Shown here piece after piece: positions 1 to 45,402 of a DNA stretch of 45,402 nt. The notes under the pieces were generated by a model. It was not told the DNA's origin and ran no database searches. It worked only from the letters and a program-made list of their open reading frames with translations. Source of the DNA: Prevotellaceae bacterium. Lineage in GTDB: Bacteria; Bacteroidota; Bacteroidia; Bacteroidales; UBA932. Both the position numbers and the translations under genes were made by a program. Position 1 is the stretch's first letter; each line of letters begins with the position of its first letter. The DNA lies in NCBI GenBank assembly GCA_031278545.1, contig JAITKF010000008.1:1-45402 (forward strand), given 5' to 3'.

Positions 1-699
1 ACCTATACCGCCGCCACTATCACCGCTATTCCCTCCGTACCGGCTGCCCCCACGCAGGACGGGCCGAAGTGCGCCGGCACAGGCATCATCTTCTTGGCCA
101 CCGTGCCTTCGGGCGCCACCGGCATTAATTGGAGCGGCAACGTATCCGGACGGGGAACGTCTAAAACCACGACTACCACCGCCGGCACCTATCAGGCGCG
201 GGTGCGGGCATACCTCACCGCCGGCGGTACGACCTGCTACAGCGGCTACTCCACCTTTACCGTCGGGACGGTCTATTACTCCTTTACCGCCGGCTCCATT
301 ACTACCGCTTCCGATACGACGATGGTAGGAACAGACCCCGGCATCACCATTACGAATGCAACCCCCGCTTCCGGCGGCGACGAAAATATAACCTACCAGT
401 GGCGGCGTTCCGGTACCAGCAGCGCCACGCTGACCGGCAGCGCTGCGACTTATTCTATCGGTACCGCTGCGTCCAATTATACTGGAGACGGTACTTATAT
501 CTTCAAGCGGTATGCCCACGACGGTACTTGTAATACTTCGTGGGAGGAGTCAAGTGGTCAATATACGTTAACGGTGATTGTCCTATGCCCGCCCAATTCC
601 ATCGGCGCTTGTACATGGACTTACGGTTCGCAGATTTGGAGCGGCGTGCATGTCGGGATAACTTTTCACACGTACGAAAATAATTTTCCTCCCGTATGA
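1..699 (+). CDS. C-terminal part of a large Thr/Gly-rich, Ig-like repeat surface protein (5' truncated by window edge)
   Basis: Frame open from base 1 (TYTAATITAIPSVPAAPTQDGPKCAGTG...) to the TGA at 697-699; low-complexity T/S/G-rich sequence with 'ITYQWRRSGTSS' Ig-like motif and 'CTWTYGSQIWSG' tail. Confidence 0.75.
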   Translation, partial: TYTAATITAIPSVPAAPTQDGPKCAGTGIIFLATVPSGATGINWSGNVSGRGTSKTTTTTAGTYQARVRAYLTAGGTTCYSGYSTFTVGTVYYSFTAGSITTASDTTMVGTDPGITITNATPASGGDENITYQWRRSGTSSATLTGSAATYSIGTAASNYTGDGTYIFKRYAHDGTCNTSWEESSGQYTLTVIVLCPPNSIGACTWTYGSQIWSGVHVGITFHTYENNFPPV

Positions 700-731
700 G
701 ATTTCTTTTCCACACGGGAGGAAATTTTCTT
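684..731 (+). terminator. intrinsic terminator overlapping the stop codon of the surface protein
   Basis: CCTCCCGT (688-695) / ACGGGAGG (714-721), extended by flanking A/T pairing (TTTT...AAATTTT). Confidence 0.65.
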
Positions 732-934
732 CTACACGTAAGGAATTTTATAGCTATTATTCCCCGATGGATAATGCCGGCGGGAGCGAATAAATGGTTA
801 TCATTTTCTATTGATAGTATTCCCCGTCGGGGAAGGCTTGCAGCGGCGGCCTTGAATAATCCGGTTGCATTTGCTACTTGAATCTGCCGTATATCGAAAA
901 GAGACAAAAAAGTTTTCATTTCAAAAAAAAGTAT

Positions 935-942
935 TACCTTTG
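935..942 (+). promoter_or_regulatory. Bacteroidetes -7 box (TACCTTTG), promoter of the trp leader/trpB
   Basis: TAnnTTTG motif about 16 nt upstream of the leader-peptide ATG. Confidence 0.6.
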
Positions 943-958
943 CAGGCGAAAAAATTTG

Positions 959-1033
959 ATGATTCGATTTGCAACGATAACAATTTGGTGGTGGCGCAAC
1001 GGAAATTCTGTTGTGAACAGTCAGCTTATGTAG
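959..1033 (+). CDS. trp leader peptide MIRFATITIWWWRNGNSVVNSQLM
   Basis: 24-codon ORF with three consecutive TGG codons (986-994), upstream of trpB and just downstream of a promoter box; below the ORF-track size cutoff. Confidence 0.8.
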   Translation: MIRFATITIWWWRNGNSVVNSQLM

Positions 1034-1096
1034 TTGTAGAAGTACATTGTTTTTTTGGTTTAAAGCTTAATGTTCACATGGGCATTAAGTTTTTTT
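995..1096 (+). promoter_or_regulatory. transcription attenuator: pause hairpin, antiterminator and intrinsic terminator
   Basis: 1:2 hairpin 995-1000/1010-1015; antiterminator 1012-1019/1071-1078 (TGTGAACA/TGTTCACA) plus 1023-1027/1063-1067; terminator CTTAATG 1066-1072 / CATTAAG 1083-1089 + T7 (1090-1096). Confidence 0.78.
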
Positions 1097-1160
1097 ATGC
1101 GCCAAACGAAAAAATGATTTAAAAAAACAATATTAATATCAATTAAATTAAAAACGAATA

Positions 1161-2456
1161 ATGACAAAAAAATTTCTACTATCTGAAAATGACATACCAC
1201 GGCAGTGGTATAACATTGTAGCGGACATGAAGACAAAACCGTTGCCGATGTTGCATCCGGGGACGAAACAGCCGCTGACCGTGTCGGATTTGGAACCTAT
1301 TTTTGCGCGGGAACTGTGTATACAGGAGCTGTCGCAAGAGCGGTATATCGACATTCCCGACGCTGTACGGGAGGTGTATAAGATTTACCGTCCGACACCG
1401 TTGGTGCGGGCTTTCGGGCTGGAAAAAGCCTTAGATACGCCGGCGCACATTTATTTTAAAAACGAAAGCGTCAGCCCCGTCGGGTCGCACAAGCTGAACT
1501 CGGCGATTGCACAAGCGTATTATAACAAAGAGCAGGGTATCCGGCATCTGATCACCGAAACCGGCGCCGGGCAATGGGGTACGGCGTTGAGTTTTGCCAG
1601 CCACTATTTCGGACTGACGCTGAAAGTGTATATGGTAAAGGTCAGCTTTGAACAGAAGCCCTATCGAAAGGCGATTATGAACACCTGGGGCGCGGAAGTC
1701 CTGCCCTCACCAAGCGATACGACCAACGCCGGACGGAAGATTTTAGAAAAAAATCCGGTGGCGTCGGGCAGTTTAGGCACAGCGATTTCCGAAGCCATCG
1801 AGGTAGCCATAAGCCAGCCCGATTCGCGGTATGCGTTGGGGAGCGTATTAAACCATGTGGTCTTACACCAGACCATCATCGGCCTCGAAGCAGAAAAGCA
1901 AATGGAGATGGCCGGCGCATTTCCCGACATCATTATCGGCTGTTTCGGCGGCGGTTCTAACTTTTCGGGGATTGCGTTCCCGTTCCTGCGGCATCAGTTA
2001 ACGAAGGGAACGCCACTGCGTATTATTGCTGCCGAACCGTCTTCGTGCCCGAAACTGACGCGCGGGGAATTTCAATACGATTTCGGCGACGAGGCCGGCA
2101 TGACGCCGCTATTGCCGATGTTTACTCTCGGGCACACATTTCAGCCGGCCGACATTCATGCGGGCGGACTGCGGTATCATGGCGCCGGTACGCTCGTCAG
2201 CCAGTTGAAGCGCGACAACCTGGTGGAAGCCCAAAACATTCCCCAGTTAGAAACCTTCGAGGCAGCCACGTTGTTTGCCAAAACCGAAGGCATTGTGCCG
2301 GCGCCCGAATCGGCGCACGCCATTGCGTCGACCATCCGCGAAGCGCGGATAGCGAAGGAAGAAGGAAGTGCGAAAACAATCCTGTTCAACCTTTCGGGAC
2401 ACGGGATTATGGACTTAGCCGCGTATGCCCAATACTATGCCGGAGAGCTGAATTAA
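1161..2456 (+). CDS. trpB: tryptophan synthase beta chain, TrpB2-like
   Basis: 431 aa; PLP-lysine context 'SVSPVGSHKLNSA', 'TETGAGQWGTALS', 'GCFGGGSNFSG'. Confidence 0.93.
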   Translation: MTKKFLLSENDIPRQWYNIVADMKTKPLPMLHPGTKQPLTVSDLEPIFARELCIQELSQERYIDIPDAVREVYKIYRPTPLVRAFGLEKALDTPAHIYFKNESVSPVGSHKLNSAIAQAYYNKEQGIRHLITETGAGQWGTALSFASHYFGLTLKVYMVKVSFEQKPYRKAIMNTWGAEVLPSPSDTTNAGRKILEKNPVASGSLGTAISEAIEVAISQPDSRYALGSVLNHVVLHQTIIGLEAEKQMEMAGAFPDIIIGCFGGGSNFSGIAFPFLRHQLTKGTPLRIIAAEPSSCPKLTRGEFQYDFGDEAGMTPLLPMFTLGHTFQPADIHAGGLRYHGAGTLVSQLKRDNLVEAQNIPQLETFEAATLFAKTEGIVPAPESAHAIASTIREARIAKEEGSAKTILFNLSGHGIMDLAAYAQYYAGELN

Positions 2457-2479
2457 GCCTTCGGCGTGAAACGTAAAAC

Positions 2480-2547
2480 ATGCCTGCGGGGGCGTCCCAC
2501 AAGGACGAAACGCTTGTAAAGACGGCCACAACAGCCTCCGCAGGCAT
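2480..2547. repeat. long inverted repeat with nested hairpin between trpB and HD gene
   Basis: ATGCCTGCGGGGG (2480-2492) pairs with CCTCCGCAGGCAT (2535-2547); internal CGTCC-cacaa-GGACG. Confidence 0.6.
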
Positions 2548-2635
2548 TCTTCGTAGAGGGTAACACCGACAACCCCGTTGTACAACCTTTGCGGGGTGAG
2601 GAGGCCCCCACGCGCCACACTAAACAAAAAAAAAC

Positions 2636-2643
2636 TATCTTTG
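2636..2643 (+). promoter_or_regulatory. -7 promoter box (TATCTTTG) for the HD-domain gene
   Basis: TAnnTTTG 15 nt upstream of ATG at 2659. Confidence 0.55.
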
Positions 2644-2658
2644 TACCGCTTCAAACAA

Positions 2659-3927
2659 ATGGTCATGACCAAAAAAAAAATAGTAAACGACCCTATTCAC
2701 GGATTTATTGATATTCCCGACGGCTTAATTTATGAGTTGTTGGAGCATCCCTACGTGCAACGGTTGCGGAATATTTCGCAAATGGGGCTGTCGTATCTGG
2801 TCTATCCGGGGGCATGTCATTCGCGGCTTTCACACGCACTGGGGTCGATGCACCTGATGCGGCAGGCGCTGCTCTCGCTCCGCTCAAAAGGGCACACGAT
2901 TACGCCGGACGAAATGGAAGCCGCCATGTGCGCCATCCTGCTGCACGATGTCGGGCACGGGCCGTTCAGCCATACACTGGAATACTCAATGGTCGAAAAC
3001 ATCCCCCACGAAGCCCTCTCGCTGGCATTTATGAAGCGCCTGAACATCCTGTTCGGTGGACGGCTGACGACGGCTATCGCCATTTTCGACGGAAGCTATC
3101 CGAAGCGATTCCTGCACCGGCTGGTGTCGGGGCAGCTGGATGTCGACCGCCTCGATTACCTGTGCCGCGACAGCTTTTTCTCCGGCGTCGCCGAAGGGAT
3201 GATAGGGCTGGAGCGCATTATCAAAATGCTCGATGTAGTCGCCGACGAGCTGGTGGTCGAAGCCAAAGGCATTTATTCCATAGAAAAATTTCTGATTTCA
3301 CGCCGGATGATGTATTGGCAGGTCTATTTACATAAAACCGTCCTGTCGGCCGAACAACTGCTGCTGCAAATCCTACGGCGGGCAAAGACGTTGGCTGCCC
3401 GTGGCGATACGCTGTTTGCATCGCCCGCTCTGCAACTGTTCCTGCAACGGCGCATAACCTTAGCCGACTTCGACCGGACGGACATCATCAACGCCTTCGC
3501 ACAACTCGACGACAGCGACATCTACTCTGCCGTAAAAGTCTGGCGACACGCCGGCGATGCCGTTTTGGCGCAACTCTGCACGATGCTCGTCGACCGCCGG
3601 CTATTTAAAATCGAACTACGCCCGCAGCCATTCGCCGAAGGCTATATCGAACAACTGCGCCGCCGCTCCCTCCCGTTTATCCCGCCCACGCCGGAAGCCC
3701 TGCCCTATTTCGTCATCAGCCATTACGTCGTCAACAAAGGATACGACGAAGAGACGGGCAAAATCCAGATACACTACGGAAAATCGGAACTACGCGACCT
3801 CTACGAAGTGTCGGACATATTAAACGCCCGCGCCTTTGCCGGCATTACCAAAAAATACTTTGTATGTTACCTTAAAAATACAATTCCCCCTGCGGGAAAC
3901 GACGACATTCATTTTAATACCAGATAA
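2659..3927 (+). CDS. HD-superfamily phosphohydrolase
   Basis: 'VNDPIHGFIDIP', 'HSRLSHALGSMHL', 'LLHDVGHGPFSH'; the upstream ORF extension (2578) contains the promoter, so start placed at 2659. Confidence 0.88.
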   Translation: MVMTKKKIVNDPIHGFIDIPDGLIYELLEHPYVQRLRNISQMGLSYLVYPGACHSRLSHALGSMHLMRQALLSLRSKGHTITPDEMEAAMCAILLHDVGHGPFSHTLEYSMVENIPHEALSLAFMKRLNILFGGRLTTAIAIFDGSYPKRFLHRLVSGQLDVDRLDYLCRDSFFSGVAEGMIGLERIIKMLDVVADELVVEAKGIYSIEKFLISRRMMYWQVYLHKTVLSAEQLLLQILRRAKTLAARGDTLFASPALQLFLQRRITLADFDRTDIINAFAQLDDSDIYSAVKVWRHAGDAVLAQLCTMLVDRRLFKIELRPQPFAEGYIEQLRRRSLPFIPPTPEALPYFVISHYVVNKGYDEETGKIQIHYGKSELRDLYEVSDILNARAFAGITKKYFVCYLKNTIPPAGNDDIHFNTR

Positions 3928-3930
3928 ACC

Positions 3931-4950
3931 ATGCAATTTACCGCAAAAACATTAGCCGATTATCTCCACGGCGACATCGTGGGCGACGAAAACGCCACCG
4001 CCGGCGTCGTGGCCCGCATCGAACAAGGCGTGCCGGGAGCAGTATGCTTCCTCGCCAACCCGAAGTACGAACCCTACCTATACACCACCCGCGCATCAAT
4101 AGTACTCGTCAACCGCTCCTTTGAAATACGACAACCGGTAGCCACGACCCTCATCCTTGTCGACAACGCCTACGAAAGTGTAGCCGCGCTCCTCGACTTA
4201 TACAACTCGATGCAAACCCTGCGGAAAAAAGGCCGGTCGTGGCGGGCGCGGATATCGTGGCGGGCAAAACTGGGAAAAGCCGTATGGGTCGGCGCGGGAA
4301 CCTACATCGCGCGCGGCGTAAGAATTGGAGACCATACCAAAATATTCCCGCAGGTATACATCGGCGACAATGTTACGATAGGCGACCATTGCATTATTTA
4401 CCCGGGCGTCAAAATCTACCACGGATGCACGATAGGCCGCCACTGCACGATTCACGCCAATGCCGTCATCGGCTCCGACGGCTTTGGCTTTGCGCCCACC
4501 GCCGACGGCTCATACCGGAAAATCCCGCAAATCGGACACGTCGTACTGGAAGACAACGTCGAAATCGGCGCAAACACCGTCGTCGACCGCGCGACCATCG
4601 ACACGACCGTCATCCGGCAAGGAGTAAAAATTGACAATCTCGTACAAATTGCACACAATGTCGAAATCGGCGAAAACACCGTCATCGCCGCCCTTTCAGG
4701 CATTGCCGGCTCGACAAAAATAGGCCGGCAATGCATGTTTGGAGGACAAGTTGGCGTCGCAGGACACATCACCGTCGCCGACGGCACGCGCGCCGGCGCA
4801 CAGACAGGTATCAGTGCCTCCGTCAAAGAACCAAACCAACTCCTGAGCGGATCACCGGCCATTAATTACTACGACTACTTTAAAGCTTTCGCCATCTTCC
4901 GTAAACTGCCGCAACTGAAACAACAATTGGACGAATTGAAGAAACGCTAA
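3931..4950 (+). CDS. lpxD: UDP-3-O-(3-hydroxyacyl)glucosamine N-acyltransferase
   Basis: left-handed beta-helix hexapeptide repeats, '[13 protein letters not shown]', '[18 protein letters not shown]'. Confidence 0.93.
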
Positions 4951-4995
4951 ATACGCTACGCGCGGGGAAACGATACTCCCATTTCACCCGTTCAC

Positions 4996-5781
4996 CTATT
5001 CCGCGCGCGAAGCGCTCAAATAATCCAGCGTTACACGATTAAAATAACCCGCATTGTCGATATTACAAATATGCCCCGCATCGGGCACAACGATAAGCGA
5101 AGAATACAACCTATGCTGCTTCAACAGCGCTTTCACCTGCGGAAGGAACATATAATCCTCCTCGCCCATAATATACACCGTAGGTACGGGCAACTCGATA
5201 GCCCGGAAAAAACGCAGCAATGGACTCAAATCGGCCGTCAACGAAAACCAGCGCAGAAACTCCTTTTGACGCACCTTCATCGCCTCGTTAATGAACAACT
5301 GGCGCGATTTCTTATGCCGTTTTTTCGGCATCAGAATATTAGCATAAATCCGGTAAATCCACATATAGGGCACCAGATGCCGTACCTTCGCCGCCGCCCA
5401 CATCAAGGACTGCGACCGGAAATTCAGCCGCACCACCGCCCCCACCATCAGCAACGTCTTAACCCGTGAAATATCCATCTCGGCTATTTCGCGAATCACA
5501 ATAGCCCCCAACGAAACTCCCATAAAATGACACGCCGGAACGCGCAACGTATTCAGCACCTCGAACACCTCCCCCGCAATATCGGCAAACGAATATTTTG
5601 CCGTATATAACGTCTTCCCGACCGATTTACCGTGCCCCTTCAGGTCTATCAACAACAAATTGAAATGCTGGCTGAATGCCCGGATTTGTTTGTACCACAC
5701 AATGGAACTACCCCCTGCGCCGTGCAAAAACACCACCCATTCCGGCGATGTCGGATGCCTATATTCTTGATAATGCAACAT
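4996..5781 (-). CDS. alpha/beta-fold hydrolase
   Basis: 'VVFLHGAGGSSIVW', 'DLKGHGKS', 'FMGVSLGAIV', 'GHICNID'; start trimmed to 5781 because TAACTTTG box lies at 5794-5801 (minus). Confidence 0.85.
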   Translation of the reverse strand: MLHYQEYRHPTSPEWVVFLHGAGGSSIVWYKQIRAFSQHFNLLLIDLKGHGKSVGKTLYTAKYSFADIAGEVFEVLNTLRVPACHFMGVSLGAIVIREIAEMDISRVKTLLMVGAVVRLNFRSQSLMWAAAKVRHLVPYMWIYRIYANILMPKKRHKKSRQLFINEAMKVRQKEFLRWFSLTADLSPLLRFFRAIELPVPTVYIMGEEDYMFLPQVKALLKQHRLYSSLIVVPDAGHICNIDNAGYFNRVTLDYLSASRAE

Positions 5782-6084
5782 AATTTTGGGGTGCAAAGTT
5801 AAATAAATTTCGACAGTATCAATAATTTTTAATGGAACGCGGAGCGCAGATATCCTCAGAAAGGTCTCATACGACATAGGACGAGCATTTTTTTATCGTC
5901 AGGAAGGAAGGGTGAACGATAAAATATAGATACAAAGGCGGGGTTGCCCGTTGAACCTATGTTCTCCCGCGTACTCCCTATGCCTTTTTGCCGTTCCCGT
6001 TTTTTAAGTTACCTTTGTACTCATTCAATAAGCAACGAGACGGTGTGCCATTTTCACGCCGGGGCATTGTGTAAAAAAGAAGGA

Positions 6085-7494
6085 ATGACAGATACTATCA
6101 ATATAGGGCGAAAAGACGTGGCGTGGAGTTATGCGGCTACGTTCTTGCAAATAGGCGTAGGGATCGTTTTATTGCCTTTTATTCTTAAGATATTTTCACA
6201 GGAGACGGTGGCTGTCTGGACGATTTTTTTAACCGTCATAACCTTGACCGGCTTATTTGATTTCGGCTTTAACCCCTCGTTTGCGCGGAACGTGTCCTAC
6301 GTGGTGAGCGGGGTTACGGAATTGAAGAAAACGGGGCATCTTGTCGTCGAAAACCGGACGGGAGAGATAGATTACGGCTTATTTAAAGGAATGATTAACG
6401 CCATGCGGTGGTTTTACGCCCGCGCGGCATGTATCCTCTTCCTGCTGCTGGCCACCGCAGGCACGTATTACATCTACACGCTGCTGAAGACCTATTCGGG
6501 GAATCACATGGAAGTATATATTGCATGGGCGATTCTAATAGCTATCAACTCCTACTCCCTCTACACCATGTATTACGACTCGCTGATGCAGGGAAAGGGA
6601 TTGATTAAACGTTCCAAGCAAATTAAGGTCGTAGGGCAATCCGTTTATTTAATACTGGCCGTGGGGTTGATATTATTACGGCTTAATTTGATTGCGGTGG
6701 TTAGTGCGCAGGCGGCGTCGATTGTAATCATACGCCTGTTGTCGTACCGGGCGGTTTATACCGACGATTTCAAACGACATCTTCATCAGGTTACGACGCG
6801 CTCCCGCAAAGAAATCCTTTCGTATATTTACCCCAATGCCGTAAAAGTGGGATTAACCGGCGCCGGCGGATTTTTAGTATTACGCTCGTCGACCATCATC
6901 GGTTCTCTATACCTGTCGTTGGGAGAAATTGCATCCTATGGCATCACCATGCAGGTGCTCCATATTATTTCGGCCATCGGCGGCGTATACCTCCTCGCCT
7001 ACCAGCCTAAAATTGTACAATACCGGGTGCAAAACGACCACCACGCCATTAAACGACTATACTTAAAAGGATGTCTACTTTTATTCGGCGCTTTTTTACT
7101 GGGCGGGCTTGCGTTAGTTTTACTGGGAGAATGGGTGCTGAACGTAATAGGAAGCCAAACGCCGTTACTGTCCGTCTCGTTCATCCTCCTTGCACTGGTC
7201 ATTTGCTGGCTGGAGATGAATCATACTATTGCCGGGCAGCTGCTTTTAACTAAAAACGAAGTGCCGTTCTTTAAAGCCGCATTATTTGCCGGCGGGCTAA
7301 CGCTGGTGTTGCTCGTGTTATTTTTAAAATATACAGACCTGGGCGTTTTCGGATTAATACTAGCCCCCGGCCTTGCGCAGGCATGTTATCAAAACTGGAA
7401 ATGGCCAATAACAGCGGTCGAAGAATTGCAAATAAAATGCTGTGATATAACAAGATATTTACGAATTAATAAAAAAAAGAAAGATGATGTTTAA
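6085..7494 (+). CDS. polysaccharide flippase (Wzx/MVF-type membrane protein)
   Basis: multi-TM protein 'DFGFNPSFARNVSYVVSG', typical of O-antigen translocases; TACCTTTG box at 6010-6017 argues against the 5944 start. Confidence 0.82.
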   Translation: MTDTINIGRKDVAWSYAATFLQIGVGIVLLPFILKIFSQETVAVWTIFLTVITLTGLFDFGFNPSFARNVSYVVSGVTELKKTGHLVVENRTGEIDYGLFKGMINAMRWFYARAACILFLLLATAGTYYIYTLLKTYSGNHMEVYIAWAILIAINSYSLYTMYYDSLMQGKGLIKRSKQIKVVGQSVYLILAVGLILLRLNLIAVVSAQAASIVIIRLLSYRAVYTDDFKRHLHQVTTRSRKEILSYIYPNAVKVGLTGAGGFLVLRSSTIIGSLYLSLGEIASYGITMQVLHIISAIGGVYLLAYQPKIVQYRVQNDHHAIKRLYLKGCLLLFGAFLLGGLALVLLGEWVLNVIGSQTPLLSVSFILLALVICWLEMNHTIAGQLLLTKNEVPFFKAALFAGGLTLVLLVLFLKYTDLGVFGLILAPGLAQACYQNWKWPITAVEELQIKCCDITRYLRINKKKKDDV

Positions 7495-8410
7495 AAAAAT
7501 TTTGAAAAAAATAACACCCCTTTTTCTCCTATACCAATGGAAAAAATACAACAGAAAAAAGGAACAGCGAAGACTGCGGAAATTAAAAGACGATATCGTA
7601 GATTATTTGGCGCATATTCCTCCGCAGGACAGGACGGGGGAGCAACAGGCGACGCTTGATTATTTTAAAAACCACCCGTTTTCCGTTTTTCCGTACCCCT
7701 TTACGGAGAACTACAATGCCGACGACATCGTAGTCCATACGGATAACGAAAAGAAAATGCATTATGTATTACGCGATAATAAACGCTTATATTTTAGAAA
7801 CGATTGGGATGAATCCAGCGTGAAGGTGGCTTATCATATGCTCTTAATAGAACAGGACGCCGCGTCTCCGCATCGGTACGAGACGGACGAGTTTCACGTC
7901 TGCGAAGGCGATATAGTGGTAGATGCCGGTGTGGCGGAAGGGAATTTTGCCCTTTCGGTGATTGAAAAAGTAAAGAAACTTTATTTGTTTGAAGTAGACC
8001 CCGCATGGATTGCCGCACTCGAAGCTACGTTTGCACCATGGAAAGAAAAGGTGGTGATTGTTAATAAGTATGTTTCCGATCATGATGAAGGGGACTGTAT
8101 TACACTGGATACTTTTTTCGGGAATGAAGAAATAGATTTTATCAAAGCGGACATTGAGGGGGCAGAGCCGCTATTAGTGGCCGGCGCACAACGCCTGCTG
8201 TCTGCCAGGCGGCCGTTGAAGATAGCGATTTGTACATATCACCGTCAACATGATGCGGAGACACTGCACCAAATGTTGCAGGAGAAAGGATTTCGCACGG
8301 CATTTTCGAACGGGTATATGGTTTTTCCATACGGCAAATACCTTACACCGCCTTATTTAAGACGGGTATTAATTCGCGCTACAAAATTTTATGAATGTTC
8401 ATTTGCATAG
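7484..8410 (+). CDS. FkbM-family methyltransferase
   Basis: 'EGDIVVDAGVAEGNFAL', 'LYLFEVDPAWIAALEATF', 'IDFIKADIEGAE'. Confidence 0.85.
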   Translation: MMFKKILKKITPLFLLYQWKKYNRKKEQRRLRKLKDDIVDYLAHIPPQDRTGEQQATLDYFKNHPFSVFPYPFTENYNADDIVVHTDNEKKMHYVLRDNKRLYFRNDWDESSVKVAYHMLLIEQDAASPHRYETDEFHVCEGDIVVDAGVAEGNFALSVIEKVKKLYLFEVDPAWIAALEATFAPWKEKVVIVNKYVSDHDEGDCITLDTFFGNEEIDFIKADIEGAEPLLVAGAQRLLSARRPLKIAICTYHRQHDAETLHQMLQEKGFRTAFSNGYMVFPYGKYLTPPYLRRVLIRATKFYECSFA

Positions 8411-9226
8411 ATGAAATCCCGTTTTATAGTTGTTGTAGTACTATATAAAATCAGAGCAATAGACTCCTCGAGTTTGATTACCTTGGAAGGGAATTTACCG
8501 TCCCATTCAAAACTTGTCGTTTGGGACAATAGCCCTGAGAGCCTCCATGAAGAAGATTTGAAATGGATACATGCCCACTTCCCCAACGGGGAATATATTC
8601 ATACGCCGGAAAATAGTTCCATGGCTAAAATATACAATCGGGTTTATTGGAACAATTTGCAATATGATTATTTGCTGATTTTAGACCAGGACACAACGCT
8701 TACCCCCGGTTTTTTTGTAGCATTATACAAGGCCATTGCACAGCATCCGGAAGTAAATTTATTTTTACCACTGGTATATCATGAGCATCGGATTATAAGT
8801 CCTGCCGATTTTCGTTTTTATAGGGGGATATATTGGAAGCAGCGGCTAACGGGCTTGGTAACGGCTAAAAACCGATTGGCTATTGCCAGCGGCATGACCA
8901 TCCGGATGAATTACCTTAAAGTAAAAGAAAATCGTTTTGATGAGCGCTTAAAACTCTATGGCGTGGATGATAAATTTATGCTGGATTATGGAAAAGAAAA
9001 TGACTCTTTTTTTGTACTCAACTATGTCTTGACACATCATCTTTCTATGTTTGAACAGGAAGACATCGAAAAGAAAACGATGCGGTTCATTGAGCACAAA
9101 CATGCGCAGAAGACTATTTGCAGATCCATTTCCCGGTTATCGTGGGTTATGATATCTGCTATATTGTTTATAAGGTCAATAGAGTGGGCAATCAAAAGGA
9201 AGGACATTCGCATAATTTTCACCTAA
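8411..9226 (+). CDS. glycosyltransferase family 2
   Basis: 'LVVWDNSPES', 'YDYLLILDQDTTL'. Confidence 0.83.
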   Translation: MKSRFIVVVVLYKIRAIDSSSLITLEGNLPSHSKLVVWDNSPESLHEEDLKWIHAHFPNGEYIHTPENSSMAKIYNRVYWNNLQYDYLLILDQDTTLTPGFFVALYKAIAQHPEVNLFLPLVYHEHRIISPADFRFYRGIYWKQRLTGLVTAKNRLAIASGMTIRMNYLKVKENRFDERLKLYGVDDKFMLDYGKENDSFFVLNYVLTHHLSMFEQEDIEKKTMRFIEHKHAQKTICRSISRLSWVMISAILFIRSIEWAIKRKDIRIIFT

Positions 9227-10338
9227 TGAATATACTTTTTATATCACATACCGCTGGTAAAACAGGAGGAGAGAACGTGTTGATTGACGCCATACGCGCC
9301 GTTGCCGCATCGACATCCCATACGCTATTCGTAGCGCTTCCGGACGATGGCGAGACCGCTTTTTCACAATCTTTATCCGGCGTCGGAATAGCCGGAATCG
9401 ACTATTTTAAATATCGCTCGGCAAGAAATACCACATGGCTGCTTTTTAGGAATATCGGATATGGCCTATTATTCGGGTTACCCCAATTAAAGCGTTATTG
9501 TAAAACGAATAAAATAGATGTACTGTATATCAATAGCAGTGTAAATGTGATAGGAATATTGTTAGCCCAACAACTGAAGATACCTTATATTTGGCACATT
9601 CATGAACACTCTGCGGCGGCATACCGGTGGACGCCTGCGTGGATGGATAAGTATTATCGCAAATGGCTTTTCGACTGCCGGTGCCTATCCATTTTTGTCA
9701 GCCATACAAGTCGGGCGCAATGGGGAAAAAACATAAAAGAAACAGCCATCCCTCAAAGCGCGGTGATTTACTCGAAATATACGGAAATCCCGAAAGTAAG
9801 CCGAAAATCGCCCACCCACCCGTTCACTTTTGGCTTTTTAGGAACGCTTACACAGAATAAAAATGTAGACACATTAATTCGGGCTTTTCGACAGCAAAAG
9901 GGAGATGTAAGACTGCTTGTCGGCGGCAGGGGCGAACGTCGAAAAAAACTGATGAAACAGGCACGGGATATTCCGGGCATAACGTTTACAGGATTTATTC
10001 CGGATCGTTATTCGTTTTATGACCGGATAGACGTATTGGTCGTTCCCTCCTTCAACGAGTCATGGGGACTGGTTGCGCTGGAAAGCATGAGCGCGGGGAT
10101 TCCTGTAATAATGACAAAAAATACAGGCCTTGTAGAATTATTTACCAACGGTGAGGAATGCCTATTTGTAGACCCTTTTGATGTAAATGATTTGTCTAAG
10201 GCCATGACCCGTTTACGGGAAAATCAGGCCTTCTATAATCACATGGTCAATCGGGCGCATTTTCGATTAGACGCATTGGCGTTAAATCAGGCGTTCGACC
10301 AAAAAATCATAGCTGTTATTCATCAATCAATAAAATAG
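9226..10338 (+). CDS. glycosyltransferase family 4
   Basis: 'FGFLGTLTQNKNVDTLIRAF', 'VPSFNESWGLVALESMSAGIPVI'; ATG at 9226 overlaps the previous stop. Confidence 0.88.
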   Translation: MNILFISHTAGKTGGENVLIDAIRAVAASTSHTLFVALPDDGETAFSQSLSGVGIAGIDYFKYRSARNTTWLLFRNIGYGLLFGLPQLKRYCKTNKIDVLYINSSVNVIGILLAQQLKIPYIWHIHEHSAAAYRWTPAWMDKYYRKWLFDCRCLSIFVSHTSRAQWGKNIKETAIPQSAVIYSKYTEIPKVSRKSPTHPFTFGFLGTLTQNKNVDTLIRAFRQQKGDVRLLVGGRGERRKKLMKQARDIPGITFTGFIPDRYSFYDRIDVLVVPSFNESWGLVALESMSAGIPVIMTKNTGLVELFTNGEECLFVDPFDVNDLSKAMTRLRENQAFYNHMVNRAHFRLDALALNQAFDQKIIAVIHQSIK

Positions 10339-10345
10339 ATTTTCA

Positions 10346-11539
10346 ATGTACTATTTCATTATATGGCTCATTATTGCATCAAGCGCAACGCTTTATTTTC
10401 TATATCAAAATAAGACGGTGTGGCGTTGGGCCTGTACGATTTGCTATATAGCGCTCGTATTCACCGCCGGACTGCGTTATGAAACCGGCACCGATTACTT
10501 TTCCTATCTCGAGATATATAATAAGGTACCCCCGCTTACCCACTTTTTTCCCGTTATAAATGACATGGAAGTGGGCTATATATTCCTTAATTCCCTTTTT
10601 CAGACAATGGGCGTGGCTATTAATGTGATGTTTTTATTTATCTCCGCCATCACCACATTCATCCTTTTCCGATCGTTTCAAACATATATCCCCCGGCCAT
10701 TCTTTTTTGTCAGCCTTTTATTATACTATTCCACTATTTACATTGGCCTTGACATGAGTGGCGTTCGTCAGGCGATTGCCGTAGCTATTTTTTTATTTTC
10801 GCTTCGATATGTTTTTCGCAGTCAATTTTGGAAATATTCTTTATGCATCATAATCGCGTGTTTATTTCATCAATCGGCGCTTCTGTTGTGGGCTTTTTAT
10901 CCGGTGTTAAAAATGCGCTTCAGGCTTTCCGTAATCATTCCCGTACTGGGAATAGGGATCCTGATTTTTATATTCAAAATCGCGTGGCTACATACCCTTT
11001 TAGAATATGGCGCGTCCTTATTTAGCGAAGATACTTTGATAGGACAAAAGCTCATTGCTTATAGCTCAAGTGAAATATTTCTTAGGAACAGGCCTTTTTC
11101 ACCCGCCATCCCTTTTTATATGACGCTATTTATACTGCTTATACTGGCGTTTATTAAGCGTCTACGATTATCGGAACAGACACCGTATTTTACTATCATC
11201 TTCAATCTTTTCTTTTTATTTATATTGTCGTTCTTTTACCTCTATGAATCGTTGGACATCAGCTTTCGATTCGGCTATTACTTTATGCTTTCCTATGTTT
11301 TCCTGTTCCCGCTGGCGCTGGGTTTATTAAAATCGCGCAAGCAGCATCTGATAGTCGCGATGACTGCCATTTTTATGCTGAGCGCATATACCATGCGGGA
11401 GGTATTTTTGGAAGGCAATAAACAAATGAGGATGTACAGACCGTATCAAAATTATGTATGGATAAAAATGGGATTGCAACATAGCGATACGGAGAAACAT
11501 AAATTAAAATCCGAACCGCCGGACGAAGACATGAATTAA
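10346..11539 (+). CDS. O-antigen/EPS polymerase, Wzy/EpsG-like
   Basis: multi-TM; 'AGLRYETGTDYFSYLEIYN' EpsG signature. Confidence 0.82.
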   Translation: MYYFIIWLIIASSATLYFLYQNKTVWRWACTICYIALVFTAGLRYETGTDYFSYLEIYNKVPPLTHFFPVINDMEVGYIFLNSLFQTMGVAINVMFLFISAITTFILFRSFQTYIPRPFFFVSLLLYYSTIYIGLDMSGVRQAIAVAIFLFSLRYVFRSQFWKYSLCIIIACLFHQSALLLWAFYPVLKMRFRLSVIIPVLGIGILIFIFKIAWLHTLLEYGASLFSEDTLIGQKLIAYSSSEIFLRNRPFSPAIPFYMTLFILLILAFIKRLRLSEQTPYFTIIFNLFFLFILSFFYLYESLDISFRFGYYFMLSYVFLFPLALGLLKSRKQHLIVAMTAIFMLSAYTMREVFLEGNKQMRMYRPYQNYVWIKMGLQHSDTEKHKLKSEPPDEDMN

Positions 11540-11550
11540 CACACGACCGT

Positions 11551-12267
11551 ATGATTTCTGTTTGCATTGCCACCCATAATGGTGAAAAGTATATAAAGGC
11601 ACAACTGGATTCCATCCTTTGCCAGTTAGAAGGCGAGGATGAGGTTATTATTTCGGATGATCATTCCGGGGATCATACGATAGACATCATTACGCATTAT
11701 AATGACCAAAGGATTCAGATTTACCGGAATGAGCGAAGGAGGGGGGTGATAGGTAATTTTGAAAATGCGTTGAATCATGCCAAAGGGGATTTTATTTTTC
11801 TGGCCGATCAAGATGATGTTTGGAAAGAAAATAAAGTACGGGAATGTATGGAAAATTTAAAAAACGACGCGCTTGTAATCTCCGATTGTGCGGTCGTTGA
11901 TACGGATTTGAAGCTTATACACCCGTCTTTTTTTGCGCACAATCATACCCGTAAGGGCTTGGTGCAAAATGTGCGCCATAATTCCTATATCGGTTGTTGC
12001 ATGGCCTTCCGACGCATACTGCTTCAACACTGCCTGCCTTTCCCGAAACAGATCCCGATGCACGATATATGGATAGGCTTTGTAGCCGGACTGTTTCATA
12101 CGACTTGTTTTATCCCGCAGGTATTAGTATTATATCGCCGGCATGGGGACAATATCACATCGACGTCCCGGCGCTCTGATAATAGCATGTGGAAAAAAAT
12201 AATATTCCGATGGAATCTTATCAGGTATATTCCCTTATTATTTTTACGAAAAAGGAAAAATAGCTAA
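11551..12267 (+). CDS. glycosyltransferase family 2
   Basis: 'MISVCIATHNGEKYIKAQLDSIL', 'IFLADQDDVW'. Confidence 0.88.
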   Translation: MISVCIATHNGEKYIKAQLDSILCQLEGEDEVIISDDHSGDHTIDIITHYNDQRIQIYRNERRRGVIGNFENALNHAKGDFIFLADQDDVWKENKVRECMENLKNDALVISDCAVVDTDLKLIHPSFFAHNHTRKGLVQNVRHNSYIGCCMAFRRILLQHCLPFPKQIPMHDIWIGFVAGLFHTTCFIPQVLVLYRRHGDNITSTSRRSDNSMWKKIIFRWNLIRYIPLLFLRKRKNS

Positions 12268-12285
12268 ACCCAATAGCCGATTAAA

Positions 12286-13116
12286 ATGATAACAGCTTCA
12301 ATCGTACTATACAATAACAGCAAGGACGAATTACACACGGTCGTCCGTTGCGCAACCGACAGTATTGCCGCCTTTGTGTATGTGGTCGATAATTCGCCCT
12401 CCGACGATTTACGAAAATTCGTAGAAGGATTGTCCCGGAAAGTGATTTATATATGGACACCGCAAAACGTCGGCTATGGCGCGGCGCACAATATGGCCAT
12501 ACAAAAATCCATCGAACAGGGAGCGACCTATCATTTAGTCATGAATGCAGATATAGATTTTAAGAAGGACGTAATAGAAGAATTGGCCACATTCATGGAT
12601 CATCATCCTGCGGTAGGGCTGGTCATGCCTAAGATTTTATATCCTGACGGCCACATTCAATACTTGTGTAAATTATTCCCCACGCCTACGGATTTGATTT
12701 TCCGCCGGTTTTTTTCATTTACTTCCCGGGCAAAAAAGAAGCAGGAAAAATATGAACTGCGCATGATGGATTATACACAGGTACATTTTGGCGTCCCCTC
12801 TTTATCCGGCTGTTTCATGCTACTGCGCACAACGGCGCTTGCACAAATAACGGGATTTGATGAACGGTATTTTTTATATCTGGAAGATGTCGATTTATGC
12901 CGCCGTCTGCACCGGGTATCACAAACGGCCTTTTATCCTGAGGCAAGCATTGTACATCATTATGCCAAGGGATCGTATAAACAATACCGCTTATTGCACT
13001 ACCATATTTGTGCGGCCGTAAAATATTTTAACAAATGGGGCTGGTTTTTTGACCGGGAACGGGGGAAAATAAATAAGAAAATCTTACAACAACTTAATTA
13101 TAATCCGAAACCATAA
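12286..13116 (+). CDS. glycosyltransferase family 2 (rhamnosyltransferase-like)
   Basis: 'VYVVDNSPSDDL', 'QNVGYGAAHNMAI', 'FDERYFLYLEDVDLCRR'. Confidence 0.88.
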   Translation: MITASIVLYNNSKDELHTVVRCATDSIAAFVYVVDNSPSDDLRKFVEGLSRKVIYIWTPQNVGYGAAHNMAIQKSIEQGATYHLVMNADIDFKKDVIEELATFMDHHPAVGLVMPKILYPDGHIQYLCKLFPTPTDLIFRRFFSFTSRAKKKQEKYELRMMDYTQVHFGVPSLSGCFMLLRTTALAQITGFDERYFLYLEDVDLCRRLHRVSQTAFYPEASIVHHYAKGSYKQYRLLHYHICAAVKYFNKWGWFFDRERGKINKKILQQLNYNPKP

Positions 13117-13204
13117 ACATCAGAATAACGTCCGATATTCTATTTGATACATTTCCATAACCCGCCGTTCCTTTTCCGGGCGGGACTCAGCGCCAGAAGG
13201 CAAA

Positions 13205-13296
13205 TTCCTTACAAGCGGGCGCATGTGCTTCCAGTTAAATTTAGGAACATTTAAATCGACGTTTTCCAGTTAAATTTAGGACTTCTATGTAAGGAA
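13205..13296. repeat. 92-bp repeat unit: outer 9-bp inverted repeat enclosing two direct copies of TTCCAGTTAAATTTAGGA
   Basis: TTCCTTACA 13205-13213 / TGTAAGGAA 13288-13296; direct copies 13229-13246 and 13264-13281. Confidence 0.6.
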
Positions 13297-13403
13297 ATAT
13301 CCAATGCTGGTGCGCAATGGACTACTTACGACAAATCTACCTGTTTTCCCGGATAGCAACGCAGGGAACCCGAAAATTCAATCCACATTTTTGGAAACTT
13401 TTG

Positions 13404-13411
13404 TATATTTG
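13404..13411 (+). promoter_or_regulatory. -7 promoter box (TATATTTG) for the amidohydrolase
   Basis: TAnnTTTG motif upstream of 13480 ATG. Confidence 0.45.
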
Positions 13412-13479
13412 CAAGAGAAATCATTTTTTAAAACAATAAACAGGTTTAATGGCCAATACCTGCAAAACAACATAAATAA

Positions 13480-14751
13480 ATGAGTATTTTAATCAAAAAC
13501 GCACAATGGAATCACGCGCCGATAGATATTTTCATCGACGGGAAATACATTAAAAGGGTAGGGGAGGGGCTGTCCGACGAAGCGGATAAAGTGATAGACG
13601 GCACGATGAAAGCCATCGTTCCGGGGTTTATAAATGGCCACACCCATGCCGCCATGACGCTTTTTCGTGGTTTTGGCGACGATATTCCCTTAGAACAGTG
13701 GCTGGCTGAAAAAATTTGGCCATACGAAAAAATACTGACAGATGAAGACGTGTATTGGGGTGTAAAGTTAGCCTGTTTAGAAATGATTAAGACCGGCACT
13801 ACGACCTTCAATGATATGTACATGCGTTTTCCGGCGGTACTTCGGGCAGTGGAAGAAATGGGATTGCGGGCGGTCTTGGGCGCCACCATTTTCGATTACT
13901 TCAAGGACGATGTGGCGGAACACTATAAACGCGAAACGGAACGCTCTCTGGCGATGAGTCGCAGCGACCGCATCACCCTATCTATTGCTCCCCATGCGAT
14001 TTATACCGTCTCGGCGGCCACGCTACGCTGGGCGCACGATTTTGCTACGGCAAACGACCTCCTTATTCACTTGCATCTGGCCGAAACCCAAACGGAATAT
14101 ACCCTCTCGATGACTCGGTTCGGCTTTAGTCCCGTGAGGTATTTACATCGTTTGAAACTCCTATCGCCGCGTCTTATACTGGCGCATTGCCTCTATGTAG
14201 ACGAAGAAGAAATCCGCTTATTGGCCGCGCATGGGGTAAAGGTCGTACATAATCCCAATTCCAATTTAAAATTAGGCTCGGGACATGCATTTAAATACAA
14301 AGAAATGAAGGCTGCCGGCATATTGACGGGCATCGGCACGGACGGGGCGGCGTCGTCCAACAATTTGGATATGCTCGAAGCGGCTAAAATAGCCTCCTTA
14401 TTACAAAAAGGCTGGCGAAATGACTCCACGGCAATGCCGGCAAACGAAACCTTACAATGTATAACTGAAAACGGGGCGGAAATACTGCATATAAATGCCG
14501 GAAGAATCGAACCCGGACGGCTCGCCGATTTGTGTCTGATTGATTTGAAAACGCCGGCTTTTACTCCTCATTTTAATTTCGTCTCGAATCTTATATATGC
14601 GGCTTCGCACGGCTATTGTGTAGACACCATGATTTGCAACGGACGAATTTTGATGGAAAACCGTCAAGTCGACGGCGAAAAAGAAATCCTGAACCAAGCC
14701 GCCAAAACCGCCCGAAAACTGGAAGAACACGACAACAAAGGGCAACCGTAA
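13480..14751 (+). CDS. mtaD: amidohydrolase, 5-methylthioadenosine/S-adenosylhomocysteine deaminase-like
   Basis: 'VPGFINGHTHAAMTLFRGFGDD', 'HLHLAETQTE', 'HNPNSNLKLGSG', 'GTDGAASSNNLDML'. Confidence 0.82.
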   Translation: MSILIKNAQWNHAPIDIFIDGKYIKRVGEGLSDEADKVIDGTMKAIVPGFINGHTHAAMTLFRGFGDDIPLEQWLAEKIWPYEKILTDEDVYWGVKLACLEMIKTGTTTFNDMYMRFPAVLRAVEEMGLRAVLGATIFDYFKDDVAEHYKRETERSLAMSRSDRITLSIAPHAIYTVSAATLRWAHDFATANDLLIHLHLAETQTEYTLSMTRFGFSPVRYLHRLKLLSPRLILAHCLYVDEEEIRLLAAHGVKVVHNPNSNLKLGSGHAFKYKEMKAAGILTGIGTDGAASSNNLDMLEAAKIASLLQKGWRNDSTAMPANETLQCITENGAEILHINAGRIEPGRLADLCLIDLKTPAFTPHFNFVSNLIYAASHGYCVDTMICNGRILMENRQVDGEKEILNQAAKTARKLEEHDNKGQP

Positions 14752-15245
14752 GTTTTTATACGGGCAGACGATAAGCCCAATTTTCCATAGCCCTATTCTG
14801 CTTCGGTACGGTTACAATGCTTCATCGGCTATTGACCGGCAGTTGATGTTCAGCGCCGGTTTTACAATGGATTTATTACGCGCCTCTTTCAGTAACAGCG
14901 GTAAGTATTTGCATTTTGTGTCGCAGTATTTTCAGTCGGCCTCTTACCTCTCCTCCTATAATCCTCCATTTTCTATTAGGGCATTTGTAGGTTTAAAAAT
15001 AGCGATTTATAGAAGAATTATGCAAACTATTCGGCTTACAATCAATTTCGTCTAAGCGAATAGCCGTGATATTTTCTACGACATTACCATCTATTGTTGC
15101 CGTTTTCAAATCATCTATTTCAAATATCTTTACATGTCCGACTTTGCGTAGTTTACCTGCCATATCTGTTGAGCCTCATACGGAAAAGATACTCCCTGCC
15201 ATCATGGAATATGACACGGTGGCTCTCTCTCGACCCTCAGCGCTT

Positions 15246-15270
15246 CCCTGTGTAACTTTTTTACACAGGG
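15246..15270. repeat. perfect hairpin CCCTGTGTAA-CTTTT-TTACACAGGG in intergenic repeat
   Basis: 10-bp perfect inverted repeat; related CTCTGTGTAAC...TTACACAAAGAACCACAGAG sequence at about 23993-24044. Confidence 0.55.
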
Positions 15271-15363
15271 ACCCACAGAGGAAACATCAAGAAGTGCAGA
15301 AAGGCAATTTATCACTCATTACTCCTAACGTGTCAATTTTTTCACTATTTTTGCAAAAAAAAG

Positions 15364-17289
15364 ATGCAAGGAAAATTTGATATAATTATTGTCGGTGCGG
15401 GTCATGCCGGATGCGAAGCGGCGGCGGCGGCGGCGAATATGGGTTCGCGCGTGTTGCTCGTTACGATGGATATGACTAAGTTTGCGCAAATGTCGTGTAA
15501 TCCGGCTATGGGGGGCATTGCTAAAGGGCAAATAGTGCGTGAAATTGATGCGATGGGCGGTTATAGCGGCATTGTAACCGACCGTAGCACGATTCAATTC
15601 CGGATGCTCAACCGCTCGAAAGGGCCGGCCATGTGGAGTCCTCGTGCGCAGTGCGACCGGGCGCTTTTTTCGTTAGAATGGCGAAAAATATTAGAAAGCA
15701 CGCCTAATGTATTTTTTTGGCAAGATACAGTAAAATCATTATTGATTGAAAATAACAAAGTTATTGGAATCACGACACTTTTGGGCGCGGTATTTAAGGC
15801 TACGGCCATAGTCTTGACCAACGGGACATTTCTAAACGGGATAATACACATCGGGAAAGTACAAATAGCCGGCGGTCGGATAGGCGAATTAGCCTCGTAT
15901 GGTATTTCGGAGCAACTTCGTGAGATGGGATTTGAAGTCGCTCGAATGAAAACAGGCACTCCGGCCCGGCTGGACGGCCGTACAATCGATTTTTCCAAAT
16001 TGACGCCGCAAGAGGGCGATAATCCTCCTGCCTCCTTTTCGTATCTCCCAAGTGTTCCACGTGGAACATTTGACCCGGCGGAATCTTCGGCACGGCGCTG
16101 TTATATTGCCCGCACGTCGAAAAAAGTACATGCTATTTTACAGGAAGGTTTTACCGACTCGCCGCTTTTTACCGGCGTGATCAAAGGAATTGGCCCGCGT
16201 TATTGTCCGAGTATTGAAGACAAACTGCGGACGTTTGCCGACAAGGATAGCCACCAATTATTTTTAGAGCCCGAAGGACGGGCAACCAATGAATATTACA
16301 TTCAGGGGTTCTCGTCCTCGTTGCCGATGGATATACAACTGCGTGCGCTGCGTTCGATAGAGGGACTGGAAAAGGCGGCCATGTTCCGTCCGGGATATGC
16401 GATTGAATACGATTATTTTCCACCTGTTCAGTTAAAGCATACGTTGGAAACGCGCCGGATTGAAAATTTATATTTTGCCGGACAGATAAACGGCACTACC
16501 GGCTATGAAGAAGCCGCAGCGCAAGGATTAATGGCCGGTGTAAATGCGCATTTAAAAATAGCTGGAAAAAAGGAGCTTATTCTTCTCCGCAATCAGGCGT
16601 ACATCGGTGTATTAATAGATGATCTTGTTACAAAAGGGGTTGACGAACCTTATCGCATGTTTACTTCAAGAGCTGAATACCGGATTTTGCTGCGACAAGA
16701 TAATGCAGATATGCGACTTACGGAGCTTTCTTATTCTATTGGATTAGCTTCTCGCGAACGCTATGAAATGTGCATACAAAAGAAAGAGGCCATTGAAAAA
16801 TGGACGGCTATTTTCAAAGAAACATCCATAAAGCCGGAGGAAATAAATACGTATTTGGAGGGGATTCATTCGACTCCGATTACCCGTAGCCGGAAATTTG
16901 TAGACATTTTATGTCGTCCCGAATTTTCGATGGCCTCCTTTCTGAACGCCTGTTATGATGATTCCAGTTTATTAATTTCTGAAGCCGGCAAACTCTGGAT
17001 GCAGACAATAGTTCCTCGTGGAACAAATCGGGAAATAATAGAAGTCGCCGAAATTTTATTGAAATATAGCGGCTATATCGAGCGGGAGCGCTTGCTGGCC
17101 GATAAGATGAACCGCTTGGAAAAAGTGCGCATTCCGGCCACATTTGATGTCGATAAATTATCGGCGCTTTCTATGGAGGCGCGTATAAAATTAAAACGCC
17201 ATCGTCCGGCCACAATAGGACAAGCTTCGCGTATTCCGGGAGTATCGCCGGCCGATATATCGGCGCTGCTGGTCTATTTCGGACGATAA
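15364..17289 (+). CDS. mnmG: tRNA uridine-5-carboxymethylaminomethyl modification enzyme MnmG (GidA)
   Basis: '[22 protein letters not shown]', '[24 protein letters not shown]', '[18 protein letters not shown]'. Confidence 0.96.
16053..16068. other. parS-like centromere site (TGTTCCACGTGGAACA)
   Basis: perfect 16-bp palindrome matching the parS family consensus, inside mnmG. Confidence 0.72.
17010..17025. other. degenerate parS-like site (AGTTCCTCGTGGAACA)
   Basis: 14/16 match to the sites at 16053 and 17330. Confidence 0.4.
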
Positions 17290-17326
17290 TTTTTAAACAA
17301 TGCAGGAAAACAATTTATGCTGGTTA

Positions 17327-17348
17327 AATTGTTCCACGTGGAACAATT
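17327..17348. other. parS-like centromere site (AATTGTTCCACGTGGAACAATT)
   Basis: perfect 22-bp palindrome containing the same 16-mer, just downstream of mnmG. Confidence 0.75.
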
Positions 17349-17543
17349 GTTTATGTAATTCATTTGGATAATCAGGTTATCAATGTTATATAGTGGTTTA
17401 TTTATAGGATAGGCTTAAAAATATTTTGCACTCAACACGCTCTATCCGGCCTTCCAGACAGCCTGCCGTTTACACACAACTTATGTTAGGGAGCCCCCGC
17501 AGGAGGCAATGCTTTACTGCTCACCCTGCCTGCTGAAAACGGC

Positions 17544-18839
17544 CTACGGAGTCCCTGCCCGTTTCAGTTGCCGGTTCATTTTACGGATAGCGTTTTCGAT
17601 AGGTTGTTCGGGCTCGATATAGTTGTAAGCGCCCCAGAAGGCGTCGCCGGTGAAGATGGTGAGTTCATCGGCCACAATATCGTAGATGCTGACGGCTTCT
17701 TTCCGCGGAATCCGAATGGCGTTCGTCTCGTCGGCGTCTGTGATGGCTAATTCCGAGACGACGGTGCAGGTCGGGCGGAAGAAGAAAAATCGTTTGAAGT
17801 TGCTTTTAAATTTCACTTCGGAGCGGCCATAGGCATACTGCCAGCGGCCATTCTGCTCGCGGAAATTCACTACATACGTCGCATATACCGGCGTTACCTT
17901 CGCTCCGCGCGGCGAGCGTTTGACAAATATCTGCGCCGATTCGGGGCGCTCTTCCACGTTCATGTTAAATTCGATGCGGGCAATCCCTAACGATAGGGGT
18001 TCTAAATAAATAATGCCGCGAAAGAGGATATCCCGCGCTGTCGGTCGCTGATTGAACGAAATGGCGTAGTGCGGTTTTTCGTCAATCATCACCATTTCAT
18101 CGAATGTAAATGTATAGTTCTCCTGCGGTGCAGCGGTAAACAGCAGTTCCGTATTCTTGGCCGCATCGAGCAGCAGGGTTGTTACAATGCCGCCCTGATA
18201 TTTGAACAACACCGTATCGGAACGGTGTACATCAGCGCTTTTCCGTCCCCTGTAAATGCGTGCCGCATCGGTTTGCCGCGAGGCGTAGGGGGCTTTTCGG
18301 ATGTCGAGTACCGCTTCGGCAACCGAGACGTAGGCGCTGTTCCGTTTGACCCATTCACGGTAGAAGGCGACCATCGCAACCGGCTGCTGCCCGTAATTGT
18401 CGGGAATGCGTTCCAATGCTTGCAGTATCAGCTCCGTTGCATCGCCGCGCGGACGTACCACGACGTCCCGCAATGGGTACGCGATGGGCTCTAACGCAAC
18501 CGTCCATGTTTCCGCACGGTTGGTTTCCGTTACCGTAATTCGTTCTTTCTTATAACTTAAATGACTGAATACGACCGTCGCATGGACGATGCTTGCCGGT
18601 ATTTTGAGGACAAAAAAGCCTTCGGCGTTACTGACCGAAGCAACTTCTGCTCCTTCGATATAGACTGATACGTATGCTAATGGCTTGCGGGTGGCGGCAT
18701 CCCGCACGATTCCGTGTATGGTCGTGTAGGCGAGGCTATCGCCGGACGAAAGTCCGGGCTGTTCGCCGCTGGCGGCCTGCCCGGAAAACCCGACGCCGGC
18801 GGCGAGCCATATCCAACCAATAATTAAAAAGCGTTTCAT
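17544..18839 (-). CDS. carboxypeptidase-like regulatory domain protein, exported
   Basis: signal peptide; 'TIHGIVRDAATRKPLAYVSVYIEGAEVASVSNAEGFF'. Confidence 0.8.
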   Translation of the reverse strand: MKRFLIIGWIWLAAGVGFSGQAASGEQPGLSSGDSLAYTTIHGIVRDAATRKPLAYVSVYIEGAEVASVSNAEGFFVLKIPASIVHATVVFSHLSYKKERITVTETNRAETWTVALEPIAYPLRDVVVRPRGDATELILQALERIPDNYGQQPVAMVAFYREWVKRNSAYVSVAEAVLDIRKAPYASRQTDAARIYRGRKSADVHRSDTVLFKYQGGIVTTLLLDAAKNTELLFTAAPQENYTFTFDEMVMIDEKPHYAISFNQRPTARDILFRGIIYLEPLSLGIARIEFNMNVEERPESAQIFVKRSPRGAKVTPVYATYVVNFREQNGRWQYAYGRSEVKFKSNFKRFFFFRPTCTVVSELAITDADETNAIRIPRKEAVSIYDIVADELTIFTGDAFWGAYNYIEPEQPIENAIRKMNRQLKRAGTP

Positions 18840-18872
18840 AATACATAGTAAAAATAAGTAAAGAATAAATAG

Positions 18873-19388
18873 TTATGGATGGTCTTTAAACCATTCTTTA
18901 TATAGAAGGTAGCCGGCGGCGTTTTGCCGTGCCAGCGCTACTGTTTTTTCATCGCAGCCCCGGACTTTTCGCGCCGGTATTCCGGCATATACGCCGGGTT
19001 CCAGCATCGTATTGCTCAGCACTACGGCGCCGGCGGCAATGATCGTATTATCGGGGACGACGGCATTGTCCATCAGGATAGCGCCCATGCCGACCAGCAC
19101 GTTGTGGCCGACCTTTGCGCCATGTATAATGGCGTTGTGGCCGACCGACACGTCGTGGCCGATTTCGACCACCGAACGTTCATAAAGCGTATGCAGTACT
19201 GCACCGTCCTGAATATTTGTCCGGTCGCCGATGCGGATGCTGTTGACGTCGCCACGCAGTACCGCGTTGTACCAGATACTGCAGTCGTCGCCGATGACTA
19301 CATCGCCGACGATTACCGCTGTTTCGGCAATAAAACAATTTTTCCCAATCTCAGGCGTAATGCCCCGTATTTCTCGTATAATAGCCAT
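18873..19388 (-). CDS. gamma-carbonic anhydrase family protein (hexapeptide repeat)
   Basis: 'NCFIAETAVIVGDVVIGDDCSIWYNAVLRGDVNSIRIGDRTNIQDGAVLH'. Confidence 0.9.
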   Translation of the reverse strand: MAIIREIRGITPEIGKNCFIAETAVIVGDVVIGDDCSIWYNAVLRGDVNSIRIGDRTNIQDGAVLHTLYERSVVEIGHDVSVGHNAIIHGAKVGHNVLVGMGAILMDNAVVPDNTIIAAGAVVLSNTMLEPGVYAGIPARKVRGCDEKTVALARQNAAGYLLYKEWFKDHP

Positions 19389-19549
19389 AGCTTCATTGTA
19401 TAATTTAACGGTAAAGATACAGATTTTTATTGAAGTGTTGAATCGTCGGCTGCTATTATCGAAAATGGCTTGCCGGTTGCAAATACCGATTTCCGATTTT
19501 TTCGTATTTTTGTGTTCTTATTTATTTATTCATATTTACACACGGAGCG

Positions 19550-20023
19550 ATGAGATCATCATATCCTTTTTTAAGAGACGCCATTGAGTTGGCCGACGAG
19601 AATATTACGCAACAGGGCGGCGGGCCGTTCGGGGCGGTGATAGTGAAGGACGGGACGGTTATAGCCCGCGCCGTCAATACGGTTACCACCGGCAACGACC
19701 CTACGGCGCACGCCGAAGTCAACGCTATCCGCGCCGCCTGCCGTGCGCTGGATACCTTCGACCTGAGTGGCTGTACGATTTATTGCAGCTGCGAACCCTG
19801 CCCGATGTGCCTGGCGGCCGTCTACTGGGCGCGCATTGATAAAATCTTCTACGCCGGTACGCGTGTCGACGCGCAGGACGCCGGCTTCGACGACTCGTTT
19901 ATTTACGAAGAGTTAGAACGCCCGTTGTCCGAACGGAAAATTCCTATCATTCAACAATTAGGCGACGAGGGGGCAAAACCCCTGCAACGCTGGAAGAGCA
20001 CAGAAAATAAAATCCACTACTGA
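19550..20023 (+). CDS. nucleoside deaminase, guanine-deaminase-like
   Basis: zinc motifs 'AHAEVNAI' and 'CEPCPMCLAAVYWA'. Confidence 0.88.
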   Translation: MRSSYPFLRDAIELADENITQQGGGPFGAVIVKDGTVIARAVNTVTTGNDPTAHAEVNAIRAACRALDTFDLSGCTIYCSCEPCPMCLAAVYWARIDKIFYAGTRVDAQDAGFDDSFIYEELERPLSERKIPIIQQLGDEGAKPLQRWKSTENKIHY

Positions 20024-20095
20024 TTGTGTAAGGTAGGTTTCAGGTAAGGAGTTCTTTTTTCTTTTTCCGCAGGGCGCGCCTTGTTTTCTACTTTG

Positions 20096-20645
20096 CTACT
20101 CTGCGCTTCTCAGTATATTGACAGGCGGGGAGACGCTTTCAATCGCCGTTCCGTTGGTAGAGGTTACCGTGATGCGGAACGTATATTCGCCGGTTTGTTC
20201 TGGCGCTACATCCAAGCGTAACAGCCATAGACATGCGCCGAGAAGGGCGATGTATTGCCGGTAGCCATCCCTGCTTCGCTCGAGTAAAGCTATTTCATCG
20301 GGATTATGATAATACGGATTAAAAACCACGTCGTAATAACAAAAACTCCCTGTATCAATAAAAGCCTTAAGATATAAGGCAAAACCTTCTTCTATGGAGG
20401 TCTCCAATACTATCTCTTCTCTCGGATAGGTAGCGATAGTTATAAGTTTGCTCTGCTCGTCTACCTTTAGCCCTGCCAGTTAGGTTCTGTAATTAGGGTT
20501 TTCGAAGAAAGACCCAATGTAAGATTTTACGAAGACTATCGGCGCCAGGTCGCGCTCTTCTTCCTCGTTCGGAATGTTATCCGTGCATGCGCCTAACTAT
20601 TAGTATGATGCTTGTATAAATCGACAATAGTTTATTCTTTTTCAT
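20096..20645 (-). pseudogene. decayed lipoprotein gene (frameshift plus nonsense)
   Basis: MKKNKLLSIYTSIILI | (frameshift) | LGACTDNIPNEEEERDLAPIVFVKSYIGSFFENPNYRT*LAGLKVDEQSKLITIATYPREEIVLETSIEEGF...; stop at 20480-20482 and frame loss near 20590. Confidence 0.7.
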
Positions 20646-21140
20646 GATTCAGTTGGGGTTCATGTTAAAAAAATTTTTCCCTTTTCTCCATGAATGAGGC
20701 ACATTCATCTGTAGCCGGACTGCTATATAAGGGTATTTTAGCGTTACGGGGGTTTTTACGTGTCGTAGTCCTTACACAACTCTTAGAATATAAGGCACGG
20801 TACAATGGCGCTGTTTGCCCGGTTATAGCCGTTGCCGGCAAGAGTCTGGCAACGGCTTCATCTGTCTAAGTTGTTTTTCCCCAGCGTCCAAATAGCTACC
20901 CGTATAAACGGCGCAGGAGGAACAGACACCCGATAAACGGGAAAAGAAAGCCCACTACAGAGCCACAAAAAAGCGCCATAGCGTATGGAATACGTTACAA
21001 TGTATAAACGACTTGCTATGTAAGTGATAAGAATCATAAATTTATTAAATAATTCATAGTCGCAAGTATAAATATTTTCTTGGAATTGTATATGTAGTTT
21101 ATGTATGTTTCTTTAAAATTATTGTTATTACTTTTCCGCT

Positions 21141-22874
21141 TCACGCTTTTTGCAGTTTAAAGAGGAACTCCAGTCCGCCGCCGGCTTTGTTTTTTGCGAC
21201 GATAGTTCCACGATGAAAGGCTACGGCGTTTTTCACAATCGACAGTCCAAGACCGGAGCCGCCGGTGTCGCGCGTGCGTCCTTCGGTAATTCGGTAGAAC
21301 CGTTCAAAGAGGCGGTTGAGATGCTGTTCGTCGGGGATACCGGGGCCGTTGTCGGCATACGAGAAGTAATAGAAATCCTTATCTTCATTATACAGGTGGA
21401 TAACGACCGTAACGTTGAGACCGGCGTAGCGGATGACGTTGTCCGTCAGGTTGCGGAAGATGGAATACAGCAGGTTGCGGTTGCCTTTGACGGTTACTCC
21501 GTCGGCTATTGACCAGGTGAGCCGGATGTTTTTTTCCTGTAAGGGAATTTCCAAATCGTTTTTTAGGCCGTCGAGCAGCGCGCCGATGCCGACGGGTTCT
21601 AATTTGAACGACTGCGGTGCGCCTTCCATTTTAGTTATCAAACTCATGTCGCGTATCAGGTCGGAGAGTGTCAGCACCTGATTGTAGGCGCTGCGGATGA
21701 AGTAGTCTCTTTTTCCGGCGCTCAAAGGATGTTCCAGAATCGTTTCGAGGCATCCACGGATACCGGTTACCGGCGTACGGAGTTCGTGGGTGATGTTGCC
21801 GGTCATTTCCTGTTTCATCTGGCGTGTTTTTTCGGGCGTGGTGATGTCGTTAATGATGATTTCAAAACCGTTGTCGTCAAATACATTGACGCGGACGGCG
21901 AAAATTTTCCCTTGCCGGTCGATTTGCGTTTCAAAGTGGATCTCCTGCGGTTCGTGTCGTTGCAGGAAGGATACGATTTTGGCAAATGCAGGGTCGGTCA
22001 ACGCCATGGCGGGGTCGATGCCCGCCGCATCGGTAATCGTATTGAGGTATTGGATAAATAATCCGTTGTAAAATTCGACGGCGTGTACCGGCGAGAAGAA
22101 ACAAATGCCTTCCTCCGAACTATGGACGTGTTGCAGCAGTTTTTCCCGTTCCAGCACGATGACTTTCCGGCTTTCGTCCAATTTCCGGTAGTTCTCGGCA
22201 ATTTTTTCGCCTATTTCACCCAGTTCATCCTGCGGAAACGGCGCAGGGAGGGACGCGTATGGCGACTGAAGCCGCCCGCTTGCAGGATATTCCATCGACA
22301 GGGTAAAATCGCGTAGGCGCTTAATGGATTTGCCAAAACGGCTGGCGACAATATTAATGATAAACAGAATGATGACAAACAGTGCGACGAGGTAGTACAG
22401 AAACAGTTTGTCGGCCTTCAGGAAATGCCGCACCTGCAAGTCGTATGGTAGCGCTACGCGAATGTAGTAGCGGCTGAACTGTTTGGCATAATACAGGTAT
22501 TCCCTGTCGTTCGACGCTGAGATGCGGATGTCGGAACCTCTGCCGGTTTCGCGGGCGGCGGCTATTTCGGGACGGTGGGCGTGGTTTTCCATCCGGGCGG
22601 TTTCCGTTATGGCATTATCGAACAGTACGGTTCCTTGCCGGTCAATGATTGTCAGACGGATATTTTCCGGGAATAACCGCAGGGGCAAAGCGAATGTACT
22701 GTCCTGCCGTAATGAAGCATCGACCATGCCGGCATAGGCGTCTAACTTCTCTTCGAGGGCGATGGTTTTATGTTTCCGCTCGCGCGACTGCTCAAAAAAG
22801 AATATGCCGACGGCAAACACCGTGAAAATAACGACGAAATAGAGGAATAATTTTTGTTTATAACTGGCGGTCAT
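21141..22874 (-). CDS. sensor histidine kinase (PhoR-like)
   Basis: 'MTGNITHELRTPVTGIRGCLE' H-box, 'DNGPGIPDEQHLNRLFERFYR', 'GGSGLGLSIVKNAV'. Confidence 0.93.
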   Translation of the reverse strand: MTASYKQKLFLYFVVIFTVFAVGIFFFEQSRERKHKTIALEEKLDAYAGMVDASLRQDSTFALPLRLFPENIRLTIIDRQGTVLFDNAITETARMENHAHRPEIAAARETGRGSDIRISASNDREYLYYAKQFSRYYIRVALPYDLQVRHFLKADKLFLYYLVALFVIILFIINIVASRFGKSIKRLRDFTLSMEYPASGRLQSPYASLPAPFPQDELGEIGEKIAENYRKLDESRKVIVLEREKLLQHVHSSEEGICFFSPVHAVEFYNGLFIQYLNTITDAAGIDPAMALTDPAFAKIVSFLQRHEPQEIHFETQIDRQGKIFAVRVNVFDDNGFEIIINDITTPEKTRQMKQEMTGNITHELRTPVTGIRGCLETILEHPLSAGKRDYFIRSAYNQVLTLSDLIRDMSLITKMEGAPQSFKLEPVGIGALLDGLKNDLEIPLQEKNIRLTWSIADGVTVKGNRNLLYSIFRNLTDNVIRYAGLNVTVVIHLYNEDKDFYYFSYADNGPGIPDEQHLNRLFERFYRITEGRTRDTGGSGLGLSIVKNAVAFHRGTIVAKNKAGGGLEFLFKLQKA

Positions 22875-23569
22875 ATATTGTCAATATTAAAGCGGTAGCC
22901 AAAGCCGGTGCGGTTGGATATAACGGACGCCCGCGCGCCCAGTTTTTTACGCAGGCGGGTAATATGTACGTCAACCGTGCGCTCAGTGACATACGGCGTT
23001 TCCGTCCATATCCGGTCGATGAGCTCTTCACGGGAATAAATCCTGTCGGGATTTTCGGAGAGCGTGGCGAGGATTTCAAATTCCGTTTTAGTCAATGGAA
23101 TACACTGGCCGGCGATAAGCAGTTCCTTCAATTCAAAATCAATGACGATGTCTTCAAACACACGCTTGCCGGGCATGGCGCCAGTCGCGGCGATACGTTT
23201 CATCACGGCTTTCACGCGGGCAAGAACTTCTTTGACAGAAAACGGCTTGGAAATATAGTCATCGCCGCCGACGGAAAAGCCGGTCAGCATATCGTTTTCC
23301 GTATCCTTCGCTGTCAGGAAAATAATCGGAATGTGGTTCTTGCGTTGCCGCAGGATTTCGGCCAGCCGGTAACCCGACATGCCTCCCATCATTACATCCA
23401 GCAATATCAACCGGTGCTCGGACGACAGTCTTTGCAGCGCCTCTTCCGCCGAATGGACGCACGTTATCTCATAACCTTCGTTGGCTAAATTAAAAGCCAG
23501 AATTTCACAAATAACAGGCTCGTCGTCTGCGACGAGAATTTTTGGCAGGGATTTATTTTGTGCTTTCAT
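22871..23569 (-). CDS. OmpR/PhoB-family response regulator
   Basis: 'KILVADDEPVICEIL', 'LILLDVMMGGMSG', 'TAKD', winged-helix C-terminus; start at 23569, 3 nt past a TATCTTTG box (23574-23581 minus). Confidence 0.93.
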   Translation of the reverse strand: MKAQNKSLPKILVADDEPVICEILAFNLANEGYEITCVHSAEEALQRLSSEHRLILLDVMMGGMSGYRLAEILRQRKNHIPIIFLTAKDTENDMLTGFSVGGDDYISKPFSVKEVLARVKAVMKRIAATGAMPGKRVFEDIVIDFELKELLIAGQCIPLTKTEFEILATLSENPDRIYSREELIDRIWTETPYVTERTVDVHITRLRKKLGARASVISNRTGFGYRFNIDNI

Positions 23570-23837
23570 TTTGCAAAGATATAGATTAGTAATCGGATTC
23601 GGTTTTTGCAGACGACAGTTTTCCTCCCCGCCCCGCGTCGGCCCGCTGGCGTCCATATGTGCGCTTCAACGCAAGGAAATACCTGTAATGAAAATCAATA
23701 TTGCTCGTTTCAATCATTCCAACACTATTTGCAGCAAAATAAGTGCAACACTATTACAAAATGAAGAAAATAGCGTTACAAAACGGTTACATACGGGGAA
23801 ATTCAAATAATGAATGTAACTCAAAAAAACGAGAACG

Positions 23838-23880
23838 ATGAAAAGAATATTTACCGCCACTATTTTAGCGCTGACTCTGT
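23838..23880 (+). pseudogene. possible truncated secreted-protein start (MKRIFTATILALTLS), interrupted by intergenic repeat
   Basis: canonical signal-peptide-like start that runs directly into the repeat sequence at about 23880. Confidence 0.35.
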
Positions 23881-24255
23881 CCCCCCGCTGGAGGGAATGG
23901 ACGAATGGTTGTCATTTTCTATTGCTATTGATGCCCTTACGGGCAATTGTACATTGTCCCGAAAAGGAGAAAGAAGCGTAGCCCTCTGGGCTCTCTGTGT
24001 AACGTGGAGAAAGTTTGGGGTAATATTACACAAAGAACCACAGAGCAAAACAACCTTATTCCTACAAATATTTCATCCCGCACAGGACGCTTTATACTTT
24101 ACGTCGCACTTTTTGCAAAAACGGACATTGAATGTCCGAAATCCGTACACGAATCGGTTGATTGTGTATAGGTTTTTACCGAACAAAAACCGCACATGAA
24201 AAATCTGCGCGAGCAGGATTTCTTAATATAGTTTTTACAATTGAGAAAATTAGTT

Positions 24256-24263
24256 TATCTTTG
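24256..24263 (+). promoter_or_regulatory. -7 promoter box (TATCTTTG) of the susC operon
   Basis: TAnnTTTG about 400 nt upstream of susC, oriented toward it. Confidence 0.6.
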
Positions 24264-24267
24264 TACA

Positions 24268-24327
24268 ATGGTTAATTTAAATCGAATCAACAACGACGGT
24301 GTTCAACATCCTTATAACGTTCTATAA
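24268..24327 (+). CDS. putative 19-aa leader mini-ORF MVNLNRINNDGVQHPYNVL
   Basis: ATG 4 nt after the promoter box in the susC leader; stop TAA 24325-24327. Confidence 0.35.
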   Translation: MVNLNRINNDGVQHPYNVL

Positions 24328-24447
24328 AGCCCCTTGCGTCGCAATGGATTCGGCCGTGGTTGTCGGCAGCCCTGTACAGCACAGCGTCAGGCTTACCAAT
24401 GTTAAAATATCCAATGCGTGCGTTGGTGCGCACACTCCCTTTTTGTC

Positions 24448-24491
24448 GCCTGTTTCTCGAAGTGTGGCATTTTCAGAAGCAGGCATTTTTT
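24448..24491 (+). terminator. intrinsic terminator inside the susC leader
   Basis: GCCTGTTTCT (24448-24457) / AGAAGCAGGC (24475-24484), 10 pairs with one G-U, followed by ATTTTTT. Confidence 0.65.
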
Positions 24492-24661
24492 ATGTGTATT
24501 TCGGAACGAATCTGTTTCGTTGCTACATCAATCAACCTGAATTATAAATTAATAAAATCAGTATGAGTATAATACCAAATCTGTTCCTCCCATTTCAATG
24601 GAACTGCCCTTAGAGGCAAATCAGTAAAACAACAACAATAAAAACTAATTAAAATGTATTT

Positions 24662-27600
24662 ATGAATTATTTTAAAACGAAAGTAAATTTTCTTGTTCTT
24701 CTATTTTTATTCAGTCTACCGATGGTTTCGCTTGCGCAAACAACCATCACGGGAGCCGTTACCGACCGGAACGGTTTGCCGTTGGCCGGTGCGAGCGTCG
24801 TTGTACAAGGGACCACAAAGGTTACCATGGCAGACATTGACGGCAAATTCAGCTTGACCGGCGTAGAGCCGGGGCAGGTGGCGTTCATATCCTTTGTGGG
24901 ATATATTACGAAAGCGATAACGATTGGCAACGAAATTACGTACGATGTAGTACTGGACGAAGAAACAGCGACGCTCGACGAAGTGGTCGTTACGGCTCTC
25001 GGTATTAAACGGGCGGAAAAGGCGCTAAGTTATAATGTGCAAAAACTCAATAACGAAGCGTTAACCACCGTAAAGGATGCCAGTTTTATGAATGCCCTGG
25101 CCGGCAAAGTGGCTGGCGTAAACATCAGCAGCAGTTCGGCCGGGCCGGGCTCGTCTGTGAAAATCGTGATGCGTGGGCTGAAGTCTATACAAAAAGATAA
25201 TAACGCGATGTATGTAATCGACGGTATTCCGATGTTCAACACCAGCTTCGGCTCCGGCGGCGACAATCATCCCTATACCGATTATGTGGGCAGCGATGCG
25301 GCCGCTGACCTTAATGCGGAAGACATCGAAAGCATTACCGTACTCACCGGCCCTTCGGCGGCAGCGCTGTACGGAAGCGAAGCCGCTAACGGAGTGGTGC
25401 TGATTACAACCAAAAAAGGACTTGCCGGACGAACGGTCGTAACGGCTTCCAACAGCACGACCTTCTCCTCGCCCTTTGTGATGCCCGAATTTCAAAATAA
25501 ATACGGCAATAACATCGGTGAAACAGGCAGCTGGGGCGCCCCGCAAAGTCTCTACAGCTACGACCCAACGAAGTTCTTCAACACCGGCACGACCATAGTT
25601 AATGCCATTACCCTATCGACCGGCACGGAAAAAAGCCAGTCCTACCTGTCGTTTGCCGGCACGAATGCCCACGGTATCCTGCCGACCAACGAATATGACC
25701 GCTACAATTTCGCCTACCGCAACACTACCTCGTTCCTGAACGATAAATTAGTGTTGGATGTGAGCGCCAACTATATCCTGCAAAAGGACGTGAATATGGT
25801 TGCCGACGGCTTGTATCACAACCCGCTGCCGGCCGTATACCTGTTCCCGCGCGGCGAAAACTTCGACGAAGTCCGCACCTATGAACGCTACGACGAGTTG
25901 TTGGAAACAACGACCCAATACTGGCCCTATGGCACCGGCGGACTTGAGCTTCAAAACCCCTATTGGACGCAGTACAAAATGACGCACGAAACCAATAAGA
26001 AACGCTACATGCTTTCGGCCGGCCTGCAATATAATGTAACCAACTGGCTGAACGTCGTCGGACGCGCAAAGGTCGACAATGCCAATTTTGTAATAACCGA
26101 CAAGCGGTACGCCGGCACGCTGCCTACCCTGGCCGGACCAAACGGGTTCTTCTCTAAAAATAACAGGCTGGAAACCCAAACCTATGCTGACATTATCGCC
26201 AATATCAATAAAGATTTTACCGACTTTAATGTAAACGCCAACATCGGCGCGTCAATAAAAGACTTGCGGATGGACAGCGAAAAGCAGGTGGGAAATTTGA
26301 ACTATATCAACCTGTTTACGACAGAGAACATGATACGTCCCTCCGGATATAAAAACGATGCCGACGGGTATATCGAACAAACGCAGTCGATTTTTGCTAA
26401 CGTCGAAGTAGGCTATAAAAGCATGTTGTACCTAACCGTTACCGGACGTAACGACTGGGATTCGGCGCTGGCCTTTTCCAAAAGTACATCGTTCTTCTAC
26501 CCGTCGGTTGGGCTGTCGGGGGTTATCAGCGAAATGGTCAAACTGCCCGAACAGATATCCTTCCTGAAACTGCGCGCATCGTACAGCTCAGTAGGTACCT
26601 CGTTCGGCCGCTATATGACGCAGTTCTTCTACACCTACAACGAACAAACCAACTCGTATGATGCGCCGAAAATCTACCCCTCCTATGACCTGAAACCCGA
26701 ATTGACCAATTCGTGGGAGCTGGGATTGAATGTGCGCCTCTTTAAAGGCATGGTCAATATGGATGCGACATGGTATCATTCCAATACCTTAAACCAAACG
26801 TTTAAAGCCTCCCTCTCGGCCGGTTCGGGTTACGAGTCCGTATACGTACAGTCGGGCGACGTGCGTAATATGGGGATTGAGCTGGCGCTCGGATTCAATA
26901 ACATGTGGGGTAACTTCGGATGGGCCTCCAATGTAACCTTTACATGGAACGACAACCGTGTGAATCGACTCGCCAACGACATCCTCAGCCCGATAGACGG
27001 AACGCCTATTGAAATGCCGACCACTATGGAAAAGGCGCGGCTGGGCGATACAGGCGGGCCGCTAATCATGCTCTCCGAAGGCGGTACAATGGGCGACCTC
27101 TATATCGACCGGGCGCTCAAACGCGACGAATACGGAAACGTCTATATCAATGAGATAACCGGATTGCCCCAGATGGAAATCATCGAGGCTAAGAAAATTG
27201 GTACAACGCTGGCAAAATCTACCATGGGTTGGCAAAATACCTTCTCATGGAACGGGATTGACCTGAGTGTCCTGGTTAGCGCGCGGTTTGGCGGCTATGT
27301 CGTATCGGGTACGCAGGCTATTCTCGACCGCTACGGCGTGTCGGCCAATAGCGTGAAGGTACGCGAAAAGGGCGTCAGCAGCAACGGCGTGGCCATCGAC
27401 CCCAAAGGCTGGTTCGGAGTCATCGCACAGGGAACGGGCATGGGCGCTCATTATGTATACGACGCTACCAATATCCGCCTGCAGGAAGTCAGCCTTGGCT
27501 ATACCATCCCACGCAAGTGGCTGGGCGATGTGGCCAATGTTACCGTCAGCCTTGTCGGGCGCAATCTTTTGATGCTTTACAGCAAAGCGCCATTCGACCC

Positions 27601-27703
27601 CGAGCTGTCCGCATCAACAACCGAAACCTATTATGCCGGCGTGGACTACTTCATGTTGCCCAGTCTGCGCAATATCGGCTTTACTATTAAACTACAATTC
27701 TAA
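24662..27703 (+). CDS. SusC/RagA-family TonB-linked outer-membrane protein
   Basis: carboxypeptidase-regulatory N-domain 'TTITGAVTDRNGLPLAGASVVVQGT', plug 'VVVTALGIKRAEKALSYNVQ', 'YVIDGIPM'. Confidence 0.96.
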   Translation: MNYFKTKVNFLVLLFLFSLPMVSLAQTTITGAVTDRNGLPLAGASVVVQGTTKVTMADIDGKFSLTGVEPGQVAFISFVGYITKAITIGNEITYDVVLDEETATLDEVVVTALGIKRAEKALSYNVQKLNNEALTTVKDASFMNALAGKVAGVNISSSSAGPGSSVKIVMRGLKSIQKDNNAMYVIDGIPMFNTSFGSGGDNHPYTDYVGSDAAADLNAEDIESITVLTGPSAAALYGSEAANGVVLITTKKGLAGRTVVTASNSTTFSSPFVMPEFQNKYGNNIGETGSWGAPQSLYSYDPTKFFNTGTTIVNAITLSTGTEKSQSYLSFAGTNAHGILPTNEYDRYNFAYRNTTSFLNDKLVLDVSANYILQKDVNMVADGLYHNPLPAVYLFPRGENFDEVRTYERYDELLETTTQYWPYGTGGLELQNPYWTQYKMTHETNKKRYMLSAGLQYNVTNWLNVVGRAKVDNANFVITDKRYAGTLPTLAGPNGFFSKNNRLETQTYADIIANINKDFTDFNVNANIGASIKDLRMDSEKQVGNLNYINLFTTENMIRPSGYKNDADGYIEQTQSIFANVEVGYKSMLYLTVTGRNDWDSALAFSKSTSFFYPSVGLSGVISEMVKLPEQISFLKLRASYSSVGTSFGRYMTQFFYTYNEQTNSYDAPKIYPSYDLKPELTNSWELGLNVRLFKGMVNMDATWYHSNTLNQTFKASLSAGSGYESVYVQSGDVRNMGIELALGFNNMWGNFGWASNVTFTWNDNRVNRLANDILSPIDGTPIEMPTTMEKARLGDTGGPLIMLSEGGTMGDLYIDRALKRDEYGNVYINEITGLPQMEIIEAKKIGTTLAKSTMGWQNTFSWNGIDLSVLVSARFGGYVVSGTQAILDRYGVSANSVKVREKGVSSNGVAIDPKGWFGVIAQGTGMGAHYVYDATNIRLQEVSLGYTIPRKWLGDVANVTVSLVGRNLLMLYSKAPFDPELSASTTETYYAGVDYFMLPSLRNIGFTIKLQF

Positions 27704-27715
27704 ATGAGGAGGATC

Positions 27716-29275
27716 ATGATGAAACAATATAATTTTATGACTTTACAGTGGACGTGCATAGCCATCGTCCTGCTGCTATTAGTAGCCTGTACGGGGGCGT
27801 TTGAAGATTACAACAGCCACCCCTACAACCCGCGATCGAAAGATTTGACGCCATCGGCTACGGTGGGCGGGCTATTTGAAAAAATGATGTACCAGATGCA
27901 CCACCATCAGGAAAACGACAGCCAGATGGTCGACCAAATGGTGGGCGACCAGTACGGCGGCTATTTCGTTACGCCGACAATGTGGGGCGGGAACAATTTC
28001 TCGACCTACAACCAGGCCGACAACTGGAACGAAATTCCGTTTACCACGCCCTTCCCGTACCTGTATTCAAACTGGCTTGCCATTGCGGAAATCAGCGAAG
28101 GAAGAGGATATATTTACGCATGGGCAAATATCATCCGCGTGGCGGCCATGGTGCGCGTTACCGACACCTACGGCCCGATGCCCTACTCCCAAGTAGGCGG
28201 AGGGAAACTTAGCGTTGCATACGATTCCGAAGAGGATGCATACAAAAACATGATTGCCGACCTGACGAACAGCGTAAACGTGCTCGAAGCATTTTGGGCA
28301 AGCAACAGTGGCGCCACGCTGCCCATTGCCCAATACGATATTGTCTATCACGGCAACTTCGGCCAGTGGGTGAAATTTGCCAACTCCTTAAAATTGCGAC
28401 TGGCAATACGGATAAGCAACGTGGCGCCGGAGTATGCTAAAACAATTGGCGAGGAAGCCGTCGCGGCGGGCGTGTTCACAAGCAACAGCGACAATGCCGT
28501 GCTGCCGTCGACGGATAACCCCTACCGCAAAGCGGCTGCCGACTGGGGCGACCTGCGTTTCAGCGCCGACATCGCCTCCTACATGACCGGCTATTCCGAC
28601 CCGCGGTTGCCGTTTTATGCGACAACTGCTTCCGGCGGCGGATACCGCGGCGTGCGTATGGGCGTCAATACAACGGCGGAAAGCAAAGCAGAATATGCCG
28701 GCTTTTCGCAACCCAACTTCACCTATGCCTCGCCGATGCTGGTGATGAATGCCGCCGAAGTAGCCTTCCTGAAAGCCGAAGGCGCATTACGAGGATGGAA
28801 TATGGGCGGTACGGAGCAGGCATTATACGAACAGGGCATAACCCTCTCGATGTCGCAGTATGGCATTACCGGCACGGCGGTTACAACCTACCTCAACAGT
28901 ACCGCACAGCCGGCGGCATATACCGGCCTGACCGCCGAGACCAACCACGCTGCCATGAGCGCCATTACCGTTAAATGGGACAATGCCGCGCCGAACGAAC
29001 AAAAACTCGAACGCATTATCACCCAAAAATGGATTGCAAACTATACCCTCGGCTTTGAAGCATGGAGCGAATACCGCCGGACAGGATACCCGAAACTGCT
29101 CCCAACGGTCAGCAATTTAAGCGGCGGCACGGTAGACAGCGACCGTGGCGCGCGCCGGCTACGTTTCCCAATTTCGGAATATAACCGCAACTCGACCAAT
29201 GTACAGGCAGCCGTCCAAATGATTGGTGGGCAAGATTTGCCTTCGGTCGATTTATGGTGGGCAAAAAAGAATTAA
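27716..29275 (+). CDS. SusD/RagB-family nutrient-binding lipoprotein
   Basis: lipobox 'LLLVAC', 'AEVAFLKAEGALRGW', 'EAWSEYRRTGYPKLLP'; AGGAGG at 27706-27711 supports the 27716 start. Confidence 0.94.
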   Translation: MMKQYNFMTLQWTCIAIVLLLLVACTGAFEDYNSHPYNPRSKDLTPSATVGGLFEKMMYQMHHHQENDSQMVDQMVGDQYGGYFVTPTMWGGNNFSTYNQADNWNEIPFTTPFPYLYSNWLAIAEISEGRGYIYAWANIIRVAAMVRVTDTYGPMPYSQVGGGKLSVAYDSEEDAYKNMIADLTNSVNVLEAFWASNSGATLPIAQYDIVYHGNFGQWVKFANSLKLRLAIRISNVAPEYAKTIGEEAVAAGVFTSNSDNAVLPSTDNPYRKAAADWGDLRFSADIASYMTGYSDPRLPFYATTASGGGYRGVRMGVNTTAESKAEYAGFSQPNFTYASPMLVMNAAEVAFLKAEGALRGWNMGGTEQALYEQGITLSMSQYGITGTAVTTYLNSTAQPAAYTGLTAETNHAAMSAITVKWDNAAPNEQKLERIITQKWIANYTLGFEAWSEYRRTGYPKLLPTVSNLSGGTVDSDRGARRLRFPISEYNRNSTNVQAAVQMIGGQDLPSVDLWWAKKN

Positions 29276-29293
29276 ACAACGATTTAAATTATT

Positions 29294-30445
29294 TTGAATA
29301 TGAAAAAAAGTATACTACACATGGCGATGACAGCCATCATTTGTACCGTTTTTATAGCGGGATGTACAGAAATAGCGCCGATAGAAATCCCCGAAACGGC
29401 CACCATAGGGCCCCCGGGACAACCCGACCCGCCCCCGCCGCCACCCCCGCCGCCTTACGACCCGATTACAGATCCCGCCAATGTGGCGCTCCGAGAATGG
29501 AAAGCCACCCCGAATCTGCCGCAGGTGTTCGTTTGGTTCGACAACTGGGCCGGTGGAACAGCCGGCCAATACAGCCTCTCGGGATTGCCTGACTCGGTTA
29601 CCATTGCCTCCAACTGGGGGCAACCCAAATGGGGATTGAGCGAAATGCAAAAGACCGATATGGAATATGTCCAGAAAGTAAAAGGAACTAAAGTCGTCGT
29701 TACGCTTTTTTCGGCGAAAGTCGGCGATGACGTCGACCCGGATCCTATCTATACAGTAGAAAACAGTACTGACGCCGCTGTAATAGGCCCGGCTATTAAG
29801 AAATATGCCGAAGCGATCTACGACAAAGTCATTGCCGAAGGGTACGACGGCTATGACTGGGACTACGAACCAGCCGGCGGCGGCGGCACCGGGAATTACT
29901 TATGGACAGTACCGGCGCAACGTAAACTGTTTGTACAGGAACTGGGCTACTGGTTCGGCAAAAGCGCCGCTACGAGAACCGACCGCGGCGACCGCAAACC
30001 GGTTGACCGTGAACTGTTATTCCTTATCGACGGCGAAATCGGCATTAGAGGACGCATGGATAAGGATTGGGAATCCTACAATGTAGACTATTTCGTGCTG
30101 CAAACTTATGGAATCACTACGTCAGGACTACCGGCGCGCGTGAGCGGCGTCATTACCGACATGAGCGACTGGATTAGCGCCAACGTCATCACAAAAGAAG
30201 AAGTCGTACGCCGCACTATCCTGACAGAAAATTTTGAGTCGTACAACGGCGCTAACAGCCGCGTACTGGACCAATCAAAATACATCCATACGGCCGACGG
30301 TATTAACCAGCAAATAGGCGGCTTCGGCATCTACCGCGTAGGCTTCGACTACAGAAGCTATCGCACATTCCAGGGATCGACCGAGTACGGCTATTTACGC
30401 GAAGGAATCAACAACCTCTACAATATTTACCGCTCGCGACAATAA
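29294..30445 (+). CDS. GH18-family lipoprotein, endo-beta-N-acetylglucosaminidase-like
   Basis: lipobox 'VFIAGC', poly-Pro linker, catalytic DxxDxDxE present as 'DGYDWDYE'. Confidence 0.87.
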   Translation: MNMKKSILHMAMTAIICTVFIAGCTEIAPIEIPETATIGPPGQPDPPPPPPPPPYDPITDPANVALREWKATPNLPQVFVWFDNWAGGTAGQYSLSGLPDSVTIASNWGQPKWGLSEMQKTDMEYVQKVKGTKVVVTLFSAKVGDDVDPDPIYTVENSTDAAVIGPAIKKYAEAIYDKVIAEGYDGYDWDYEPAGGGGTGNYLWTVPAQRKLFVQELGYWFGKSAATRTDRGDRKPVDRELLFLIDGEIGIRGRMDKDWESYNVDYFVLQTYGITTSGLPARVSGVITDMSDWISANVITKEEVVRRTILTENFESYNGANSRVLDQSKYIHTADGINQQIGGFGIYRVGFDYRSYRTFQGSTEYGYLREGINNLYNIYRSRQ

Positions 30446-30483
30446 ATTCCACTATGAATAAAAATACTAAAAACAGAAGCAGT

Positions 30484-31629
30484 ATGAAAAAGATAACAAC
30501 TTTACTGACAACGACAGCGGTCGCCCTATGCGGACTGCTGTTTACCGGCTGTAACGACGCCGAATATGATATACTGGACAATAATGTATATATCGCCGAT
30601 GCCGCCGTTTCACTGAGCCGCGAGAAATCCGTCGTGATGGGGTCTTCGGGCGTCGAACTGAGCGTTGCCGTCCGGCTGGCCAAAGTCGTAGACTACGACG
30701 TAGAAGTGAGCGTGAAGATAGACCCCGCGCTCGTCGAGCCCTACAACCGCCAACACAATACGGAGTACATAGCCATTCCGTCGGAATACATCCATTTGCC
30801 CAACGGCCCCACGGTTACGATTAAAGCGAATGAAATAGCCGGCGTACTAAACGTACATGTCGACAACTTTGAAACCGACAATCTGCCCTATTGCATACCG
30901 GTAGCCCTGAACGGCGTAATTACCGCCGGCGTGCCGCAATCGGCATCGCTGGATTATTTCCTCTATGTAATCGACAAACCCCTGATAACGCCGGTACCGC
31001 ATATTACGAATCTATACTCCTGCGAAATAGCAGATGTGAACTGGGGAATCCCTTGCGCTGCATGGACTATTGAATTTTGGGCGCGTATGGGCGATTTAAC
31101 AACCAACAACCAAGCGTTTATCGAATTCACATACCCCAGCGGAATAAATGAAAATTACATCTATGTAGTCTGGGGAGATGCAAGACAGCCCCGTAATATT
31201 TTCAGAACCAAGATAGGCAATAACGAAATATACACCGACGGTATACTCGAAGTAGGGCGCTGGTATCATTACGCAGTCGTGAACGACGGCACGAATGTTA
31301 CCATATTCCTTGACGGTGAATTTTGTAATCTAGCTCCATTCGGACGCCCGCAGACCCTGGGTCGTCCATGGGGAATGTGGGGGTTGAGGAATTTTGACTT
31401 TTGCCAATTTCGTTTGTGGAATATCGCTCGCAGCGAAGCCGAAATCAAAAACAACATGCGGCGCGAAGTCAATCCTTCCGACCCCAACTTGATTCTTTAT
31501 TGGAAAGCAAATGAAGGAGCGGGCGCCGTAGTGCACGACGCTACCGGCAACGGACGCGATATAACGATTACCTCCGGAGGCAATCCTGCCACCGATGTGG
31601 AATGGCTACCCGACATTTCCTTTAACTGA
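30484..31629 (+). CDS. DUF1735 plus LamG/concanavalin-like domain lipoprotein
   Basis: lipobox 'LLFTGC'; N-terminal DUF1735-like region; LamG-like 'WTIEFWARMGD...RWYHYAVVNDGTNVTIFLDGE'. Confidence 0.85.
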   Translation: MKKITTLLTTTAVALCGLLFTGCNDAEYDILDNNVYIADAAVSLSREKSVVMGSSGVELSVAVRLAKVVDYDVEVSVKIDPALVEPYNRQHNTEYIAIPSEYIHLPNGPTVTIKANEIAGVLNVHVDNFETDNLPYCIPVALNGVITAGVPQSASLDYFLYVIDKPLITPVPHITNLYSCEIADVNWGIPCAAWTIEFWARMGDLTTNNQAFIEFTYPSGINENYIYVVWGDARQPRNIFRTKIGNNEIYTDGILEVGRWYHYAVVNDGTNVTIFLDGEFCNLAPFGRPQTLGRPWGMWGLRNFDFCQFRLWNIARSEAEIKNNMRREVNPSDPNLILYWKANEGAGAVVHDATGNGRDITITSGGNPATDVEWLPDISFN

Positions 31630-31654
31630 TAGCGCAAACTATAGCATCGCTATT

Positions 31655-31691
31655 AAAAAAAGAGGTTGCCCTTTCCGGGCAGCCTCTTTTC
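31655..31691 (+). terminator. intrinsic terminator of the PUL operon
   Basis: AAAAGAGGTTGCCC-tttcc-GGGCAGCCTCTTTT. Confidence 0.85.
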
Positions 31692-31730
31692 AATTATGCC
31701 TCACGCCACCGGTAATTCGTAATTAATAAT

Positions 31731-31738
31731 TATCTTTG
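31731..31738 (+). promoter_or_regulatory. -7 promoter box (TATCTTTG), 3 nt from the start codon
   Basis: TATCTTTGtacATG: spacing implies leaderless or near-leaderless mRNA. Confidence 0.6.
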
Positions 31739-31741
31739 TAC

Positions 31742-32782
31742 ATGATTTCACTACAAAAATCGTTTCAAAAACGGGGGCCGGCCACATTATGCGGGGCGGG
31801 CGTCATAGCATTGCTGGCCCTGCAATTCTTTTGGCTGTACCAATCCTATCAACTGACACGCCAGCAACTAATATCGAACATCGAAGCCGCATTCGAACAA
31901 GCCTATCAAAAAGAACAAACCTACCGCATTCCCATTAACGGCATTGTGCCGCAAGGCAACCTGACCATCGAAAGCTGCGGCAAAGAAGAAATTCGCATCA
32001 TCCGACATTGCCCCGACCCCGATACCGTCACATACGACAACATATACGGACAATCGATGGAAATGATCCTCAACCGGGCATTTCGCGAACTACGCGAAAG
32101 CCTGATACCACTAAACCTATATTGCCTCTCCGATTTATTTGCCGGCGAATTGTATGAACGCGACATCACCATTTCCTTCGTCATCGAACGCTATAATCCG
32201 ACGACCGGCACTGTATTGGAATCATCAGGAATGCCCGACGCCGCGCATCCAGTGACTCACATTACCACCACACTAACCAGCCCCCTGTCGGAAACCGAAA
32301 ACCTGCGTGTTAACCTACAATTTTTCCCCTCAACAATTTTCCACCAGATGAGCACAGAAATACTCATATCATTTGGACTACTACTATTAACCACCGCGTG
32401 CCTCGGACTATCGGGACAAACCATTCGCCGGCGTGCCCAATCCGGCGCCACCCTACTACCGACAGCTACAGAACAACCGTCCGAATTTCCCTTGGGACAC
32501 TATTCCTTCAACTACACCAAAAACGAACTACAAAGCTTCGGACAAACCATCACACTGGCTAAAAAAGAAAATGCACTACTATATGAACTATGCATAAATG
32601 CCGGCAACGTAGTTGGGCGTGACATGCTACTCGAAAAATACTGGGAAGGCACAGGCTTCGTCTACACACGCAGCCTGGACACCTACATCGCCCGCCTACG
32701 GAAACTACTAAGCAACGACCCCGCAGTACAAATCATCACCATCAAAGGCGTCGGATACAAACTCACCGTACAAACACCCTAA
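31742..32782 (+). CDS. membrane-anchored winged-helix (OmpR C-terminal type) transcriptional regulator with periplasmic sensor domain
   Basis: TM1 '[17 protein letters not shown]', about 170-aa extracytoplasmic region, TM2 '[17 protein letters not shown]', C-terminal wHTH '[32 protein letters not shown]'; no kinase or receiver. Confidence 0.85.
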
Positions 32783-32793
32783 TCAACAACGCT

Positions 32794-33516
32794 ATGCCAA
32801 CACGCCTCAGCGTAAACATCAACAAAATCGCCACACTACGAAATGCCCGCGGCGGACAAATACCCAACCTCCTCCAAGTAGCATCAGACTGCGAACGCTT
32901 CGGCGCACAAGGTATCACCGTCCACCCACGCCCCGACGAACGACACATCCGCTACGACGACGTACGAACCTTAAAACCCGCACTACACACAGAATTTAAC
33001 ATCGAAGGCAATCCGATAGATTCATTCATCACACTAACCCTCGACGTATGCCCACACCAAGTAACCTTAGTACCCGACGCCCACGACGCCATCACATCCA
33101 ACACCGGATGGAACATCAAAAAACACGCCCGATTTCTACGCAACACAATCGCTCTACTTAAAACAAAACACATCCGCACCTCCATCTTTATAAACCCCGA
33201 CCCCGACACCGTACGCCGCGCCGCCGACACAGGCGCCGACCGTATCGAACTATACACCGAACCCTACGCCGCACGCTACCCACACAACCGCCGACAAGCC
33301 ATTGCCGACTTCATACAAGCAGCACAAGCCGCGCAAGAGGTCAACATAGGCATCAACGCCGGCCACGACTTAAACCTACACAACCTCGCCTACTTCCGCC
33401 GGCACATCCCCACACTACTAGAAGTCTCCATCGGACACGCCCTCATCAGCGACGCGCTATACTTCGGCTTAGAAAACACAATACAACTATATCTACGACA
33501 ACTCCAAGCCCCCTAA
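32794..33516 (+). CDS. pdxJ: pyridoxine 5'-phosphate synthase
   Basis: '[18 protein letters not shown]', '[13 protein letters not shown]', 'EFNIEGNP', '[12 protein letters not shown]'. Confidence 0.95.
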
Positions 33517-33690
33517 ACAACCATCTCCCTGCGGGAATGATGAACAAACACCCACCAACCTTCCGTCATAGCTAAAAATAATTTCGCGCAAGCGCAAAAA
33601 AATTTTAACACAACACAACCGTTCAACGGCTCGACAACCCCAAAAAGTCTCAACTTTATTTTGTACTTTTGCAGCCTCAAAAAAACAGTT

Positions 33691-35592
33691 ATGGCTGAAA
33701 ATCTCAAGCACGAGTGTGGCATTGCCCTGATACGGTTACGGAAACCCCTGTCGTATTACAAAAAACGGTACGGTTCGTGGAGCTATGGCATCGAAAAACT
33801 CTACCTGCTCATGGAAAAGCAGCACAATCGGGGACAGGACGGCGCAGGAGTCGCCTCGGTTAAACTGCATCCCACCCCCGGCGACGTCTATATGAACCGT
33901 ACACGCTCCAACTCCTCCAGCCCGCTCCGCGACGTATTCGACGAGATAATCGCCGGCTTCGAACCGCTACAAAAAAATCCTGCCGGCGACGAAAAATGGG
34001 TGCGGCAGCATATCCCATACGCCGGCGAAGTACTGTTAGGACATCTCCGCTACCAAACACAAGGCCACCGCACGATTGATTTCGTCCACCCTGTCATGCG
34101 CAGCAACAACTGGCGCTCGCGCAGTTTGGTGGTAGCCGGCAATTTCAACCTTACCAATGCCTCCGAAGTATTTAATCAACTGGTGGACATCGGGCAATAT
34201 CCGCATAACACGTCCGACACCGTATCGCTGCTCGAACGCATGGGGCACCTGCTCGACCGGCAAAACGAACAATTATATATGCGTTACCGCGAAACCGATA
34301 TGTCGCGGCTGCAAATCGCACGAACGATTGAAAAGGAATTAGACATCCCATTCCTCCTGCGTGAAACCACAAAAAAATTAGACGGCGGCTATGCCATCTG
34401 CGGCGTTATCGGACAGGGCGATGCGTTTGTGGTGCGCGACCCGCACGGAATCCGTCCCGCTTTTTATTATGTAGATGACGAAATAATAGTCGTCGCCTCA
34501 GAACGTCCTGTGATTCAGACAGCCCTGCGGGCGCCGGCGCACGACGTACACGAGCTACTTCCCGGACAGGCGATGATTGTAAAAAAAGACGGCGATTATT
34601 CGCTCGTCCAAATTATGGAGGCGAAAGAGTGTCGTGCCTGTTCCTTCGAGCGTATTTATTTTTCGCGCGGTACGGACAGGGATATTTATCATGAACGTAA
34701 GAAATTAGGCGAACAATTGACCGATAAGGTGCTGCAAGCAATTCAATACGATACGGACAATACCATTTTCTCCTACATCCCCAATACCGCCGAAATCGCT
34801 TTTTACGGCCTGATGAAAGGTGTCGAAGATTATATGCTGCGTGATAAGCAGCAGCGGATTATTAATGCTGGAAAATTACTCTCGCCCGACGAATTGTGGC
34901 AAATTATTACCGAACGACCGCGCATAGAAAAAATTGCGGTGAAAGATGCTAAAATGCGGACGTTCATCACCGAAGACGCTTCGCGTAACGATATGGTAGA
35001 ACATGTCTATGATGTAACCTACGGCGTCGTTCGTCCGGGGACGGACACCGTTGTCATTGTAGACGACAGCATTGTTCGAGGAACAACGCTAAAGCAAAGT
35101 ATCCTGAAAATCGTTGACCGCTTGGAGCCAAAGAAAATCGTCGTAGTAAGTTCCGCTCCGCAAATCCGCTATCCCGACTGTTACGGCATTGAAATGTCGC
35201 GGATGAAGGAGTTTTGCGCTTTCTTGGCTGCCATCGAACTGCTTAAAGAACGAAATCAGGCAGGACTTATTGAGGATGTATACAATCGTTGCAAGCAACA
35301 GGTCAATGCAGAGAATGATCAATTAGTAAATCATGTGAAAGACATCTATCGCCCGTTTACTCCCGAAGAAATTTCACAAAAAATTGTCATGCTACTGCGC
35401 CCTAAAGGAATGCGCGCCGAAGTAGAATTGGTTTATCAATCGCTCGAAGGCCTCCACATCGCTTGCCCCAATAACCGGGGCGATTGGTATTTTAGCGGCA
35501 ATTATCCCACGCCGGGTGGCCTGCGCATGGTCAATAGGGCATTTATCAATTATTTTGAAGAAGAAAACAAGCAACTAAAGTTGCCGGTATAA
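33691..35592 (+). CDS. purF: amidophosphoribosyltransferase-like protein, long Bacteroidetes form
   Basis: 'HECGIALIRL', 'QHNRGQDGAG', 'YAICGVIGQGDAFVVRDPHGIRP', 'VVIVDDSIVRGTTLKQSI'; start trimmed past TACTTTTG box 33664-33671. Confidence 0.88.
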   Translation: MAENLKHECGIALIRLRKPLSYYKKRYGSWSYGIEKLYLLMEKQHNRGQDGAGVASVKLHPTPGDVYMNRTRSNSSSPLRDVFDEIIAGFEPLQKNPAGDEKWVRQHIPYAGEVLLGHLRYQTQGHRTIDFVHPVMRSNNWRSRSLVVAGNFNLTNASEVFNQLVDIGQYPHNTSDTVSLLERMGHLLDRQNEQLYMRYRETDMSRLQIARTIEKELDIPFLLRETTKKLDGGYAICGVIGQGDAFVVRDPHGIRPAFYYVDDEIIVVASERPVIQTALRAPAHDVHELLPGQAMIVKKDGDYSLVQIMEAKECRACSFERIYFSRGTDRDIYHERKKLGEQLTDKVLQAIQYDTDNTIFSYIPNTAEIAFYGLMKGVEDYMLRDKQQRIINAGKLLSPDELWQIITERPRIEKIAVKDAKMRTFITEDASRNDMVEHVYDVTYGVVRPGTDTVVIVDDSIVRGTTLKQSILKIVDRLEPKKIVVVSSAPQIRYPDCYGIEMSRMKEFCAFLAAIELLKERNQAGLIEDVYNRCKQQVNAENDQLVNHVKDIYRPFTPEEISQKIVMLLRPKGMRAEVELVYQSLEGLHIACPNNRGDWYFSGNYPTPGGLRMVNRAFINYFEEENKQLKLPV

Positions 35593-35598
35593 AAAACG

Positions 35599-36027
35599 AT
35601 GAAAATGATAAAAACACCATTACTGATTCCTCTCTGCGCCCTGTTTTGCTACGCCTGCGCAGAAGTAGACCCGAAAGACTGCGGAATGGCCGTATGCTCG
35701 GCGCAGGTGGATACGGTCTATCTCCACGTTCGCGACTCACTACTGCAACCCGTAGCGTTAGACACCTTTAAACTGACCAATATGCTCGACCGCACGCCTG
35801 TTGCCACCCCGCCCGCAGATCCCGCCCTGTGGGAGAAAATGCGCGCCACGGGCGATTATATATTCTTGACCGACGCTTTCGTCAAAGGCCATGAGAATAC
35901 GCGCGTCGTGATAGAATTTACGGGCATTCTCAGGCAGCGAACTATCTTTTGGCACGCCGTAACATTTGATATTGACTGTTGCCATATCTCGCCCGTTTAC
36001 GGAGAGCTGACCGTAACGGTCTATTAA
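35599..36027 (+). CDS. hypothetical lipoprotein
   Basis: lipoprotein signal 'LCALFCYACAEVD', beta-rich body. Confidence 0.7.
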   Translation: MKMIKTPLLIPLCALFCYACAEVDPKDCGMAVCSAQVDTVYLHVRDSLLQPVALDTFKLTNMLDRTPVATPPADPALWEKMRATGDYIFLTDAFVKGHENTRVVIEFTGILRQRTIFWHAVTFDIDCCHISPVYGELTVTVY

Positions 36028-36065
36028 TCCCCCTTTTTTCCGGACAGGGAGCTATACGAAGTAAC

Positions 36066-36713
36066 TCAACCGCTCAACATCTTTTTCCGCCAGTGCAAAA
36101 AACCGAACGTGGCCATAATAATTTTACTGCCGCTTTCCAGTGCGAGAAACACCAGCCCGCCAAACGGATAACGGACGGTATTCACGACGTTGACCGTCAT
36201 CCATGCCGCCCAGCAGTCCAATTTCTTTTGCGCTGAAAGCCATTGCGCCGTGAGGATGGTGGCCAAAATAAACGAATCGAGGAACGGCTGTTGCGCTGGA
36301 CGCATAGCCGGAATCCAATGGTGCAGGTTCGAGATGGCAAAACCTATGCCGACCGTCATCGCGGCGACCACCAGCAGGGTCGCCACCCACGACCGACCGC
36401 CGAGGCGTGTAATTTTCAACTCCCGTTGCCGGTCTTCTTCGTCCCTGTGCGGATGCGTCCAGCGGTAATGACCGAACAGCGTAATAGCAAACCCCGCAGG
36501 CTGCAAGAGCATACTGGCATATAATCCCTTTTGTAAAAACAACGGGAACAACAAGATATTATATAAATACCCAATCCAAAAATTAGCGACTTTAGCGCGC
36601 ATGGCAAAGAAAATACCAGCCAGTCCGGCCAGCGTGCAAAGCACTTCAAGGTAGCTCACCGGTTGCCTGCCGACGGTGAAAAATACTGTATCTACGTCAA
36701 AAAAAGAAAACAT
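36066..36713 (-). CDS. pnuC: nicotinamide riboside/mononucleotide transporter PnuC-like
   Basis: multi-TM, 'NFWIGYLYNILLFPLFLQKGLYASMLLQ', 'CWAAWMTVNVV'; upstream extension trimmed. Confidence 0.87.
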   Translation of the reverse strand: MFSFFDVDTVFFTVGRQPVSYLEVLCTLAGLAGIFFAMRAKVANFWIGYLYNILLFPLFLQKGLYASMLLQPAGFAITLFGHYRWTHPHRDEEDRQRELKITRLGGRSWVATLLVVAAMTVGIGFAISNLHHWIPAMRPAQQPFLDSFILATILTAQWLSAQKKLDCWAAWMTVNVVNTVRYPFGGLVFLALESGSKIIMATFGFLHWRKKMLSG

Positions 36714-36805
36714 TGTGTATATTTGTAGCGTCAATCGACGGATTTGTGCACAAAGGTACGAAAAACCGCCGGCACCCATAAAAATTATGAATAATATAAA
36801 TAATT

Positions 36806-37516
36806 ATGTATAAATTAGGGAAATATAAAGAAACCGACCGCATGTGCGACCTCATCACGGAGCGCTATAAAATGCTTTTGGTGTTAAGCCGATTCGGTAT
36901 CGCCCTCGGCTTCGGCGACAAGCAGATAAAAGAGGTATGCGCCGACAACGACGTCGACGTCGACACCTTCCTGACCGTTGTCGACCTGCTGCTCGATAGG
37001 GATGAAATGCTTGACTTCATGCATCGCCGCGTATCGCTGGATGCGCTGGTTACTTACCTGCAACGCTCGCACGACTACTTCCTGACATTCCGTTTACCGT
37101 CAATCCGCCAAAAACTGGCCGAAGCTCTACCTGCAGGTAATCACGACCTGACAAAAGCCATCCTGCATTATTTCGACGAATATGTAGCCGAAGTCCATAA
37201 ACACATGGCGCACGAAGAAAAAGTCCTGTTCCCATATATTCGCGAAGTGCGGTGCGGCAAACCACGCCCGAAATACAATAGCGCCGTATTCTCAAAACAG
37301 CATGATCAGGTCGAAGCCCGGCTTACGGAATTAAAAAATATCATTATCAAATATTATCCGGTCAAAAGCACCAACGAAATCAGCCATGTGCTATTCGACA
37401 TTTTCTCCTGCGAACAGGATCTTGCATCGCACAACGCCATCGAAAACCGCCTGCTTGTGCCTGCCGTACAGAAACTTGAACAACAAAGTAAAAAACGCCA
37501 TGAGCGCAACTGCTAA
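36806..37516 (+). CDS. hemerythrin-domain protein
   Basis: His/Glu motifs 'HDYFLTFRLP', 'HMAHEEKVLFPYI', 'KQHDQVEARL', 'HNAIENRLLVPAV'. Confidence 0.87.
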   Translation: MYKLGKYKETDRMCDLITERYKMLLVLSRFGIALGFGDKQIKEVCADNDVDVDTFLTVVDLLLDRDEMLDFMHRRVSLDALVTYLQRSHDYFLTFRLPSIRQKLAEALPAGNHDLTKAILHYFDEYVAEVHKHMAHEEKVLFPYIREVRCGKPRPKYNSAVFSKQHDQVEARLTELKNIIIKYYPVKSTNEISHVLFDIFSCEQDLASHNAIENRLLVPAVQKLEQQSKKRHERNC

Positions 37517-38087
37517 AATAGTCTTAGCCGAATCTTCTTCTATTATCCGGCAAGGCGTCTTGGCGGTCTTAAAGCTGTTCCATACGCTCCATCTGGAAGT
37601 CTTTGAAACAGGCGACGCCGAACACCTGAGAACCGTCCTGCTACGGCAAAAACCGGAAATAGTAATCATCAACCCCAACCTGATAGGCGCTACCGCCTTG
37701 CCGTTGCTCAAAAAAAGCGCCGGTCTGCCTAATATGAAATGCGTCGCTCTCCTAACAACTCTCATCGACAGCGCCCTGATTAAGTTATACGACGAAGTCA
37801 TTTCTATCTACGATACACCAGACCAAATCCACGACAAACTGACCGTCCTCACCAGCGAACAGGAAAAAGACCGCCGGCATGAACTGTTGAGCGCCCGCGA
37901 AAAAGAAGTCATCGTCGGCGTCATCAAAGGAATGACCAATAAACAAATTGCCGATAAACTCTGCCTGTCGGTTCACACCGTCATCACCCACCGCCGGAAT
38001 ATCTCCTCCAAACTACAAATCCACAGTGCCGCAGGACTTACTATTTACGCCATCGTCAATAAACTGGTCGATATGGATGAGGCGTGA
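37500..38087 (+). CDS. LuxR-family regulator with degenerate receiver domain
   Basis: HTH 'LSAREKEVIVGVIKGMTNKQIADKLCLSVHTVITHRRNISSKLQIHS'; receiver-like N-terminus; start overlaps the hemerythrin gene. Confidence 0.87.
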   Translation: MSATAKIVLAESSSIIRQGVLAVLKLFHTLHLEVFETGDAEHLRTVLLRQKPEIVIINPNLIGATALPLLKKSAGLPNMKCVALLTTLIDSALIKLYDEVISIYDTPDQIHDKLTVLTSEQEKDRRHELLSAREKEVIVGVIKGMTNKQIADKLCLSVHTVITHRRNISSKLQIHSAAGLTIYAIVNKLVDMDEA

Positions 38088-38224
38088 TTCGTCAGGCATC
38101 CGTTGTCTGAACGATGATTGCCGTAGGGTAGGGTAGGGGCATAGGCCGCGCCGGTATGTATTCTCAAAAAATCAGGATACAGGGAGAGACTGTGAAATCA
38201 CATATTATATCGTCTATGATCCCA

Positions 38225-40021
38225 TTAATCCTTTTCTAAAATATACAATTCCGCATCCTTCAAAATAAATTTGCCGTCATACAGTTTGGCGCTGAGTTCA
38301 GTAAAAATGAGCTTGCACTGTCGGTCGATGACAACGCTAAAATCGTCCTGCGTGTAAGACGTTGATGACTGGTTGTCGTCCCAGTCGAGAGTTGTAAGAC
38401 TTTGAAGAGCTTCGGTCAGGTTGACCGTTTTATATAGTTTGTCGTCGCGATAGAGGTCGATGATACCTCCTTCACGTGCGCAAATCAGCCACGCGACCGT
38501 CGAATCCTTCGGTGCGGGGCAGTCCGGCGTACTCCAGCTGTAATATTCGTACATTGTAAAACGATCGTATCCGGCGATGGAAACCGATTTTCTTTCTTTG
38601 TTGTCGAGGGAAAAGTACCGTTGTATAGTCTTTTCGTCGTTGCCGTCTGCCGCCGGCAAGTCGAGCAGGTGCGAGGATAACGCCGCGCCATGCTCACGGT
38701 ATAGGCTGTCTACATTGACCGTAAACAGTGGCTGCAGGCAACTTACATTTCCTTTATTCCTAAAATATGAAATCACTTTCCGTGCCTCGCGGGCATCGTC
38801 GTCGTTAATTGTCCGGCAGGTGTTGGGGCGATAGCGTCCGTCGTGCAGCAGGTCGTTTTGCGCCAATATCGTTTGCAGGCGGTTTCGTTGCGAACAATCC
38901 GACACATTGAACGCGTTCCACGGCCCGACGAGCGACAGCAACGCCAGCGCGCCGAACGAAATAAATACCGCTCGTAGCGATTTGCCCCGCGTACATATCA
39001 TATACAACGAAACGCCTAACAGCCAACCGGCCATCAACCACAGGTAATAGCGATTTTCAGTCATACCGTAATCAGCCGTGCGGCGAAAAATAGCCGCCAC
39101 CAGCAACGCTACTAGCGGTAATTCCGAATAGAAAAAACCGGCGCCGAACTTCCTCGCTATCTTGCTCTTTCGGGTTAAATATAGAAAATGCAATAAAAAA
39201 TAGACCAGCAACCCGCCGCCGGAATAAGCCAGAATCAACACACTGACCCACCCGTCCGGCAATTGCCACGTTATCGCTATTTTCAGCCCGTAGGCGTATA
39301 AAATCAGCAGATAAACAAGCAGCAGTGGCAGCAGAATATGCTGTCCCACAATACGCGGCACCGCATAATTCCATACCGGCTCTTTGTTGATTTCGGACGC
39401 GCGGGGAATGCCAGACGTAAACAGCAGCGGCCCAAGCATAAGGAAACAGAACAGACACATGTGGCCGAACCACGCATCGTGAACATCCACGTCGAACAAT
39501 GTCTGCATGGAGTATATGGCTATCATCAAGCCTATCCAAAAGACGTCGGCGCACAGAAACGAAAATAGCGCCCGTCCCCAGATTTTTAGATTATATCGCC
39601 AGAACAGCAACGGCTGTTTTGTCCCCGAAAAAGGCGCCAGGCACAGGAACAGCAGCGCCGTGATACAAAATACCGCATAACTGACGTACTGCGTCGGGTG
39701 GTGTTCAAAGGAATAATATACGCCGTCGGGCAACAGGAAGAAATACAACGTCAGCAGAGGAATCACCGACCATTCGGCATAACGCCACGCACGACTGCGA
39801 CGGTCTTCCGCAAAAATACGCAGCCCCACTGCAAGCACAAACCCCAACGGTAGAAGCAAGTTGAATTTAAGAATGTTATCCTGAGAATCTTCCGTCAGGA
39901 AATCTTCAAAAAACAAAAAATCAATTACACACAGCGCCAGACAGCACAACAACGCCACCGGAAAACGTAAGATGCTTTCCTTCACCTGCGCCGGAAAACC
40001 GGCAAAAATAATTCGTCTCAT
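38225..40021 (-). CDS. DUF4153-type multi-TM membrane protein
   Basis: 12 or so TM segments and C-terminal soluble region typical of the family. Confidence 0.75.
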   Translation of the reverse strand: MRRIIFAGFPAQVKESILRFPVALLCCLALCVIDFLFFEDFLTEDSQDNILKFNLLLPLGFVLAVGLRIFAEDRRSRAWRYAEWSVIPLLTLYFFLLPDGVYYSFEHHPTQYVSYAVFCITALLFLCLAPFSGTKQPLLFWRYNLKIWGRALFSFLCADVFWIGLMIAIYSMQTLFDVDVHDAWFGHMCLFCFLMLGPLLFTSGIPRASEINKEPVWNYAVPRIVGQHILLPLLLVYLLILYAYGLKIAITWQLPDGWVSVLILAYSGGGLLVYFLLHFLYLTRKSKIARKFGAGFFYSELPLVALLVAAIFRRTADYGMTENRYYLWLMAGWLLGVSLYMICTRGKSLRAVFISFGALALLSLVGPWNAFNVSDCSQRNRLQTILAQNDLLHDGRYRPNTCRTINDDDAREARKVISYFRNKGNVSCLQPLFTVNVDSLYREHGAALSSHLLDLPAADGNDEKTIQRYFSLDNKERKSVSIAGYDRFTMYEYYSWSTPDCPAPKDSTVAWLICAREGGIIDLYRDDKLYKTVNLTEALQSLTTLDWDDNQSSTSYTQDDFSVVIDRQCKLIFTELSAKLYDGKFILKDAELYILEKD

Positions 40022-40030
40022 AATACTTCA

Positions 40031-40100
40031 TTTTAGTGTACCCATTTCTTTGAACAGGAAATGATACTTTGTTAAACAAATTTAGTGTACTATTTCTTTT
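40031..40100. repeat. two direct repeats TTTTAGTGTACCCATTTCTTT / ATTTAGTGTACTATTTCTTTT
   Basis: copies at 40031-40051 and 40080-40100, 49-bp period, directly upstream of the DUF4153 gene. Confidence 0.6.
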
Positions 40101-40241
40101 CTGAAAAAGTGGTAAAAACCGCCTCTCCTTGAAAAGTTTTTTCCTTCGTAAATTTTCGCTGACTTTTCATTTTGCAAATTTATACTTTTTTGTCTTTACT
40201 GGCTATCCGAAAATGGGGGGGTACATTATACATATCCTACA

Positions 40242-41735
40242 TCATCGTTCATACATCCACGTACTCCCCTCCTTCGTATCCTTCACCGCGACGCCCAGCG
40301 CCGTCAATTCATCGCGGATACGGTCGCCGGTAGCAAAATCGCGGCGAGCCTTAGCCGCTTCCCGCACGTTGAGAATCATACGGATAAGACCGTCGAGCAG
40401 GGCGGCATGGCCGGACGATGCCTGCCGGTCGTCGCGCAAGCCGAGGATCTGCGTAATCGCTTCGTCAAACAACTTTTTCAACGTAGTAACAGCATCGACC
40501 GAAAGCGGCTCTTTTTTATCATGGGCTGCATTAATCAGACGGACGGCGTCGAACAGGTGCGCGATCGCTACCGGCGTATTAAGATCGTCATCCAGTGCGC
40601 CAAATACCTTTTCGACAATGCCAGACGCCGCGACCTCATTAGCCCTGATTGCCTCCGACGCCTGCAGCGCAGGCGTCGGAGGCAGCGTTGATAACGTTTG
40701 GACGGCGTCGAGCAGTCGCCGCAAGCCCTTCTCGGATGCCTGAAGCGCCTCATTACTAAAATCAAGCGTACTGCGATAATGCGCCTGCAAAATAAAAAAC
40801 CGCACGGACATCGGCGTATAGGCCTGCGCTAACAACGGATGGTGCCCCGTAAAAAATTCCTCCAGCATAATAGAATTACCCAACGATTTACCCATCTTTT
40901 GCCCGTTGACCGTAATCATATTATTATGCATCCAATAGCGGCAGGGCGGCTGGCCGTTGGCAACCTGTGACTGGGCGATTTCCGACTCATGATGTGGAAA
41001 CTGCAAATCCATTCCGCCGCCGTGAATATCAAACTGCTCGCCCAAATACTTCCGTCCCATTGCCGAACATTCGAGATGCCAACCCGGGAACCCTTCGCCC
41101 CACGGCGAACGCCATCGCATAATATGCTCCGGCTGTGCCCGTTTCCAAAGAGCAAAATCGACAGGGTTCCGCTTTTCGTCCTGCCCCTCGAGATTTTCGC
41201 GCGTAGCCGACAGCAGTTCGTCCAGCACACGTCCCGACAGTATCCCATAATGATAACGAGCGTTGTATTTCGCCACATCGAAATACACCGACCCGTTGAC
41301 CACGTACGCATAACCCGCGTCCAGAGCCTGCTGCGCCATCTCGATTTGTTCCATAATATGCCCCGACGCATTCGGCTCGATACTTGGCCGCCGGACGTTG
41401 AGCGCATCCATCATATCGTGATAGCGGTCGGTATAATACTTCGCCACCTCCATCGGCTCAAGCTGCTCAAGCCGTGCCTTTTTCAGCAATTTATCTTCCC
41501 CGTCGTCGGAATCGTTTTCCAAATGACCTACGTCGGTAATATTACGTACATACCTGACTTTATAGCCTTTGTGTAACAAATAACGAAACAGAATATCGAA
41601 CGAAATAGCCGACCGCGCATGTCCCAAATGCGGATCGCCATAGACCGTCGGCCCGCACACATACATTCCCACATACGGCGGATGCAGCGGTTCAAACGGT
41701 TCTTTCTGACGGGTAAGCGTGTTGTAGATTATCAT
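40242..41735 (-). CDS. cysS: cysteinyl-tRNA synthetase
   Basis: '[23 protein letters not shown]', '[10 protein letters not shown]', '[21 protein letters not shown]', 'KMGKSLGN'. Confidence 0.97.
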
Positions 41736-41886
41736 CTTTGCAATTTTTTATATTTCTTTTCCCGAATGCAAAGATAGGATTTTTAAATGAACAGACAATG
41801 ATTGCCGTCAGCTTCATTGGGTAGGTAAGTTCAAATAGTAAATGCAACTGGGATAAGAAAAAACACAATAGAGAAAAAGCCTTATT

Positions 41887-42186
41887 TTAGTGGCTCACGC
41901 GAATGTAAATCGTATGACAATTAACAAAATACGGAGATAACGCACGCCATTTGCAGCCGTTTTCTAAAATATACAAAAGGGATTGTTAATTTGATATAGA
42001 AATATACAAAATGAAACATTGAACATTAGATATTTACGCCTGTATTTTTGTTCAAAAGCTATACTAATTTAACAATGCCTACAAAATAGTGTTAAGAATT
42101 TCTAAGGTGCTTAAACTCACGTTTCCGTGCTGAGCCAGAAAATATTCCGCAATTTGATAGTATTGTTGTTTTTCTTTTCCATATTA
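41887..42186 (-). pseudogene. IS5-type transposase N-terminal remnant, interrupted by a MITE-like element
   Basis: YGKEKQQYYQIAEYFLAQHGNVSLSTLEILNTIL | insert | YILENGCKWRALSPYFVNCHTIYIRVSH*; resembles 'NAILYVAENGCKWRALPERFGNWHTIYTR' of IS5 transposases. Confidence 0.7.
41979..42079. mobile_element. 101-bp MITE-like insertion with about 20-bp imperfect TIRs and 7-bp TSD
   Basis: ends GGGATTGTTAATTTGATATA / GGCATTGTTAAATTAGTATA (16/20 match); flanking TACAAAA at 41972-41978 and 42080-42086. Confidence 0.72.
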
Positions 42187-42225
42187 TTCTATTATTTTAA
42201 AATTTCTGTTAAACGTAAAGCACGA

Positions 42226-42258
42226 GCCACAAAGGTTGTTTTTCTTTGCGGCTCTTTT
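42226..42258 (+). terminator. intrinsic-terminator-like hairpin, plus strand
   Basis: GAGCCACAAAG-gttgttttt-CTTTGCGGCTC followed by TTTTTT. Confidence 0.6.
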
Positions 42259-42284
42259 TTGTGTTGTAAGGCATATTTCACTTG

Positions 42285-42389
42285 CTATTTCGTTGGCGCA
42301 TAGTTAAATTGCTCTCTAAAAATCCTCGAAAAGTGCGGTAGGTTTTTGAAACCGACATCAAAGTAAGCGTAAAAACTCGTAAAAGACTA
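42285..42389 (-). pseudogene. AraC-family HTH C-terminal remnant
   Basis: SFTSFYAYFDVGFKNLPHFSRIFREQFNYAPTK*; AraC helix-turn-helix signature VGFxNxxHFSRxFxxxF. Confidence 0.65.
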
Positions 42390-42491
42390 ATAGTTAGTGG
42401 AGAAATAGCGTTTTTTTATAAGAATAATTTCCATATCAGTCAAGAGTACAGGCTAAAACAATTTTACGGATAAAGTCTTGCAAAAAAATTA

Positions 42492-42499
42492 TACCTTTG
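42492..42499 (+). promoter_or_regulatory. -7 promoter box (TACCTTTG) for the RM gene
   Basis: TAnnTTTG 22 nt upstream of ATG 42522. Confidence 0.55.
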
Positions 42500-42521
42500 C
42501 ACAAATTTTATTTCAAACGAC

Positions 42522-44612
42522 ATGCAATTATCAACAATATTAAAGGATTCGGATTACAGACATGCACAATTTGACTTGACGCTGATTTATGAATTTGAGC
42601 AGCGTATCGTCGTGCGTACCGATAATAAAGGAAAGGAAACGCCTTATATTAATTGTCTTATCCGCAAAAAGGAGATTCGACTTACGCCCGAAGAAGTTAT
42701 CAGGCAACTTTATCTCGAAATTTTATTAAAAGACTACAAGTATCCTGCCGACCGCATCGAGTTGGAATATGCCGTTACTTTCGGACGGGAGAAAAAACGC
42801 GCCGACATTGTAATTTTCGATAAGGATAATACAATTGCGCCTTACATCATCGTTGAGATGAAAAAGCCGAAGTTGAAAGACGGCAAAGAACAGTTGAAAT
42901 CCTACTGCAACGCTACCGGAGCGCCTATCGGCGTGTGGACAAACGGCGATTCTATCTCGTTTTACCACAGGCGCGACCCCAATTATTTCGAGGACATTCC
43001 CAACATCCCGAAAGCCACTGAAAAACTGTCCGATATTTTATCGGAACGCTGGACAATCAAAGATTTAATAGCACGCGACAAGTTGATAAACGAACGGAAA
43101 TCTTTAAAAGGATTAGTGCTTGAAATGGAAGACGAGGTATTGGCAAATGCGGGCGTCGATGTGTTTGAAGAGCTTTTCAAGTTGATTTTTACGAAATTAT
43201 ACGACGAAATGCAGAGTGGACGCGACAGCGCCCGTCATTTGGAATTTCGGAATTACGGAGATACGGAAACCGAGCTTAAAAACAAAATACAGGCTCTCTT
43301 CGACCGTGCAAAAGAAAAGTGGGAAGGCGTTTTCAGCGAAGACTCCAAAATTATGCTTACTCCCTCGCACCTTTCCGTTTGCGTGGCTTCGTTGCAGGAT
43401 GTGAAACTGTTCAATTCAAATCTGGAAGTGGTCGACGAAGCCTTTGAATACCTCATCAACAAACGAAGCAAAGGCGAAAAGGGACAATATTTTACGCCCC
43501 GCTATGTAATCGACATGTGCGTGAGGATGCTTAATCCCAAAGCGTCGGAAACAATGATTGATACGGCTGCCGGAAGTTGCGGTTTTCCGGTACACGCCAT
43601 TTTTTATGTTTGGGAACAAATCCTGAAAAGTAAAGGACTGGATAAAAGTCATCTGTTTACTTTGGAAAATAAGCCGCAGAAATGTACCGACTATGTGAAC
43701 AGCAAAATTTTTGCGATAGATTTCGACGACGACGCTGTTCGCGTTGCCCGCACGCTGAACCTGATTGCAGGCGACGGTCAAACAAATGTGCTGCATTTGA
43801 ATACGCTCGACTATGACCGCTGGTACGAAAAAACAGGCGATGACAAAAAGCCGGGCGATTCTGTCTGGATTGATACTTACAATAACGGTTGGAAGAAACT
43901 CAAAAAGTTGCGAAACGAAAAAGAAAGCAATCACGGTTTCGGGTTTGATATTCTCATGGCCAATCCGCCGTTTGCGGGCGATATAAAGGAAAGCCGCATT
44001 CTTGCAAAATATGAACTGGGTAAAAACGCCGCCGGAAGATACCAGACAAAGGTGGGACGCGATATTTTGTTTATCGAGCGCAATCTGGATTTCCTGAAAC
44101 CCGGCGGACGAATGGCAATCGTGTTGCCGCAAGGGCGTTTCAATAACAGTAGCGACAAGTATATCCGCGAGTTTATCGCCGAACGTTGCCGTATTCTGGC
44201 GGTAGTCGGCTTGCACGGGAATGTTTTCAAACCGCATACCGGCACAAAAACCAGCGTGCTGTTTGTTCAGAAATGGGATGATGAGTTGTGTCCGAAACGT
44301 GAAGATTATCCCATCTTTTTTGCAACCATGCAAGAACCCAGCAAAGACAATAGCGGCGAGAAAATTTATGTACGCAAACGAGACGTCGCAAAATATAAAT
44401 TGACGCCGCAATACAGGCAGGAAGAATTAGTTTTACAGGAACCTGCGGTTGAATATGTCGCCAATCCCAAAAATCTGGACGATTATGCACTCGACTTGCA
44501 CGGTCATTTGATTGTGAAACACGACCTTTTCAACCACGACGGACTAACCGCCGATGGTATCGCGGAAGCGTTTATCGAGTTTGCCAAAAAGGAGCGACTA
44601 AGTTTTTTTTAG
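42522..44612 (+). CDS. N-6 adenine DNA methyltransferase with N-terminal HsdR_N-like nuclease domain
   Basis: nuclease-like 'RADIVIFDKDNTIAPYIIVEMKKPK' (D...ExK); MTase 'KGQYFTPRYVIDMCVRML', 'DTAAGSCGF', catalytic 'NPPF'. Confidence 0.92.
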   Translation: MQLSTILKDSDYRHAQFDLTLIYEFEQRIVVRTDNKGKETPYINCLIRKKEIRLTPEEVIRQLYLEILLKDYKYPADRIELEYAVTFGREKKRADIVIFDKDNTIAPYIIVEMKKPKLKDGKEQLKSYCNATGAPIGVWTNGDSISFYHRRDPNYFEDIPNIPKATEKLSDILSERWTIKDLIARDKLINERKSLKGLVLEMEDEVLANAGVDVFEELFKLIFTKLYDEMQSGRDSARHLEFRNYGDTETELKNKIQALFDRAKEKWEGVFSEDSKIMLTPSHLSVCVASLQDVKLFNSNLEVVDEAFEYLINKRSKGEKGQYFTPRYVIDMCVRMLNPKASETMIDTAAGSCGFPVHAIFYVWEQILKSKGLDKSHLFTLENKPQKCTDYVNSKIFAIDFDDDAVRVARTLNLIAGDGQTNVLHLNTLDYDRWYEKTGDDKKPGDSVWIDTYNNGWKKLKKLRNEKESNHGFGFDILMANPPFAGDIKESRILAKYELGKNAAGRYQTKVGRDILFIERNLDFLKPGGRMAIVLPQGRFNNSSDKYIREFIAERCRILAVVGLHGNVFKPHTGTKTSVLFVQKWDDELCPKREDYPIFFATMQEPSKDNSGEKIYVRKRDVAKYKLTPQYRQEELVLQEPAVEYVANPKNLDDYALDLHGHLIVKHDLFNHDGLTADGIAEAFIEFAKKERLSFF

Positions 44613-45402
44613 ATAGCCCTTTCGACGAAGCAAAGTATAAAGCGCTGTTGGAAGGGCTGGAGGTAAGCGAGGTTTGGTTGAGTGAAATAGAGAATATTTA
44701 TATGCGGCTGGATAGCAACTATTATAGCAGAAAGAATATACTCGTTAATTTGAACTTAATAAGAAATGATAATTGCAAAACCATAGAACAAATTGCTTTT
44801 GTCGCAGATGGCGATCATTCCAAATTTCCATGCAATCAACCGCAAGAAATCAGATATTTACAAGCAAAAGATATAAAAAATCATTTTATAGAAAATGATA
44901 AACCTGTTTTTGTAGGCAAGAAATATTTTGAATCGCAAGAACGATCTCATATTCATGAAGAAGATGTGATTTTATCAATAATGGGTAGTGTAGGTGATAT
45001 AGCAATACTTCCAAAAGGATTTAAGCATTGTATTGCTAACAGAGCAGTTGCAATAATAAAACAAATACATGATGTAAGCCCTTATTATTTATTTGCATTT
45101 TTATCTTCAAGTATTGGATTACAACAGATAGATCAGCAAAAAAATGGAGGTATCCAGCAACGAATTAATCTTGATTTATTATCGAAAATCAAAGTCCCTA
45201 TACCATCTATTTCTTTTCAGAATAAAATAGAAACTAATATTAAAAAAGCTCATTTAAAGCGCGAACAATCTCAAATCCTCTACCGTCAAGCCGAAGAATT
45301 GCTTTTAGAAACCATCGGCTTAAAAGATTTTCAACCTTCGCGAGAAGGAAAGAACATCAAGAGTTTTAAAGAATCTTTTCTTTCAACAGGGCGGCTGGAT
45401 GC
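44603..45402 (+). CDS. HsdS-type specificity region in the -1 frame relative to the MTase (continues beyond window)
   Basis: open frame FFLDSPFDEAKYKALLEGLEVSEVWLSEIENIYMRLDSNYYSRK...GGIQQRINLDLLSKIKVPIPSISFQNKI...SFLSTGRLD; target-recognition plus coiled-coil layout; only internal ATG is at 44702. Confidence 0.85.

What the first reader, a model, noticed from the sequence alone, without database searches (positions are those of the whole stretch)
44601..44620. T8 tract at the MTase/HsdS junction: phase-variable switch or -1 frameshift
Seen in sequence: the methyltransferase frame reads AGT TTT TTT TAG (44601-44612). The -1 frame is open across and beyond this point (TTA GAT AGC CCT...) and reads as a natural continuation LDSPFDEAKYKALLEGLEVSEVWLSEIENIYMRLDSNYY into an HsdS-type recognition domain, with no ATG until 44702. 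Nine T's, or -1 slippage on the canonical U UUU UUU heptamer next to the UAG, would fuse the nuclease-like, MTase and specificity regions into one polypeptide. Established: homopolymer slippage phase-varies Type I and Type IIG RM genes, and U UUU UUU is a known -1 slippery site. Which mechanism operates here is inference; sequencing error is a live alternative.
Basis: partly seen in the sequence, partly recalled or inferred. Interest (0 to 1): 0.78.

Follow-up and report, generated by a model that had tools for sequence, protein, structure and literature searches.

The report
Ribosomal frameshift in a restriction-modification gene
A family of bacterial DNA-defence genes carries a conserved signal that appears to make some ribosomes slip back one base, so one mRNA yields both a free enzyme subunit and the same subunit fused to its DNA-targeting part, in the ratio the enzyme seems to need.

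Summary
The T8 tract and the open -1 frame are real (44603-44610). They are not a phase-variable switch or an assembly error. They are the slippery heptamer of a conserved programmed -1 ribosomal frameshift (PRF) signal between a nuclease-methyltransferase (RM) gene and its specificity (S) reading frame. In every relative fetched whose S lies in the -1 frame (78 loci, about ten phyla, many isolates), the RM frame ends on a canonical heptamer: U_UUU_UUU 48, U_UUU_UUC 10, or the unrelated G_GGA_AAG/A 20. Run length varies (6-8 T) by substitution, with constant spacing, never by indel. About five bases downstream lies a 12-14 bp hairpin with recurrent compensatory changes. In 61 of 71 loci S has no start codon near the junction. 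In frame-fused relatives, five of five with an intact junction read TTT TTT GAN plus a hairpin, so a -1 slip gives UGA at once: the frames are swapped and both products are kept, as in dnaX. Relatives with S in a separate gene lack both signals. Best model: PRF makes free RM and RM-S for an (RM)2S Type IIB-like enzyme. Frameshifting itself has not been measured here. In the papers held I found no earlier report of PRF in a restriction-modification system.

The parts
42522..44612 (+). RM gene: PD-(D/E)XK nuclease domain (HSDR_N_2, 42687-43010) plus N6-adenine methyltransferase (43425-44396); 0-frame product of 696 aa ending ...LSFF
   Evidence: motif RADIVIF...IIVEMKKPK and NPPF present
44603..44609 (+). 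slippery heptamer U_UUU_UUU in the RM frame (AGT TTT TTT); the T run extends to 44610
   Evidence: canonical heptamer at the same place in all 78 relatives with S in the -1 frame
44610..44612 (+). 0-frame stop UAG, directly after the heptamer; ends the free RM product
   Evidence: the stop lies 0, 3, 21 or 27 nt past the heptamer in relatives
44614..44659 (+). stimulatory hairpin: arms 44614-44627 and 44646-44659, 14 bp, 18-nt loop; 4-nt spacer 44610-44613 (about 5 nt where the outermost weak pair is absent)
   Evidence: MFE -22.7 kcal/mol, z -3.6; 93.8% of cells paired over 73 sequences; 36 cells changed on both sides against 16 by shuffling
44609..45402 (+). S (HsdS-type specificity) frame, -1 relative to RM, read only after slippage; cut by the contig end (about 480 aa and two TRDs in complete relatives)
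   Evidence: single-nt codon differences in the loop are 68% synonymous in this frame against 17% and 8% in the others
44648..44650 (+). TTG codon inside the 3' arm of the hairpin; the kind of start that RefSeq assigns to S in the E. coli relative. Judged not to be the main start.

Best explanation
The junction is a programmed -1 ribosomal frameshift signal. Ribosomes translating the nuclease-methyltransferase (RM) gene reach the heptamer U_UUU_UUU, meet a stable hairpin about 5 nt downstream, and a fraction slip back one base. Those that do not slip stop at UAG and release free RM. Those that slip read SFF-LDSPF... on into the S frame and make an RM-S fusion. S has no conserved start of its own, so nearly all S is made fused to RM. 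One free RM plus one RM-S would give the (RM)2S stoichiometry of Type IIB enzymes such as BsaXI. Shown by sequence and comparison: heptamer, hairpin, covariation, coding of the -1 frame from the slip site, lack of conserved starts, frame-swapped fusions. Inferred: that slippage occurs, its efficiency (I expect tens of percent, possibly near 50%), and the assembly.
For: (1) All 71 loci of the first set with S in the -1 frame end RM on a canonical heptamer, plus 7 later distinct loci. The heptamers found, U_UUU_UUY and G_GGA_AAR, are among the efficient E. coli classes (PMC4066793). (2) Hairpin: z -3.1 to -5.8 in the loci tested, z +0.6 and +1.2 in two relatives with separate S; compensatory changes giving all four Watson-Crick combinations at columns 24:57 with no unpaired sequence, at least 11 changes of pair state on the tree. 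(3) Gly GGG 72 of 72; the -1 frame is under codon selection from the slip site. (4) 61 of 71 loci have no ATG/GTG/TTG in the -1 frame up to the SPF motif. (5) Five frame-fused relatives read TTT TTT GAN, so a -1 slip gives UGA immediately, with hairpins that in four of them are of new sequence. (6) Relatives with separate S lack the signal and have their own ATG. (7) EcoKI M-S fusion needs added free HsdM in vitro (PMC3510504); BsaXI is (RM)2S (PMC11997821).
Against: No frameshift product has been measured. The hairpin arms are coding, so part of the conservation is protein constraint. L019 and L020 keep the element but have T5 and S in the +1 frame. An upstream Shine-Dalgarno stimulator is not conserved (36 of 71). 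U_UUU_UUU is weaker than A_AAA_AAG in E. coli (PMC5009743). The predicted structure of a natural fusion was low-confidence (pLDDT 63.5).
Confidence: 0.92

Rival explanations
1. Termination and re-initiation: S is translated as a separate protein from a weak start (TTG 44648 inside the hairpin, or ATG 44702) coupled to the RM stop, as EcoKI hsdM/hsdS are coupled.
For: TTG or another start lies 36-39 nt past the slip site in most loci; RefSeq annotates S from such a TTG in E. coli; coupling is real in EcoKI (PMC3510504).
Against: The -1 frame upstream of that TTG is under codon selection; the stop moves 0 to 27 nt; the heptamer is universal and replaced by a different heptamer; no such start in L024 and L030; frame-swapped fusions need no re-initiation.
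Confidence: 0.05
2. Transcriptional slippage on the T8 run adds a U in some mRNAs and fuses the frames.
For: T runs are slippery for RNA polymerase; runs of 9 A or T are cited for this (PMC5009743).
Against: 20 loci have GGGAAAG/A and 10 have only T6C at the same site with the same hairpin; a spaced, covarying RNA hairpin is not needed for it.
Confidence: 0.02
3. Phase-variable homopolymer: replication slippage between 8 T and 9 T switches the fusion on and off.
For: A homopolymer sits at the junction; homopolymer tracts phase-vary other RM genes (general knowledge).
Against: No 9-T or other indel state among 78 loci; 73 junctions align over 72 columns with no gap; the tract is replaced in 20 loci; the three E. 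coli genomes are identical there.
Confidence: 0.01
4. Assembly error or pseudogene: the real gene is an in-frame RMS fusion.
For: The window is a MAG contig, and in-frame fusions exist in some relatives.
Against: Same frame relation in isolates and complete genomes of several phyla; both frames under selection.
Confidence: 0.01

Closest known systems
dnaX (tau/gamma) programmed -1 frameshifting
   Same: In-frame slippery heptamer plus downstream hairpin, giving a short and a long form of one protein in a set ratio; both frame arrangements (long form in frame, or long form by frameshift) occur in nature (PMC5009743, PMC3711429).
   Different: Different gene; heptamers U_UUU_UUY or G_GGA_AAR instead of A_AAA_AAG; no conserved upstream Shine-Dalgarno stimulator; here the shifted frame encodes a whole DNA-recognition subunit.
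Type IIB restriction-modification enzymes (BsaXI, BcgI)
   Same: Nuclease plus methyltransferase in one RM chain with a separate two-TRD S unit and no HsdR gene seen; BsaXI RM is the closest solved sequence (E 1e-25) and works as (RM)2S (PMC11997821).
   Different: BsaXI was reconstituted from separate RM and S chains (PMC9159934 abstract); here S appears to be made only as an RM-S fusion by frameshifting. The nuclease domain is HSDR_N_2 type.
EcoKI hsdM/hsdS junction and the engineered Type IMS fusion (PMC3510504)
   Same: M and S overlap in different frames; an M-S fusion works together with free M.
   Different: EcoKI uses translational coupling with its own S start, and its fusion was man-made; here the overlap has heptamer and hairpin and lacks a conserved start.
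IS3-family transposase frameshifting
   Same: The same heptamer classes, including G_GGA_AAG and U_UUU_UUC, with downstream structures (PMC4066793).
   Different: Mobile element gene, not an RM system.
MADS (MAD2/MAD5)
   Same: Homologous N6-methyltransferase and S subunit.
   Different: Score 311 against a cut-off of 720; separate ATG-started S and extra genes in the MADS-like loci checked.

Membership tests
bacterial programmed -1 ribosomal frameshift signal | X_XXY_YYZ heptamer in the upstream reading frame near its 3' end | tested here: met
   78 of 78 loci with S in the -1 frame
bacterial programmed -1 ribosomal frameshift signal | downstream RNA structure at a short spacer (about 5-9 nt) | tested here: met
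   hairpin starting 4-5 nt after the heptamer, covarying
bacterial programmed -1 ribosomal frameshift signal | -1 ORF open and selected from the slip site, without a start of its own | tested here: met
   (61 of 71 without a start; the other ten have a TTG, formed by the TGA stop)
bacterial programmed -1 ribosomal frameshift signal | upstream Shine-Dalgarno-like stimulator (optional) | tested here: inconclusive
   SD-like word in 36 of 71
bacterial programmed -1 ribosomal frameshift signal | frameshift product made in cells | not testable with these tools
   needs a reporter assay or mass spectrometry
phase-variable homopolymer switch | tract length varies by indel between strains | tested here: not met
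   no indel state among 78 loci; spacing constant
translationally coupled overlapping genes | start codon of the second gene at or next to the first stop | tested here: not met
   absent in 61 of 71; met in the separate-S relatives
Type IIB restriction-modification (BsaXI/BcgI) | nuclease and N6-methyltransferase in one chain with a two-TRD S, no HsdR | tested here: met
   S of about 480 aa
Type IIB restriction-modification (BsaXI/BcgI) | cleavage on both sides of a bipartite site; (RM)2S assembly | not testable with these tools
   biochemistry needed
MADS MAD2 | NCBIfam NF047738 score above cut-off | tested here: not met
   311 against 720

The most novel reading that the evidence does not exclude
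A restriction-modification family in which a -1 frameshift near 50% sets a 1:1 supply of free RM and RM-S, so that every (RM)2S enzyme is covalently asymmetric (one RM carries S) and free S scarcely exists. This would be selected strongly enough that the slippery heptamer has been replaced by an unrelated one several times, and that gene fusions keep the slippery site and a hairpin in swapped frames to go on making free RM.
Probability: 0.6. Interest if true: 0.9.

Novelty: new variant of a known kind. Interest (0 to 1): 0.84.

Why it matters
Most programmed -1 frameshifts known in bacteria are in transposable elements or phages (PMC4066793), with few cellular cases such as dnaX. This would be a broadly distributed case in a DNA-defence enzyme. 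It explains a class of split RM/S annotations (RefSeq starts S at a TTG inside the hairpin), suggests a general solution to M2S-type stoichiometry, and gives a rare comparative set in which frame roles are swapped. It also warns against treating every homopolymer at an RM junction as a phase switch, and predicts that cloning RM and S as separate genes would misjudge these systems.

Tried and rejected
Phase variation: tract lengths and spacing across 78 loci reject it. Sequencing error: rejected by isolates and complete genomes. Transcriptional slippage as the general mechanism: rejected because of the GGGAAAG and T6C variants. MADS membership: below cut-off. Type I system with a nearby HsdR: no ORF of that size and place seen within about 6 kb in the loci examined, though not every neighbour was scanned. 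Shine-Dalgarno stimulator: not conserved. Known RNA family: no Rfam match (best is a chance tmRNA hit, E 0.74). The element elsewhere in genomes: the RNA model on 399 genomes of the phylum found only the gene family and one weak hit (L106), judged chance. A structure model of the natural fusion L067 was of low confidence; only its S and nuclease parts are usable. The 2011 survey of Sharma et al. (PMC3199440) is not held, nor were supplements readable, so earlier listing of such a cluster cannot be excluded.

Full report
1. Observation. The methyltransferase ORF 42522-44612 ends AGT TTT TTT TAG, with eight T at 44603-44610. The -1 frame from 44609 reads LDSPFDEAKYKALLEGLEVSEV... and is open to the contig end at 45402. 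The first ORF has a PD-(D/E)XK domain of HSDR_N_2 type and an N6 methyltransferase domain; the -1 frame has a Methylase_S domain. The window is one whole contig of a 79%-complete MAG, so S is cut.

2. Relatives. A scan of one genome per species gave 80 relatives at 68-83% identity of the best segment. In 69 of these, plus the window and L003 from the same family, S lies in the -1 frame relative to the RM stop, and all 71 have a canonical X_XXY_YYZ heptamer in the RM frame at the same place: T_TTT_TTT 42, G_GGA_AAG 19, T_TTT_TTC 9, G_GGA_AAA 1. The other 11 of the 80: four in-frame fusions (L063, L067, L079, L083), one fusion with the first recognition domain deleted (L046), one separate S (L056), two with S in the +1 frame (L019, L020), one whose RM frame is broken upstream but whose element is intact (L055), two that end before the junction (L037, L081). 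Seven further distinct loci with the same arrangement came from a K. pneumoniae plasmid (the same sequence in three E. coli chromosomes), other genomes, viral contigs and a phage record, making 78.

3. Why it is not phase variation or error. The T run is 8, 7 or 6 long, but by substitution: 73 junctions align over 72 columns without a gap. No 9-T state was seen. In 20 loci the tract is absent and G_GGA_AAG or G_GGA_AAA stands in its place. Isolates and finished genomes show the same frame relation (titles).

4. The hairpin. Starting 4-5 nt after the heptamer, 44614-44627 pairs with 44646-44659 (14 bp, MFE -22.7 kcal/mol, z -3.6). Over 73 sequences 93.8% of cells pair; 36 cells changed on both sides against 16 expected by shuffling (0 of 500 as high); sliding the partner strand gives 35-62% paired. 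Column pair 24:57, the third base of the conserved Pro codon against the codon before GGG, is UA 58, CG 9, UG 3, AU 2, GC 1, with no unpaired case. Pair states change at least 11 to 27 times on the protein tree for the varying pairs, and in tree-independent comparisons the partner almost never goes the wrong way, though single-pair sign tests are too small for significance. Caution: both arms are coding, so part of the conservation is protein constraint; the covariation at third positions is the cleaner evidence.

5. The -1 frame is translated from the slip site. In loop codons outside the helix, single-base codon differences are 68% synonymous in the -1 frame, 17% in the 0 frame and 8% in the +1 frame. 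Gly is GGG in 72 of 72. In 61 of 71 loci no ATG, GTG or TTG lies in the -1 frame between the last upstream stop and the SPF motif; the ten exceptions are TTG formed by a TGA stop. The first ATG is a median 213 nt downstream. The 0-frame stop itself moves from 0 to 27 nt after the heptamer, which does not fit a stop-start coupling signal.

6. Frame-swapped fusions. L063, L067, L079, L083 and the Picosynechococcus plasmid pAQ6 gene (L085) encode RM-S in one frame, and each reads TTT TTT GAN at the junction, so a -1 slip meets UGA at once and releases RM ending LSFF. All five have strong hairpins just downstream (z -3.3 to -5.8); in four these have sequences unrelated to the common hairpin. On the tree the fusions need at least two separate changes, and the two heptamer types at least four. 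Gene fusion did not abolish the slippery site; it exchanged the roles of the frames, as is known for dnaX.

7. Negative controls. Relatives with S in a separate gene (L091, L094, L095, L096, L098 and the more distant L087-L089) have an ATG for S at or near the RM stop and lack the signal; two separate-S loci folded (L098, L056) have no hairpin (z +1.2 and +0.6). An RNA model of the element finds the held-out insertion-bearing members and no separate-S relative, apart from one E 0.21 match on the opposite strand. In 399 genomes of the phylum it finds the frameshift members (three of which were in the model) and one weak chance hit.

8. How it most likely works. Inferred from the above: ribosomes that stay in frame make free RM; those that slip make RM-S. 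PMC4066793 lists H_HHU_UUY and V_VVA_AAR heptamers as the efficient ones in E. coli, with G_GGA_AAG among the top three with a stimulator. An engineered EcoKI M-S fusion needed added free HsdM for activity in vitro. BsaXI, the closest solved relative, is an (RM)2S trimer. One RM plus one RM-S gives that composition; this would suit an efficiency near 50%, and the existence of swapped frames points the same way, but efficiency has not been measured.

9. Novelty. Searches of the held papers for frameshifting with restriction-modification found no report of PRF in an RM system. One paper tested and did not see frameshifting in a C-protein/REase fusion (PMC3850674). The GeneTack survey text does not mention RM genes among its frameshift clusters. 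The 2011 Sharma survey and supplements could not be read, so an unremarked listing is possible. I file it as a new variant of a known kind: -1 PRF is known, RM enzymes of this layout are known, the combination appears new.

Noticed in passing
L017:9541-10182, L030:9553-10386, L038:9547-10380, L057:9451-10239, L080:10157-10789, L086:9371-10162: A small third ORF (210-277 aa, with a motif like SDIDYI..I.AWI.FN.WY in several) follows S in many loci; no Pfam or PADLOC family, only a weak NCBIfam SA1320 match. It may be part of the system.
   Followed up: partly
L019:8067-8137, L020:8064-8134: Two related Bacteroidales MAGs keep the hairpin element but have T5 and S in the +1 frame, without a heptamer; a +1 or -2 shift, or decay, is possible.
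   Followed up: partly
L101:5468-5515 and L086:7935-7982: E. coli (3 of 5426 genomes) and K. pneumoniae carry the T7 form with the 0-frame stop 27 nt after the heptamer; RefSeq annotates RM and S as two genes, S from a TTG inside the hairpin.
   Followed up: yes
L071, L080, L084 (S frame): S frames of 725-739 aa instead of about 480, perhaps with three recognition domains.
   Followed up: no
L079:7980-8050: The hairpin after the slippery site in this Methylococcales fusion looks like an inserted repetitive palindrome; a mobile palindrome may have supplied a new stimulator.
   Followed up: no
L046:7918-8109: Elusimicrobiota member with RM fused directly to the second half of S, the first recognition domain deleted.
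   Followed up: no
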